This document shows, in pieces, positions 1-64,000 of a stretch of DNA of 64,000 nt. A program made the position numbers and the translations under genes. The stretch lies in the NCBI RefSeq assembly GCF_001263395.1, contig NZ_CP011786.1:744001-808000 (forward strand), in the 5' to 3' direction. A model generated the notes under the pieces. The model was given only the letters and a program-made list of their open reading frames with translations, did not search any database and was not told where the DNA came from. The stretch is from Bifidobacterium actinocoloniiforme DSM 22766 (GTDB lineage: Bacteria > Actinomycetota > Actinomycetes > Actinomycetales > Bifidobacteriaceae). How positions within the stretch are numbered: the stretch's first letter is position 1; the number at the start of each line of letters is the position of its first letter.

Positions 1-1242
1 GCGGCCCACGGTCAGCTCGAAGCCCTCGCGGCGCATCTGCTCTGCCAGGATGGCCAGGGCCAGCTCGCCGCGACCCTGCACCTCCCAAGCATCCGGTCGA
101 TCGGTGGGCAGGACCTTAATCGAGACGTTGCCGATAAGCTCGCGGTCCAAGCGGTCCTTGAGCATACGTGCGGTCAGCTTGTGGTCCTTGCCCTCAGTTC
201 CGACCAGCGGCGAATCGTTGGTGCCAAAAGTCATTGAAATGGCGGGGTCGTCCACATGAATGAGGGGCAGAGGCTTGGGGTCGTCGGGGTCGACGATGGT
301 CTCGCCGATCATGATGTCGTCCACGCCTGCCACAGCCACGATGTCGCCGGGTCCAGCTTCCTCGTCAGGCACGCGATCCAGGCCCTGGGTGCGTAGGATC
401 TCAGTGAGCTTAAAGCGCTCCACCGAGCCATCCACACGGGACAGGCCGTACTGGGCTCCCTTCTTGAGGGTGCCGTTATAGATTCGGACCAGGCCCAGGC
501 GACCCAGGTAGTCCGAGGCGTCGATGTTGGTCACGTGCGCCTGCAGGGGGGCGCCTTCCTCGTACACGGGAGCTGGAATGTTCTTCAGGATGGCATCGAA
601 CAAGGGCTCCAGGTCATCGTTGTCAGGCAGACCACCGTCGGCGGGCTGGTTGACCGAGGCCTTGCCGGCCTTAGCCGCGCAGTAGATGACCGGCAGGTCC
701 AGCAAGGAGTCCAAATCCAGGTCCACGCCCTCCTCGGAGACATCCTGGGCCAGGCCCAGCAGAAGGTCGGTGGACTCGGAGACCACTTCGGAGATGCGGG
801 CGTCGGGACGGTCCACCTTATTGACGCACAGGATGACCGGCAGCTTGGCCTCCAGGGCCTTGCGCAAGACGAAGCGGGTCTGGGGCAGCGGCCCTTCGGA
901 GGCATCGACCAGCAGGACGACGCCGTCAACCATCGAGATGCCGCGCTCGACCTCGCCGCCGAAATCGGCGTGTCCAGGGGTGTCAACGACGTTGATCGTA
1001 ATGCCATTAGGCTCGTTCAACTCAGCCGCCAACGGGCCTGTGTACTTGACGGCCGTGTTCTTGGCCAGGATGGTGATGCCTTTCTCACGCTCCAAATCGT
1101 TGGAGTCCATGACACGGTCGGGCACCTCCTCGCGCTCGGAGAAGACGTGCGACTGCTGCAGCATGGCATTCACCAGAGTCGTCTTACCGTGATCGACGTG
1201 AGCCACGATTGCTACGTTACGAATATCTCCACGAACCGCCAT
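1..1242 (-). CDS. typA: GTP-binding protein TypA/BipA, 3' end outside window
   Basis: Ribosome-associated translational GTPase of the EF-G/LepA class. The first 414 codons are in the window; the C-terminus lies beyond position 1. All GTPase motifs are readable: the P-loop AHVDHGKTT near residue 15, DTPGHADFGGEVER (G3) and NKVDRP (G4), then the start of domain II. The family is about 600-640 residues, so roughly two thirds is present. The start is ATG at 1242 with GAGG five bases upstream. It is read leftward, away from scpB's side, with no close upstream partner. Identity is clear from the motifs and their spacing; TypA rather than LepA or EF-G is inferred from the N-terminal wording and the GGEVER motif. 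Confidence 0.93.
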   Translation of the reverse strand, partial: MAVRGDIRNVAIVAHVDHGKTTLVNAMLQQSHVFSEREEVPDRVMDSNDLEREKGITILAKNTAVKYTGPLAAELNEPNGITINVVDTPGHADFGGEVERGISMVDGVVLLVDASEGPLPQTRFVLRKALEAKLPVILCVNKVDRPDARISEVVSESTDLLLGLAQDVSEEGVDLDLDSLLDLPVIYCAAKAGKASVNQPADGGLPDNDDLEPLFDAILKNIPAPVYEEGAPLQAHVTNIDASDYLGRLGLVRIYNGTLKKGAQYGLSRVDGSVERFKLTEILRTQGLDRVPDEEAGPGDIVAVAGVDDIMIGETIVDPDDPKPLPLIHVDDPAISMTFGTNDSPLVGTEGKDHKLTARMLKDRLDRELIGNVSIKVLPTDRPDAWEVQGRGELALAILAEQMRREGFELTVGR

Positions 1243-1333
1243 CAAAACCTCATTCTCAAACGCTGCTCAACTCTTGGCAGACAAACCCTCGCAATGATAC
1301 GCGCATCAGGTGACAGAAAAGTACAGCATCGCT

Positions 1334-2023
1334 TCAAACCTGCCGCTGCCCATGATCAGGAACGACCCCAGGGCCGCTCCCCTGGTCCGGCCGAACCCCA
1401 CGCAAGGCCGCCATCTCCTGGACCGCCGTGCCCTCATCCGGCAGGAAAGGAGCCAGGGAAGGCAGCTCGTCGACCGAATCCACGCCCATAAGCTCTAAGA
1501 AAAGCCCCGTGGTCACCAGCAGGGCGGCACGGCTCTCAGGATCCAACCCTTCCTCCCTTACCAGGCCACGCACCAGCAAGGAACGGATGACCCCGTCCGA
1601 ATTGACCCCTCGGATGCCCGCCACCTGAGCTCGGGTGATGGGCTGCCTGTAGGCGATGATCGCCAAAGCCTCCAGCGCGGCCTGACTCAGGTGAGCGCTT
1701 TGCCCCTGGGTGGCGAAGGCAGCGACTACCGGTTGGTAGACAGGCAAAGTAGCGAAGCGCCAGCCACGGGCGGAACGCCGCAACTGGAAGCCATGCCCCT
1801 CCCGCTCCAAGCGGTGGCTCAACCCCTCCAGGCAGGATTCAACCTCTGCCGCCCCGGCTTGCAGGGCGCAAGCCAGATCCTGAGCCTGCTGGGGCTGGTC
1901 GACGGCCATTAAAACAGCCTCAAGGCAGGCGTCAAGGCCACCAGGGAAATCGGCTGGGTTCAGAGGCTTTGCCCTGTGATCCTCCGGGTCCTCCTGGGGC
2001 CGCGCCCGCTCCTGCTCACTCAT
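1334..2023 (-). CDS. scpB: Segregation and condensation protein B (ScpB)
   Basis: Winged-helix subunit that, with ScpA, bridges the SMC heads in bacterial condensin. The 229-residue product has the typical central sequence LSQAALEALAIIAYRQPITR followed by the IRGVNSD segment, which is diagnostic for ScpB. The start is ATG at 2023, which overlaps the scpA stop by four bases (ATGA), so the two are translationally coupled. A longer reading frame runs upstream through scpA but lacks ScpB sequence. The C-terminus is longer than the core domain and low in recognisable sequence. The partner smc gene is in the same window at 19.5-23.2 kb. Confidence 0.92.
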   Translation of the reverse strand: MSEQERARPQEDPEDHRAKPLNPADFPGGLDACLEAVLMAVDQPQQAQDLACALQAGAAEVESCLEGLSHRLEREGHGFQLRRSARGWRFATLPVYQPVVAAFATQGQSAHLSQAALEALAIIAYRQPITRAQVAGIRGVNSDGVIRSLLVRGLVREEGLDPESRAALLVTTGLFLELMGVDSVDELPSLAPFLPDEGTAVQEMAALRGVRPDQGSGPGVVPDHGQRQV

Positions 2024-2832
2024 GCGAAATCCTCCTCGCTCATCCGCTCCAGCCACTCGCTCGTTGGACCGCCGACCCAGCGTAGGGAGAGAGGCTCGAA
2101 TGGCCCTGCTTGCTTGTATTGCAGGTCCTGCTGGCGGAAAAGCACCAGTACGGCCAGAAAACGGCCCACGACTTCCAGCCGACTGTGGGCGTCCGCAATC
2201 AACGTGGCGAACGCCACCGGCCTTCCATCCGCCTGGACCAGCCGGTCGCGCACCAGTCGGGCCTGCTCTCGCAAGTCCACCAGGGGCACGTGGAGCTGGG
2301 CCACAGCGACCTCGCTGACCGGCGCGTTGGCCAAGGCGCGCGCCGCCAGACGCGCCAGCTGCTCCCCAGTCGTCGTCCAAACCAAGGCTGGCAGGGCCGC
2401 CGCGATATCAGCGTCCACCTGACCTGGGTGGGGATATGCGGCGACGTTTTCCTGCATCTGATCGCCAAAGCGCTCGGCGGCCTCTTTGAAGGCCTTGTAT
2501 TGCAAGAGGCGTGCGAAGAGGAGATCGCGTTCGCGAAGGGCTTCCATCGACTGCTCGTCAGTTGCCTGACCGCTGCGGTCAGGCAGTAGAGCCGCTGACT
2601 TGGCCTCCACCAGAATCGATGCCACATCCAGGAAGGAGCTTGCCTCATCCATGCTCTGGGCTAGGTCCAGCCGCCGCACATAGCTCAGAAACTCCTCGGT
2701 GATGACTCCCAGGGAGACCTCAGTCAGCTCCAGCCGCCGGTTGGCCAACATGCCGAGCAGAGCGTCAAAAGGACCCTGGTAGACATCGAGCTCAACCGAG
2801 AATCCTGGGGCCGCCTCACGCTGGTCGTTCAC
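2020..2832 (-). CDS. scpA: Segregation and condensation protein A (ScpA)
   Basis: Kleisin subunit of the SMC-ScpAB complex, which organises and segregates the chromosome. The 270-residue protein starts with the conserved kleisin N-terminus (VYQGPFDALLGMLANRRLEL), has the central acidic linker and ends in a winged-helix region (RFLAVLVLFRQQDL). The start is GTG at 2832, sharing the four bases GTGA with the parA stop. It is therefore the middle gene of a coupled parA-scpA-scpB unit read leftward. Length and motif order match the family. Confidence 0.93.
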   Translation of the reverse strand: MNDQREAAPGFSVELDVYQGPFDALLGMLANRRLELTEVSLGVITEEFLSYVRRLDLAQSMDEASSFLDVASILVEAKSAALLPDRSGQATDEQSMEALRERDLLFARLLQYKAFKEAAERFGDQMQENVAAYPHPGQVDADIAAALPALVWTTTGEQLARLAARALANAPVSEVAVAQLHVPLVDLREQARLVRDRLVQADGRPVAFATLIADAHSRLEVVGRFLAVLVLFRQQDLQYKQAGPFEPLSLRWVGGPTSEWLERMSEEDFA

Positions 2833-3668
2833 GCCACGATGCCGCGCGCGACCAGTTCCCGGGCCACCTCCCGGTACTCCTTGGCCGTCTTGTGCTGGGG
2901 GGCGTACATGGTGATTGGCGCGCCTGAGACGGTGGCGTCCGGCAGCTTGATCGACCTGGTGATCACCGAATGGAACACCTTGTCTTTGAAAGCCTCATAA
3001 ATTCGTTGAAGGACCTCATCCGAGTGCAGAGTGCGGGTGTACATGGTGACCAGGACCCCGTAGACCTGAAGGTCAGGATTGATGCGGGTGCGCACCTTCT
3101 CAATCGACTGCATGAGCAAGGCGACCCCGCGCAAAGCAAAGAACTCCGCGGCCACAGGAATGATGACCCCGTCGGCAGCGGTGAGGGCGTTGACGGTCAG
3201 CAAGCCTAGCGAAGGCTGGCAGTCCACGATGATCACGTCGTACTCGTCGATCAGTGGCTTCAGGGTCGAAGCCAGGACCTGCTCGCGCCCCACCTCGGTG
3301 ACCAACTGCACCTCGGCGGCCGACAGGTCGATGTTGGCGGGAATGATGTCCAGGTTGTCGAAGCGGCTGTGCATGACCACTTCGTGCACGTCCAGGCTCG
3401 GATCGAACAGAGCCGTGTATATAGTGTTCTCCACGCTATTGGCGTTGATGCCGAGGCCCACAGTCGCGGCCCCTTGTGGGTCGAAGTCCACAATCAGCAC
3501 CCGGCGCCCGTAAGTGCTCAAGGCTCCGCCTATGTTGATCGAACTAGTCGTCTTGCCGACCCCGCCCTTTTGATTGCACATGGCTATGACCCGTGCCGGG
3601 CCATGCTGGCTGAGCGGCCGGGGGGCTGCGAACGTCTCGTATTCGCGTCCTAATAAATCCGTAGGCAT
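2829..3668 (-). CDS. parA: ParA/Soj-type chromosome-partitioning ATPase
   Basis: Deviant Walker-A ATPase of the ParA/MinD family. The P-loop KGGVGKTT lies at residues 34-41, the second Walker motif VDFDPQGAA near residue 62, and VDCQPSLG near 147. At 279 residues it matches Soj/ParA length. No parB lies beside it; instead it heads the scpA-scpB unit, an arrangement common in Actinobacteria, where the main parAB pair sits near the origin. It is thus more likely the ScpAB-linked ParA paralogue than the origin-proximal ParA. The start at 3668 is followed by a 25-residue lead before the ATPase core. The 130 bases up to xerD hold no gene. Confidence 0.9.
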   Translation of the reverse strand: MPTDLLGREYETFAAPRPLSQHGPARVIAMCNQKGGVGKTTSSINIGGALSTYGRRVLIVDFDPQGAATVGLGINANSVENTIYTALFDPSLDVHEVVMHSRFDNLDIIPANIDLSAAEVQLVTEVGREQVLASTLKPLIDEYDVIIVDCQPSLGLLTVNALTAADGVIIPVAAEFFALRGVALLMQSIEKVRTRINPDLQVYGVLVTMYTRTLHSDEVLQRIYEAFKDKVFHSVITRSIKLPDATVSGAPITMYAPQHKTAKEYREVARELVARGIVA

Positions 3669-3798
3669 ACCTTTACACTACCAACATCCGTTAAGGAGTG
3701 GCTTCCGGCGCTTCCAAGCCAGTCAGAACCGACTCCCACCAAGCCCCAAGCCCCTCATCCTCCGCTATATACGCTTTCAGTATATTCGCCCCCCTACC

Positions 3799-4734
3799 TC
3801 AACGCGCCCTCGGATGGGCGGTCTGGTAGGCCTCGATAAGGCGCTGGGGGCTCACATGGGTGTATATCTGGGTCGTCGTGACCGAAGCGTGTCCCAGCAG
3901 CTCCTGGACCGTGCGCACATCCGCGCCCCCCTCAATCAGGTGGGTGGCGAACGAGTGACGCAGGGTATGAGGATGGACGGGTCGGTCGATGCCGGCTCGG
4001 TCGGCGGCCTGCCGGACCACCTGCCAGACCGACTGGCGTGACAGTCGGCGGCCCCGTTTGTTGAGGAAGACGGCGCTCATCTCCGGTGCCTTGCTCGCCT
4101 TGCGACCCAAGCCGGGCCGGCCCACGGACAGGTAGGCCTCCAGGGCCCGGCGGGCGTAGGACCCGACCGGCACCAGCCGTTGCTTGGACCCCTTGCCCGT
4201 CAGCCGGACCAAGCTTTGCGCCAGGTCCAAGTCCCCCAGGTCGGCCCCCACGGCCTCACTGACCCGGCAACCAGTGGCGTACATGAACTCCAGCAGGGCC
4301 CGGTCGCGTAACGACACCGGATCCTCGTCCCCGGGGACCGCAGCGGCGGCCAGGAGGCGGGAGACTTCGTCGATTGAGAGCACATCGGGCAGACGCGAGG
4401 CCCCCCCGGGAGCCTTGACGCCCTGGGAGACATCCACGTCCACAAGCCCCTGGCCCAGGGCGAAGCGGTGGAACTCGTGGACGGCGGCTAGCCTGCGGGC
4501 TTTGCTGGCAGAGGATTCACCGTCGAGCGAAGCCAGGAAATCCTGCACATCACTGCGCTCCACCCGCCGCACATCACCCTTGCCACGCCCGCGCAACCAC
4601 GCCGTGTAAAGGGCTAAATCGCCGCGGTAGGCCTGGACGGTGGCCGGAGCCAGGCCGCGTTCGACGCCGGTATGGACCATGAACTGCTCGGTCAATCCGC
4701 TAAGCTCTGTGGGGTTCCCGTTCATGGAGCTCAC
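3799..4734 (-). CDS. xerD: Tyrosine recombinase XerD
   Basis: Site-specific recombinase that resolves chromosome dimers at dif. The 311-residue protein has an N-terminal SAM-like core-binding domain and a C-terminal catalytic domain with the complete active site: R157 (TGCRVSE), K181 (GKGSK), H256 and R259 (HPHTLRH), H282 (LGHAS) and Y291 (TTQIYTHV). Length and the chromosomal setting between parA-scpAB and the rplT operon favour the housekeeping XerD over a mobile-element integrase; XerC cannot be excluded. The start is ATG at 4734; the upstream 110 bases contain the rplT operon terminator. Confidence 0.9.
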
Positions 4735-4780
4735 TGTAATCCCCTGCTCATCCAGCCAAACACTGGCCTAGAATACGCGG

Positions 4781-4802
4781 AAACCCCGCGCAAGGCGGGG
4801 CT
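4781..4802 (-). terminator. Intrinsic terminator of the infC-rpmI-rplT operon
   Basis: On the minus strand AGCCCCGC and GCGGGGTTT pair around a four-base CTTG loop, followed by a short T run. It lies 45 bases after the rplT stop and before xerD. Confidence 0.7.
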
Positions 4803-4847
4803 CCAATCGTCCGGCCCTTAAGGCCTGACTCTGCGCTGAGCCGTGGC

Positions 4848-5231
4848 TCAGGCGGCGACGGGCGCGTTCACATCGGCGGGCAGAGCCTTCTTAGCCTCTT
4901 CCACTATCGCGTTGAAGGTGTCGATGTCGGAGACCGCCAGCTCGGCCAGGGCGCGACGGTCCAGGTCAATGCCAGCCAGGCGCAGGCCCTGGATGAAGCG
5001 GTTGTAAGTAATGCCCTGAGCGCGGCAACCAGCGTTGATGCGCTGAATCCACAGCTTGCGGAAGTCACCCTTGCGGGCCTTGCGGTCGCGGTAGTTGTAG
5101 TTGTAGGAATGGAGGAGCTGTTCCTTGGCCTTGCGGTAGAGGCGGGAGCGCTGTCCACGATAGCCCGAAGCCCTATCCAGTACGACCCTACGCTTCTTAT
5201 GCGCGTTTACTGCCCTCTTGACACGTGCCAT
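4848..5231 (-). CDS. rplT: 50S ribosomal protein L20 (bL20)
   Basis: Large-subunit protein that binds 23S rRNA early in assembly and, in several bacteria, represses its own operon. The 127-residue sequence begins [20 protein letters not shown] and carries the conserved [15 protein letters not shown] and [11 protein letters not shown] segments. It has a slightly extended Ala-rich C-terminus compared with the usual 117-120 residues. It is the last gene of infC-rpmI-rplT, 64 bases after rpmI, and is followed by a GC-rich terminator. Confidence 0.97.
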
Positions 5232-5295
5232 GTTCTTTCCTCAGCTTTCTAAGATCTCTTGAGACTTACCGATGATGCTCATTCAGCTCGGCGGC

Positions 5296-5490
5296 TTACT
5301 TGTTCAGCATCTTCCTCATGTTCTTGGCCTGGCTCTTGGCAAGCACGGCATCGCGCGAGAGGGCGCGGCGCTTGCGGGCCGACTTGTGCTCAAGATTGTG
5401 GCGCATGCTGCTCCCAGCCTGCATGAGCTTGCCCGTGCCAGTGACGCGGACCCGCTTTGATGCGGCGGAATTACTTTTCATCTTCGGCAT
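5296..5490 (-). CDS. rpmI: 50S ribosomal protein L35 (bL35)
   Basis: Small basic large-subunit protein, 64 residues, beginning [20 protein letters not shown], the family signature. Its start lies 20 bases inside the 3' end of infC in another frame, so translation of the two is probably coupled. This order, IF3-L35-L20, is the near-universal bacterial arrangement. Confidence 0.97.
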
Positions 5491-6214
5491 TGCTGCCCTC
5501 CTTGGATGTTATCTTCTTCGTGGAAGTCTGCTTGTCGTCCGGCTCGGAGTCGATTCGGGCCACCTCGGCCTGCGCCTCTCCTTCAGCCTGGACCTTAGCC
5601 CCCTGGCCCTCCTGCTTTGCGGCCAAGCGGGCGGCCTGCCGGGCTTGACGCTCGGCTCGGGCCTGATTGCCGCGACGGCGCTGCTCGGACTGGGTGTGGA
5701 CTTTCTTGCCCTTGGGCGAGAGGGTCATGATGATATTGCGACCCTCCTGCTTGGGCGAAGACTCGATCGAACCCAAATCAGCGACCTCATCGGCCAAGCG
5801 CTTGAGCAGTTCGACGCCACCAATCGGCCGGCGCTGCTCACGGCCACGCAGCATAATCGTGACCTTGACCTTGTCGCCTGCGGACAGGAAGCGGGCCACA
5901 TGGCCCTTTTTGACCTGGAAATCATGCTCGTCGATCTTCAGGCGGAAGCGAATCTCCTTGATTTCGGCCGCCGTCTGGTTGCGACGGGCCTGGCGGGCCT
6001 TGACCTTCTCGGTGTACTTGTACTTTCCGTAGTCAATGAGCTTGGCCACCGGGGGTTTGGCCTGAGGCGCCACCTCGACCAAATCGAGGCTGGCTTCCTT
6101 GGCCAGGTTGAGGGCGACCGAGGTCGCGATAATCCCCACCTGCTCGCCGTTCGGACCGATCAGACGCACCTGGGATGCCCGTATGTCGTCGTTAATCCGT
6201 GGTTCTTCGCTAAT
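5471..6214 (-). CDS. infC: Translation initiation factor IF-3, ATT start
   Basis: IF-3 binds the 30S subunit and checks start-codon/anticodon pairing. The N-domain begins [19 protein letters not shown] and the C-domain includes [11 protein letters not shown] and the [12 protein letters not shown] segment. The reading frame is open to a TGA at 6239-6241 but contains no ATG, GTG or TTG before the GTG at 6169, which would delete the conserved RIN segment. An ATT codon at 6214 lies five bases after AAGGAG; ATC at 6217 is the alternative but only two bases from it. ATT also matches the known AUU start of infC used for autoregulation in E. coli. With this start the product is 247 residues, longer than the usual 170-180 because of a charged, Ala/Gln/Glu-rich C-terminal tail of about 65 residues, a tail seen in actinobacterial IF-3. 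Confidence 0.93.
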
Positions 6215-6417
6215 GATGACTCCTTCTACCGCTGCTTCTCACATTGCCGCGAAGCTCCCGAAGATGGACCGGGTCATGCGTCCATGCAGCTGGACGCGGC
6301 GCCTTCGGGCAGTGCCCTGGTCACCGGACGAGGTCCGATCTCATCAACCCGGAGCCGTAAAAGGCCCCCAGGTGGGAAGTTCCGCTTTCTTGATTGCTCA
6401 AGCCTGGAATCACTATA
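6215..6417 (-). promoter_or_regulatory. infC operon leader with candidate -10
   Basis: A TATAGT -10-like hexamer on the minus strand lies at 6412-6417, about 200 bases upstream of the infC start. The long leader between is GC-rich with several possible stem-loops. Leaders of infC-rpmI-rplT operons are often autoregulatory (IF-3 and L20), so control is plausible. No published leader motif was matched and the -35 is weak. Confidence 0.35.
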
Positions 6418-6529
6418 GCACAAGAAGACGGACAGGGTTTCCCGACGCTTCCCCCCTCCCCACGCCCAAGGCGCGACGAAGGAGGCTGGCCCAACATCAT
6501 TGAACCCGCAAAGGACCACGAACGTCGTA

Positions 6530-6985
6530 GCGCGCTACCGAACCCATGCAGCTGCGGAATCCGCACACCTGAAAGGTGCTTGGGAATGAGTTGCAAGGAC
6601 AGCGCCTCCGTAGTACGTTCCCAGGCGACTCCAACGACCATATCGGACGAGGCCATCTTCCACAACAAGGATTGGGCCGCGTCCCCGACAGCCACCCGCC
6701 GCCGGGACACATCGAGAATCTCACCGGTGCCAACCACCACCGCATGCACCCGGAACTTCTCCTGCGACCGCTGCCGCAGCTCCAGGGCCGAATCACCCTC
6801 GCGATTGACTGTGAACTCTATAATTCCCTGGTCCTTGGCCTGGGCCAATATGCGGGACACGGTGAATGGCGTCGCTCTGCTTTGAGCTGGACGCCATCCG
6901 CGCATCGCTGGCTTGCGTCTGAGTATAGTGCGTCAGCCAGGGCGCGACGCACGCTCGAGGAAGACGACGGGGCCACGAGGGCCAC
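6530..6985 (-). pseudogene. Remnant of a SorC/DeoR-type sugar-responsive regulator
   Basis: One minus-strand frame reads TPFTVSRILAQAKDQGIIEF, the end of a SorC-family helix-turn-helix, followed by the opening of the sugar-binding domain (VVVGTGEILD..VAVGDAAQSLL..DMVVGVAWERT..LSGVRIPQLHGFG). The preceding helices continue in a different frame (ALADALYSDASQRCADGVQL near 6900-6960), and sequence after GFG near 6530 no longer resembles the family, which normally needs about 300 residues. So the gene has lost its 3' two thirds and has at least one frameshift. It sits between infC and msrAB and is not expected to be functional. Confidence 0.6.
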
Positions 6986-6989
6986 CAGC

Positions 6990-7958
6990 TCACCCGGCGC
7001 GGTCCACGACCTCCAAATAGGCGCCATACCCTTGAGCCTCCATGTCCTCGCGGGGAATGAAGCGCAGGGCCGACGAATTCATGCAGTAACGCAAGCCACC
7101 GAGCTCCCGGGGCCCGTCTGTGAACACATGGCCCAGGTGGGAGTCGGAAGCCTGGGCGCGCACTTCAATCCTCGGTCTGCCCAGCAGCTTGAAATCCTTG
7201 CGTTCGGTCAACGACCGCCGATTGATGGGCTTGGAGAATGAGGGCCAGCCGCAGCCCGCGTCGAACTTGTCAGCCGAGGAGAACAACGGTTCTCCGCTCA
7301 CCCGGTCCACGTAAATGCCCGGACGGAAGTCAGCGTCGTAAGCGTTCTCGAAAGGCCGCTCAGTGGCCGCCTGCTGGGTCACTCGGTACTGCAGGGGGTC
7401 CAGCGCCCAGATCTGTTCGATGAACCGCTGCCGCCTGGCCACCCCGGCGATCCGATCGGCGGATATGTGGCAGTAGCCATCCGGATGCTTGCGCAAGTAG
7501 TCCTGGTGGGACTCCTCAGCCAAGTAGAAGTTGCGCAACTCCTCCACCTCCACCACAGGCTCGCGCCCCTCCCTATCAGCCAGCTGCTTGAGCGCCCGTC
7601 GGAACACTGGCTCCTGCTCGGCCCGGCGGTCCGGCTCCCAATACATGCCGGACCGGTACTGCCGCCCGCGGTCATTGCCTTGCCGATCGCGCGAAAACGG
7701 GTCGATCACATCCACGAACAGCAGGGTCAGCGTACGCAAGGTCAGCATCTGGGGGTCGTAAACCACCTCCACGCATTCGACCGCGTCCGTGCCGCCCGCG
7801 CACACCTGCTCGTAGCTCGGCGACTCCACTCGCGATTGCGCGTATCCCACCCGGGTGGAACGGACTCCGGACACGCCCTGCAGATAGCGCTCAAGCCCCC
7901 AGAAACAGCCACCCGCCAGGTAGGCCGACTCCAATTGGCGTGCCTTAACTTCGCTCAT
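6990..7958 (-). CDS. msrAB: Bifunctional methionine sulfoxide reductase MsrA-MsrB
   Basis: Fusion enzyme that repairs both epimers of oxidised methionine with thioredoxin. The MsrA half (about residues 10-165) has the catalytic GGCFWG motif with C18; the MsrB half (about 185-320) has [15 protein letters not shown] and the catalytic cysteine C292 in RYCMNS. The two CxxC pairs that bind zinc in many MsrB proteins are absent, so this is the zinc-free form. At 322 residues it has the usual length of A-B fusions. It stands alone, leftward, with its start at 7958. Confidence 0.95.
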
Positions 7959-8211
7959 CGTTCATCCCCTCGCTTCTGCGCCAGCTCCTCCAGCCCAGTA
8001 CCCGCACAACAGCTCCCACCCCTCCCGTATTCCGTCACGGCTCCCACTATCCTTCCATCCCACACCCTCTCGTATAGCCGCCCGTGCCCCCCTCCCCTCA
8101 CAGGCCCCCGCCACCCCTCCCTGCCGGTTTCCGCCCCCACTCGCTAGGCTGGGAACCATAGGGCGCCAGCCGTGGGACGGTGGCATAGGGCGAGCGGAGA
8201 GCGAGGCGGGA

Positions 8212-9000
8212 ATGTCTCAGGCAAACGGCAGGGATGTCTGCCTGGTGTTCGGCGCAGGCGACTACTACGACAGCCTGGCCGAACCGGGGTGCCTAGAAAG
8301 CCACGGCCTGGTAATCGCGGCGGACGGCGGCGCCGACCGGGCCCGGGCCGCGGGACTGGAGCCCGACCTGATCGTGGGAGATTTCGACTCAATCTCCTCT
8401 CCTCCCCAGGGAGCGGATGGCGGTGTCATTCGTCTGCCGGCCGAAAAAGACGACACCGACATGCAGGCGGCCCTCAAACTCGGCTGGGCGCGCAGCTTCC
8501 GTCGCTTCACCATCCTGGGCGGGCTGGGCGGCAGAATCGACCATTCGATCGCGAACGTGGCCTGCCTATGCTTGCTGGCCCAGAGCGGTGGCCACGGGGT
8601 GCTGGTAGGCGATGGACTGGCCCTCACCGTCATTCGCGACGGCCGGCTGGACTTCCCCGCCTGGTGGCCCAGCCCGGAGGACGGCCGCATGGTCTCGGTC
8701 TTCTCCGCCTCCGACATCTCGCGCGAAGTCAGCGAAACAGGACTCAAATACGGCTTGGAGCGGGCGGAACTGGACCAGGGCATGAGCTGCGGTTCCGGGG
8801 TCAGCAACGAGTTCCTGGACGGCCATCCGGCTCGGATCGAAGTGGGCCAGGGCAGTCTGATCGTCAGCTACCCGCTGTCCGCGCCCAGGCCCAGCTGGCA
8901 CACCAGTCTGGAACCCGCTGGCAATCTGGGCCCACTGGACACCTCGCCCTCGGCCCGGCTCAACCGCATCAGACCAGTGGAGCCGCCCGGCGACGCATGA
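8212..9000 (+). CDS. thiN: Thiamine pyrophosphokinase
   Basis: Transfers pyrophosphate from ATP to thiamine to give thiamine diphosphate, the cofactor of phosphoketolase and transketolase in this kind of organism. Motifs read ADGGADRAR (near 43), VGDFDSI (near 60), KDDTDMQ (near 83) and GGLGGRIDH (near 103), the standard order for the TPK catalytic domain. The C-terminal part corresponds to the thiamin-binding domain (residues about 155-225). The protein is 262 residues, with a proline-rich tail. It is followed, 76 bases downstream, by the ArsC/Spx-like gene in the same direction. Confidence 0.92.
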   Translation: MSQANGRDVCLVFGAGDYYDSLAEPGCLESHGLVIAADGGADRARAAGLEPDLIVGDFDSISSPPQGADGGVIRLPAEKDDTDMQAALKLGWARSFRRFTILGGLGGRIDHSIANVACLCLLAQSGGHGVLVGDGLALTVIRDGRLDFPAWWPSPEDGRMVSVFSASDISREVSETGLKYGLERAELDQGMSCGSGVSNEFLDGHPARIEVGQGSLIVSYPLSAPRPSWHTSLEPAGNLGPLDTSPSARLNRIRPVEPPGDA

Positions 9001-9076
9001 ACCCCGCATGCCGGGCGGCTCCGGCAACGTAGATAAGCGATTAACCACAGCCACCACATACAAGGAAGCGTTCACC

Positions 9077-9463
9077 ATGGCCGACCACGCGCAAACCCTA
9101 TTCATCTGCTATCCGCGCTGCTCAACCTGCGCCAAGGCCCGCGCCTGGTTGGATGGGCACGGGGTGGATTACGTCGAGCGCGATATCAAGACAGACAACC
9201 CCACGTACGAGGAGCTCAAACGCTGGTGGCAACTCAGCGGGCTGCCCGTCAAGCGTTTCTTCAACACCTCGGGCATGTCCTACCGGCGGTTGGAAGCGGA
9301 CCAGCGACCCGACGCCCTGGGCGACGACGAGGCCCTCCATCTGCTGGCCACCGACGGCATGCTGGTCAAGCGCCCGATTCTGGTGGACGACGGGCAGGTT
9401 CTTGTGGGCTTCCGCATGAGCGATTGGGAGGGTCATCTTAACGCCCAGCCGCACAAGAATTGA
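9077..9463 (+). CDS. ArsC/Spx-family thioredoxin-fold protein
   Basis: A 128-residue protein with YPRCSTCAKARAWLD at the N-terminus, the CxxC version of the ArsC-family active site, and the closing KRPILVDDGQVLVGF segment typical of YffB/ArsC-like proteins. Enzymes of this fold reduce arsenate or act as redox-linked regulators (Spx). Without a neighbouring arsenic gene, true arsenate reduction is unlikely. ATG at 9077 preceded by AAGGAAG was chosen; a longer frame from 9008 has no family sequence. Confidence 0.85.
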   Translation: MADHAQTLFICYPRCSTCAKARAWLDGHGVDYVERDIKTDNPTYEELKRWWQLSGLPVKRFFNTSGMSYRRLEADQRPDALGDDEALHLLATDGMLVKRPILVDDGQVLVGFRMSDWEGHLNAQPHKN

Positions 9464-9651
9464 GCGAATGAACATGGAAAGCCACAACAAATTACCACAT
9501 TTTGAATGTTCGTTTAGAAGGACTCACAAGAAAGATATTCGCAAGGTGGAAGTACATGCTGAGCGTTAGAATATGAGTCGTTAGCAACAAATGACCGCCG
9601 CTGGCCGATTCACATTAGGCCGGCGACTGGTCAGAGTCTGAGGGAGTATAC

Positions 9652-10710
9652 ATGACAGTCAAGATTGGTATTAACGGCTTCGGTCGTATCGGTCGCCTGG
9701 CATTCCGTCGCATCTTCGAGCTTCAGGCCCGTGGCGGCGAGGCCGGCAACATCGAGGTCGCGGCCATCAACGACCTCACCACCCCAGCCATCCTGGCTTA
9801 CCTGCTCAAGTACGACAGCACCCAGGGCCGCTTCCGTCACGACGACGGCAGCCCGGTTGAGGTCTCCGCCACCGACGACGCCATTGTCGTGGATGGCAAG
9901 GAGTACAAGGTCTACGCCGAGAAGGACGCCAACAACATCCCCTGGGTCAAGAACGACGGTGTGGAGTACGTGCTGGAATGCACCGGCTTCTACACCTCCG
10001 CCGAGAAGTCTCAGGCCCACCTGAACGCTGGCGCCAAGAAGGTTCTGATTTCCGCTCCGGCCAAGGACGCCACCACCCCCACCGTGGTCTACGGCGTGAA
10101 CGAAGACATCCTGAAGCCCGACGACAACATCGTGTCCGCCGGATCCTGCACCACCAACTCCATGGCCTCGATGGTCAAGGTGCTGGACGACGAATTCGGC
10201 ATCAAGATCGGATACATGACCACCATCCACGCCTACACCGGCACCCAGATGCTCCTGGACGGCCCCAAGGGCTCCAAGCCGCGCAACACCCGCGCCGCCG
10301 CGATCAACACGATCGAGCACTCCACCGGTGCCGCCAAGGCCATCGGCAAGGTCATCCCCTCCGTGGACGGCAAGCTCCAGGGTCACGCCCAGCGCGTGGC
10401 CGTGCCTGACGGCTCCGTCACCGAGCTGACCACAATCCTGAACAAGAAGGTCACGGTCGAGGAGATCAACGACGCCTTCAAGAAGGCCTTCCCCGCCGAC
10501 TGCGAGTACTACGAGTACAACGACGATGCGATCGTCTCCTCCGATGTCATCGGTGACACCCACGCGGGCGTCATCGACGGCACCCAGACCGACGTGAACA
10601 ACGCCGGTGACGAGCAGCTGGTCCGCACCGTCTCCCTGTACGACAACGAGTACGGTTTCACCTGCAACATGATCCGCACCCTGCTCTACTTCGCCAAGAT
10701 CGCCAAGTAA
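9652..10710 (+). CDS. gap: Glyceraldehyde-3-phosphate dehydrogenase, type I
   Basis: Glycolytic enzyme (also the lower part of the bifid shunt) that oxidises and phosphorylates glyceraldehyde-3-phosphate with NAD. The Rossmann motif INGFGRIGR is at the N-terminus and the catalytic cysteine C166 sits in SAGSCTTNS. The protein is 352 residues. GAGGGAG lies nine bases before the ATG. Codon choice is strongly biased to C-ending codons, as expected for a very highly expressed gene. A 190-base leader separates it from the upstream gene and a strong terminator follows. Confidence 0.98.
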
Positions 10711-10740
10711 GCATGAGCGCTGACTGATACAGTCAAGCCC

Positions 10741-10790
10741 AAGGGCCCGGCCACGCGAATTACCAGCGTGGCCGGGCCCTTGCCTTTACC
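10741..10790 (+). terminator. Intrinsic terminator of gap
   Basis: A perfect 16-bp stem (10741-10756 with 10766-10781, AAGGGCCCGGCCACGC arm) with a nine-base loop, followed by TGCCTTTACC. It begins 30 bases after the gap stop. Confidence 0.88.
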
Positions 10791-10841
10791 GCCTTTTACC
10801 ATCGCATATCCAAAACCCCTGCAACCCCATCGCCCGGAGCC

Positions 10842-11438
10842 TCAGCGAGCGCGGGAGACCAACTTCATGACCGCGTCGCAGGCCGCTCCGACGACCATGC
10901 CAGCCAGGAATCCCAGGCCCATGACCGCCAAGGGATTATCGGACAGCCAGCCCGCGGCCAGGTAGCCTAGCGTCCACATGTAAATCGACCAGAGGAACCC
11001 AGCCAAGGCCGCCAGAGGCAAGTAGCGGGCCAGGGGGTAGCGGGCGGCCCCGGCGATCAGGTTGATGACCGTGCGCCCCGAGGGCACGAACCGGGAGGCC
11101 ACGGTGAAGAATCCTCCACCGTATTCGAAGGCCCGGTGGGCCCAGGAGACGACCGATTTGCCCAGGGAGCTACGGAAGAAAACGATTCTGCGCAGGGGCA
11201 CCGACCGGCCCAGCCAATAAGTGCAAACGTCTCCCCCCGCGAAGGCCAGGGCGCAAACCGCGAAGACGGACCAGGGCGCGGGAGCCCCGGTGGACCGATA
11301 GGCCGAAGCGAGGGCAAGCACCATCAGCTCGGTGGGGATGGGGATGATCAGAGCATCGAAAAAGGCCGCGAACGCGAGCGCCCACAACCCCCAGCCCAAA
11401 GAGACCGTGGCCAGGAGCCAAGCATTGAAGGCCTCCAT
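10842..11438 (-). CDS. DedA/SNARE-associated family membrane protein
   Basis: A 198-residue integral membrane protein with about five hydrophobic segments. It has the family pattern: an acidic-proline segment in the first half (FFDALIIPIPTELMV), GGDVCTYWLGR, then FVPSGRTVINLIAG, the conserved R-x-x-P-x-x-R/G region of DedA proteins, which act as undecaprenyl-phosphate or lipid flippases. The start at 11438 (ATG, GGGAGG upstream) is preferred over longer frames whose extra N-terminus is not hydrophobic. It converges with gap and is divergent from the ybaK-like gene. Confidence 0.85.
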   Translation of the reverse strand: MEAFNAWLLATVSLGWGLWALAFAAFFDALIIPIPTELMVLALASAYRSTGAPAPWSVFAVCALAFAGGDVCTYWLGRSVPLRRIVFFRSSLGKSVVSWAHRAFEYGGGFFTVASRFVPSGRTVINLIAGAARYPLARYLPLAALAGFLWSIYMWTLGYLAAGWLSDNPLAVMGLGFLAGMVVGAACDAVMKLVSRAR

Positions 11439-11486
11439 GCCCCCACTTCCCTCCCGATGTAGGCGACTGAGCCTTACTATACAGGC

Positions 11487-11996
11487 ATGGGCAAGAGATC
11501 GAAACGACAGGGGACGGATGCCTCCACCCCGGCGGTGGCACAGTTGGAGGCGGCAGGCGTGGCCTTCACTCCCTACGAATACGAGCATTCGGCCGACCAT
11601 ATGGATGGCGGCTATGGCGCCGAAGCGGCGGCTAAGCTGGGGATGGACCCAGGCCAGGTCTACAAGACCCTGATGGCCGACACAGGCTCCGAGCGTGTGA
11701 TCGGCATCGTACCGGTGTCAGGACGGTTGAACCTCAAGGCCCTGGCCGCAGCGGTAGGCGCCAAGAAGGCCCGCCTAGCCAACCAACGCACGGCCGAACG
11801 CGAATCCGGCTATGTCGTTGGCGGCATTTCCCCCTTCGGACAGCGCAGCGAGCACCGTACGGTGCTGGATCAGGGCGCCCTGGCCTTCGACCGCATCCTA
11901 GTCTCAGGTGGCAAACGCGGCTTCGACGTGGCGGTCTCGCCGGGCGATCTGATCGCCTTGTTGGGGGCCAGCACCGCTCCCCTGGCCTGTGACTGA
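11487..11996 (+). CDS. ybaK: Cys-tRNA(Pro)/Cys-tRNA(Cys) deacylase YbaK
   Basis: Editing hydrolase that removes mischarged cysteine from tRNA(Pro). The 169-residue protein reads as the YbaK/EbsC fold: VYKTLMAD, the lysine-bearing strand, then LAAAVGAKKARLA, YVVGGISPFG and the closing GFDVAVSPGDLIALLGA. Length is typical. It is preceded by a short 48-base gap to the divergent DedA gene, so the two promoters must overlap. Confidence 0.92.
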   Translation: MGKRSKRQGTDASTPAVAQLEAAGVAFTPYEYEHSADHMDGGYGAEAAAKLGMDPGQVYKTLMADTGSERVIGIVPVSGRLNLKALAAAVGAKKARLANQRTAERESGYVVGGISPFGQRSEHRTVLDQGALAFDRILVSGGKRGFDVAVSPGDLIALLGASTAPLACD

Positions 11997-12347
11997 CCGC
12001 TATCCAAGCCGTAAGCGCCTTGTGCTGACACAGTGGAAGATGGCGCTGCCCCTAAGGCTACCAAAGATTGGACTGGGCGGCGCCTCATGCCCATGGGTTG
12101 CCGAACGAGCCCGCTCTGCCGAGACGTAATGGTTGCCGTCGACCGCGACGTTCCTGCGTAAAGACGGAACGACACCCCCAAGCCTGGGGTAAGCGTCAGG
12201 CGGAACCTACCAGGCACCGTGCGCTTGAAGACCGACCGACCGGCGGGCGAACGGGGAACCGTCCACACGCGCGAAACAAGCCTGGCGGAAGGAGGGGAGG
12301 CGACGGTAGAATGTGAGCGGTAACGCATTCTCCTATTGGGAAGGTCA
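11997..12347. other. 350-base gap with hairpins; no gene recognised
   Basis: No credible reading frame. Two inverted repeats are visible: GGCGCTGCCC (12042-12051) pairing with GGGCGGCGCC (12075-12084), and CCCCAAGCCTGGGG near 12176-12189. Conserved signatures of tmRNA and RNase P RNA were looked for and not found. The 3' end holds a TAGAAT -10-like box at 12307-12312 and a GCGGTAACGC motif at 12317-12326, just before the aldose epimerase gene. Confidence 0.4.
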
Positions 12348-13310
12348 ATGATGAGCGAGGACGCCAAGCAGGCAGTGATGCCAAGGACCGGGCAACAGTA
12401 TTCGATTTCGCACGGGGATTACCAGGCGATCGTCACCCAGCAGGGAGCCACACTGCGGGTCCTGCGATACCGTGGCAAGGACCTGATCGCCTCCTTCAGG
12501 CAGGATCAGGCGATTCCGTGCTCCAACGGGTGCGTCCTGGTCCCCTTCCCCAACAGGATCGAGGACGGCGAATACCGCTTCGATGGCAAGACCTACCACA
12601 TGCCGATTGACGAGCATGAGCGTGGCACAGCCATCCACGGCTACGGTTACCGGTACTACTGGCAGCTGGATGAGCTCAGCGAGTCCAGCGTCAGCCTGTC
12701 CTGGCGCACACCCTCCCTGCCCTACTACCCGTTCGACCTCCTAGTCACCGTCTCCTACGTCCTGGACGAGGATGGGCTGACCATGATTGTAAGCGCCAAA
12801 AACCAAGGCGGAGAACGCGCCCCTTGGGCCTTCGGAATCCACCCTTGGCTGTCCAATGGTCAAGACCACCGCGGCGACGCGATCCAGGCCGACAACGAGG
12901 CATGCTCCTTGCTGGTGCCCTGCCGCACCCATGTGCGCGTCAACGACAGGCTGATTCCCACCGGCGAGGAGACCGTCCAGGGCGACTACGACCTCACCGA
13001 CGGCCCCAGCCTCAAGGGCCGCTCCTTCGACGACGCCTGGTGCGACCCACAACGTGACAGGCAGGGGCGTTCGGCGGCGGTTCTGACCCGTCCGGACGGC
13101 ATCCGTCTGACCCTCTGGGGGGATAAGACCATCAACGCCTGGCAGGTCTGCACCGGCACCGGCTTCGATGCCTCCTTCCGCCCGGCCGGCGTGGCCGTTG
13201 AACCGATGACCGCCTATGCGAACGCTTTCCGGACCGGTAAGGATCTGGTGGCCCTGGAGCCGGGCCAGACCTACACCACCCAGGTCGGATACCGGGCTGA
13301 GCAGGCCTGA
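12348..13310 (+). CDS. Aldose 1-epimerase family protein
   Basis: Mutarotase-fold protein (galactose mutarotase family) of 320 residues, expected to interconvert alpha and beta anomers of a hexose. Family features are VTQQGATLRVLRY at the N-terminus, PFPNRIEDGEY, ERGTAIHGYGYR (catalytic His region), FGIHPWLS and, near the end, VAVEPMTAYANAF with the catalytic glutamate. It could feed lactose or galactose use with LacZ; its promoter shares GCGGTAACGC with the lacZ/ROK promoter. Two adjacent ATGs (12348, 12351) follow AAGG; either could be used. Confidence 0.88.
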   Translation: MMSEDAKQAVMPRTGQQYSISHGDYQAIVTQQGATLRVLRYRGKDLIASFRQDQAIPCSNGCVLVPFPNRIEDGEYRFDGKTYHMPIDEHERGTAIHGYGYRYYWQLDELSESSVSLSWRTPSLPYYPFDLLVTVSYVLDEDGLTMIVSAKNQGGERAPWAFGIHPWLSNGQDHRGDAIQADNEACSLLVPCRTHVRVNDRLIPTGEETVQGDYDLTDGPSLKGRSFDDAWCDPQRDRQGRSAAVLTRPDGIRLTLWGDKTINAWQVCTGTGFDASFRPAGVAVEPMTAYANAFRTGKDLVALEPGQTYTTQVGYRAEQA

Positions 13311-13416
13311 TTCCAACCGCAGGCTCCCGTCCGCATCCCCCTAACGGCTGGCGGCGGTCGGGAGCCTGTGCGATACTATGTCGAGGCTTATTCGATCAGC
13401 AGCAAAGGAGTCCATC

Positions 13417-13491
13417 ATGGGCATGCGCGGACGCAAGCGCAGGGATCGCCGCAAGAAGGCCGCCAACCACGGCAAGCGGCCAAACACCTGA
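13417..13491 (+). CDS. 50S ribosomal protein bL37, 24 residues
   Basis: A 24-codon gene encoding MGMRGRKRRDRRKKAANHGK and four more residues, a very basic peptide matching the actinobacterial ribosomal protein bL37, first identified in mycobacterial 50S structures. AAAGGAG lies six bases before the ATG, and a 17-bp terminator stem follows, so it is a complete single-gene transcription unit. It is easily missed by annotation because of its length. Confidence 0.85.
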   Translation: MGMRGRKRRDRRKKAANHGKRPNT

Positions 13492-13519
13492 TTTCGCTCG
13501 CCACTTGAGCGAATGGCAG

Positions 13520-13563
13520 GACGCCCGCGGATTCAAATCACAGCACTTGAATCCGCGGGCGTC
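13520..13563 (+). terminator. Terminator downstream of bL37 gene
   Basis: Perfect 17-bp inverted repeat (13520-13536 with 13547-13563, arm GACGCCCGCGGATTCAA) and a ten-base loop. No long T run, only GTCGTAT. Confidence 0.75.
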
Positions 13564-13576
13564 GTCGTATCGGTTC

Positions 13577-13589
13577 GGGGGGGGGGGGG
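13577..13589. repeat. Homopolymer of 13 G
   Basis: Uninterrupted run of 13 G bases in the non-coding gap between the bL37 terminator and the anti-sigma-like gene. Length may vary by slippage or be a base-calling uncertainty. Confidence 0.9.
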
Positions 13590-13725
13590 CCTCGGAAGCC
13601 GGAAGCCGCCGCTAGCCGTGAGTCTTAGCCGACCAAGGGAGAAGGAATCGGCCGAACGATTGCCTGAAATCCGCTAACCGCCCAGGAAAAGCGGCTTCAC
13701 GCTGCCCAACGAACGACGCCCGCCA

Positions 13726-14028
13726 TCAGACCGAACGCTGCGCCGTGCGGTCCAATTCACCATCCTCTTCAGGGGCTTCCACCAAGGTGTCGAACATGCG
13801 CTGGAGGCGCTCAATCAAACAGGCCGGTGCGCTTTGGGGACGCAGATAGGCGCGCAACTCCTCGATGAGCCGCCGCTCCTGCTCATCGCAGCAAGCGCGC
13901 GGATCGAAACAGTCACCAGGAAGGGCGCTCTCGCCGGACCCCACAGCGGAGATACGCAGGCTGGCGTGGGTCACGCTGACCTGCCTGTCCTTGGAGGAGT
14001 AATGGCTCATCTCGATGCGCGCAACCAT
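13726..14028 (-). CDS. Putative anti-sigma factor partner, atypical
   Basis: A 100-residue protein directly downstream of an ECF sigma gene of the SigH/SigR type, the position of the zinc anti-sigma factor RsrA. It contains DCFDPRACCDEQERRLIEELRAYL and a second helix with a single Cys (APACLIERLQRMF), which resembles the general layout of RsrA. The HxxxCxxC zinc motif is not intact, so metal binding or redox sensing must differ or be lost. ATG at 14028 follows GGAAGGGG by five bases; a TTG at 14106 overlapping the sigma stop would give a 126-residue form. Function is inferred mainly from position. Confidence 0.55.
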   Translation of the reverse strand: MVARIEMSHYSSKDRQVSVTHASLRISAVGSGESALPGDCFDPRACCDEQERRLIEELRAYLRPQSAPACLIERLQRMFDTLVEAPEEDGELDRTAQRSV

Positions 14029-14102
14029 CGCTACCCCTTCCGCCTGTGTGTTTCCTGATAAATTATCGTAAACCCGTTTAAGCCCCGTTCGCACCGTTCC
14101 GC

Positions 14103-14804
14103 TCAAGGCGTGTCGGCCCTATGCCCCTTCGGACCCTGTCCTGGGTCCGTGTCAGCCGTTGCGATTGAGCTGGTCGAGCCCGCTAAAGCCTTGCGACCGC
14201 CGCCGTCGCCATTCGCGCCGGATTCCAGGCCGTACCCGCGTTCCGCCGCGTATTTTTGCAGCTCCTGCTTGAGCTGGGTGCGCGCGCGGTTCAGCCGGCT
14301 CATCACAGTGCCGATCTTAATGCCCTGCTCATCGGCCACCTGTTGGTATGATTTTCCGTCGATCGCCGCGTCGATGAAGACCCGCCGGCGCTCCGGACTC
14401 AGCGTATTCAAGGCTGCCATGATCTCCTCGGGCGCGAAAGTCTCCAAATATTCTTGCTCAGCCGACTTTAAGCCTTCAGAGCTATGCTCAGAAGCTGAGT
14501 AAATATCCCAGTCGTTGTATTCGCCGGTTGAGCCATTCGCGCGTTGGGGGCGCCGTTTGGCTTTATGGTACTGATTGAAGAAAGCGTTACGCTCGATCGT
14601 GGTCATCCAAGCCTCGAAGTTACTGCCGGGCTCAAACCGGTCAAAGGCCTTGAAGCCACGCTCGAAGGTGTCCTGCACCAGGTCTTGTGCGTCCTCGGGG
14701 TTATTGGTCAGCTTCATGGCCTGCCGGTACAGCACGTCGACCGCAGGCATAGCGAGCTGTTCGAAGCGCCTCTTGCGCCCCTCCAGCTCAGACAGTTCCG
14801 CCAC
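14103..14804 (-). CDS. ECF RNA polymerase sigma factor, SigH/SigR-like
   Basis: Sigma-70 family factor of 233 residues. Region 2 is readable at about residues 18-90 (DVLYRQAMKLTNNPEDAQDLVQDTFERGF) and region 4 at about 130-185 (LSPERRRVFIDAAIDGKSYQQVADEQGIKIGTVMSRLNRAR). The sequence is closest in wording to actinobacterial SigH/SigR, which control thiol-oxidative and heat stress responses. The start is GTG at 14804, with a weak ribosome site. The C-terminal 45 residues are Gly/Ala/Asp-rich and beyond region 4. A probable anti-sigma gene follows. Confidence 0.88.
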   Translation of the reverse strand: MAELSELEGRKRRFEQLAMPAVDVLYRQAMKLTNNPEDAQDLVQDTFERGFKAFDRFEPGSNFEAWMTTIERNAFFNQYHKAKRRPQRANGSTGEYNDWDIYSASEHSSEGLKSAEQEYLETFAPEEIMAALNTLSPERRRVFIDAAIDGKSYQQVADEQGIKIGTVMSRLNRARTQLKQELQKYAAERGYGLESGANGDGGGRKALAGSTSSIATADTDPGQGPKGHRADTP

Positions 14805-14881
14805 ACTTCCATTGTGCCATCTCTGTGGACACCGCGGACCATCGGCGGGTTTTGCCAGATGAGAGAAGGAGAATAGGCAGT

Positions 14882-15643
14882 ATGTCCGACACGCTTACCG
14901 CTTTTGAGCAGCACTTGACCGCAGCCAGCCAGCAGGACGATCAGACCAGTCTGGCCGAGTCCTGGCTCCTGGGCCTGGACACCGAAACCACCGGAGTCAC
15001 ACCGGGCAAAGATGCCATCGTATCGGCTTGCCTGATCCTGCGCAACCCGGCTCTGGGCTTCGAGGGCGACATGGTGGCCGAATGGATAATCAACCCCCAC
15101 CGCAGCATCAGTTCCGGAGCCAGCAAGGTCAACGGCTTCACGAACGAGTACCTGTCCGAGCATGGGGACGAGCCGATGCAAGCAATCGGACAAATAGGCC
15201 GTCTGATAGCCCAAGCCCAGGCCAAGCGCATCCCGCTTCTGGCCTACAACGCCCCCTTCGACATCCAAATGCTTAACGGCGATATAACCCGCTGGTGCGA
15301 AGGCGAGTTGCAACCGTTCGAAACCGACTCCATGCTGGTCGTGGACCCCCTGGTCATTGACCGGGCCGTCTCCAAGCGCCGGGGGCGCCGGTCCCTCTCA
15401 TACACTTGCGAGTACTACGGGGTGGTTCCCCGGGGCAACTTCCATAACGCCGCAGCCGACACCATCGCCGCCGTCGACTTGGTCAAGCCCATGACGACGC
15501 TCTACCCGCAAGTCGCCCATCTGACCCTGGGAGAGCTGATGGACTGGCAGCGCAAGGCCCATGCGGACTGGTGCGAATCCTACCAACGTTGGGCCCAAGC
15601 ACGGGGCAACAGGCGGCGGATGATGAACGCCAGCTGGCTCTAA
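14882..15643 (+). CDS. DnaQ-like 3'-5' exonuclease
   Basis: A 253-residue DEDD-family exonuclease, with ExoI GLDTETTGVTPG, ExoII around LAYNAPFDIQML and ExoIII near NFHNAAADTIAAVDL, where His and Asp of the DEDDh type are present. It lacks the other domains of DNA polymerase III and is likely a stand-alone epsilon-like or repair exonuclease. ATG at 14882 has GAGAAGGAGAAT just upstream. It is divergent from the ECF sigma gene. Confidence 0.88.
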   Translation: MSDTLTAFEQHLTAASQQDDQTSLAESWLLGLDTETTGVTPGKDAIVSACLILRNPALGFEGDMVAEWIINPHRSISSGASKVNGFTNEYLSEHGDEPMQAIGQIGRLIAQAQAKRIPLLAYNAPFDIQMLNGDITRWCEGELQPFETDSMLVVDPLVIDRAVSKRRGRRSLSYTCEYYGVVPRGNFHNAAADTIAAVDLVKPMTTLYPQVAHLTLGELMDWQRKAHADWCESYQRWAQARGNRRRMMNASWL

Positions 15644-15785
15644 CCACCCCGCGACGGACCAGGCTGGTGTCGGCCCACGAGCGCAGGAAGACACGGACGC
15701 GCCAGGTGAAGCAAAGACGCCGACGAGGCCTAGGCCCGGCGGTAGACTGTGAGCGAATCCAGCACTCAGGAGGCACTAGCAGAGC

Positions 15786-17390
15786 ATGGCACTTAGCTTG
15801 AATTCAGCACTCGCAATCCTCAAGGACCACGGGCTTCTGCGGGAGCTGATCGGGCCCGAGGGGTGGACCCTGTCGGCGCAGGGGCCGTCGGCGGATCAGG
15901 ATTTCACCTCGATCACCTACGACTCCCGGCAAGTGGGCCCAGGCGCCCTCCTGTGCTGCAAGGGCCACTTCCAGGCTCGGTTCATGGATGGTCTGGACCA
16001 GGCCGGATTGGCCGCCTACCTGGCTGAGGAGGACTTCTCCCAACGGACGCAGGCCCCGGGCCTTATCGTCTCGAATGTTCGCCAGGCCATGAGCCTGCTG
16101 GCGGCCGAGTTTTACGGCCGCCCCCAGGAGCTCCTCAAATTGGTGGGCATCACCGGCACCAAAGGCAAGACCACGACCGCGTACTACGTGCAGGCCTTGC
16201 TGTCTCAGGCCTCAGGCGGCCGGGCGGCCCTGCTATCCTCCGTGGACAACTGCTTGGACGGGCGCACCTACACCGAGTCCGAGCTGACCACGCCCGAGTC
16301 CCTCGACCTCTTCCGCATGATGAGGCAGGCGGCCGACGCGGGTATGCGCTACATGGTCATGGAGGTCTCCTCGCAGGCTTATAAGGTGGACCGAGTCCAC
16401 GGATTGACCTTCGACGTGGGTGCCTTCCTCAACATCTCGTCCGACCACATCAGCCCCGTCGAGCACCCTACCTTCGAGGACTACCTGTACTGCAAGCGGC
16501 AGATCGCCTATAACAGCCGTCTCCTGGTCTTGGGGGCCGACCACGCTTATGAGGGACTGGTGAAGGAGGACGCGGCGAAGGCCGGCATTCCAATCACCAC
16601 GTTCGCCCTGGACGCGGGGACCGGTCCATCCGGGACCGATCCTGGGCAGGCCGCTACTTGGGTGGCTCAGGTCGACCGGCGGAATCCCGGCGTCAACGCC
16701 TTCCAAGCCCTCCGGCAGGGCCACCCAGCCGGTTCCTTCACACTGGCCATGGACGGCCTGTTCAACGGGGCCAACGCGGCCGCAGCCCTGGCGATCGTCG
16801 ATGCCCTAGGCGTGCCGATGAGCGAATCCGACCTCCAGACCTTGAGCCAGGTGCGCATCTCCGGACGCATGGAGCGCTTGAGCGCGCCGGGGATTGTGGC
16901 TTATGTGGATTACGCCCACAATTACGCCTCCACCAGCGCCGTCCTGGACTTCGTCCACGATAAGTACGGCGGGCAGCCCCTGTCGATCACCCTGGTCACC
17001 GGATCAGCCGGCGGCAAGGCCGTGGACCGGCGCAAGGAGATCGTCGATGCCGCCCAATACAGGGTCGACCGGCTGATTTTGACCGAGGAGGACACCGAGC
17101 TGGCGTCCGAACCTGCGGAAAGCATCTGCCAACAGATGATGGATAACGTAACCAATCCTCAGTTGGACGCCTCAATCATCCAGGACCGAGGCGAGGCCAT
17201 AGCTGAGGCCGTGAGAGGAGCCCAGAGCCACCCGGAGCGTCTGGATGCGATCCTGGTCATCGGCAAGGGCGAGGAGCGATGGATCAAGCGCCAGGGCAAG
17301 CATGTGCCCTACGAAGGCGACGACCACGTCCTGGCCCGCCTGCTCAAATCCGGCGACCCCCAAACCCAGCAAGAGAAAGCGAGCGAGTGA
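15786..17390 (+). CDS. murE: MurE-type UDP-MurNAc-tripeptide synthetase
   Basis: Mur ligase of 534 residues that adds the third amino acid to UDP-MurNAc-L-Ala-D-Glu in the cytoplasm. The ATP site GITGTKGKTTT spans residues 121-131, followed by SELTTPESLDLF (substrate-binding), VMEVSSQAYK and NISSDHISPVEHP. In the position of the DNPR motif that marks diaminopimelate-adding MurE the sequence reads TEEDTELA, so the substrate is probably L-lysine or L-ornithine. It starts an operon with the D-aspartate ligase homologue five bases downstream and a racemase, which fits a Lys/Orn-D-Asp type wall. Confidence 0.85.
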   Translation: MALSLNSALAILKDHGLLRELIGPEGWTLSAQGPSADQDFTSITYDSRQVGPGALLCCKGHFQARFMDGLDQAGLAAYLAEEDFSQRTQAPGLIVSNVRQAMSLLAAEFYGRPQELLKLVGITGTKGKTTTAYYVQALLSQASGGRAALLSSVDNCLDGRTYTESELTTPESLDLFRMMRQAADAGMRYMVMEVSSQAYKVDRVHGLTFDVGAFLNISSDHISPVEHPTFEDYLYCKRQIAYNSRLLVLGADHAYEGLVKEDAAKAGIPITTFALDAGTGPSGTDPGQAATWVAQVDRRNPGVNAFQALRQGHPAGSFTLAMDGLFNGANAAAALAIVDALGVPMSESDLQTLSQVRISGRMERLSAPGIVAYVDYAHNYASTSAVLDFVHDKYGGQPLSITLVTGSAGGKAVDRRKEIVDAAQYRVDRLILTEEDTELASEPAESICQQMMDNVTNPQLDASIIQDRGEAIAEAVRGAQSHPERLDAILVIGKGEERWIKRQGKHVPYEGDDHVLARLLKSGDPQTQQEKASE

Positions 17391-17395
17391 GCGCC

Positions 17396-18640
17396 ATGAG
17401 CGACTTCCAACCAGTGATCCTAGGCTCCGACATCAACGCCTACGGCATGGCCCGGGCCTTCCACGAGGCCTACGGCATGACCTCCACAGCCTTCGCCCAT
17501 TTCCAGCTGAGCCCCACCAAGTACAGCCGAATCATTGACGTGCACTTGGTTCCAGGCTTCGACCGTCCGGCGGCATTCGTTCAGACCCTGAGAGAATACG
17601 CTCAGCGGATGCAGCGCGAACGGCCCGGCGTTCGCTTGCTCCTTATCCCCTGCGGCGACACCTACGCCAACCTACTGGCCGGCGCCCGCGAGCAGCTGGA
17701 GCCTTACTACGCCTTCAACACCCTGAGGCCGGAACTCAACCGACAGCTCTCACTCAAATCCTCCTTCTACCAGCTGTGCGAGAAGCACGGGCTGGCACAC
17801 CCTGCCACGATCAGCCTGGACGCGGAGGGCGTGGAACGCGGCGATTACCGCAACCTGCCTTTCAACTACCCCGTTGCCATGAAGCCGGCTGATTCTGACG
17901 CCTGGCTCTCGGTGAACTTTCCAGGCCGCAAGAAAGCCTTCATCATCGACGATCCACAGGAGCTGGAGACCACGATTCGCCGCTCCTACGAAGCCGGATA
18001 CACTGGCGAAATGATCATCCAGGACTTCATCCCCGGCGACGACTCCCGCATGAGGGTCCTGAACGCCTACGTGGACCAGCACCATCGCGTGCGGATGATG
18101 TGCCTGGGCCATCCCCTGCTGGAGGACCCGACCCCGGAGGCGGTGGGCAATTACGCGGCCATCATCCCCGATTACCAGGAAAAAGTGTTCGGGCCCATCA
18201 AGGCCTTCCTGGAGTCGATCGGCTACCAGGGCGTGGCCAACTTCGACATGAAATACGACGAGCGCGACGGACGTTACAAGCTCTTCGAGATCAACCTGCG
18301 CCAGGGCCGCTCCTCTTACTTCGTGACCCTCAATGGAGCCAACCTGGCTACCTACTTTGTGCAAGACCTGGTGGAGGACGCCCCGTTCGACGGGCGCACC
18401 TTGTACGCGCGGGGCTCCAAGCTATGGATGGAGATCCCCAAGTCCATCTTCACCAACTACATTGAGCCGGGCGAGGATAAGAGCCGAGGCATCGACATGA
18501 TCAAGCGCGGCGACTGGGGCACCACCCTGGAGTACCGGCGGGACATGTCGCCCTTGCGCTGGCTGATGATCCGGCACATGTTCAGCATTTACAAGAAGCG
18601 CTATAAGCAGTATTTCAGGCGGAAGGGGGATTTGCGATGA
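17396..18640 (+). CDS. ATP-grasp D-aspartate ligase homologue
   Basis: A 414-residue ATP-grasp carboxylate-amine ligase. Sequence such as GSDINAYGMARAFHEAYG, MIIQDFIPGDDSRMRVLNAY, MMCLGHPLLEDPTP and FEINLRQGRSSYFVTLNG follows closely, from memory, the D-aspartate ligase Aslfm of Enterococcus faecium, which attaches the beta-carboxyl of D-Asp to the lysine side chain of the peptidoglycan precursor. The neighbours, MurE upstream and an Asp/Glu racemase overlapping downstream by ATGA, support this role. The start ATG at 17396 lies five bases after the murE stop. A longer frame from 17279 runs inside murE and is rejected. Confidence 0.85.
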   Translation: MSDFQPVILGSDINAYGMARAFHEAYGMTSTAFAHFQLSPTKYSRIIDVHLVPGFDRPAAFVQTLREYAQRMQRERPGVRLLLIPCGDTYANLLAGAREQLEPYYAFNTLRPELNRQLSLKSSFYQLCEKHGLAHPATISLDAEGVERGDYRNLPFNYPVAMKPADSDAWLSVNFPGRKKAFIIDDPQELETTIRRSYEAGYTGEMIIQDFIPGDDSRMRVLNAYVDQHHRVRMMCLGHPLLEDPTPEAVGNYAAIIPDYQEKVFGPIKAFLESIGYQGVANFDMKYDERDGRYKLFEINLRQGRSSYFVTLNGANLATYFVQDLVEDAPFDGRTLYARGSKLWMEIPKSIFTNYIEPGEDKSRGIDMIKRGDWGTTLEYRRDMSPLRWLMIRHMFSIYKKRYKQYFRRKGDLR

Positions 18641-19350
18641 GGAATTTCTTCGCCATCCTAGGCGGCATGGGGACGCTGGCGACTGAGAGCTTCACCCGGA
18701 CCCTGGACAGGGCTACCGGCGCCGGCCGCGACCAGGATTTCCTGAACTATCTGGTCTTCAACGACGCCTCGGTACCTGATCGGACTGCCTACATCAACGA
18801 CCACAACCAGCCGGACCCCTACCCCGCCCTGGCCGAGGATGTGCGGCAGGCCAGCGACATGGGCGCCTCTTTCATCGTGATCGCTTGCAACACGGCCCAC
18901 TACTTCCACGAGCGGCTCCAAGCGGGCACGAGCGTGCCGATCATCCATATGCCCCGCACAACGATAGAGTGGGCGAGCGAGCACTACCCTGCGGCCAATC
19001 ACCCCCGTTTGGGGTTCATGGGCACCGAAGGCACCCGTGATTCGGGTCTCTACCGCCGACTGGCCAAGGACGCAGGCTACCAGCTGGTGGAGCCTGGGGA
19101 CGGTCTGCAAGAGCGTGTGAACGCGCTGATTTACGAGGACGTCAAAGGCGGCAGGCTCGATCGGGGCCACTATGAGGGCGTAATCCACGAACTACTGGAT
19201 GGCTGCGGCTGCGACGCAGTCCTCCTGGGCTGCACCGAGCTCTCGGCGCTGAACGAGGCCTTCCCCTTGCCAGAGCTGCCGATTGTCGACGCGCAAGCGG
19301 TCACCGTGGACCTGGTGGTGCGTCGGGCTAAGGCGGAGCAGGGCAAGTAG
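18637..19350 (+). CDS. Aspartate/glutamate racemase family protein
   Basis: Cofactor-independent two-cysteine racemase of 237 residues. The catalytic cysteines are C84 (IACNTAH) and C199 (LLGCTEL). GGMGTLAT at the N-terminus marks the aspartate racemase branch rather than MurI. The start overlaps the ligase stop by four bases, so the two are coupled. The likely job is to supply D-aspartate for cross-bridge formation; D-glutamate supply by a separate murI is presumed to be elsewhere. Confidence 0.88.
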   Translation: MRNFFAILGGMGTLATESFTRTLDRATGAGRDQDFLNYLVFNDASVPDRTAYINDHNQPDPYPALAEDVRQASDMGASFIVIACNTAHYFHERLQAGTSVPIIHMPRTTIEWASEHYPAANHPRLGFMGTEGTRDSGLYRRLAKDAGYQLVEPGDGLQERVNALIYEDVKGGRLDRGHYEGVIHELLDGCGCDAVLLGCTELSALNEAFPLPELPIVDAQAVTVDLVVRRAKAEQGK

Positions 19351-19484
19351 ACCGCCAGCGCCTGGCTGTCAACGCTGCGGCCTTGGCCCTCAAGCCTCGG
19401 CTCTGACCCGATCCGTCAATGCGCTTGGCAATCGGTCCACAGCCCGGCCCAGGCTCTAGAGGCGCTCAGCGCGGTGTTCGCGTT

Positions 19485-22400
19485 TCAGTCGCCGGCGAGG
19501 GCCTCCTGGCCCTGGGCCAGTTTCTGGGAGATGACCGCCGTCACACCATCGGCCCGCATGGTCACCCCGTACAGGGCGTCAGCGATTGACATGGTGCGCT
19601 GTTGGTGGGTGATGATGATCAGCTGGGCGTGCTCGCGCAACTGGTTGAAGGCCTTGAGCAGGCGGGAGAGGTTCACGTCGTCCAGGGCCGCCTCCACCTC
19701 GTCCATCACATAGAAGGGGCTGGGTCGGGCCGTGAAGATGGCGAAGAGGAGGGCCAAGGCCGTCAGCGAACGCTCGCCGCCGGACAGGAGGGAGAGCTGC
19801 TTGACCTTCTTGCCGGCCGGACTGGCTTCTACCAGCACGCCGGTGGTCAGCAGGTCGTCCGGGTTTTCCATACGCAGTCTCCCCTTGCCCCCCGGGAAGA
19901 GTGTGGCGAACATCTGCTCGAATGCAGCGGCCGTATCGTCAAAGGCTGACTTGAAGACGTCGATCATCGTCCGATCCAGATCCTTGATCAAATCCTTTAA
20001 ATCGTCCCGGGAGCTAACCACGTCCTGGCGCTGGTCGTTCAGGTACTGGTTGCGCGCCTTCAAGGACTCGTACTCCTCGGCAGCCAGGGGGTTGACCTTC
20101 CCCAGGGCGGCCAAATCACGCTTGGCCTTATTCAGCCGCTTGATCTGCTCCTCGCGCACATAGGGCACGGTCTCGCAAGCCCCGACATGCACATGCCCGG
20201 CGAGAGCGTCTGCCCCTTTCTGGTCGTTGCCCGCATTCTCCCGGTGTTCCTCCAGCGAGCCAGACATCGGGACCGGTGCCCCGGTCTCATCCAATACCGG
20301 TACAGGACGCTCGGGCCCATAGTCCCGAATCAGCTCATCGACACCCATACCCAAGTCGTCGCTGATTTTTTGAATCAACTGACCGGACTGGGTGGCCAGA
20401 CGCTCCCGGCTCACATCAAGGTCATGCTCCTTGGCCCGCAGGACCTCCACCTGCGGCTCTAGGCCATCGCGCTGGGTCCGCAGGTCCTTGAGCTCGCTGT
20501 CATGGGAGGAAACCTGGGATTGCAGGCGATCGCGTTCCTCCACCGTTTGCTCAAGGCTGGCTGCCAACAGTCCTACGACCGCGCGCGCGTCGTGGCCCAC
20601 TTCGCCCAGGAGGCTGATCCGCTCCGCCCGCTCCTGGTTGAGCCGAGCCACCCGTTCCCGCCGCTGCTGCGCCTCCTGGGCCTGGGTGCGCAGAAGTTGC
20701 GACTGCCGCGCTAGTGATTCACCCTTGCCCTTAGCGTCGTTCCAAGCCATTTGCGCTTTCATCTCGGCGGCACGGGCCTGGTCCAGGGCCTCCTCCAGCC
20801 GCCGGGCCCGCTCGGTCAACTCGTCCACATTGACCTGCTCCGATCCGGAACGTTCGGCTTGTTGAAGCGTCCCTTGCAGATCCTCCAACTTGGCCTGGTG
20901 GCTTTTGACCTCCAACCCCAGTACCTCGATGCGATGCTCCGCCGTCTGGAGCCGCGCCTCCTGCTGCCTGGTCAGCGTCCTGGCGGACGCCAGGGCCTTG
21001 GCGCCCTGCTCAGCCTTGAGCCGATCTTCGGTCCTCTTGGCTTTGGCCTCCTCCAGTCTGTCTTCAGCCTGGGTCAAGCTCTGCTGAGCCCTGTCCACGG
21101 CCTTCTGGGCGGCATCCAACTGCCCGCTCAATCCCTGCGCCCCTGCCAAGGCCTTGTCCCTCCGGGCGACCAAGGCCAAATCACTCGTGGCTGGACCAGA
21201 TCCGCCAATGGCACCGACAGCGGTGAACACGTCCCCCTCACGGGTCAGCACTTCGTCCCAGGCCCCCTTCGCTGTGGAGCCTGCGGATGCCAGCAGTTCC
21301 ATGGCATCACGGCCAGTCTCCACCGCGGCTGTACGGGACAGCAGGAGGCGGACAGCCGCCAGCACACCCTGGGCCTGATTCGAGTCAAGCACATCGGATC
21401 GGGCGCTGACCAAACTGGCGGCGCTGCGAATTCGATCCCTCCGCGCGGTGCTGGCGGGAGCGCGGGCCTGCCCGAGGTCCTGCCCCTGCTCGTGCCCCAC
21501 GTCCAGGGGAGTCAGCAGCACGGCCTTACCCAGCTTGTCCTGGTGGGCCTTCTCCAAAGCATGTTGGACTCCCTGCCCGTCGCGGACCACAATCGCGCCT
21601 GAATAGTCGGCTAGGGCGTGAGCCACAGGCTCCTCCCACCCCTCCTCCACCTGGATGAAGTCCGCCAGTCGGCCAAGCATTCGCACGCCGCCTTCAGCGG
21701 AGAGCCGCTCCGAGGCCGAGCGCGATTCCAAGGTGTCGCTCAGCGCGTCGGCCTTGGCTTCGAGCGCTATTCTCTGCGAGTTGATCTTGCGCTGGGTCTC
21801 CTGGGCGTCATTCAAGCCCTGCCTGGCGGCGGCGCGGGCCCTTTCGGCCTCCTCCTGGGCCGCCAGGCCGTCTTCGCCCTGTCCCGCCCCGGCCTGGGCT
21901 TCAAGTTCCAGGGACTCCTCCTGCTCGTGGGCCTGGGTCAACTGAGCAGCTGCGGCGTCACGTTGGACTTGGGCGTCGGACAGGCGCCCTTCAACCAGTT
22001 GCAGAGCGGACTCCTCCTTGGCGACCAGGGCCTTGAGGCTGGTCAACTGGGCATCGTGCTGGCGGGCCGTGCGTTGCAGTTCGGTCAGGGTCTGCCGGGC
22101 CGCGGCCAACTGCTGCTCCTGGCTGGCCCTCACCTCCACCGCCTGGTCCAAGGTCAGCCGGCTCTCTTCCAAGCGGGAGGCCTGCCGCCGGCCCTGGGCG
22201 TCGAGTTCCTCGGCCCTGCGGGCCAGGAGCTCCGGGTCGGGCCCCTGTCCAGCGCCCTCCATCTGCCCCTGCAAGGAACGCGCTCGTTCACCAGCCAGGG
22301 AGATCAAGGAGCTGTAGCGCTCCTGGAGCTGGGTCAGGTCGTGCCAAACCTGGTTAATCCGGCTGATCCGCGGGTTGGACTTCTGACTCAGAGCTTCCAC

Positions 22401-23213
22401 CTGCTCGATTCTCAGTTTCACCTGAGCCAGATGCCGCTGGCGCTCGGCCAGCTCCTCCCTGACCCTGCCAAGCTCCTCCCGGACGTCGTCGAGGGACTGC
22501 CTGGCTTTGACAGCGTCCTCCGCGTAAATCCGCGCTTGGGCATCGCGCAGGCTGACTTCGATGCCGTCGGCCCTCCGCGAGACCCGGGCCTGCCGCCCCA
22601 GTGGACCCAGCTGCCTGTGGATTTCAGACAGCAGGTCATCCAGGCGGGCGAGGTTGTCGTCGGTGTTAGCCAGCTTACGCAAGGCCCGTTCCTTGCGCTT
22701 GCGGTGCTTCAAGATGCCGGCGGCTTCCTCGATGAAGGCCCGGTGCCCGCTGGGGTCGGCGCGCAGGATGGCATCCAGCCGCCCCTGGCCGACGATTACA
22801 TGCATCTGCTGGCCCAAGCCTGTGTCCGACAGAAGCTCCTGGATGTCGAGCAGGCGGCAGGCCGAGCCGTTGATCGCATACTCCGAGCCCCCGTTGCGGA
22901 AGATGGTGCGGGAGATCGTCACTTCGGTGTAGTCGATGCCCAAAGTGCGGTCGGAGTTGTCGATGGTCAGGCTCACCTGAGCCCGGCCCAGGGGCGGCCG
23001 CGAGGAGGTACCGGCGAAAATCACGTCCTCCATCGAGGAGCCGCGTAGGGCCTTGGCCCCCTGCTCACCCATCACCCAAGCCAGGGCATCCACTATGTTC
23101 GATTTGCCCGAACCGTTGGGGCCCACCACGGCGGTGATGCCCGGCTCGAAGCGCAGGGTTGTGGGTGCGGCAAAGGATTTGAACCCTCGCAGGCTGAGCT
23201 CTTTGAGGTACAT
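19485..23213 (-). CDS. smc: Chromosome segregation ATPase SMC
   Basis: Core of bacterial condensin, partner of the ScpAB genes at 1.3-2.8 kb. The 1242-residue protein has the N-terminal P-loop GPNGSGKSN (31-39), a long coiled coil, a hinge around 510-650 (GVRMLGRLADFI through the VLTREGDVFTAVGAIGG strand), a second coiled coil rich in Arg/Gln/Glu, and the C-terminal ABC signature LSGGERSLTALALLFAI and Walker B FYVMDEVEAALDD. ATG at 23213 overlaps the folC stop (ATGA), so folC-smc are co-transcribed; the longer frame to 23306 lies within folC. An insertion just before the second head (SLEEHRENAGNDQKGADALAG) is unusual in being poorly coiled. Confidence 0.96.
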   Translation of the reverse strand: MYLKELSLRGFKSFAAPTTLRFEPGITAVVGPNGSGKSNIVDALAWVMGEQGAKALRGSSMEDVIFAGTSSRPPLGRAQVSLTIDNSDRTLGIDYTEVTISRTIFRNGGSEYAINGSACRLLDIQELLSDTGLGQQMHVIVGQGRLDAILRADPSGHRAFIEEAAGILKHRKRKERALRKLANTDDNLARLDDLLSEIHRQLGPLGRQARVSRRADGIEVSLRDAQARIYAEDAVKARQSLDDVREELGRVREELAERQRHLAQVKLRIEQVEALSQKSNPRISRINQVWHDLTQLQERYSSLISLAGERARSLQGQMEGAGQGPDPELLARRAEELDAQGRRQASRLEESRLTLDQAVEVRASQEQQLAAARQTLTELQRTARQHDAQLTSLKALVAKEESALQLVEGRLSDAQVQRDAAAAQLTQAHEQEESLELEAQAGAGQGEDGLAAQEEAERARAAARQGLNDAQETQRKINSQRIALEAKADALSDTLESRSASERLSAEGGVRMLGRLADFIQVEEGWEEPVAHALADYSGAIVVRDGQGVQHALEKAHQDKLGKAVLLTPLDVGHEQGQDLGQARAPASTARRDRIRSAASLVSARSDVLDSNQAQGVLAAVRLLLSRTAAVETGRDAMELLASAGSTAKGAWDEVLTREGDVFTAVGAIGGSGPATSDLALVARRDKALAGAQGLSGQLDAAQKAVDRAQQSLTQAEDRLEEAKAKRTEDRLKAEQGAKALASARTLTRQQEARLQTAEHRIEVLGLEVKSHQAKLEDLQGTLQQAERSGSEQVNVDELTERARRLEEALDQARAAEMKAQMAWNDAKGKGESLARQSQLLRTQAQEAQQRRERVARLNQERAERISLLGEVGHDARAVVGLLAASLEQTVEERDRLQSQVSSHDSELKDLRTQRDGLEPQVEVLRAKEHDLDVSRERLATQSGQLIQKISDDLGMGVDELIRDYGPERPVPVLDETGAPVPMSGSLEEHRENAGNDQKGADALAGHVHVGACETVPYVREEQIKRLNKAKRDLAALGKVNPLAAEEYESLKARNQYLNDQRQDVVSSRDDLKDLIKDLDRTMIDVFKSAFDDTAAAFEQMFATLFPGGKGRLRMENPDDLLTTGVLVEASPAGKKVKQLSLLSGGERSLTALALLFAIFTARPSPFYVMDEVEAALDDVNLSRLLKAFNQLREHAQLIIITHQQRTMSIADALYGVTMRADGVTAVISQKLAQGQEALAGD

Positions 23214-24634
23214 CAGGCCCTCTCCGCCTTGGGTTTGCGCAGGTCGGGGCTCATGTGCTCCTTCAACAGGGCGCGCGCGTCGCCAGCTGTGACGAAGGAC
23301 CCGCAAATCAGGACTCCGTGCCCATAGCCGACGCCCAGCTCGTCTTGCTCGTCCACCAGATTCACGGCTGTTTGGATGGCGTCGGGCAGGGCATCGCGAC
23401 GCAAGACCCGGTCTGGGCCGAAGACCCGCTTGGCGATGACCTCCAGCTCTTCGGCCGGCATGACCCGCTCCCGCCAGGAGTTCTCGGTCACCACGATCTG
23501 GCTGAGCAAGGGCTCCAGGACGCCCAAGTATTCCTCCACCTGCTTGTCGCGCATCATGGCGACGACGCCGACGACCTGCTCGAAGCTGTAGTTCTCCTCG
23601 ATCGCCGCGCGCAGGGATTGGGCCGCATTGAGGTTGTGGCCCCCGTCAATGATGATTGTGGGCGAGGAGCGCGCCTGCTCTATCCGTCCGGGCACTTTGA
23701 CCTGGCTTAAGGCCTCAGCCACCAGGTCGGAGTTCAAAGCTCCGTTGACCGGGGCGACGACCTCGGCCGCAGCCAAGGCGGACAAGGCGTTGTGGGCCTG
23801 GTGGTCGCCGAACTTGTCGATTGGCAGGTCCTCATAAGTGCCGTTGGGGGTGCGCAGGGTGGCGACTTGCCCGCCGACGGCCGGCTGCCTGGCCACGACC
23901 TCCAACTCGCGCCCGTCGCGCAGGATCTCGGACGCTTGGCGTTCGCGCGCCGCCGCCTCTATGATCGGCATGACCTCGTCCTCGTGGGGCTGCGGGCCGA
24001 CGATGACCGTGGAACCAGGCTTGATGATGCCGGCCTTCTCCGTGGCGATCTGCTCGACCGTGTCGCCCAGCCACTGCATGTGGTCCATGTCGACCGGACC
24101 GATGATAGCGGCATCCGCGTCCAGGGCGTTCGTCGCGTCCCACATGCCCCCCATGCCGACTTCGACTACGGCCACATCCACCGGCGCATCGGCGAAAGCC
24201 CAAACGGCCATGGCGGTCAGCACCTCGAAGAAGCTCATGGCCGGACCGCCCTCCTGGGCGCTCTTGGCGTCGACGATCGCCACCAAATCCTTGATTTGCT
24301 CGTAAACGTCGACGAAGTCGTCATCGCTCAACTCGCGCCCATCAATCGCGATCCGCTCGTTGATCCGCTCAAGGTGGGGCGAAGTGTACAGGCCGGTGCG
24401 CAGGCCGTAAGCTCTGGCGATGGCCTCGGTCATGCGTGCGGTGGACCCCTTGCCGTTGGTCCCGGTGATATGGACCACGCGGAAGGAACGCTCGGGGTTC
24501 CCCATCAGGTCGAGGATGGCTCGCATTCGGTCCAGGTTCAGATTGGTCGTGTTGTGCTCGGCCGGGCGAGCCATGATCTCCCGCTCCACCTCGCGGATGC
24601 TGCGACCCTGGCTGTTGGGATGCTCATAAGACAT
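23213..24634 (-). CDS. folC: Folylpolyglutamate synthase / dihydrofolate synthase
   Basis: Mur-ligase-like enzyme of 473 residues that adds glutamate to folates. The P-loop GTNGKGST is at residues 58-65; SFFEVLTAMAVWAF and VVEVGMGGMWDATNAL follow, and the C-terminal domain has IIIDGGHNLNAAQSL. These are the usual FolC motifs. It is upstream of smc, with a four-base overlap at its stop. The N-terminus carries an extra 45 residues before the core, as in other actinobacterial FolC proteins. Confidence 0.95.
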   Translation of the reverse strand: MSYEHPNSQGRSIREVEREIMARPAEHNTTNLNLDRMRAILDLMGNPERSFRVVHITGTNGKGSTARMTEAIARAYGLRTGLYTSPHLERINERIAIDGRELSDDDFVDVYEQIKDLVAIVDAKSAQEGGPAMSFFEVLTAMAVWAFADAPVDVAVVEVGMGGMWDATNALDADAAIIGPVDMDHMQWLGDTVEQIATEKAGIIKPGSTVIVGPQPHEDEVMPIIEAAARERQASEILRDGRELEVVARQPAVGGQVATLRTPNGTYEDLPIDKFGDHQAHNALSALAAAEVVAPVNGALNSDLVAEALSQVKVPGRIEQARSSPTIIIDGGHNLNAAQSLRAAIEENYSFEQVVGVVAMMRDKQVEEYLGVLEPLLSQIVVTENSWRERVMPAEELEVIAKRVFGPDRVLRRDALPDAIQTAVNLVDEQDELGVGYGHGVLICGSFVTAGDARALLKEHMSPDLRKPKAERA

Positions 24635-24857
24635 AACCGGAACTCTCGCCTCCGACTGGCGCGTAAGAACCCGCGCCTCTCGTACTTTTTATGACTGAAT
24701 CCCATTCTAAGTGGCTCCCAGGTCCGCGCCCGCCCGGCTCGGCCCCAGGCTAAGACCGGCGAGTTCGCCTGGTGCAACTAGGATGGGCCCTATCAGCTGG
24801 CAGGTGACGCGAATTGGGCGCGGTCCAATCCCCAAGCGCATATCAAGGAGGCATGGC

Positions 24858-26429
24858 ATGGCAGGCAGCACAACGCCGGACGAGTCGGACGTGGACATCA
24901 ACGAGCAGGACATGGCGGACCGGGTGAACAACCGCACCCTGCGCCCTAATTCAGCGACTTTCCAAGAGTTCATGACCCAGGGTTGGGGCGAGCAAGAGGC
25001 CGCCGTCAAGCCGCTGGAGTCCTCCCAGTACATCGGCGCGCGCCTGACCAAGCTCGGTAAGCGCTTCCCCGGCGAACGCCTGGTCATCCCGGCCGGCGAC
25101 TATAAGACCCGCAACAACGACAACGACTACCCCTTCCGCCCCGACTCAGCTTTCGCTTATTACACAGGATTGGGAGAGGACTTGGAGCCGGGCGCCATCC
25201 TGGTCCTGGACCCGCTGCCTGCCGACTCCGCGCAAGCCCAGGCGGGAGCGACCCACCAGGCGGAATTGTTCGTGCACCCTCGGGCCGACCAGTCCACCCG
25301 CGATTACTACCGTTCCTCCCAGTACGGCGAGTACTGGGTGGGCCCGCGCGCCGGGCTCCAGGAACTCTCGGTCATGACAGGCCTGCCCACCCGGGACATC
25401 GCCGAGTTCGAAAGCGCGATCGCCTCTGGCGTGGGCCCCGATGACGGGTCCGTCCGCCTGCGGGTCCTGCGCCACACCGACCAGGGCGTCACCGCCCAGG
25501 TGGAGGCGGTGCGCAAGGCCAAGGGGCAGTGCAGCCCGGATGAGGGGGTGGCTTCCGACAACAAGTTCGAGGAGTTCGCCTCCGAGGCCCGCATGATCAA
25601 GGATGCCTATGAGGTGGGCGAGATGCGCAAGGCCATCGCGGCCACCAAGGACGGCTTCGACAAAATCCTGAGCCGCCTGCCCGAAGTGGTCGGCAAGCCC
25701 CGCTCGGAGCGCATGTTGGAAGGCGCTTTCAACGCCAACGCCCGCGAGGAGGGCAACGACGTAGGCTACGGTTCGATCATCGCCTCGGGCTCCCACGCTC
25801 CGGTCTTGCACTGGATGCGCAATAACGGCACCGTTCGCCAGGGCGACCTGCTCCTGATTGACGCCGGCGTGGAGGTCAACTCCCTCTATACGGCGGACAT
25901 CACCCGCACCTTCCCGGTGGGCGGTCACTTCAGCCCCATCCAGCGCCGCATCTACGAAACCGTGCTGGAAGCCCAGCAGACCGCCTTCGAGGCGGCCCAG
26001 CCTGGCGCCACATACTCGGATATCCACCATACGGTCATGCGCGTGCTGGCCACCCGCCTGCACGAGTGGGGCATCCTCAAGGTTTCCGTGGAGGAGTCGC
26101 TCTCCCCCCAAGGCCAGCAGCACCGCCGTTGGCACGCCTGCGGTTGCGCCCACCACCTGGGACTGGACGTGCACGACTGCGCCGAGGCCCGCTACGAGTC
26201 CTACCAGGGGGCGGCCATCGAACCCGGCATGATCTTCACGATTGAGCCAGGGTTGTACTTCAAGGACAACGACCTGCTGGTGCCGCCTGAGTTCCGAGGC
26301 ATCGGCGTGCGCATCGAGGATGATGTCCTCATGACGGAGGACGGGCCGGTCTGGCTCTCCAAGCAGATTCCCAAGACCGTGGACGAGGTGGAGGCGTGGA
26401 TGGCCCAGCAGGCCAAGCAAGACCGGTAA
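24858..26429 (+). CDS. pepP: Xaa-Pro aminopeptidase (aminopeptidase P)
   Basis: Metallopeptidase (M24B) of 523 residues that releases the first residue before proline. An N-terminal aminopeptidase P domain (about 40-210) precedes the pita-bread catalytic domain with two-metal ligands: Asp in LIDAGVEV and TADITRTFPVGG, His in CAHHLGLDVHD, Glu in FTIEPGLY and Glu in RIEDDVLMTEDG. The start is the ATG at 24858 after AAGGAGG; upstream in-frame sequence to 24711 overlaps the divergent folC promoter region and is not family-like. Confidence 0.94.
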   Translation: MAGSTTPDESDVDINEQDMADRVNNRTLRPNSATFQEFMTQGWGEQEAAVKPLESSQYIGARLTKLGKRFPGERLVIPAGDYKTRNNDNDYPFRPDSAFAYYTGLGEDLEPGAILVLDPLPADSAQAQAGATHQAELFVHPRADQSTRDYYRSSQYGEYWVGPRAGLQELSVMTGLPTRDIAEFESAIASGVGPDDGSVRLRVLRHTDQGVTAQVEAVRKAKGQCSPDEGVASDNKFEEFASEARMIKDAYEVGEMRKAIAATKDGFDKILSRLPEVVGKPRSERMLEGAFNANAREEGNDVGYGSIIASGSHAPVLHWMRNNGTVRQGDLLLIDAGVEVNSLYTADITRTFPVGGHFSPIQRRIYETVLEAQQTAFEAAQPGATYSDIHHTVMRVLATRLHEWGILKVSVEESLSPQGQQHRRWHACGCAHHLGLDVHDCAEARYESYQGAAIEPGMIFTIEPGLYFKDNDLLVPPEFRGIGVRIEDDVLMTEDGPVWLSKQIPKTVDEVEAWMAQQAKQDR

Positions 26430-26543
26430 ATCGCAACAAACCAGCTACCCCGCAGGTTCACGGGCAGGTCAAATTCAGGTCCGCCCGGATCCTGCGGCTC
26501 GACGGGAATTCCGGGCGGGTCCGGGTATGGAAAGAAGACTCTG

Positions 26544-27056
26544 ATGCCTACTCCCGATTTCGTCCTGGCCCTGCGCTCCAAAATCGGCCACGACCTGCTC
26601 TGGCTCAACGGCGTCACCGCCTACGTGCGCCGGCCCGACGGGCGCATCCTGCTGGGCCGGCGCTCGGACACCGGCGAGTGGGCCCTGGTCTACGGCATCA
26701 ACGAGCCCGGCGAGGAGCCCGCCGACACCGTGGTGCGCGAGGTCAAGGAGGAGACAGGCGTGGATGTGGTCGTCACCGCCCTGGTCTCGGTCAAGTCCTC
26801 CAGCGAGGTCCTGACCTACGCCAACGGCGACCGTGCCATGTACATGGACCACTGCTTCCTGTGCGAACCCGCACCTGCTGGCAACTGCGAGCCGTTCGTA
26901 GGAGATGAGGAGAGCCTGGAGGTCGGCTGGTTCGACCCCAAGCATCTTCCTTCTCCCCTGGCCAAAACTACCGTGGAGCGAATGGCCCTGGTCCAACACT
27001 ACCTAGAAAACGCCGCCGGCGGCGACCCCAGCGCCCTCTTCGCCGGCGGCCGGTGA
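26544..27056 (+). CDS. Nudix hydrolase
   Basis: A 170-residue hydrolase of nucleoside diphosphates linked to some other moiety. A complete Nudix box, G-x5-E-x7-R-E-x2-E-E-x-G-V, spans residues 51-73 (from GINEPGE to EETGV). The substrate is not apparent. It follows pepP by 114 bases in the same direction; GGAAAGAAG lies upstream of its ATG. Confidence 0.92.
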   Translation: MPTPDFVLALRSKIGHDLLWLNGVTAYVRRPDGRILLGRRSDTGEWALVYGINEPGEEPADTVVREVKEETGVDVVVTALVSVKSSSEVLTYANGDRAMYMDHCFLCEPAPAGNCEPFVGDEESLEVGWFDPKHLPSPLAKTTVERMALVQHYLENAAGGDPSALFAGGR

Positions 27057-27122
27057 ATCCTGGCCAATCACTTCACACAGAAAATCCAAAAGGTCGAACA
27101 TATGCAGCTGCGCCCGCTTGAT

Positions 27123-27147
27123 AAAAAAAGCCGCGGGTTCCCCCGCA
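27123..27147 (-). terminator. Minus-strand terminator, orphaned
   Basis: Minus-strand GCGGG..CCCGC hairpin followed by TTTTTTT (27123-27129 on the plus strand as A7). It would end leftward transcription from the gene remnant at 27.3-27.7 kb. Confidence 0.55.
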
Positions 27148-27307
27148 GACCAGGATTATAATGTTGAGGATTTTGCGCGCCTGATTCAGGGCTTACCTGA
27201 GCATTTGCTGATTCCCGACGCTTTTGAACAAGCCGATTGCCAAACTCATAGACGTTGGTGGACTTCTCAAAAGCAACACATGACTGCTCTGGATCGAATG
27301 TCTTCTT

Positions 27308-27747
27308 CTAAGCAGTGCCACAACCATCACTCAGAAAATCATAAACAAAGGAAGCGCGAGAATCTCCGAAAAAGTACGGGAATCGACTACTGCCACAGAC
27401 TTCTCCGTCTGTATCCCTGGTATGGCGACGGAGCTCACAGGTTTCCCATGAGATGCGCTTTGCCAAACCGCCTCGAAGCATGGGACAAATCTTGGCAGAA
27501 TATTCCCATCTCATGTCTCACCTCTATAGCCAGTGCACTCAGTCGTGGTCAGTTTCCAACTGCAAAGCACGCGGGCAAGATCCCGATTCACACAACCAAC
27601 AGTTTTAGTGGTTGCCATCACCAGAACCCTCATGTTGGCGTGAATAATCGACAGCCTTCCCTCATCAGGGCCACTATCCTGATTGAAAGCCGCATCAAAA
27701 TGATCATGAATAGCAATCGACCAATGCGGTCTGTTTCGTGCTCCAGG
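27308..27747 (-). pseudogene. Unrecognised decayed gene fragment
   Basis: The minus strand carries two consecutive open pieces. One runs from about 27747 to a TGA near 27513 and includes RPHWSIAIHDHFDAAF and RLSIIHANMRVLV; after that TGA the same frame continues with FEAVWQSASHGKPVSS, and a second frame (27514-27308) is also open. The region has lower GC than its surroundings and is followed by a minus-strand terminator, which suggests that a leftward gene once stood here. No family was identified and no ribosome site is visible. Confidence 0.3.
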
Positions 27748-28144
27748 TTATGAAAAGAAAGCGGGTGGCTCCGCTAGAGCGATTTTGCCACACTTGAGTG
27801 GGATTCGTCTCCCACTTGTCATTGCAGCAGACGATGCTTCATCTTCTAGCGCATTTTGAGTCCTTCAATCATCAACTAACTCTATGGCCGCACGGCCTCA
27901 TAAAACATGGGCGTTCCATCCGAATCCCCATTCTCAAGAGATATATCCCCATAATCAAGGCACTAACGTCTACCAGTAAATTACCCGACTGAATACTTGT
28001 ACTGATATAGCGGGAATCTCTACATAAAATCAGGCGTATCACCCCTTCTAAGACCAAGGCAGGATTACGAAGCGAGATGCCATGACTTGCTAAAACCGAA
28101 CCCTCTCTACACTCTTAACCAAAGAACACCGCGGCAGCAAATTC
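27748..28144. other. AT-richer gap before lacZ; no gene seen
   Basis: About 400 bases with noticeably lower GC than the flanks. Short frames exist on both strands but none has a ribosome site or family sequence. No inverted repeat with a T run was found after the lacZ stop. Confidence 0.5.
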
Positions 28145-33192
<5,048 letters not shown>

Positions 33193-33333
33193 CGTAACGC
33201 ATGACGAAATCCACGAATACAGGAACGGCAGAGCGCGAAAACAATGGTGAGCGACGAGCAGTGAACAGCGCAGCGCGGCACAGGGCGGTGAGCCAAGTCC
33301 GGCGCACGACGCGGCAAGGAAAGGAAACCCGCA

Positions 33334-34230
33334 ATGCAGCAACCAATCGTACTGAGCCTCGGGGAGATTCTGTGGGATGTGCTCCCCTCCGGCAAGAGGG
33401 CGGGTGGCGCCCCGGTGAACTTCAGCTACCACGCCAGCAAGAACGGCGCACAAGGATACGCAATCAGCGCGGTAGGCCGAGACGAGCTAGGCCGGGAGCT
33501 TGAGGACGCGGTCGCCCAGGCCGGGGTGAAGGCCCTGCTCCAACACAATAAGTGGCCCACTTCCACGGTGGAAGTGCAGCTGACCGAGGGCATCCCCCGC
33601 TACGTCTTCAAGGAGGACGTGGCCTGGGACCACATGGAGCTGACGGATGAGCTGGAGGCGCTAGCCGGTCGAGCCGACGCAATCTGCTACGGCACGCTAG
33701 GGATGCGCAGCCCGCAGTCCAGGCGGACCTTCTGCCAACTTTTGGAGGCCACCCGCCCCGACGCCATGCGCTTCTTTGACATCAACCTGCGCGGCGCCTA
33801 CTACCGCAAGGATTTAATCGAACAGCTGCTGGGCATGGCGACCATGTTCAAGATCAACGACGTGGAGCTGGTCGTCCTGCGCGACATGTTCCACATCCCG
33901 GGTGAGAGCGACGCCGAACCGGTCCGCTGGTTCTTCGACCACTACGAGATGGACACCGTGATCCTGACGGCCGGCGGCGACTACTCGACCATTTTTCTGC
34001 GGGACGGCTCCTCTTCCAAGCTCAACACCCCGCACGTCACCGTGGCCGACACGGTGGGAGCGGGCGACGCCTTCTCCGGCACCTTCGCGACCAACCGCTT
34101 GGAAGGCAAGTCCCTAGCCCAAGCCCATCGGGCGGCCGTGAACACCGCGGCCTTCGTCTGCACCCAGTCCGGCGCCTGGCCCGCCTACCCTGAGCAAATA
34201 CCCGACTACCTGGCCCAGCAGGGCGAGTAA
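33334..34230 (+). CDS. PfkB-family carbohydrate kinase, probable fructokinase
   Basis: A 298-residue ribokinase-fold kinase. The N-terminal LGEILWDVLPSGKRAGGAPVNF is typical of fructokinase ScrK, and the C-terminal signature DTVGAGDAFSGTF contains the catalytic Asp. It would phosphorylate fructose to fructose-6-phosphate for entry to the bifid shunt. AAGGAAAGGAAA precedes the ATG. It follows the ROK gene by 140 bases and converges with the second ROK gene. Confidence 0.88.
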   Translation: MQQPIVLSLGEILWDVLPSGKRAGGAPVNFSYHASKNGAQGYAISAVGRDELGRELEDAVAQAGVKALLQHNKWPTSTVEVQLTEGIPRYVFKEDVAWDHMELTDELEALAGRADAICYGTLGMRSPQSRRTFCQLLEATRPDAMRFFDINLRGAYYRKDLIEQLLGMATMFKINDVELVVLRDMFHIPGESDAEPVRWFFDHYEMDTVILTAGGDYSTIFLRDGSSSKLNTPHVTVADTVGAGDAFSGTFATNRLEGKSLAQAHRAAVNTAAFVCTQSGAWPAYPEQIPDYLAQQGE

Positions 34231-34265
34231 ACCTCCTGAACGACCAGCAAGCCTGGATTTGGCAC

Positions 34266-35522
34266 TCAGGCCTGCTGGTCGAAGTAGGACAGGGGGTCGC
34301 CAATGAAGCGGCGTAGCCCCATTTCAGCGGCTCCTTTGAGAGCAGGTTGACGGGCCTCTTTAGACATCATGACCCGCGGCTTGATCCGATCCCTGGCCAA
34401 CACTTGGGAGGCCAACCGGTCCTGAAGGCTTTGAGCCAGAACGCCGCCGAATTTGGACCAGAAGCCGCCCAGGATCACAGTGTCCACATCCGAATAGTTG
34501 ATGGCCGAGGCCATGACCGACACCAGCGCGTCCAGGGCCCTGTCAATCGCGTCGGCCGCTTCGGCATCGCCCTCCTGCCAGCGCCGGTAAAGCTCGGTCG
34601 CGGCCTTGGGGCTGACCGCATCATCGCCCCCAGCTATACCCGCAGCTTCAACCAAGGCCCTTCTACCTGCGTAAGTTTCCAGGCACCCACGCCGCCCACA
34701 GCGGCACGTGGGGCCGTTTAAATCGACCGATACATGGCCCAGCTCGCCAGCGAAGCCGTGATCTCCAGGCTCGACGGCACCGCCGCGCACAACCGCGCCA
34801 CCGATGCCGATGTCTGTTGAGATATAGATAAAGGAATCGGTAGGGGTCAGCGGCTTGGAGGCACCTTCGTTGCTGGCTTTGGGCGCTGGCCTGGGAGTGG
34901 CGTACCCCGGAATCTGCGCCAAGGCCGCCATCTTGGCCTCGTTGCCTACCACTGGGTCCAGTCGGCGCACCAGCCTGAACCTGCCCAGGTCCAGACGTTC
35001 CCAGCCCAGGTTCCGCGCCATCAGCAGGAGTTTGCCATCGGCGACCAGGCCAGGCAGAGCCAGTCCGGCGCCCACCATGCGGTAGCCATCCTCCGCGAGG
35101 CCGCTTTCAATGGGCCGGCTGAGGCAGTCCAACTTGGCGAAAATGTCGTCAGGGTCAGCCTGGCGCATGTCATCATCCACCCAGACCGTGTTGACAGGCC
35201 GCCCAGACAAATCTAAAGCCATACAGCCATAACCATCTGTATTGACCTGCAGACCGATGCCCGCCCAGCGCCCGGGCGCGATGGCCAGGGGTTTGCTGGG
35301 CCGCCCGTAAGTGATTTGCGAGGCGTCAGGCTCGGTCTCGCGCACCACGCCCTGGGCCAGAAGCATCCCGCCCAGCAAGGACATGGTGGCCTTGGTCAGC
35401 CCGGTGACCTTGGCCAGGTCCGCCCGGCTCAAGGGCGTTGGCGCGCGCAAGATGCTATCGATGATGACCGAAAGATTGTGGTTGCGCAAGTCCTCCTGGT
35501 TGATGCTGCGCAGTGAAGTCAT
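34266..35522 (-). CDS. ROK-family regulator, probable XylR
   Basis: A 418-residue regulator with an N-terminal helix-turn-helix (PLSRADLAKVTGLTKATMS, about 32-50) and a ROK domain holding STDIGIGGAVVRGGAVEPG and the zinc motif CRCGRRGCLE. It is divergent from xylB, and the gap between them (228 bases) contains a copy of a partially palindromic motif also found before xylA, so it is the best candidate for the xylose repressor. ATG at 35522 was chosen because the helix-turn-helix follows at the usual distance; a longer frame to 35606 has no family sequence. Confidence 0.87.
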   Translation of the reverse strand: MTSLRSINQEDLRNHNLSVIIDSILRAPTPLSRADLAKVTGLTKATMSLLGGMLLAQGVVRETEPDASQITYGRPSKPLAIAPGRWAGIGLQVNTDGYGCMALDLSGRPVNTVWVDDDMRQADPDDIFAKLDCLSRPIESGLAEDGYRMVGAGLALPGLVADGKLLLMARNLGWERLDLGRFRLVRRLDPVVGNEAKMAALAQIPGYATPRPAPKASNEGASKPLTPTDSFIYISTDIGIGGAVVRGGAVEPGDHGFAGELGHVSVDLNGPTCRCGRRGCLETYAGRRALVEAAGIAGGDDAVSPKAATELYRRWQEGDAEAADAIDRALDALVSVMASAINYSDVDTVILGGFWSKFGGVLAQSLQDRLASQVLARDRIKPRVMMSKEARQPALKGAAEMGLRRFIGDPLSYFDQQA

Positions 35523-35665
35523 GAATACGCCTGTCCCTTCCGAGCCGCGGCCCGCATCGCGCCCTGCTCTCCATATTCTCACACCACCAAGTCCCGGCGC
35601 CGCCAAACTCCTTCATAGCGGCCAACGCACCTGCTCGCGGTTGCCAAAGTCACCCCCGAATAGCT

Positions 35666-35684
35666 TTTAATTCGACGATTGAAC
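35666..35684. promoter_or_regulatory. Candidate XylR site upstream of xylB
   Basis: TTTAATTCGACGATTGAAC shares its TTAATTC half with the xylA site (43648-43666), and its halves are inverted with two mismatches. It lies in the divergent xylR-xylB gap. Confidence 0.45.
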
Positions 35685-35750
35685 AATTATCCTGACCGAG
35701 GCCTACCATAGCTGATAAGGCATGGACCAGAACGCGGCAAGGAGGGTGTC

Positions 35751-37268
35751 ATGGGACGGATACTGGTAGCAGGCGTGGACACATCCACCCAATCCTGCAA
35801 GGTGCGGGTCAGCGATGCGGCGACCGGTGAGCAGGTGCGCTTCGGACAAGCCCGGCACCCAGAGGGCACCTCGGTCAATCCGGAAGCCTGGTGGTGCGCC
35901 TTCCAACAGGCAGCGACACAAGCCGGCGGTCTAGACGACGTATCCGCGCTCTCCGTAGGCGGCCAGCAGCACGGCATGGTGCTCCTAGATGAGCGCGGTC
36001 AAGTCCTGCGCGACGCGCTACTCTGGAACGACACCCGTTCGGCACCGCAAGCCCGTGTCCTCATCGAGCAGGTCGGCCAGGCGCCGATTGACTTCAACAA
36101 CCCCACCGAAGCCGACTTCTCCCCCGATCCCATCCAACGCGGCCAGCAACGCTGGGTGAAAGCCGTCGGATCCTCCCCCGTCGCCTCGCTGACCATCACC
36201 AAGCTGGCTTGGGTAACCCAGCATGAGCCCGAAGCGGCTGGCCGCATCGCGGCCATCTGCCTGCCCCACGATTGGCTGAGCTGGAGAATCGCCGGGCATG
36301 GTCCGGCCAGCGCGCAACCCTCCGCAGGCGTAGGCTTGGACGCGCTCTGCACCGACCGCTCGGATGCCTCGGGCACAGGCTACTTCGATTCGGTATCCGA
36401 CTCCTACAGGCGCGATATCTTGGCCCTGGCCTTGCCCGCCGAACTGGCCCAGGGCGTGTTGCTGCCACGCGTCTTGGGACCACATGAGACCGCCTGCCTG
36501 GCTGACCCCGCCATCGCCGGAAGGAACGTGCCCGGCGGCTGCATCATAGCCCCCGGCGGCGGCGACAACGCCATGGCCTCCTTAGGGTTGTCAATGGAAG
36601 TGGGCGATGTCTCCATATCCTTGGGCACCTCCGGGGTGGCGGCGGCCATCAGCCCGGTCCCCGCTTACGACATGAGCGCCGCAGTGACGGGTTTCGCCGA
36701 TGCGACCGGCCACTGGCTGCCCCTGGCTTGCACCATTAACGGCTCACGAATCCTGGATGCCGGATGCGCCGCCTTAGGCGTGGATTACGAAGGCTTAGCA
36801 AACCTGGCATCCCAATCCACCCCCGGCGCCGACGGCATCACACTCGTGCCCTACTTCGATGGCGAGCGCACCCCTAACCTCCCCGACGCCACGGCCAGCC
36901 TCCGAGGCATGACCATGGCCAACACCACGCGCGAGAACCTAGCCCGGGCTTTCGTGGAAGGCCTCCTATGCTCACAGCGCGACTGCCTGGAGCTGCTCAA
37001 ACGCCTGGGCACGAGCGTCAAACGCATCCTTTTGATTGGCGGCGGCGCCCAATCCCCGGCCGTGCGCGCTTACGCCCCGCAGATTCTGGGCCAGAGCGTC
37101 CTCCTGCCCCAGCCCGACCAGTACGTGGCCATAGGGGCCGCCCGCCAAGCCGCCTGGGCGCTTTCCGACTCACCCCAGCCCCCAGCCTGGCCCGTCCGCA
37201 TCGAAAGCACGCTTACCGCCGCCCCCACCCCCACCGTCTACGCCCAATACACCCACTGTCGCGGATGA
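35751..37268 (+). CDS. xylB: Xylulokinase, FGGY family
   Basis: Phosphorylates D-xylulose to xylulose-5-phosphate, the substrate of phosphoketolase. The 505-residue protein starts with GVDTSTQSCKVRVSDA, has ALSVGGQQHGMVLLDERG, LLWNDTRS, SLGTSGVAAA and the C-terminal LIGGGAQSPAVRAYAPQIL. These are FGGY motifs in the xylulokinase arrangement. GGAGG lies eight bases before the ATG. It is divergent from a ROK regulator; xylA is at 42-43.6 kb on the other strand. Confidence 0.93.
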   Translation: MGRILVAGVDTSTQSCKVRVSDAATGEQVRFGQARHPEGTSVNPEAWWCAFQQAATQAGGLDDVSALSVGGQQHGMVLLDERGQVLRDALLWNDTRSAPQARVLIEQVGQAPIDFNNPTEADFSPDPIQRGQQRWVKAVGSSPVASLTITKLAWVTQHEPEAAGRIAAICLPHDWLSWRIAGHGPASAQPSAGVGLDALCTDRSDASGTGYFDSVSDSYRRDILALALPAELAQGVLLPRVLGPHETACLADPAIAGRNVPGGCIIAPGGGDNAMASLGLSMEVGDVSISLGTSGVAAAISPVPAYDMSAAVTGFADATGHWLPLACTINGSRILDAGCAALGVDYEGLANLASQSTPGADGITLVPYFDGERTPNLPDATASLRGMTMANTTRENLARAFVEGLLCSQRDCLELLKRLGTSVKRILLIGGGAQSPAVRAYAPQILGQSVLLPQPDQYVAIGAARQAAWALSDSPQPPAWPVRIESTLTAAPTPTVYAQYTHCRG

Positions 37269-37290
37269 GCACCTAACCGCAAAAGAAGCG

Positions 37291-37324
37291 ATGCCCGGCA
37301 ACACAAATTTGCGTTGCCGGGCAT
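37291..37324 (+). terminator. Terminator of xylB
   Basis: ATGCCCGGCAACA and its complement GTTGCCGGGCAT, one mismatch, separated by a short AT loop (37304-37309), 23 bases after the stop. TTGTTG follows. Confidence 0.75.
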
Positions 37325-37403
37325 TGTTGATACAGATGGCAGGACGATCCACGCCGTAAAACCATCACCTCAGATTCAATGACCGCGGGAACGTCCGCGG
37401 TGA

Positions 37404-37727
37404 CTACCGGCCTGCAGCACCTTCCGCATCGGATTGGCCTTCATTTTCGTCGCAGTCGGACGCCGCAGCAGCATGGCTTACTTTATCCCCTTGCTGCGGC
37501 GTATTGCCTGACGCACGCGTTTCCTCTCGCTTGTGACGTCTCCACAAGACAAAGGCCCTACCCCCTGTATATGCGCTCGCAGCCGCGATACATAGTGACA
37601 GGAAAAGATTCGACGCACTCCACAAGGACCCATCAACATAACTGTCTTTCACCGACTGCGCCAACCAGAGTATGCAGGCGACACTGGCGCAGGCATACAA
37701 TCGCATCTGCATAGTAATGGTTTTCAT
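37404..37727 (-). CDS. Small membrane protein of unknown function
   Basis: A 107-residue protein with two hydrophobic segments (residues about 9-24 and 38-60), then a basic stretch (WRRHKREETR) and an acidic, Ala/Ser-rich tail. No family was recognised. It sits alone between xylB and the ABC transporter, and the ribosome site (GGGCGG) is weak, so the assignment as a real gene depends on the two well-formed membrane segments. Confidence 0.45.
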   Translation of the reverse strand: MKTITMQMRLYACASVACILWLAQSVKDSYVDGSLWSASNLFLSLCIAAASAYTGGRAFVLWRRHKREETRASGNTPQQGDKVSHAAAASDCDENEGQSDAEGAAGR

Positions 37728-37788
37728 TGCATCCGCCCTACTTTGAGAGGGCTGTATGTAGCCCTACATTCCCTGATATTCGGCAGAA

Positions 37789-37825
37789 GGGTTGCCGCAC
37801 CTTCGCAGCACTGGTGCGGCAACCC
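37789..37825 (-). terminator. Terminator of the monosaccharide transporter operon
   Basis: Perfect 13-bp stem GGGTTGCCGCACC (37789-37801) with 37813-37825, 11-base loop, located 44 bases after the permease stop. Confidence 0.75.
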
Positions 37826-37868
37826 ATCATATTCGACAAGCGGGATCTTATAGACCCCACAATCGCCG

Positions 37869-39134
37869 TTAGGCCTTCTTGCGCTTGCTGATCAAGTCGT
37901 AAGCAACAGCGGCGATAACGACGAGACCTTTGATCGTCTTGACTATGGCGGCATCAGCTCCCATAATCGACAGGCCCTGGTTGAGTACACCCATGATGAG
38001 AGCACCGACCATAGCGCCAGGAATCGTTCCAACGCCACCGGCAACAGCAGCACCACCAATGAAGCAAGCTGCGATGGCATCCATCTCGAACTCTTGGCCT
38101 GTCGCGGCAGTTGCCGAAGCCAACCGGGACAGCGTGATTATGGCTGCAATACCGGTCAGGAGACCCATGTTCAAGAAAATCTTGAAGTCCACCTTCCGCG
38201 TGTCGATACCGGAGAGCATGGCCGCCTTGCGGTTGCCACCGACAGCGTAGATGTCACGGCCGAAGACAGTGCGGTTCAGCACGAACCAATAAATGCCAAT
38301 CAGCAGGCCGATGATGACCAGCACGATGGGAATGCCACCCTGGGTGCTATTACCGGAGCTGGCGAAGAGATAGGTCGCGAATCCTATTGCCAGCACTGCA
38401 ATGGCGCATTTCAGAATCACCCAGCCCATCGGCTCGGCCGTCAATCCCGCGCTGATAGCTTTACGGCGCTTGCGTATTTGGCTGACGGCCACCAGGACGA
38501 TGGCTACTAGGCCTACAACAATGGTCAGCCCATCCAATCCACCCCAGAAACCGAAGATGTTAGGTAGGTAATCCTTAGCTATGGCGCGGAAGGGACGGGA
38601 CTGCAACGGTATGGATTCTCCTGCAACCACCGTGGCAAGACCACGGAAGATCAACATGCCGCCTAGGGTCGTCACGAAAGCAGGAACTCCAACATAGGCC
38701 ACCCAGAACCCATGCCAAGCGCCGATGACCAACCCTATCAGCAACATGAACGCTACGGCCAGAATCCAGTTCATGCCCCAGTTCTTCATCGCATAGGCTC
38801 CCACGCCTCCGATGAAGGCCACAACAGAGCCGACTGACAAATCGATATGCGTACCGATGATTACCATGAGCATGCCGATAGCGGTTATCAGAACATAAGC
38901 GTTCTGCTGGAAGAGGGCCACTACGTTGTTAGGGAAGAGCAGACGCCCGCCCGTCAGTATCTGGAAGATGATAATAACGAGGATTAGCGCGAGATAAATA
39001 CCGTACGAGCGAACGTTGCCGAACAATAGCTCCTTAATGGAGGCTTCCTTCGGATCGCTACCTGATGCGCCATTTTTCCGCATCTGTCCGGCACTGTTCT
39101 CAGGCGCAGAAGGTGAGACGGTTGAGGATGACAT
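37869..39134 (-). CDS. mmsB: ABC transporter permease, MmsB/XylH type
   Basis: Membrane subunit of a monosaccharide importer. The 421-residue protein has about ten membrane segments, with GTHIDLSVGSVVAFIGGVGAY and VGGNRKAAMLSGIDTRKVDF, typical of the BPD_transp_2 family. A hydrophilic insert near the middle (VSQIRKRRKAISAGLTAEPM) is characteristic of the MmsB/GguB subgroup. ATG at 39134 follows AAAGGA. Last gene of binding protein-ATPase-permease, read leftward. GC is lower than in the neighbouring core genes. Confidence 0.9.
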   Translation of the reverse strand: MSSSTVSPSAPENSAGQMRKNGASGSDPKEASIKELLFGNVRSYGIYLALILVIIIFQILTGGRLLFPNNVVALFQQNAYVLITAIGMLMVIIGTHIDLSVGSVVAFIGGVGAYAMKNWGMNWILAVAFMLLIGLVIGAWHGFWVAYVGVPAFVTTLGGMLIFRGLATVVAGESIPLQSRPFRAIAKDYLPNIFGFWGGLDGLTIVVGLVAIVLVAVSQIRKRRKAISAGLTAEPMGWVILKCAIAVLAIGFATYLFASSGNSTQGGIPIVLVIIGLLIGIYWFVLNRTVFGRDIYAVGGNRKAAMLSGIDTRKVDFKIFLNMGLLTGIAAIITLSRLASATAATGQEFEMDAIAACFIGGAAVAGGVGTIPGAMVGALIMGVLNQGLSIMGADAAIVKTIKGLVVIAAVAYDLISKRKKA

Positions 39135-39175
39135 GACGAATATTCCTTTCACTGATTATGAGAACGCACGTTGGT

Positions 39176-40735
39176 TCAGACAGCCTGTTGCATAGGCTCT
39201 TTGGATGTCATGAACCGCATCAACTCTTCTTGGTTGGTGCGCTTAGCATCAAGGCAGGCCGTGATGATGCCCTGACTCATGGTGTAAATCCGATCGCAGA
39301 TACCCAACAATTCAGGCAGTTCGGAGGATATGACCAAAACCGCGCTGCCCTTGTCGGCTAGCTGATCGATGATTTCGTAAATATCGTACTTTGCGCCTAC
39401 ATCGATGCCTCTCGTTGGTTCGTCAAGAATCAGCAGCTTGGGATTTGTGGCCATCCACTTAGCAAGCACTACTTTCTGCTGATTACCGCCAGAAAGATTA
39501 CCGGTGGGTACCTCAATACTCGGGGTCTTGATACGCAGCTGTTTGCGATAATCCTCGCTCACACGCGCCTCTCGCTCCCGATCTATGACACCGGCATGGC
39601 TCATGGCTTTCAAAGATGCCAACGACGTGTTCTCGCGTATGGATTTGATCAAATTCAGCCCATAAGTCTTGCGGTCTTCGGTTGCATATGCGACTCCGTG
39701 GTCGATAGCCGAGCGAACAGTTGGGAACGAAACCTCTTGTCCTCCCATATACAGATGGCCTGAGGCTTTGACGCCGTACTGGTGACCGAAGATGCTCATG
39801 GCGGTCTCGGTCCTGCCAGCGCCAATCAATCCAGCAAGACCAACGATCTCGCCTGCCCGCATGTTCAAGCAAACGTCCTTTGCAACCAGACGTTCGACGT
39901 CCAATGGGTGATGGACCCTCCAGTTCTCCACCCGGAACACTTCCTCCCCGATTGAGGACTCATGTTCAGGATAGCGATTAGTCAAAGGCCTACCCACCAT
40001 GTCCCGAATGAGTAGATCCTGGTCAAGCGGATGTTCTTTGTCGATATCAACATGGGAAATGGTTTTGCCGTCACGAATGACTTGCACGGCATCCGCCGAT
40101 TCCGCGATTTCGTTGAGCTTGTGAGAGATGATGATGGCCGTGATGCCCTTGTTACGACGCAAATCGTCGATGAGGCCCAGAAGATGCGCGGAATCCTCAT
40201 CATTCAACGCCGCTGTTGGCTCATCAAGAATCAACAGTTTAACATTCTTGGTCAGCGCCTTAGCGATTTCGACCAACTGCTGCTTGCCCACACCGATGTT
40301 GGCTATGAGCGTGTCCGGGTTCTCATCCAGCCCCACAGCTTGCAGGGCCTCTGATGCCACCTTCCGCTGAGCGGTATCGTCGATGGCCGCCTCTTTCGTG
40401 ATGGGGTTGCCGAGGAATATGTTGTCTGTAATCGACATGTACGGAACGAGGGCCAGCTCCTGGTGAATGATGACGATGCCCTTGGCTTCCGAGTCCCTTA
40501 TGGTGTTGAACTGGCAAGTCTGCCCGTCGTACACCACTTCACCCTCGTAGCTTCCGTATGGGTACACCCCAGACAGCACATTCATTAGCGTGGATTTTCC
40601 TGCGCCGTTCTCCCCGCACACCGAGAAAATTTGCCCGCGTTTCACTGTGATATTCACATCGTCCAGAGCCGTGACCGGTCCGAAGCGCTTCACGATATGA
40701 CGCATCTGCAAAATCACATCTTGCTCAGTACTCAC
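39176..40735 (-). CDS. mmsA: ABC transporter ATP-binding protein, MmsA/XylG type
   Basis: Double-domain ATPase of 519 residues for monosaccharide uptake. The first domain has the P-loop GENGAGKST (about 35), signature VGKQQLVEIAKAL and Walker B LLILDEPTAAL; the second has GLAGLIGAGRTE, LSGGNQQKVVLAKWM and LLILDEPTRGID. The start is GTG at 40735, six bases after AAGGAG. The gap to the binding-protein gene (83 bases) contains a strong hairpin that probably lowers ATPase expression. Confidence 0.93.
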   Translation of the reverse strand: MSTEQDVILQMRHIVKRFGPVTALDDVNITVKRGQIFSVCGENGAGKSTLMNVLSGVYPYGSYEGEVVYDGQTCQFNTIRDSEAKGIVIIHQELALVPYMSITDNIFLGNPITKEAAIDDTAQRKVASEALQAVGLDENPDTLIANIGVGKQQLVEIAKALTKNVKLLILDEPTAALNDEDSAHLLGLIDDLRRNKGITAIIISHKLNEIAESADAVQVIRDGKTISHVDIDKEHPLDQDLLIRDMVGRPLTNRYPEHESSIGEEVFRVENWRVHHPLDVERLVAKDVCLNMRAGEIVGLAGLIGAGRTETAMSIFGHQYGVKASGHLYMGGQEVSFPTVRSAIDHGVAYATEDRKTYGLNLIKSIRENTSLASLKAMSHAGVIDREREARVSEDYRKQLRIKTPSIEVPTGNLSGGNQQKVVLAKWMATNPKLLILDEPTRGIDVGAKYDIYEIIDQLADKGSAVLVISSELPELLGICDRIYTMSQGIITACLDAKRTNQEELMRFMTSKEPMQQAV

Positions 40736-40763
40736 ATTCGTCTCCTTGTGCAATTCAATGGTT

Positions 40764-40807
40764 CCCGCTCGCGCCGCCCCGTAAAGGTTCGGCGCGCCGC
40801 GAGCGGG
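40764..40807 (-). terminator. Intercistronic hairpin between binding protein and ATPase genes
   Basis: CCCGCTCGCG (40764-40773) pairs with CGCGAGCGGG (40798-40807), with further pairing inside. There is no T run. It probably protects the upstream transcript or attenuates the downstream genes, as in other sugar-binding-protein operons. Confidence 0.6.
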
Positions 40808-40818
40808 ATCACCCGCTA

Positions 40819-41931
40819 TCACATACCTGCGTCAGACGCGGAGATGTAGCCGGAATCAACCAGCTCCTTCTTGATGTTGCTCTTGTCCACGGAAACGGGC
40901 GTCAGCAACTGTGAGGGCACATCCTTGTTACCGTTGTTGAACTTGCCAGCGGCCTTGGGCGTCTTGCCATCGACCAAATCCTTGATCATAGCGGCGGTGG
41001 CCTTAGCCAGCTTGCGCGTATCCTTGTAGACCGTCATGGATTGCTTGCCCTGCACGATGGCGCGCACATTGGCCTTTTCAGCATCCTGTCCTGTGATAAT
41101 CGGGAAGTAGTTCCAGCCTGCGCCCTCGACGGCATTGACAGTGCCCAGGGCTATAGCATCATTGGGAGCCAACACGGCATCCAGTTTCGTGCCATCGTTG
41201 TAGAAGGAGTTAATGCGGTTCTCCATCTCCGCTTGCCCCTTCTGGCGATCCCAATTATCAATGCCGATGGATTGCCAATCCTTAACGGAGCCTGGCACCT
41301 TGCCGGACTTTGCCTTGAACACTCCTGACTTAAAGTATGGCTCCAACACAGACCAAGCGCCTTCGTAATAGTATTTAGCATTGTTATCGGTTGGAGAGCC
41401 GGACATGAGTTCAACGTTGAAGGGGCCCTTCTTACCTTCCTTCACACCCAGCTTATCCACGATGTACTCGCCTTGCATCTTGCCTACATCGGTCAGCGAG
41501 AAAGTCGCGTAATAGTCGACAGCATCGGTATTCATGATTAGCCTGTCGTAAGCTATGACCTTGGCGCCATTAGCTGCCGCTTGCTCTGCTGCAGCCCCGG
41601 TAGCCGTACCGTCAATGGAAGCTATAACCACATACTTAGCGCCCTGGTTCGCCATATTTTGAATCTGGGAAGACTGAAGATCCGTCTTTCCATCCGCGAA
41701 CTGTAAAGTGACCTTGTACCCATAGCTTTCCAGTTGCTTCTTCAGGTTGTCGCCATCAATCTGCCAGCGTTCCAACTGCTGCTCAGGCATGGAAATACCG
41801 ATAGTGACCTTCGATGGGTCACCACCGGAAGCAGATTCGCCCGAGCCTCCCCTGGAAGCGCCGCACGCTGAGGCCGGAATCAACAATGCCACGATGGCGG
41901 CGATGCCAATTGCCTTTACCAGTTTTTTCAT
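40819..41931 (-). CDS. Monosaccharide-binding lipoprotein, ChvE type
   Basis: Substrate-binding protein of 370 residues. It starts with a lipoprotein signal (MKKLVKAIGIAAIVALLIPASACG, cysteine 24 probably lipidated), followed by a Ser/Gly linker. The mature part reads IGISMPEQQLERWQIDG, VIAYDRLIMNTDAVDYYATF and ELMSGSPTDNNA, which match the ChvE group that binds xylose, glucose, galactose and related sugars. AAAGGGAA lies before ATG 41931. First gene of the transporter operon, with a candidate XylR site about 90 bases upstream. Confidence 0.92.
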   Translation of the reverse strand: MKKLVKAIGIAAIVALLIPASACGASRGGSGESASGGDPSKVTIGISMPEQQLERWQIDGDNLKKQLESYGYKVTLQFADGKTDLQSSQIQNMANQGAKYVVIASIDGTATGAAAEQAAANGAKVIAYDRLIMNTDAVDYYATFSLTDVGKMQGEYIVDKLGVKEGKKGPFNVELMSGSPTDNNAKYYYEGAWSVLEPYFKSGVFKAKSGKVPGSVKDWQSIGIDNWDRQKGQAEMENRINSFYNDGTKLDAVLAPNDAIALGTVNAVEGAGWNYFPIITGQDAEKANVRAIVQGKQSMTVYKDTRKLAKATAAMIKDLVDGKTPKAAGKFNNGNKDVPSQLLTPVSVDKSNIKKELVDSGYISASDAGM

Positions 41932-42020
41932 CGCATTCCCTTTCACCTTTGATTAGGAGTGACCTATTGCCGCAATAGCCGATACTCATTCATTCGGCTA
42001 TTACACAGGTATAGCATATT

Positions 42021-42039
42021 ATTTATTGATTTAACTAAC
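42021..42039. promoter_or_regulatory. Candidate XylR site upstream of the ABC operon
   Basis: On the minus strand GTTAGTTAAATCAATAAAT matches 13 of 19 positions of the xylA site (GTTAATTCAATGAATTGAC). It lies in the AT-rich gap upstream of the binding-protein gene. Confidence 0.35.
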
Positions 42040-42217
42040 TGCTACGAGAGTTGCCTAAAAGCACTGACGTACGTAGCTGCATCCGCCTTCCTCGCTCGTT
42101 TAAGCAAGGACTACTCGCACTCTTCCATCCCCAATGACGAGAGCGTGGCTGTATACAGACATGCCGGACGGCGCGGCAAGTAACAGCTAAATATACTCAC
42201 CGCGCCGCCGCAGCGGC

Positions 42218-43564
42218 TCAGGCCTCGGACAATGCCTCGATCATGTAGTTGTTGATGGTGGCCTTGACCGACTCCAGGTGATCGGCGTGGCAGGAGTCAA
42301 GCAGCTCGGACTGGGGCTTGTCGATTGCGTAGTTCTCCAGGGAGGCCAGCGAGGCTTCGCCCTCCTCCACGCTCTTGCCGATGCCCGAATCGAAGGAGGA
42401 GTAGCGCTGGGCCTGCAGGTTCTCGATGAACTTGTCCTCGTGCATCTTCGCGGCGACCAGGAGGCCGGCGGCGAACGAGTCCATGCCGACGACGTGCGTG
42501 CGGAAGAGATCCTCAGGGGTGAAGGAGGTGCGCCTGGGCTTAGCGTCGAAGTTGAGCCCGCCGTGGGGGCCGATGCCGCCGGCCGCCAGGACCTCCCACA
42601 TCACCGCGGTGGTCTCATACAGGTCGGATGGGAACTCATCCATGTCCCAACCGATCAGCTTGTCGCCTTGGTTGGCGTCCAGCGAACCCAGGAATCCGGC
42701 CTCGCGCGCCACACGAATCTCATGCTGGTAGGTGTGCATGGCCAGGTTTGCGTGGTTGCCTTCCAAGTTGAGCTTGAAGTCCTTATCCAGGCCATAGGTG
42801 CGCAGGAAGTTGATCGTCGTGGCCGCATCGTAGTCGTACTGGTGAAGGGTGGGCTCCTTGGGCTTGGGCTCGATGAGGAACTGAGCGTCCATCCCGATTT
42901 CGTGCGCGTAGTCCACGCACATGTGGAAGAGCTTGGCCATATGATCCTGCTCGCGCTTCATTTGCGTGTTCCACAGGTTCTCGTAGCCCTCGCGGCCGCC
43001 CCAGAACACATAGTTCTCGGCGCCCAGGCGCTTGCCGATCTCCAGGCTGTGCTTCAACTGCCCGGCCGAGTATGCGTAGATGTCAGCGAAAGGCGACGTG
43101 CCTGCGCCAGCCTCGAAGCGGCGGTTGGTAAAGAGCGAGGACGTGTTCCACAGGAGCTTGACCCCGGAGTCCTTCATGTTCGCTTCGATCTTATCGACCA
43201 CCTTGTCCAGATTGGCGTCGGACTCGCGCAGGGTCTCCCCCTCGGGAGCGAGGTCGCGGTCATGGAAGCAGAAGAATTCAACGCCCAGCTTGTCGAAGAG
43301 CTCGAAAGCGTAATCCACCTTCGCCAAGGCCTGATCCATCGGGTCAGTGTACTTGTAATACGGACGGATTGCGGTGGGGTCCCCGAAGGGGTCCACCAAT
43401 CCCTGATTGAAGGTGTGCCACCAGGCGACGGCGAAGCGCAGCCAATCCTTCATCGGCTTGCCGGCCACCACCCTGTTTTTGTCGTAATAATGGAAGCCCA
43501 GCCCTTCCTGGACGCCGGCGGACCGGCCCACGTACTCGATCTTGTCAATGTCCCACAAACCCAT
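42218..43564 (-). CDS. xylA: Xylose isomerase
   Basis: Converts D-xylose to D-xylulose. The 448-residue protein has [12 protein letters not shown] (catalytic His), [21 protein letters not shown] (metal Glu) and [20 protein letters not shown], all standard for the class II enzyme. Length is usual. Transcribed leftward with its own promoter region containing a 19-base palindrome; the transporter operon follows after 286 bases. With xylB it makes a complete xylose path to xylulose-5-phosphate. Confidence 0.97.
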
Positions 43565-43647
43565 GGGATGCTCCTTTGCACTTGGAAATCCTGGTGTGCG
43601 GCGCCTTACGCCCCGTCATCCCTATGGTAGGGCGCTGACTGCCTTTT

Positions 43648-43666
43648 GTCAATTCATTGAATTAAC
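43648..43666. promoter_or_regulatory. Palindromic operator upstream of xylA
   Basis: GTCAATTCATTGAATTAAC, with a perfect 13-base core AATTCATTGAATT (43651-43663), lies 84 bases upstream of the xylA start. It is the best-formed of three related sites in the region and is likely bound by the ROK regulator. Confidence 0.6.
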
Positions 43667-43726
43667 CATCTGAACATACATTTTTCGGATCCGCCAGGAA
43701 GACCAAGAGCCGTCCGCCTTCAGGAG

Positions 43727-44494
43727 TCAGCCCCGGCTCAGCGCCGCCCCCAAGACCTCAGCGACCCGCTGGACTTGTTCCGGGTCGGTCTGCTCCACCC
43801 GAGCGGACGCGCCTCCACCACCAGGACCTCCTGAGGAAGTGACCAGACGGCGGGCGGACAGGTGGATGGCATCGACCCCGGCGGCGAGCGCTGGGGCGAT
43901 CACCTCAGGCTTCAGCCCTCCGCCCGCCATGATTTCGATACGCCCATCGGCATGCCCCGCCAGGCGGGTCAATTCTTTGAGCCCCAGACGCACGCTAGGG
44001 GCGCCACCTGAAGTGAGCACACGGTCATAGCCCAGCCCAATCAAGGCTTCCAATACTTCGGAACGATCCTGGGCCGCGTCGAAAGCCCGATGGAAGGTCA
44101 AGTCCACATGCCTTCCGACCACCGCTTCCTCGCTCCTGACCAAATCGGCCATGCGCGCCGCGAATTCCCTGTCCAAGCCGCCACCTGGGTACAGGGCGCC
44201 GGTCACGATTCCCGCGGCACCTGCCCTGATCGCCAAGCGGGCATCCGCCTCCTGCACCGCACGCTCGTCCTCGCCATAGACGAAATCACCACCGCGCGGA
44301 CGAATCAAGACCTGCACTCCCCCAGGCAGCCCCACCCTCGCGCAGCGGTCAACCAGCCCTTCGCTTGGCGTCAGCCCCCCAGTAGCGCCCAAGGCCATGC
44401 ACAGTTCCACCCGGTCAGCCCCCGCGTCACGAGCCACGCGCGCTCCAGCCACGTCCTGCACCGCTATCTCCAGCTTCACTGTCGCGCCCGCCAT
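43727..44494 (-). CDS. cutC: CutC family protein
   Basis: TIM-barrel protein of 255 residues, historically linked to copper homeostasis, though its biochemical role is unsettled. It has LEIAVQDVAGARVARDAGADRVELC, GGLTPSEGLV, IRPRGGDFVY, LTFHRAFD and VLTSGGAPS, which are the CutC signatures. A glycine/serine insertion (SSGGPGGGGASAR) lies near the C-terminus. No copper genes stand nearby. Confidence 0.9.
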   Translation of the reverse strand: MAGATVKLEIAVQDVAGARVARDAGADRVELCMALGATGGLTPSEGLVDRCARVGLPGGVQVLIRPRGGDFVYGEDERAVQEADARLAIRAGAAGIVTGALYPGGGLDREFAARMADLVRSEEAVVGRHVDLTFHRAFDAAQDRSEVLEALIGLGYDRVLTSGGAPSVRLGLKELTRLAGHADGRIEIMAGGGLKPEVIAPALAAGVDAIHLSARRLVTSSGGPGGGGASARVEQTDPEQVQRVAEVLGAALSRG

Positions 44495-44656
44495 CGGAAC
44501 CGCCTCCCGCCAGAATCATCCGCCTCCAACCATATCCCCAGGCCAGGCTCGCAAGCAACGCGGACAAGGAGCAGACAGCGCAAGGGCCCGGATGCGGGCA
44601 CTTCGCTTCCGAACCCATGTCCGACTAGCGAATGGCGCAAGCTGCGGCCATTCGGT

Positions 44657-46120
44657 TCACCAAATGCCGATAACCTTCCACCAGCCCATGCCGATAGTCA
44701 GGAAGACAACGACGGTCACCAGGCCGCAGATCAAACCTATGCGCAGGAACTCCGATGTCTTGACGTAACCGGCGCCGTAAATCAGCGCAGCGGGCCCGGA
44801 AGCGTAATGAGTCATAGCGCCGATCAGGCCCGAAGCCACGCCCAGCATCAGAGCCGCTGCGGTGGCAGGGACGCCGGCCGCCACGGCCACACCCAGGAAG
44901 AGCGTGTAGATGGCGGCGACCTGCGCCAGCTCGGAGGCGAACATGTAGTGGATGATGAAGTAGAAGACGGTCAGGATGGCCAACACCAGCATCCAGGGCA
45001 TACCGTGGACCAGGTTGGCGATCAGTTTGCCAGCCCAGCCAGTGACGCCCAAGTCGTTGAGCGGCTGCGCCATGCCGACCAGCACGCCGAAGAAGATCAG
45101 CGTGGACCAGGCGGATTTATTGGAAACCATGTCGTTCCAAGTGATGATCTTGGTGCACAGCAGCACGGCAACACCGAGGAAGGCGACCGTGGTGGCCTCC
45201 ACATGGAAGATTGAACCCGTGGCCCAGAGCACCAGCATCACGATGAAGGTGACCAACATGATCCACTCATGCATGGAGAGCGGTCCCATCTCCTTGAGCT
45301 CGGCCTTGGCGTCGGCCTGTGCCTGGGGCACGTGCTTGATGGTGGGCGGGAAGAGCTTGTAAATCAGCGCCGGGATGGCGATCAGGCAGACCAGGCCAGG
45401 CACGATGCAGGCCAGGGCCCACATGCCCCAGTTAATGGAGACGCCCGCCTTCTGCGCCAGCTGGAAGACCACCGGGCCAGCCGCCATGGCGGTGGCGAAC
45501 ATGGCCGAGGTGATGGCGTTGACGTTATTGGCGGTCAGGGCCAGGAAGGCGCCGATTTTCCTGCGGGACTCATCCGACTTGGGGGTGGAGTCCTGCACGT
45601 CGGAAACCGAGGTGATGATTGGGAAGAGGATGCCTCCCAAACGGGCCGTGTTCGAGGGCGTTGCCGGGGCCAGCACCAAATCGGCGGCCGCCAAGCCATA
45701 AGAGATGCCCAGGCTGGACTTACCCAGCATGGAGAGGAAGATCAGCGCAATCCGCCGGCCCAGGCCCGTGGACACGAACCCCTGGGCGATGAAGAAGGCC
45801 GCCACGATCAGCCAGATGGAGGGCGACCCTAGACCGGCGAACGCCGCTTTCTTGACATCCAAGGCGCCAGTAAGCATGCCCACGGTCATGCCGATGATGG
45901 CGACCGACGAAGTGGGCAGCGGCTGGAGGATAAGACCCAGAATGGTGCCGACGAACACACCGAGCATGTGCATCGCCTGGCCGGTGAGCCCCTGGGGCGG
46001 CGGAATCAGGAAGATGACCAGGCCGACGCCCACGCAAATCAGCGAGCGCACCAGCTGCCCGGTGTTAAACGCAGGCTTGGCTTCGGGCTCGACAGCCTGC
46101 TGCTTATCTGTATTCGACAT
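44657..46120 (-). CDS. DASS-family dicarboxylate (malate-like) transporter
   Basis: Sodium- or proton-coupled anion symporter of the DASS/CitT family, 487 residues with about 12 membrane segments. Family motifs include SPSIWLIVAAFFIAQGF, APATPSNTARLGGILFPI and ASGPAALIYGAGYV. ATG at 46120 follows GGAG by seven bases. It is divergent from malic enzyme, so malate is the likely cargo; fumarate, citrate or tartrate cannot be excluded from sequence. Confidence 0.87.
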   Translation of the reverse strand: MSNTDKQQAVEPEAKPAFNTGQLVRSLICVGVGLVIFLIPPPQGLTGQAMHMLGVFVGTILGLILQPLPTSSVAIIGMTVGMLTGALDVKKAAFAGLGSPSIWLIVAAFFIAQGFVSTGLGRRIALIFLSMLGKSSLGISYGLAAADLVLAPATPSNTARLGGILFPIITSVSDVQDSTPKSDESRRKIGAFLALTANNVNAITSAMFATAMAAGPVVFQLAQKAGVSINWGMWALACIVPGLVCLIAIPALIYKLFPPTIKHVPQAQADAKAELKEMGPLSMHEWIMLVTFIVMLVLWATGSIFHVEATTVAFLGVAVLLCTKIITWNDMVSNKSAWSTLIFFGVLVGMAQPLNDLGVTGWAGKLIANLVHGMPWMLVLAILTVFYFIIHYMFASELAQVAAIYTLFLGVAVAAGVPATAAALMLGVASGLIGAMTHYASGPAALIYGAGYVKTSEFLRIGLICGLVTVVVFLTIGMGWWKVIGIW

Positions 46121-46221
46121 GGTGAGCTCCTTCATATTCACACGTGTCATGCGGATGCCCCGCCGGCTGCGCTTCTTTGCCGCCGGCCGGAAGAATTCAC
46201 TCACCATATCCTTTAGAATCA

Positions 46222-46336
46222 GAGCGCACAAATAGGAATCATTTATATAGTCAACTCCTCCCACACGCCGCTCAAAAACGCACAAAAGCGCGAATTAACG
46301 CCTTTTTGCTCACATTGAAATAGCTTATTTGCGCTC
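46222..46336. promoter_or_regulatory. Divergent promoter region with inverted GAGCGCA motifs
   Basis: GAGCGCACAAATAGG at 46222-46236 and, inverted, TTATTTGCGCTC at 46325-46336 flank the AT-rich middle of the gap between the transporter and malic enzyme. They may bind a regulator, possibly the nearby LysR protein. Confidence 0.35.
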
Positions 46337-46413
46337 ACCATTCGGCTTTTTTAGGCTGCTGGGTATCAAGGTTGCGCGAAGGGGCGCGACCGTAAACCAG
46401 CAAAGGTGTGTGA

Positions 46414-48039
46414 ATGATGACCGGTTTCGATACCCTCAATGACTCCTATGCCAACAAGGGCCTGCGGTTCACCGCCGACGAGCGCAAGCAGCTGGGCATG
46501 GACGGCCTGCTGCCAGCCTCCGTCCAGTCGCCCGATCAGCAGGAAAAAATTGTGTACGAGCGCTTCCTCCAGGAGCCTACCGACCTGGCCAAGCGCTTGT
46601 ATCTGATGAGCATCTGCCGCACGGACCGCAACCTCTTCTACCGCTCCATGGACAAGCACCTGACCGAGTACATGCCCATCGTGTACGCGCCCACCGTGGC
46701 CCAGTCCATCCAGCAGTACGACAAGTACTACTCCGGATCGGACGTGGCCTACATATCGATCGAGCACCCCGACCGGATCGGCGCCGCGCTGGACCAGTAC
46801 GCCCAGGGCCGCGAAATCGACCTGGTGGTCTGCACCGACGCCGAAGGCATCCTCGGCATCGGCGACTGGGGCGCCCAGGGCGCCGAAATTCTGACAGGCA
46901 AGCTAGCGGTCTATACGGCCGCTGCTGGCATCGACCCCTCGCACGTGCTGCCGGTCATGGTGGACGTGGGCACCAACCGCAAGGAGCTGCTAGACAACCC
47001 CGACTATGTCGGCAACCACATCGAACGGGTGCGTGGCCAACGGTACGACGACTTCATCGAAACCTTCGTGCAGGAGTCCCTCAAACGCTACCCTGGCGCG
47101 CTCATCCACTGGGAGGACTTCGGCCGGCCCGAGGCCGCCCCAATCCTCAAGCGCTACCAGGACCAGATTCTGACCCTGAACGATGACATCCAAGGCACAG
47201 GCGTTACCGTGCTGGCGGCCCTGCTAGCGGCCCGTCGCATCTCCGGACTGGCGCCCAAGGACACGCGCACGGTAATCTACGGCGCCGGCACCGCAGGCGT
47301 GGGCATCGCCGACCAGATTGTGGACGACCTGATTCTGAACCACGGGATGGACGCGGAGGAAGCCCGCCGTTCGGTCATGCTCTTCGACCGCCAGGGTATG
47401 ATCATCTCCGACCAGGACGACCTGACCGAGGGCCAAAAGAAGTACGCTCGCACCCCCCGCGAGTTCCCGGCCATCACCGACACCCGCTCGCTGCCCCAAG
47501 CCGTCGATGTCTTCCAGCCAACGGTGCTTGTAGGCACTTCCACACAACCTGGAGCCTTCACCCAAGAGGTCGTCACAGCGATGGCCTCCCACGTGGAGCG
47601 CCCGCTAATTTGCCCGATTTCCAACCCCACCGAACTGGCTGAAGCCAAAGCATCGGACATCATCGCCTGGACCCACGGCAAGGCTTTCGTCACGACCGGA
47701 ACCCCCTCCGCCCCAGTGGATTACCAGGGAGTCACCTACTACATCGGCCAGGGCAACAACGCGCTGATGTACCCGGGTATCTGCTTTGGGGCGATCGTGG
47801 CCAAGGCCAAGCGCATCAGCCGCCGTATGTTGCTGGCCGGCGCCTACGCCATCTCAGATATGATTGATGCCAACCAGCCGGGCGCGGCAGTCCTGCCAGC
47901 GGTCAAGGACCTGAAGGAGATTTCGCAGCGGGTGGCGACCGCCGTGGCCCAGCAGGCAGTGGACGAAGGCCTGAACAGGGAGCCTGTGGCGGATGTGGCC
48001 AAGGCTGTGATTGACGCCCGCTGGTCTTTCGAGGACTGA
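46414..48039 (+). CDS. maeA: NAD-dependent malic enzyme
   Basis: Oxidatively decarboxylates malate to pyruvate and CO2. The 541-residue protein is of the long (eukaryote-like/SfcA) form: RNLFYRSMDKHLTEYMPIVY, CTDAEGILGIGDWGAQG, IHWEDFGRPEA, LNDDIQGTGVT and the Rossmann motif IYGAGTAGVGIA. The start is ATG 46414, an adjacent ATG follows. Divergent from the transporter and upstream of a LysR gene, it completes a malate-use module. Confidence 0.94.
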   Translation: MMTGFDTLNDSYANKGLRFTADERKQLGMDGLLPASVQSPDQQEKIVYERFLQEPTDLAKRLYLMSICRTDRNLFYRSMDKHLTEYMPIVYAPTVAQSIQQYDKYYSGSDVAYISIEHPDRIGAALDQYAQGREIDLVVCTDAEGILGIGDWGAQGAEILTGKLAVYTAAAGIDPSHVLPVMVDVGTNRKELLDNPDYVGNHIERVRGQRYDDFIETFVQESLKRYPGALIHWEDFGRPEAAPILKRYQDQILTLNDDIQGTGVTVLAALLAARRISGLAPKDTRTVIYGAGTAGVGIADQIVDDLILNHGMDAEEARRSVMLFDRQGMIISDQDDLTEGQKKYARTPREFPAITDTRSLPQAVDVFQPTVLVGTSTQPGAFTQEVVTAMASHVERPLICPISNPTELAEAKASDIIAWTHGKAFVTTGTPSAPVDYQGVTYYIGQGNNALMYPGICFGAIVAKAKRISRRMLLAGAYAISDMIDANQPGAAVLPAVKDLKEISQRVATAVAQQAVDEGLNREPVADVAKAVIDARWSFED

Positions 48040-48082
48040 CGAACAGACCCTCCTGAACCAGGTAAAACGGATAGTCGCGTAC

Positions 48083-48113
48083 GTGGCCTCCCCTGAGAAG
48101 CAGGGGAGGCCAC
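48083..48113 (+). terminator. Terminator of malic enzyme gene
   Basis: Perfect 12-bp stem GTGGCCTCCCCT (48083-48094) with 48102-48113 and seven-base loop, followed by TTGCTTTGGG. Confidence 0.8.
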
Positions 48114-48323
48114 TTGCTTTGGGAACTATGCGGCATAAGTGATGGGCCCCGCCCACATCGTCGCGCTAACCGCCAAAATCCGGCAGAGGCAGGCATCTCA
48201 GGACGCTACGATTGAAGGTAGGTTCAGGCCCGGCGGCCAGCGAGGGGCGCCGCGCCAGTTGCCGCGACAGAGAACCAGGCTAAGCCGGGGGATGCTAGCA
48301 CGCATGAGAGGCAGGTGACAAGG

Positions 48324-49280
48324 ATGGCGCAGGTAGCGAGCATACGCGATTTGGAGCTTCTGGCCATGTTGGCCAGCAACCACAGCTTCACCGAGACCGC
48401 CTACCAGGCCCATATCTCCCAACCCTCGGTCTCTCTGGCCATCAAGAGGCTGGAGAGACAATTGGGCAAGTCCCTGGTGGAGCGCCGTCGTTTCGGGGCT
48501 GGCGGCATCCAGCTCACAGCGGCAGGACAGGTCGCCGTCAATCACGTCAAGCAAATTCTGGCTGAACTGGACAGCATGGGCGCCGCAGTACGCGAAACCG
48601 GCAGGACCCGGACCTGGCGAATCGGCATGCCTCCCATCATTTCCTCCTTGCTGGCTTGGCAATCAGGCGACCAACCCCTCCCTTCGACCTTGCTGACCGG
48701 CCCCGTCTCCCTGTGCACGGTCGGGTCCGGTCGCCTCCTGGAGCAGATGCGCGAGCACCAGGTCGATTACGGGACCGTCGCCTCGGTGCAGGACCGGCTC
48801 TCGATACCAGACGTCCTGACCGTGAGCATGGTCTCCTACCCTTTCGGACTGGCAGGCAGCCACAGCGCTTTGGAGCAACTCGTCGGCGGCGAGTTCAGCC
48901 ACGGCCTGCGCGCGGACGACCTGGACGACCTACCCGAGTCGGTCCGCTTCGTGACCTTGAATCATGAGTTCATCCACGCGCAAGCCGCCGAAAGTCTCCT
49001 GCGCCGGCACGTGCCGGCCTCCCGGATCATCGAGGTCGGGGACGTGGAAACCCTGAAGACGATCGCCGAAGCCGGCATCGCGTTCAGCTTCATCACCTCA
49101 GCAGGCCTGGAGGGAGGAGACGGCCTGGAATTCCTGCCCTTCACTGACCCGAACGCCCCCCAGTTCAACATCTTCCTCTTCCGCGACCAGAGCCGCTACA
49201 TCGCGCCCGAGGAAGAAGCCGGCCTCAAGGCGTTCAACGACTACGCCCGGTGCCAGCTCTCCGCCTCCACCCCCTCCTGA
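48324..49280 (+). CDS. LysR-family transcriptional regulator
   Basis: A 318-residue regulator with an N-terminal winged helix (LELLAMLASNHSFTETAYQAHISQPSVS, residues about 10-40) and a periplasmic-binding-like effector domain. By position it probably controls the malate genes, like MleR in lactic acid bacteria; the wording of the effector domain is not close enough to state this from sequence alone. A GTG at 48315 three codons upstream is an alternative start. Confidence 0.87.
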   Translation: MAQVASIRDLELLAMLASNHSFTETAYQAHISQPSVSLAIKRLERQLGKSLVERRRFGAGGIQLTAAGQVAVNHVKQILAELDSMGAAVRETGRTRTWRIGMPPIISSLLAWQSGDQPLPSTLLTGPVSLCTVGSGRLLEQMREHQVDYGTVASVQDRLSIPDVLTVSMVSYPFGLAGSHSALEQLVGGEFSHGLRADDLDDLPESVRFVTLNHEFIHAQAAESLLRRHVPASRIIEVGDVETLKTIAEAGIAFSFITSAGLEGGDGLEFLPFTDPNAPQFNIFLFRDQSRYIAPEEEAGLKAFNDYARCQLSASTPS

Positions 49281-49432
49281 GCCTCGGGCTCGGCGCTTGC
49301 GTCACCTCAAAACCGGGCCTCGGGATATCATCAGGCCGGCGGTAAAGGATTCGGCCCCCTTACGCGCTAGTATGAGAACGAAGGGTGCCATCCGTTGAGA
49401 GGGCAACGAGCAGAAAGAGGGCATGCACAGCA

Positions 49433-50035
49433 ATGTCAATTCCTCCTTCTCCCCCCACCACCCAGGTCCCACCTGCTCCCGAAATCGAGGCTGCCACCCT
49501 TGAGAAAGAGGGAAAGTCCCACCTGCGTCCTTCCCGGGTTTGGAAGATTCTGCTCATCATCTTGGCCCTGGTTGGTTTCCTCATCGCTCAGAGCGATGTC
49601 GTCAATATCCCCTCCATCATCGCCTCGGCGACCCACTCCCAAACCCCTACCAAATCCCCCTCCCCCAAGCACACGCACAAGCCTGCGCCAACCCCTCTGC
49701 CCGCCTCCTACCGGGAGGCCGCAATCAAAGCACAGCAGTACGCGGATAGCATGCATCTGTCGGAAGAAGGCATCCGCGACCAGCTGACCTCCAAACGCGA
49801 TAAATACTCGCAGGACGAGGCCCAGTACGCGATTGAGCACGTGCAGGCAAACTACCCGGAGAACGCGCTCTTCATAGCCAAGCAGCTGCAGTCCCAGGGG
49901 GTGCATGATCCCGAAGTCCTGATGAAACGACTGACCAACGCCCACTACAAGTTCACGCCGGCTGACGCCGAGTACGCGCTCGACCAGCTTTTCCCCAAGG
50001 AGATCGTCGACTCGATCCTGAGCGAGGATCACTAA
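49433..50035 (+). CDS. Ltp-family surface protein with membrane anchor
   Basis: A 200-residue protein with a Pro-rich N-terminus, one hydrophobic segment (about 36-54, WKILLIILALVGFLIA), a Ser/Pro/Lys/His linker and three copies of the Ltp motif (ALKAAxxYxxxxxxSxxxLxxQL type): AIKAQQYADSMHLSEEGI, AQYAIEHVQANYPENALF and the last near DAEYALDQLF. Such repeats are found in host-cell-surface-exposed lipoproteins. There is no lipobox cysteine, so the hydrophobic segment acts as an uncleaved anchor or signal. Confidence 0.75.
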   Translation: MSIPPSPPTTQVPPAPEIEAATLEKEGKSHLRPSRVWKILLIILALVGFLIAQSDVVNIPSIIASATHSQTPTKSPSPKHTHKPAPTPLPASYREAAIKAQQYADSMHLSEEGIRDQLTSKRDKYSQDEAQYAIEHVQANYPENALFIAKQLQSQGVHDPEVLMKRLTNAHYKFTPADAEYALDQLFPKEIVDSILSEDH

Positions 50036-50182
50036 CCGCAGCCCGCGAAGCGCGCCCTCCCTCTCTTGCCGCCGTTCGTGCGCAAGACCGCGCCCGTGAG
50101 CGTGCGCGGAACGAGGCAGGATCCACCCCAGCTTGGGACAAAGCGCCCGCACGAGATTCGCGGTGCTGACTAGAGCTGAGGG

Positions 50183-51196
50183 TTACCGCTGGTCGGCGCC
50201 GTCCACATCCAGGACGATCTTGCCGAAGACCCTTCCCCCGGCCAGCTTGCTGAAGGCTTGCGGCGCTTGATCCAGGGCATATACGGAGTCGATGACGGGG
50301 TGGATGCCGGCATGTTCGACGAAGCGCAGGAGGCGAGCGAAATCCCCTAAGGACCCCATCGTGTTGCCAACGATACGGATATCTTGGAAGAAAACGCGGG
50401 TCAGCTCGGCCCCAGGCTGGTCGCCGGTCGTGGCGCCGCACACTGCGATTACGCCACCCGGGCGCACCGACTTGACCGAGTGGGACCAGGTCGCGGCCCC
50501 GACCGATTCGATGACCGCGTCGACCTTGCGCGGCAGCCTGGCGCCAGTCTCCACGGCCAGGTCGGCGCCCAGGCTGAGCGCTTTATCCCTATGGTCTTGC
50601 GAGCGCGAACTGACGAAGACCTCAATCCCCGCAGCGTGAGCCAGCTGCAGGGCGGCCGTTGAGACGCCACCACCAGCTCCCTGAATCAGGATGCTGTCGC
50701 CTGGTTTAACGGCGGCTGCGGAGAAGAGCATGGAATAGGCGGTGAGCCAGCTTGTCCCTAAGGCCGCAGCCTCGCCGAAGCTCAGGTTCGGCGGCTTGGG
50801 CAGCAGGTGGGCACTGGGGACCGACGCCCGCTGCGCCATGGTCCCGGGGTAGCGTTCGGACAGGATGCTGCGCCTCTCCCCCGGCCCCACCCCAGCCTGG
50901 TCGCCGCCGACCAGGGTGTAGAGGACGACAGGGCTTCCAGCCGACAGACCGTGTCCGCCGGGCGCTGGAAGATCCTGGTCCAGCACCCCTGCGGCGTCGG
51001 TGCCTAGGATCATAGGCGTGGCGTCCTTGGACAGGCCTACGCCAGCCAGGCTCCAGAGGTCGTGATGGTTGAGGCTGGCGGCCTTCACCGAGACGGTGGA
51101 CCACAGTTCGCGTTCCACAGGATCGGGCATGGCCCCCACCTTGAGCATGGAGAGCGGATTATCGGCGGATACACCGCTTGCGTATACAGCCTTCAC
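50183..51196 (-). CDS. Zinc-type alcohol dehydrogenase-like reductase
   Basis: Medium-chain dehydrogenase/reductase of 337 residues. It has the GroES-like N-terminal domain (ASLNHHDLWSLAG), GTDAAGVL, and the Rossmann domain with LIQGAGGGVSTAALQLAHAAG near residue 160. The catalytic zinc Cys is absent from the usual place, as in quinone oxidoreductase-like members (NADPH:quinone reductases). GTG at 51196 follows GGAAG. Substrate unknown. It is isolated from its neighbours. Confidence 0.82.
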   Translation of the reverse strand: MKAVYASGVSADNPLSMLKVGAMPDPVERELWSTVSVKAASLNHHDLWSLAGVGLSKDATPMILGTDAAGVLDQDLPAPGGHGLSAGSPVVLYTLVGGDQAGVGPGERRSILSERYPGTMAQRASVPSAHLLPKPPNLSFGEAAALGTSWLTAYSMLFSAAAVKPGDSILIQGAGGGVSTAALQLAHAAGIEVFVSSRSQDHRDKALSLGADLAVETGARLPRKVDAVIESVGAATWSHSVKSVRPGGVIAVCGATTGDQPGAELTRVFFQDIRIVGNTMGSLGDFARLLRFVEHAGIHPVIDSVYALDQAPQAFSKLAGGRVFGKIVLDVDGADQR

Positions 51197-51477
51197 TGGT
51201 CTTCCTTCCGTTACGGCGCCCGGCGCTAACCATAACTTCCGTCGCCCGATTCGACTGGCATCACAGCCACGCATCCCACTCTAAGCCCGCACGCCGACCG
51301 TCGCAGGCTGGCCCATTGGCCCAACGGGCCGCGCTCCAATAAGCCAAGGCGGGCAGCATCCAAGCAAGAAAGGACTTGATTGACGCGTTCGCCGGTTCGG
51401 TATCAGGGATACGATATCAGCCCACCAAGAGAGGGGGACGGACTTCCTACTCCAGCTCCCACAAACCGCCTCAATCC

Positions 51478-52170
51478 TTAGCGCTTTGAGGAGCGGCGGC
51501 GCTCACGCTCGAGCTCGCGCTCGCGGGCACGCTCACGGGCACGCTCATGGGCGCCCTCACGCTCGCGTTCACGCTCAAGCTCACGGTCACGCGCGCGGGC
51601 ACGCTCACGCTCATGGGCCTGCTCACGCTCACGGTCGCGCTCGCGTTCACGGGCGCGCTCGCGCTCGCGCCTGCTGATTCGTTCAGGGCGCTCGGCGGTC
51701 CTGAGACGATGCTCCACGTTCCACCTATGCCGATCGCTGATTCGGTAGTAGACATTGGCTATGCCGGCCGCGGTCAACAGGAGGACGGAAGCGATAAGCA
51801 TAGGGATCATGGGCTCAAGCCTGAACCCTTCAAGCAGCTCATACGCGGACACGGCCATCTTCAGCCAACCCGCAAGCGCCACATAGAACCAGGCGGTTGC
51901 CTTGTGCATGAATCCCATGACCTTCTCGCGCTCGTGCCTGCCCTTCGAGAGCTCACCGAGAATGCCGACGGCCCGTTTCCTCTCCATATGGACCTTGATG
52001 ATCGGTATCAGCCACCACCAGGCCGACACCGTCTGGCGCCGCTTGCTGACCCTCCCATAGCGGTCCATGAGTTCGTCATACTCCCCCAACTCCATGAGCC
52101 CCTGATAGAGAGGGAACGTATACAGGAGCCAGTCCCCCAATAGGGACGCGACCAGAATCAATCCCTTCAC
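51478..52170 (-). CDS. Membrane protein with long Arg/Glu repeat tail
   Basis: A 230-residue protein. The first 30 residues are hydrophobic (GLILVASLLGDWLLYTFPLY), followed by hydrophobic stretches near 52-60 (WWWLIPIIKV), 95-110 and 115-145 (MIPMLIASVLLLTAAGIANVYY). The last 65 residues are almost only Arg, Glu, Asp, His and Ala (RERERARERERDREREQ pattern), likely a single stable charged helix on the cytoplasmic side. Start GTG at 52170 has AAGGAGG seven bases upstream; longer frames lack a ribosome site. No family recognised. Confidence 0.65.
   Translation of the reverse strand: MKGLILVASLLGDWLLYTFPLYQGLMELGEYDELMDRYGRVSKRRQTVSAWWWLIPIIKVHMERKRAVGILGELSKGRHEREKVMGFMHKATAWFYVALAGWLKMAVSAYELLEGFRLEPMIPMLIASVLLLTAAGIANVYYRISDRHRWNVEHRLRTAERPERISRRERERARERERDREREQAHERERARARDRELEREREREGAHERARERARERELERERRRSSKR
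51490..51690. repeat. GC-rich imperfect tandem repeat encoding (RE)n
   Basis: Plus-strand units of the form CGCTCACG / CGCTCGCG repeated about 30 times with variation, coding for the charged tail. Short-unit repeats may slip; unit count and frame should be confirmed on raw reads. Confidence 0.75.
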
Positions 52171-53790
52171 ATCAGCCTCCTTATCCGAGCATCCATCGAT
52201 CCACCGCACATTTTGATGAAAAACCTGCCGTATCTACGGGAACCAGCCTAGACCATCAGACATGCCCGCTCACGCAAATGGTTGTGTAGGACCAGGACGA
52301 ATCCGCGACGACGGACAAAACCGTCATGATCTGGCGGAATTTGTGAAAATCAGCCTTACGCGCAAAGCAAATACCATATTCAGCCCTGTTTGATTGGCCT
52401 GAATTCAGTTTTTTAGACGGACGGCCGTCGCCATATCAGAGCTCCTAGCCCCCGATTTCCTCATCGACGCAAGGGATGGGGAAAAGCAATCCCCGCAAGC
52501 GTGACCAGGCTTCCCTGCCGGGCCCAACAAGCTCATCGCCGGGCCCATAGGCTGGGAACCGGGCCGAAAAAGCCTAGGCCCCATGGCCAACCGGCTGGTC
52601 TACAACCCTGGAAGCAGTCAATGGACCCATCTCAGGAACGGCCATCCCTACGACATCCACTAAGAGGACGCCACGGCGCCAGAGGAATGAGTCACAAAGC
52701 CCAACAGCTTTCGGTACGCGCCGCATCAGAGCTGTGGAGCTTCATTTTGTAGTTGCAATATTGGATCAGGGACGTTGCGCTGCAAAACAGGCGATGGGCT
52801 TCATCCCAATATGGAAACCGAATGCATCAGTGAGGGGACCCATAGTGATAGTCGACCACCACCGGACGCCGCCTGCTGGTACCGCATGGCATCGCATCAA
52901 TCCAATCATGCTTACCAAGACCGTCGCCCCAACCAGACACCCTGACAGCGCGACTGATCACGCAACCCGACCTCGGCTCAAAACCCAAGACCCACAACCA
53001 CACGGTTAATCCCCACAACCCCAGAAACAGAATTCCGAAACACCGCATTCATCGCCCATAGTCCGAGACGAACTACCCTAACGTGCTGCTGGCCGCTGAT
53101 TACGTTGGTGAAATAGCGACTCCGCCTGGTTCGTTACCCTGATTTAAGAATGGGAATACCGCCATCATAAGCAAGACCGGGGGCCGCTGGACTGTGCCGG
53201 TCCCGTCTTGGTAAGTCGTGCCAGGCTTCTTAGAAGGCACTGCACAGTGCATTCCGGGGGGACCGTTGGTATCCCTATCGCACTGCGCATAGCACTGGAC
53301 GCCGGAGAAAAGGCGCGGTTGACTCTCAGTTTCGGATTCATTGTCGTTTGACCTGCTTGGGGCAACCCATTCAAGTCCGAAAGCCGATTGACGGTTGCGG
53401 TCATGCTGGGAGCTGATGTCAGCGGAGTGGGAGTTGATCAGATCCGGTCATATTGAGGTATACCTGATGGAAGCCTCCAGGGTGGTGCGGGATGCGAGCC
53501 AACACGTTTTCTTTAAGCTACAGGACAATGGTAGGAAAACGTTATCTTGTCTCTTGATGGAATAGAACGGTTCGCCGATTTGCCCGCAGCCCATTTTCGA
53601 TGATTTACCTCCAGCGCATTCGAACCATCTAAGGGAGGCGCTGTTTCCCCTTAGCGGCATCTTGGCTACTGCGGGGCGCCAATCCGATGCGCTTGTTCAA
53701 GCCCAAGGATTCGCCATGCTACCGACAGACTGCCCCCCCACATGGGGTTTGGCGGAACGGTGAATTCGCTGTCTTGTCGAGGTTTGCGTC
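52171..53790. other. 1.6-kb stretch without a credible gene
   Basis: Both strands hold only short frames with no ribosome sites. A plus-strand piece near 53270-53440 (VGIPIALRIALDAGEKARLTL then a stop, then RLTVAVMLGADVSGVGVDQI) reads like decayed coding sequence, and CACTGCACAGTG near 53239 with AAGAC..GTCTT near 53168-53208 form hairpins. This may be a decayed mobile element. Confidence 0.5.
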
Positions 53791-53828
53791 TGCCCCCACC
53801 CGCTGCACCGAAGCAGCGGGTGAGGGCA
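53791..53828 (-). terminator. Terminator of hydroxyacyl-CoA dehydrogenase gene
   Basis: TGCCCCCACCCGCTGC (53791-53806) pairs with GCAGCGGGTGAGGGCA (53813-53828), one mismatch, loop ACCGAA. It is 16 bases beyond the gene's stop. Confidence 0.65.
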
Positions 53829-53843
53829 GGCAGGAGCATGGGC

Positions 53844-54806
53844 TCACCGCTCTTGCGCCCCACCGTTCTTCTGGTCGTCGACCAGAGCCTTCAGAAGGCT
53901 CCTGTCGCGTTCCTGGATAAGGGCCTGGCTGTCCGCACCCTGCCAAGAATAGAAGCCCTGCCCGGTCTTGGCGCCCAAGTGCCCCTCGGCGACCTTAGCC
54001 TTGAGGGTCGGGTCTTCGCCGGCGTTGTTGTCCAGGTCGGCATACATGTACTTGGAGAGGCCGTCGAAGATGTCGAGGCCACCCAGGTCGGCGCTGGCTA
54101 TGGGCCCGAGGACGCTCCAGCGACGCCCAAGGCTGTACTTGACGATCTCGTCCACGGCTTCCGGTGTCGCTATTCCACGGTTGACGATGTTCATGCATTC
54201 GCGGATCACGGCAGCCTGGATGCGGTTCCCGACGAACCCCAAGGATTCGGTGGACAAAGCCACTGCGTGCTTGCCGATCCCGTTGATGAGCTCGACGGTC
54301 AGATCGACCGCGGCCTTATCGGTCTCCTTGGAGGGAACCACTTCGACCAAGGGCATGAGCTGGGCCGGGTTCCAGAAGTGCGCCACCAGGAAGCGCTGGG
54401 GGCGCTTGAGGACGGTCGCGATGGCCGAGGGGCTCAGCCCCGAGGTGTTGGTGGCAAGGACCGCCTGTTCGGATACCACCGATTCGACCTTGGCCCAAAC
54501 CTCACGCTTGACGCCCATGTCCTCCAGGACCGACTCGATCACGAAGTCCGCGTCCGACAAGGCCGCATAATCCGTGCCGGACCGGATACGATCAAGAATG
54601 GCTTGCCGCTCCGTCTCCTGGACCAAGCCCGCCTGGATGAAGGTGTCAAGGTCATGCTCGATGAGGGCGGTTCCTCTCTCCAGGGCTTCTTGGCTGCTGT
54701 CGACCAGCTTGACCGCGTAGCCGTTCATAGCGAATTGAAGCGCGGTCGCATGCCCCATGGTTCCAGCGCCGATATTGCCGATGACCTTGATATCCTCCAC
54801 GTTCAT
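53844..54806 (-). CDS. 3-hydroxyacyl-CoA dehydrogenase family protein
   Basis: NAD-dependent dehydrogenase of 320 residues: Rossmann motif VIGNIGAGTMGHATALQFA near residue 7, VIESVLEDMGVKREV, TNTSGLSPSAIA, catalytic His in VAHFWNPAQLMPLVEVV and the C-terminal domain with GFVGNRIQAAVIRECMNI. The family includes 3-hydroxybutyryl-CoA dehydrogenase and L-gulonate/lambda-crystallin dehydrogenases. No acyl-CoA genes are nearby, so fatty acid oxidation is not supported; a sugar acid or hydroxyacid substrate is an alternative. ATG at 54806 follows AAAGGA; the frame extends to 54941 without supporting sequence. Confidence 0.87.
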   Translation of the reverse strand: MNVEDIKVIGNIGAGTMGHATALQFAMNGYAVKLVDSSQEALERGTALIEHDLDTFIQAGLVQETERQAILDRIRSGTDYAALSDADFVIESVLEDMGVKREVWAKVESVVSEQAVLATNTSGLSPSAIATVLKRPQRFLVAHFWNPAQLMPLVEVVPSKETDKAAVDLTVELINGIGKHAVALSTESLGFVGNRIQAAVIRECMNIVNRGIATPEAVDEIVKYSLGRRWSVLGPIASADLGGLDIFDGLSKYMYADLDNNAGEDPTLKAKVAEGHLGAKTGQGFYSWQGADSQALIQERDRSLLKALVDDQKNGGAQER

Positions 54807-55264
54807 CAGTGAAGTCCTTTCTTCCGTGAATGCGTACGTCTCCATGGTAGGCCTTCGAGACCATCGTCCTTCCGGCGTTTGCTGACGGTGCCCCGCTCCA
54901 TGCCGCGCCGACGAACGGCAATGCCACATGAAAAACGCCACGCCCCTCCACCGTCCTCACCAAAGGATGAACGCCACCGACCGTAACCCGCCCAAAACCA
55001 GGAGACCGGGCCTGGGGCGGGCGGACCCGACGACTACGGCAGTCATGGACCGGAACGGATTCCACGGACCCAGCCAGACACTCCAACGGCTCGTACCGGT
55101 GGCACAGCGAGGCCTACGCTTAAAACCCGCGTGGGGTCCTCCCCGCATGCCCAAGACACGGTTCCAAAGCACCATACTCATCGTCCGTAGCCCCCAAACC
55201 GAGAACTTGCCCAATATCCATCAATCGAATCCATCAATCGAGGAGTCAAAGCCTGTGGGAAGTC
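54807..55264. other. 460-base gap before CRISPR-like repeats; no gene
   Basis: Possible promoter of the hydroxyacyl-CoA dehydrogenase gene at the left end. No recognised coding sequence, no cas gene. Confidence 0.5.
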
Positions 55265-55353
55265 ATCGTTCCCTCCCGTCCACGGATGGAACCAAGTGGA
55301 GCGAAACCGAGCAGCGCACGGAGGAATCGTTCCCTCCCGTCCACGGATGGAAC
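55265..55353. CRISPR. CRISPR-like mini-array: two 28-bp repeats, one 33-bp spacer
   Basis: A 28-base sequence (from ATCGTTCCCTCCCG to CACGGATGGAAC) occurs identically at 55265-55292 and 55326-55353, separated by 33 bases of unrelated sequence. The period of 61 matches type I-E geometry, and the repeat has internal dyads (CCGT-CC-ACGG and GTTCC..GGAAC). The bases before and after differ, so the repeat unit is sharply bounded. No further repeat was found 61 bases either side and no cas genes are in the window. It may be an orphan remnant or an unrelated duplicated site. Confidence 0.45.
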
Positions 55354-55609
55354 GCTCTCCTACACGCAAGGCGGCGCAGACGGCTGGGGAACACCAGCTG
55401 GCCTAACCTCACCTAGCCTCACCTAACCCGCCACACATATAAGCGGCCACGCTTCGACGGGATTCTTCCGTGTGCTGGGCGGCTGTCGCGTTTCCCACGG
55501 GGCTTCCCCTCCCCCGGTTATTACGGCCCGCCGTATGGGAATCTGCGTTTTGCATACAGCCGTACACTTACCGCGCGCCTGGCGTTTTTCGTCCGGTTCC
55601 CGAGGGTAT

Positions 55610-55648
55610 GAAAAAGCCCCTGAAGGCTAATGTTTCCAGAGGGCTTTC
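55610..55648 (-). terminator. Terminator at the left tRNA-Arg half-copy
   Basis: Minus-strand GAAAGCCC and GGGCTTTTT arms around about 20 bases, with a T run. It lies just beyond the 35-base tRNA fragment and probably was the original terminator of the tRNA gene before insertion. Confidence 0.65.
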
Positions 55649-55654
55649 GCTGTG

Positions 55655-55689
55655 GTGCGCCAGACAGGATTCGAACCTGCGACCTGCTG
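55655..55689. repeat. Left attachment site: 3' part of tRNA-Arg
   Basis: 35 bases identical to 60710-60744, that is the 3' end of tRNA-Arg(ACG) from the anticodon stem to the discriminator base. The match stops exactly at the anticodon stem. A duplicated tRNA 3' end is the standard trace of integrase-mediated insertion. Confidence 0.8.
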
Positions 55690-56324
55690 TCGAGAAAGGC
55701 TGCTGTATGCGTACATGCTAGCTGCCCTTAACTGTTACTAATTACGCTTAGAATACTGCCGATACTAGCAGATTCCAAGTACTAACTGAAACGGGTACGT
55801 TAGTGTATAAATGTGCCCGAAATGTGCCCGATTGGATTCGGTCACACCGACTATGGACTGGGTTCAGCGTAGACGATACCCCGTTCAGCGTAATCTACGT
55901 CGAACTCAGGCCATAGCTCACAGCACAAGAACAACTTGTTGGACCTCACGGTCTACAGGAGATTGATACTTGTCCCTGTTCCGCGGAGGGCAATCTCGGA
56001 CGTACACTAAATCTTTTTTGTTCGTATGCCTTATTTCTGCGGACAACTTTGCCAAACACGGAGAAAGCGGGCCGCAACAAAGCGGCTCGCTTCCCGTTCT
56101 GACAAGGCTCCCAAAGCTCTTCGACAGGTCATATTTGGACAGGCTGGTTTTTAGACGCCAGCCTGTTCTCCACAAGCATTGTGGAGCTTCCCATTGAACT
56201 GGAATGGGCCAGACGCGCTGAACAATACGATAAGCCAGAGAAAACTATACTCCTCCAAGTCTTGGCCGATATCACTCCGTGCTCCAACCATACCCCTCCG
56301 AGATTACCAAGTTCACTAGCGTCT
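55690..56324. other. Left part of the island; no convincing gene
   Basis: Short frames on both strands only. Minus-strand GHISGTF (55815-55835) resembles the last residues of some actinobacterial tyrosine integrases, and a related GRISGTL is present near the right end. Minus-strand FDVDYAERGIVYAEPSP (near 55860-55910) looks like an isolated coding remnant. Confidence 0.4.
56063..56094. terminator. Terminator-like hairpin inside the island
   Basis: GAAAGCGGGCCGC (56063-56075) with GCGGCTCGCTTCC (56082-56094), two G-T or mismatch positions, AACAAA loop. Confidence 0.4.
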
Positions 56325-56358
56325 CACTGACTGTGGAGACAACCTCCCACAGTCAGTG
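56325..56358 (-). terminator. Terminator overlapping stop of small membrane protein gene
   Basis: Perfect 12-bp stem CACTGACTGTGG (56325-56336) with CCACAGTCAGTG (56347-56358), ten-base loop; the last six bases overlap the stop codon region of the gene at 56353. Confidence 0.55.
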
Positions 56359-56748
56359 CTGCCGATATTGTTTGAAATCACTGTTTATCTGGGTGATGTA
56401 GGCCAAGTAGCTCAACGTACTTTCATCAATCTTGCACTTGTCCTCATGCTCTTCCCATGTGCGATACCACAAATCCCAGACAGACGGCGAAAAGGACATA
56501 ACCGCTTTCGACCTGTCAACCTTCGGCTCCAAAGGAAATTCCCATCGCAAAGCGGGAGAATTCTCATCGAAAGTCTCCCGCCTGACAACGTCCTGTGCCA
56601 GGCCGGCGGACATATGAGCCTCATCGTTGACATGAAAAGCATCCAGCAGCGCATCATTAGACTGATGAAGCGCAAACAAAGACACAGCCCAACACAACAG
56701 ATAAACCAGTCCGCAGCAAAAGGCCATTTTCAAACGTTTCTTGCGCAT
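56353..56748 (-). CDS. Unknown protein with N-terminal membrane segment or signal
   Basis: A 131-residue protein with a basic start (MRKKRLK), a hydrophobic segment (about 9-27, FCCGLVYLLCWAVSLFALH) and a polar remainder ending YITQINSDFKQYRQH. It could be exported or anchored. It lies 14 bases downstream of the amidase pseudogene in the same direction, so was probably its operon partner. GC and codon use are lower than in core genes. No homologue recognised. Confidence 0.5.
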   Translation of the reverse strand: MRKKRLKMAFCCGLVYLLCWAVSLFALHQSNDALLDAFHVNDEAHMSAGLAQDVVRRETFDENSPALRWEFPLEPKVDRSKAVMSFSPSVWDLWYRTWEEHEDKCKIDESTLSYLAYITQINSDFKQYRQH

Positions 56749-56762
56749 AACTTAGAGCCTAA

Positions 56763-57917
56763 TTAATCAGCCTTCCATTGCAAGCCAGCCCAGCTGGTGT
56801 TTGCAGGAGCACGTCGCACGGATTCACTGAAAAGCATATCGTGCTGATTCCGTGACTTCTGGCAAATAACCGGGACGGAGTTCGCGCCCGACGTGTTCCC
56901 TACCACCACCATGGCGTGGTTGAAGCCATCAGGGCCGTTGCCGAGGTTCGCGTAGATAAGCCCACCCCGCCGACACGATAAGGATTCGACTCGGAAGTGA
57001 AAGCGCCGGAATGGTAACGCATATAGGTGTAATTCATCTGTGCGCCAGACCATGTACGAGAGGCGTGGGCGATGCCAGCAAGGTTCCATGTCCACACTTT
57101 CTCATTCTTCACATCCAAAGATGACCCCCACGCCGTCCGAAGGGCGCCAGCGTAGACCGCCTGAGAAAGGAAATTAGTGCAATTACCTCCATGCCCCTCT
57201 TCCTTGTATATCGGAAAGTCTGGATTTTCTATCAGTCGCAGTCCATTGCTCCGCGTACTGCATCATCCTGATATAGTTCAGACCGGCTTTGTTGGTAAAC
57301 ATATCCTTCGCATATGGTGCCGAACGCATATTGCCGCTAGGCATCGAATTTGGGGTATTAATTGCTTCAGGTTCCGTTCCATCATCCGATTCCAACGGAT
57401 CAACAATTTCATCCGAAACCACCGAATAAGGGGCAGGATTGGATGAATCCTTACCAAGGGTAATGACATGCCGATCAGTAAAGCTCGAATCAAGGTGATC
57501 CCTATGCTCGCCAGCAATAGTGATGTCGGTTCCCGCTGCAGGAACCAATTTCACATTAGACGTCATATCCACCACAGTCTCATAGCCGTCACCCACCTGC
57601 TCAGAAGACACCACACTAGTCGACACCTGAGCGTCATACACCTTCATGCCGGCATCCTGGGCGACGTCTTTATACGAGCTGTTCTCGGCTGCCAATTGAG
57701 ACTGCTTATCCTCCGAAAGCGTCCTCAGACTAATACCCGAATAGCTATCCTTTATCTGTGACGCATACCCACCCAATAGCACAGAAATCTGATTCCGATC
57801 CAGCTCAGGTTCACTAGCACTTGCTGAAACAGGAGCAAGCACAAGCCCGCCAAGTGCCACAGGTAGAGCTGTTGCCACCACGATGCTGACAACTTTCGCT
57901 CTCCCCATGTTAATCAT
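56763..57917 (-). pseudogene. Secreted amidase-domain protein, two frameshifts
   Basis: The N-terminal 225 residues (57917 down to about 57228) start with a signal peptide (residues about 8-35, ending ASAS) and a long extracellular region. The coding sequence then changes frame at the four-A run at 57225-57228: in the new frame it reads NPDFPIYKEEGHGGNCTNFL, the start of the Amidase_6-type catalytic domain with Cys. A second change near 56961-56970 (in a C/G run) moves to a frame reading GGLIYANLGNGPDGFNHAMV and on to the end, SWAGLQWKAD. Joined, the protein would be about 384 residues with Cys, His (FNHAMVV) and Asn (SRNQHD) all present. The role would be peptidoglycan or surface amide hydrolysis. 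Each shift is one base in a homopolymer. Confidence 0.75.
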
Positions 57918-58195
57918 AATTAATTCTTTCTACTAGCATCTGCGGCAGAGAACTCACTCATTGAGAACCTCGTCAGCAGACGCTACCACTATATCAAAGT
58001 GTAGTTAAAGCCTTGCTTCTTTATCTATAGTTTTATTATATCTCTTAAATATGGTCTAGAAAAAATAAAAAACGTTTTTCCTCTATCATAGTTAACAGCA
58101 AAGAGCAAAGAAGCAATCATAGTATGGTAGGAATCACGAAATTCTTGCCCTGAATCCTGCATAACCTCACCTGACCGGAAACCGCATTAATATGA
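57918..58195. other. AT-rich promoter-side gap of the island
   Basis: About 280 bases with many T/A runs (for example near 58010-58090) and no frame of note. It would hold the promoter of the amidase gene. Confidence 0.45.
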
Positions 58196-59330
58196 GGATA
58201 AAGTAGCAAAACGTGGGCTTTTTGGTTGGTTGATTCCGGTGTGTTGGGCCTATAGGCCGTGTGTTGGGGGCCATGCGCTTCGTCCGGCCCATCCCTTCCT
58301 GGTGTGGAGTCCCTCCTCGGCGATGGTGGCGGTGCCGTAGGGCGATGGTCGCTCCTCCTGTCTTTTCCTGGTTGCGGGTTTGGGTCCTTGCCTCATGATG
58401 GACATGGGATCGGGGCCGGGGCCGGCCAGGTATATGGTCCGTTCCACGATGCGTCTCACGTGCTCCTCGCTGCAGCCGGTGCGCCCGCGCACGGCGGCGT
58501 TGATGGACCCGACCAGGTCGCTGGTGGCCTGCACGGGGCCCTTGCCAGTCAGGTCGGGGTCGGTGAAGGCGAGCAAGGATCCCTGTCGGTTGAGTTGGTC
58601 CAGGCGCAGGTGGGCACGGCGCGGCCGCTCGTGGGTGCACCGCCACTTCCTGCCGGCCAGGGCCTTGGGGTGGTGGGGGTCCCCCGAGGCCAGGGCCCTC
58701 TCCTTGATGCTGTGGCCGTGCTCCAGGTGCCGATGGTTGAGCAGGGCCAGCCAGGAGGCGGCCCCCTGCGGGGGTCGCGGATCACGTGGACCAGGCAGCG
58801 CTGGACCCGGGTGCCGGGCCAGCTCGCCCCGACCTGGGCCAGGCAGCCCCTGTCGCCGTCGCAGGTCAGGCTGCGGTGCCTTGCGCGCACCGGGGGCAGG
58901 GCGGGTTCCAGGTCCCAGCACCAGGACACGCGCCTGGCCAGGGCCCACCGGCTCACCCCGGCGTCCGCGGCCAGGTCGGCCATGGAGCGCCTGCCCGACA
59001 CCCAGTGCAGGAACAGCCTGAAGGACGCCGAGCGTCCGGTGCCGGCCCGGGGCGCGGTCGCGCTCAGGGGGCAGAGCACGGGCCGCACTTCCACCGCTGG
59101 CTGCCCAAGGCCGTCCGGCCCTTCTTCCTCATGGGCCTTGCGCATACCGGGCACAACCTGGCCCTGGCTGATTTCCTTCTGACCATGCGCCCCAGCGAAC
59201 CAGCCCACGAAGCCAGGCAAAAGTCAAGCAGGCCCACCCATCAACACCCCAACCATTAACACCGGCCCGCCACACCTACTCCCACAAGGCCCAACAAGCA
59301 CCATTAGACCCACATTCCGCTACTTAACCC
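58196..59330 (-). mobile_element. IS element A, IS1249/IS256-like
   Basis: About 1.13 kb. Ends are related inverted repeats: GGATAAAGTAGCAAAACGTG (58196 onward) and, on the other strand from 59330, GGGTTAAGTAGCGGAATGTG. A broken transposase gene fills the interior. Element B begins immediately to the right, in opposite orientation. Confidence 0.65.
58250..59186 (-). pseudogene. Transposase of IS element A, frameshifted
   Basis: The protein is spread over three frames. The N-terminus has a zinc ribbon (LCPVCARPMRKKGRTALGS then WKCGPC) in the frame starting at 59186; the core (SMADLAADAGVSRWALARR, LTCDGDRGC, RVQRCLVHVIRD) is in a second; the C-terminal half (GHSIKERALASGD, LRLDQLNRQGSLLAFTDP, GSINAAVR) is in a third. 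Shifts fall near 59050-59080 and 58761-58780 (C/G runs). Domain order is that of IS1249/IS256-like DDE transposases. Not functional as read. Confidence 0.7.
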
Positions 59331-59337
59331 GGACTTT

Positions 59338-60590
59338 CTGGGGTGTCCATTTTGTGCGCGTTTTCACCATGTAAGCCCTTGTGCCAGTATGCGTTGTGCC
59401 AATTCGAATGTGTCTGCTTGGCTTGGAAGGCATGAACACACCGGATTGCCCCGCCTGCGGAGGGAGGATGCGCACCAACGGCGCCACCAGCGTGGGACGC
59501 ACCAGATGGCGGTGCGAGGAGTGCGGCTCCTCGACGAGCCGCACCTATGACCGGCGGGCCGCCGACCTGAGGAGTGGCCTGGACTGGCTGTTCTCCAAAC
59601 GGACGCTAAGCGAGGGCCCGGTCAGCGCGCGCACCCAGCAGCGGCGCAACCGACTCATGTGGTCTCTGATGCCGCCCGTACCCCTGGTCTGGGAGCATCA
59701 TGACGTGGTGCGGGTCGACGGGATCTGGCTGCACCGGCGGGCCGTGGTCCTGATCGCGGTGGCCGACGGCCATGTGATTGGCTGGAGGATGGCCCGGCAT
59801 GAGGACAGCGTGGCCTGGGGCCTGCTCATGGGCCGCATCGCCGCGCCCAGGGTCCTAGTATGCGACGGGGGCGGCGGCATCGCCAAGGCCATGCGGCACA
59901 TCTGGCCGGGCACGTCCACGCAGCGCCGCCTGTTCCACATCGCCATGAACGTCACCACCCTAACCGGCATGAGACCACGGCTCAGGGCCGGCAGACAGCT
60001 GCGGCGCATCGCCATCGCCCTGAGCCACGTCAAGGACGGGGACCGCATGAGGCAATGGCTGCTGGGCTACAACGACCGGGAGACCACGTGGCACCAGTGG
60101 CTCAAGGAGACCAGCACCCACGGGGACGGCTCCCAGGCCGACACCCACCAACGGCTGGTCAAGGCCCGCAACCTCCTCAACCGCAGGATCAAAGAGGACA
60201 CCATGGGCACCTTCATCGCCATGGCCGACCAGTGCCAGAGTCCCGTACCCACGACCAACAACCTGCTCGAATCATGGAACAAACAGCTGAGAACCATGCT
60301 CAGGAACCACAACGGCCTGAGCCTGGAACGCGAGACACGGGCCATCTGCTGGTGTGCCACCAACACACCGCCATGCCCCAAAGCGACGCCTGGCTCGTCA
60401 ACAACGCCTACAACGACCAGGACCTCGAACGACCCAACAACCTCGCCTGGCAACACAGCCAGCAAGGCCTGCACGCAACCACCGGCATGCCCGAACACCA
60501 CGAGCCATCGACTGGAACGAATTCCACACACCCGTCAGATACCCCAACGGCACAGACTAACCCGCACACAATATGGCGTATAACCCCAAC
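59338..60590 (+). mobile_element. IS element B, IS1249/IS256-like
   Basis: About 1.25 kb. Imperfect terminal inverted repeats: CCATTTTGTGCGCG near 59347-59360 and, inverted, CCATATTGTGTGCGGG near 60561-60576, with GGGGT outside both. Distinct in sequence from element A, so not a duplicate. No clear target-site duplication. Confidence 0.55.
59432..60560 (+). pseudogene. Transposase of IS element B, frameshifted near 3' end
   Basis: About 310 codons are intact from ATG 59432: zinc ribbon CPACGGRMRTNG..CEECGSS, then catalytic Asp in VRVDGIWL and LVCDGGGGIAKAM, and Glu in LLESWNKQLRTM. A one-base loss near 60351-60358 and another near 60496-60506 split the C-terminus into three frames, which joined would read WCHQHTAMPQSDAWL and end DWNEFHTPVRYPNGTD at 60560. 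All catalytic residues precede the shifts, so residual activity is conceivable, but the family's conserved C-terminal tail is lost. Confidence 0.7.
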
Positions 60591-60657
60591 ACGGTACGGC
60601 CGGAGTAAGCCAGGAGGGTACCTTGCACAAGCAATGTGCCCGAAATGCGCCCGCGTC

Positions 60658-60709
60658 CAAAAACAAGAATGGTCCCGAGGCTGTGAAGCCTTGGAACCAT
60701 TGAATTCTT
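60658..60709 (-). terminator. Terminator of tRNA-Arg supplied by the island
   Basis: CAAGAATGGT..AGGCT (60664-60682) pairs imperfectly with AGCCT..ACCATT..TTCTTG (60687-60710); on the minus strand TTGTTTTTGG follows. It immediately follows the tRNA 3' end. Confidence 0.65.
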
Positions 60710-60744
60710 GTGCGCCAGACAGGATTCGAACCTGCGACCTGCTG
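60710..60744. repeat. Right attachment site within tRNA-Arg
   Basis: 35 bases identical to 55655-55689. Covers the 3' half of the intact tRNA gene plus one base beyond. Confidence 0.8.
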
Positions 60745-60784
60745 ATCCGTAGTCAGCTGCTCTAATCCGCTGGGCTACTGGCGC
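60711..60784 (-). tRNA. tRNA-Arg (anticodon ACG)
   Basis: A 74-base cloverleaf reads from GCGCCAG (60784 downward) to CTGGCGC plus discriminator A. The anticodon stem GCTGA/TCAGC encloses CTACGGA, giving anticodon ACG (read as ICG, Arg CGN). The T arm is GCAGG-TTCGAAT-CCTGT. The D stem GCCC/GAGC has one mismatch. CCA is not encoded. Its 3' half is the attachment site of the island. Confidence 0.96.
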
Positions 60785-61015
60785 ATGTTGCTGTGGCGAT
60801 AAGCTCACCGCGACAACTCCCCTATAATAGCGCAACCCCCCGCTCTATCCAAGTGGGTGTGTCGTTGGCCGTCAACCTGGGTTGCACGCGAAAAGAGCGC
60901 GTAAGCAGACTAACTACGAACCGGTTATCCACTTCCAGGCGATGACGCTATAGGGATAGCATAGTGTTTACCTCATTTTCGGGGACTCGGGACGGGGGGA
61001 ACCGATGCTGTATCA

Positions 61016-61771
61016 ATGTGGATGCGGCCGGCGATAAAACGAGTAGGGGATGCGCCGGCCTTAGAACTAAGGGATGGAGCACTGATACCTATGCAGAACC
61101 TCACACTCATGCACGGCGGGACGGTTAAGCGGGGCATGTACGGGCATATCGAGACAGGCGGACGGGTCTTCGTGGAACCCGGCACTCATTTTCAAAGTAT
61201 GCATGTGACCGGTGACCTGATTTGCGCGAACATATGCGGTGGAACCCTGGTGATTGACGGTTCCTTCCAGCTGCCGACCGGCGAACTCAAGACCGGTAGT
61301 CTCTCGGGGCAAGGCCGAATCCTCGGCGAAGGCAGCATCAGGACCGCCCGGCTTGATTTCAAAGGGTTGATACGCACCGAAGGCGATATCGTCGTCAAAC
61401 AGACGTTGAAATTCACCGGGTTGATGGAAGGGCAGCGATGGGTCGCGGCACGGCAAATCGACATCCTGGGCGTTGTGCAGGCTCAGACCATGCTCGCCTC
61501 GAACGTCACGATAAGGAACATGCATCCCAAGGTCGTGCCCTTGGAACACGTCAAATGGATGGTCCGCGCCTCACGGGTGCCGATGATCATCTGCCGGGAG
61601 GCGAACATCCATCGCTGCGGTTGCCACCTGCTCCAGGCGTATGAGGCCGAGCTCAGAGAGGGGTCCCTGGTACGCGAGGCCGTCTGCCTGACGACGCTGA
61701 CCATGGACCAGTCATCAGCCGCCGTGCTGATCCAAGGCGGCCCCAAACGCAAACACGTGGCTGGGCATTAA
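61016..61771 (+). CDS. Bactofilin-like (polymer-forming) protein
   Basis: A 251-residue protein with a run of short beta-strand repeats between about 55 and 175 (VTGDLICANICGGTLVIDG, LKTGSLSGQGRILGEGSI, IRTEGDIVVKQTLKF) that resembles the right-handed beta-helix of bactofilins, followed by a non-repetitive cysteine-bearing C-terminal region (REANIHRCGCHLLQAYEAEL). Bactofilins form filaments that scaffold wall enzymes. The start is uncertain: ATG 61016, or ATG 61091 (226 residues), neither with an ideal ribosome site. It converges with tlyA. Confidence 0.55.
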   Translation: MWMRPAIKRVGDAPALELRDGALIPMQNLTLMHGGTVKRGMYGHIETGGRVFVEPGTHFQSMHVTGDLICANICGGTLVIDGSFQLPTGELKTGSLSGQGRILGEGSIRTARLDFKGLIRTEGDIVVKQTLKFTGLMEGQRWVAARQIDILGVVQAQTMLASNVTIRNMHPKVVPLEHVKWMVRASRVPMIICREANIHRCGCHLLQAYEAELREGSLVREAVCLTTLTMDQSSAAVLIQGGPKRKHVAGH

Positions 61772-61783
61772 CCGGGCCTATGG

Positions 61784-62581
61784 TCAGGCCCGGGTCAACC
61801 AGAGCAGGTATTCCTCATTGCCGTGGGTGCCAGCGATAGGCGAAGGAGCTCGGCCACGCACCGAGAAACCATGCTCAGTCGCGCTGAGCTCCACCCGGGC
61901 CAGGGCCTCCTGCCGCCGCCCCTCCTGCCGAACCACCCCGCCGTGGCCCAACTTGCCGCGCCCCACCTCGAACTGAGGTTTGACCAACAAGATCACTTGG
62001 GCGCCGGGACGAGAGACTCGGGCGATCACCGGAATCACGTAAGTCAGGGAAATGAAGGAGACATCGGAAACGACGAACTCGGGCTGGAAGGGCAGGTCGC
62101 TCGCCTCAACCTGTCGGATGTTGACTCCGCTAAGCTCAACCACACGCTCGTCGCCAACCAACCGTGGGTCCAATTGGTCATGACCTACGTCAAGGGCGAT
62201 CACTCGCTGGGCACCGCGCCGCAGGAGCACATCCGTGAATCCGCCCGTCGACGCCCCGATGTCCAGACAGAGCTTGCCCCTGGGCTCAGGCAGGCCAGAA
62301 GCGGAGAAGGCTTGGAAGGCGCCTAGGAGTTTGAAAGCGCCTCGGGAGACGTAATCGTCGCCCTTGTCGGCCTGGAGGAGGTCCGTCGGCTGAACCAGAC
62401 GGGAGGGCTTGCGGCAGACCTCGCCATTGACCCGGACAGCCCCCTGCCTGATCAGGGCGGTGGCCCGCGAGCGCGAATCGACCAGTCCTCGGAGAGCCAG
62501 AACCTGGTCCAAGCGGCGGGCTGGCCTCGATGACGGCCATTGTTCGGGAGCGGAAGCTGTCACTTCAGGCCTTTCACTCAT
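61784..62581 (-). CDS. tlyA: TlyA family rRNA (cytidine-2'-O)-methyltransferase
   Basis: A 265-residue protein with an N-terminal S4 RNA-binding domain (RLDQVLALRGLVDSRSRATA, about 22-75) and an FtsJ-like methyltransferase domain with DIGASTGGFTDVLL (SAM site, about 107), GHDQLDP, and VKPQFEVGRGK. TlyA methylates 16S and 23S rRNA and, in mycobacteria, sensitises ribosomes to capreomycin. ATG at 62581 lies inside the end of the small upstream gene (8-base overlap), so it is translationally coupled; the longer frame to 62659 is not family-like. Confidence 0.92.
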   Translation of the reverse strand: MSERPEVTASAPEQWPSSRPARRLDQVLALRGLVDSRSRATALIRQGAVRVNGEVCRKPSRLVQPTDLLQADKGDDYVSRGAFKLLGAFQAFSASGLPEPRGKLCLDIGASTGGFTDVLLRRGAQRVIALDVGHDQLDPRLVGDERVVELSGVNIRQVEASDLPFQPEFVVSDVSFISLTYVIPVIARVSRPGAQVILLVKPQFEVGRGKLGHGGVVRQEGRRQEALARVELSATEHGFSVRGRAPSPIAGTHGNEEYLLWLTRA

Positions 62582-62780
62582 GCAAGTCACGCAGGCGGTT
62601 TTGCAACTCGCCCAACACCGTGCGGTAAGCGTCAACCTGCTGTTCGGGCGGCGAATCAACGACCGCCCGCAGTTGCGGGTAGCGCCGGAAGAGGGCCTCC
62701 CTAGCCTCGTCCACGCCCGCTGGGGACGCCGCCGCCACGCCTTGGGCGGACGGTTCCATGGGGGTCGCCTCTGCGCTCAT
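62574..62780 (-). CDS. Small protein between HAD phosphatase and TlyA
   Basis: A 68-residue protein: an Ala/Pro/Glu-rich first half, then a helical part (EALFRRYPQLRAVVDSPPEQ..LGELQNRLRDLHE). No family was recognised, though such a short gene at this place is common in actinobacterial operons upstream of tlyA. It starts 10 bases after the HAD gene stop and overlaps tlyA, which supports real translation. Confidence 0.65.
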   Translation of the reverse strand: MSAEATPMEPSAQGVAAASPAGVDEAREALFRRYPQLRAVVDSPPEQQVDAYRTVLGELQNRLRDLHE

Positions 62781-62790
62781 GACGCCAGCC

Positions 62791-63861
62791 TCACTGGTTC
62801 AGGTGGAAATCGGGGATGCTCAGACCGCTGGGGTCCAGGCCATCGTCCATGGCTGACCAGACCGCGCAGGCAGCGGCGCGCAAAGCATCCAGCTGACTGG
62901 CCGGATCGAGCGCTTTGCCGTTTTCGTCCACGGACGTTAACGTCACAGCCCCGTCGTCCAAGCGCGCCCGACTGCCCCCGCAGGTCCATGCCCCGTCGGC
63001 GTCGGCCAGCGGCTCGGGTTGTGGTCGCGTAAGGCCACGGAGATCTTGGGCGATATAAGTAGGCCGCTGATCCGGGCGTGCGGTGATGATCGCTTGAGGC
63101 GTCGCCACGCCCGTCAGGACGACGAGGGAATCATAGCCACCGCGGTCAGCCGCCTCGATGTCCGTGTCCAAGCGGTCCCCTACCGGCAGGGAGTCGGCCG
63201 CGGGGACCGGCTCGTCGCTAGTAGAGAATAAACGGCGGGCCTCGTCGTATATGGCGGGCTCGGGTTTGCCAGCTGAGTCCTCGGGCTCCTGGCCGGTGGC
63301 GGCGATGACCGGCAATTGCAGGGCGCCGTTACCTGGGGCGATGCCGCGCTCCCTCGGGATGGTCAAGTCACGGTTGGTCACGAAGTAGCGGGCTCCGTGC
63401 TCAATCGCATAACAGGCCTGGTTCAGGTCCTCACCGGTCAACGCGGGGTACCAAGATTGGATGACCGCCTGGGGGTCATCGTCGCTGGAGTCAGCGATTC
63501 GCATGCCATTTGCGCGGATTTCGTCGCGCAAGTGGTCGCCTCCAATGACCAGAACCTTTGCGCCGGCGGGCAGGTGCTTGCGCAACATGCGGGCGCCGAC
63601 GATGCCGGAGGTTATGACTTGGTCATCGGACAGCGCAAGGCCGAAGCCTCTGAGCTGGTCGGCCACCACGGACGGGTAGCGGGAGGGATTGTTGGTGGTG
63701 TAGGCCATCGCCATGCCTGCTTGGACGGCCGCCTTGATGCCCTGGGCCGCATGCTCCACGGGGTCCGCGCCCCGGTACACGACGCCATCCAAGTCCAGCA
63801 AGGCCAGCCGGTAGGTCTGGCTCAGCGGCAGGTCAGTACCTTTAAGGAAGCCGGCAGTCAT
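62791..63861 (-). CDS. HAD-superfamily hydrolase, NagD-like
   Basis: A 356-residue phosphatase of HAD subfamily IIA. Motif I is LLDLDGVVYRG (nucleophile and acid Asp), motif II TTNNPS, motif III/IV GDRLDTDIEAA; the C2 cap lies between about 85 and 210. The family includes p-nitrophenyl phosphatases and UMP/phosphoglycolate phosphatases. ATG at 63861 with AGGAGG seven bases upstream overlaps the stop of the preceding gene (ATGA). The C-terminal 70 residues extend beyond the HAD core and do not resemble a known domain. Confidence 0.88.
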   Translation of the reverse strand: MTAGFLKGTDLPLSQTYRLALLDLDGVVYRGADPVEHAAQGIKAAVQAGMAMAYTTNNPSRYPSVVADQLRGFGLALSDDQVITSGIVGARMLRKHLPAGAKVLVIGGDHLRDEIRANGMRIADSSDDDPQAVIQSWYPALTGEDLNQACYAIEHGARYFVTNRDLTIPRERGIAPGNGALQLPVIAATGQEPEDSAGKPEPAIYDEARRLFSTSDEPVPAADSLPVGDRLDTDIEAADRGGYDSLVVLTGVATPQAIITARPDQRPTYIAQDLRGLTRPQPEPLADADGAWTCGGSRARLDDGAVTLTSVDENGKALDPASQLDALRAAACAVWSAMDDGLDPSGLSIPDFHLNQ

Positions 63862-64000
63862 GCCTGGTCCTCCTGCGTCCAATCCTCTCCGCTCTCCGCA
63901 GCGGGAATGTTCGTCTCGCTCGGCGGCTCAGGCTCGGCCCCAGGCTCCGACGCGGATTGATCAGGCGCGGCAGGCACGCGCGGGGACTCGCTCACGGCAG
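63858..64000 (-). CDS. C-terminal end of an upstream gene, cut by the window edge
   Basis: The last 47 codons of an open frame that continues beyond 64000. The visible part is Pro/Glu/Ser-rich and acidic (EPEPPSETNIPAAESGEDW) and ends EDQA at a TGA that overlaps the HAD gene start. It would be an acidic tail of the first gene of this operon; in related genomes that position is often a tetratricopeptide-type protein, but nothing here proves it. Confidence 0.6.
   Translation of the reverse strand, partial: AVSESPRVPAAPDQSASEPGAEPEPPSETNIPAAESGEDWTQEDQA

Follow-up and report, generated by a model that had tools for sequence, protein, structure and literature searches.

Cis-mobilizable elements (CIMEs) are defined by the absence of integration and transfer genes combined with the retention of both attL and attR (PMC5704250). 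Among the ssrA-linked islands of Dehalococcoides, some lack the integration module and have been read as possible cis-mobilizable elements (PMC3146451). Here, we describe an island of about 5 kb in Bifidobacterium actinocoloniiforme DSM 22766, a bumblebee isolate whose genome was assembled from Illumina data with gap filling (PMC4582582). This genome is a single contig of 1,830,060 bases; the 64-kb stretch that we analysed, hereafter the window, corresponds to G000:C1:744001-808000, and its own numbering is used below. We read this island as the remnant of an element that belonged to a tyrosine-integrase family found in bee-associated bifidobacteria.

The ends of the island and its target tRNA gene

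The 3' end of tRNA-Arg(ACG) is present twice as an exact direct repeat of 35 nt, at 55655-55689 and 60710-60744, which bears out the duplication of the tRNA 3' half claimed in an earlier note on this DNA (35/35 nt identical). By an arithmetic estimate, the chance expectation for an exact 35-nt repeat within ~5 kb is near 1e-14. A single tRNA-Arg(ACG) of the region is complete (60710-60784, minus strand; ARAGORN, Rfam); this is the target gene, and its portion 60710-60744 constitutes the right att core. The left att core (55655-55689, minus strand) comprises the 3' 35 nt only. The island thereby displays what distinguishes a tRNA-targeting element, namely the tRNA 3' end repeated at either boundary and one whole tRNA gene.

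Behind each copy lies a separate terminator, again as the earlier note had claimed; the two hairpins are different, and both fold better than their shuffled counterparts. The left one (55610-55648, minus strand; -18.0 kcal/mol, z -3.3) has equivalents in the related genomes G013 and G021, with which it has flanking motifs in common, and in G033, whose terminator has the same loop, CTAATGTTTCC. It is the native chromosomal tRNA-Arg terminator, now cut off from its gene beyond the island's left boundary. The right one (60668-60701, minus strand; -25.0 kcal/mol, z -4.5) is element-borne and now serves the tRNA: the same hairpin stands behind the tRNA-Arg of G006, G007, G018 and G081 and behind a second tRNA-Arg of the host genome, with a similar one in G010. 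Its presence in element-bearing relatives supports the proposal that the island supplied a terminator for the tRNA. Elements of this family replace the terminator of their tRNA upon entry.

Unoccupied sites, which the earlier note had suggested looking for, are found in G013, G021 and G033. In these relatives, which belong to species other than that of the window, a single complete tRNA-Arg is directly followed by a native-type terminator. The genomes searched include none of the same species, and they did not reveal the site of this very island in its empty state; nor could it be approached through the left flank, as the 3-hydroxyacyl-CoA dehydrogenase gene located there lies elsewhere in relatives, away from tRNA-Arg. 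Synteny across the genus is largely preserved in the right flank. The earlier note had allowed that the same 5 kb might be fixed in all relatives; it is not.

The tRNA-Arg(ACG) gene is a hotspot, occupied by other elements with different integrases in G008, G011 and G020, and G005 carries a pair of tRNA-Arg(ACG) cores about 40 kb apart (loci L031, L032, L041 and L104/L105 for these genomes). G008, whose element has a different integrase, forms a filled/empty pair with G013 at the same tRNA.

A short distance to the left of the island, at 55265-55353, two exact 28-nt repeats (ATCGTTCCCTCCCGTCCACGGATGGAAC) occur 61 nt apart, and the genome has no further copy. The 33-nt sequence that separates them is 94% identical over 32 nt to a plasmid-like contig of G006. 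Judged from this arrangement, the pair looks like a two-repeat CRISPR remnant, although it could also be a dispersed repeat.

A family of elements with conserved arms

In the search of relatives, the recurrent parts were the two ends of the island (~55655-55842 and 60584-60784), other matches being mostly IS sequence. The left arm (55690-55842) is 86% identical over 176 nt, core included, to sequences of both G081 and G006, and was also found in G022, G010, G007, G014, G003 and G025. Within the genus, a match at E 0.001 or better was obtained in 11 of the 27 genomes, in some through short pieces only. Besides tRNA-Arg(ACG), this arm is found at tRNA-Pro(GGG), where the core differs. Its pattern was matched in B. 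apousia, B. xylocopae, Bombiscardovia coagulans, two B. asteroides strains and B. polysaccharolyticum; viral contigs gave no match and thus no phage link. The right arm (60584-60709) is 80% identical over 120 nt to G081, 81% over 131 nt to G007 and 74% over 125 nt to G006. Both ends contain, in the same orientation, the 20-nt motif ATGTGCCCGAAATGYGCCCG, which the earlier note had not remarked. These arm-like repeats, assigned to direct-repeat family D3, lie on the plus strand at 55811-55830 (ATGTGCCCGAAATGTGCCCG) and 60634-60653 (ATGTGCCCGAAATGCGCCCG); the 23 nt surrounding the left one are identical in the right arm of G081. They are placed as integrase arm sites would be, and we infer that role from their position.

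An integrase-bearing relative, which the earlier note had proposed to seek, was found in G081, a genome of the same family but of a different genus, by using an integrase piece of G023 as query. Its 5.5-kb element (L099 11075-16657) occupies the same tRNA-Arg(ACG): the tRNA gene lies at 11035-11109, and the 35-nt core recurs, exactly, at 16623-16657. The int gene (11527-12795) is intact and encodes 422 aa (PF00589, 2e-19), and the xis gene, likewise intact and divergently oriented, has NTVRPE as its last codons, adjoining the right arm. With ends homologous to those of the window (left 86%, right 80% identity) and both recombination genes intact, this element supports tyrosine-integrase insertion as the origin of the duplication in B. 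actinocoloniiforme. Its cargo consists of small ORFs, including a 139-aa ORF and a DUF6037 protein; no IS1249-like match was found in the element, and no relaxase was recognised among the ORFs tested. A further element-type terminator stands in front of the far core, a sign of tandem accretion at this site. Integrases with 73-79% identity reside at tRNA-Pro(GGG) in G023 and G026 (L034, L035) but at tRNA-Arg(ACG) in G081 (L099), a target switch within one integrase subfamily.

The earlier note had also considered that the left 35 bp might belong to a truncated second tRNA gene, in which case the island would not be an element. The host genome does carry a second tRNA-Arg(ACG), at G000:C1:529976-530700 (L002 1499-2280). 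However, what adjoins the left core is a conserved element arm and not tRNA sequence, this arm holds the same place in several other genomes, and the repeats of G081 flank an intact integrase. We reject the truncated-tRNA explanation, to which we give next to no credence. The second tRNA-Arg is itself followed by an element-type terminator, an xis-like stretch (60% identity) and int fragments, and its 5' acceptor strand differs from that of the window's tRNA-Arg, which makes its function doubtful.

The xis remnant, the IS elements and the cargo

No tyrosine recombinase was detected among the island ORFs tested, and the intact integrase of the family, used as a tblastn query, finds nothing between 55690 and 60709; the absence of an integrase asserted in the earlier note holds on both counts. 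Since the integrase gene that is intact in G081 is absent within the island, the latter is a derivative and not an autonomous member of the family. A trace of the lost module persists on the plus strand at 60588-60608 in a feature that the earlier note had overlooked: NTVRPE and a stop codon, the last six codons of the excisionase gene xis, identical to the C-terminus in G006, G007, G081, G022 and G023. The xis product of G007 resembles HTH_17, at 6e-6, which narrowly misses the Pfam cut-off.

Beside this stub lie the two IS elements reported in the earlier note, which are real and both IS1249-like (IS256 group). IS1 (58196-59330, minus strand; edges read from the sequence) has a broken transposase and is assigned through a fragment that matches NF033544 at 3e-18 in one frame, below the cut-off. 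IS2 (59331-60583, plus strand) contains a transposase ORF at 59381-60583 that matches the same model at 1.9e-101, above the cut-off, over aa 21-330 of 400, its C-terminal part falling outside the model match. Judged from IS relatives and element relatives, the right edge of IS2 lies within a few nt of 60584. Family homology at the right end of the window begins at this very position, as seen across ~10 related loci. No target-site duplication is evident in the sequence at the IS edges, IS2 included, which would suit a deletion adjoining an IS. In G006, IS1249-like sequence likewise adjoins a slightly longer xis stub.

The earlier note had left two explanations for the missing integrase: loss when the IS elements inserted, or mobilisation in trans. 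Loss alongside the IS insertions is the preferred one, since the point within xis where family homology stops is an IS edge, and the trans alternative has no positive evidence in the host genome. A variant in which int disappeared first, through a plain deletion or frameshifts of the kind seen in G007 and G023, with the IS elements arriving later as neutral debris, draws on the several relatives that have a broken int and no IS in its place: G023 and G026 have one break each, and G007 has an internal deletion. It seems the less probable course here, because homology breaks off at the IS edge and IS2 lacks a visible target-site duplication, as expected of an IS-adjacent deletion. Loss of int before the IS insertions nevertheless cannot be separated from loss by them. 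The relatives provide a readable decay series, from the intact element of G081 through those with a broken int (G023, G026 and G007) to those with an xis stub and no int (the window and G006). A tRNA-Thr call in G007, which overlaps a fragment of the 35-bp core, looks spurious.

The cargo part of the island has a GC content of about 0.51, compared with about 0.57-0.67 in the flanks. It comprises, on the minus strand, a 131-aa ORF (56353-56748) with an N-terminal membrane segment, recognised by eye, and no Pfam or NCBIfam match, and a pseudogene (56766-57917) of a secreted Amidase_6 protein, whose middle piece matches PF12671 at 7e-10. Two frameshifts, near 57210-57250 and 56960, interrupt this gene; single frameshifts in the cargo could be errors, because the assembly combined Illumina data with gap filling (PMC4582582). 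Intact amidase relatives occur in G007 and in G008, where the protein has 380 aa. In G008 (L107 1435-3037), the intact secreted Amidase_6 gene is followed by a 148-aa membrane-protein-like ORF, a layout like that of the window's cargo. A match between this ORF and the 131-aa ORF was considered but is not supported, as the proteins are not significantly similar (E 0.28).

Decay, movement in trans and comparison with known systems

Based on the above data, the island is, with high probability, a decayed integrative element that lost int and most of xis by an IS-adjacent deletion and remains as a CIME-like passenger. Within this reading, the order of events, the deletion step, the loss of mobility and any response to outside Int are what we infer. 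The ancestral element would have encoded Int and Xis divergently at its tRNA-proximal end, and recombination between attP of its circular form and the 3' end of tRNA-Arg(ACG) would have rebuilt the tRNA 3' half and provided a new terminator, displacing the old 3' end and the native terminator to the far side. IS1249-like elements may then have entered the xis-int module, and an adjacent deletion would have removed int and all of xis except its last six codons. The Amidase_6 cargo would have decayed as well. As both att sites remain and int and xis are gone, the island could presumably move only with matching Int and Xis provided from outside.

An alternative is that the island is an integrase-less satellite moving in trans, its att cores and arm sites being used by the Int and Xis borrowed from a related element. 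Both arms are well conserved despite the loss of int, and other members also have no recognisable int (G006, G010, G014 and G003). The one suggestive lead is an int-less interior stretch of 3.2 kb that G014 and G003 share at 98.7% identity although its surroundings differ (L038 5947-9147 and L039 3020-6220, in B. apousia and B. asteroides ESL0199), compared with 90% identity in the tRNA-Pro flanks of G014 and G025, which argues that this int-less DNA moved recently. However, the absence of an integrase is uncertain for G003, where the copy is close to a draft-contig end, and the xis stub with its adjoining IS points to decay and not to a streamlined satellite. A satellite would also depend on its cell supplying a helper integrase with the right specificity, and the window's genome encodes no intact family integrase: of its four PF00589 genes none is close to the family's Int, any similarity being distant, and the only family copy is the pseudogene behind the second tRNA-Arg. 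We therefore regard a satellite as improbable. Mobilisation of the decayed element in trans is possible in principle, but it is not needed to explain the island and has no positive evidence in the host genome. A broader scenario, that int-less cargo islands of bee-associated bifidobacteria, with conserved att arms of 120-150 nt at tRNA-Arg(ACG) and tRNA-Pro(GGG), still cross species by means of the Int and Xis of rare intact relatives, strikes us as a long shot. With its conserved arms and the intact Int and Xis of G081, the family offers a possible test system for in-trans mobilisation.

Reading the island as a decayed element makes it a well-documented example of a known process, an ordinary fate and not a new mechanism. 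Its closest intact counterpart, the G081 element, resembles it in target, core length, homologous arms and xis C-terminus, and differs in its intact int and xis, its other cargo and the lack of a detected IS1249-like match. The element of G006 (B. xylocopae; L028 5447-9675) occupies the same tRNA and has homologous arms; it, too, combines an xis stub that IS1249-like sequence adjoins with the absence of a detected int, but in place of the amidase it has genes for a short-chain dehydrogenase and an AraC-type regulator. The Dehalococcoides ssrA islands are likewise flanked by att sites at an RNA gene and in some cases devoid of an integration module, although the modules encode serine recombinases (PMC3146451) whereas the relatives of the island encode a tyrosine integrase. 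As for CIMEs, the island has no integration or transfer genes and keeps attL and attR at a tRNA gene, and its relative G081 shows tandem ends; a CIME would further derive from an ICE or an IME, and in this respect G081 has int, xis, small cargo ORFs and no relaxase recognised among the ORFs tested. By its gene content and ends, the island appears to fit a CIME-like defective element.
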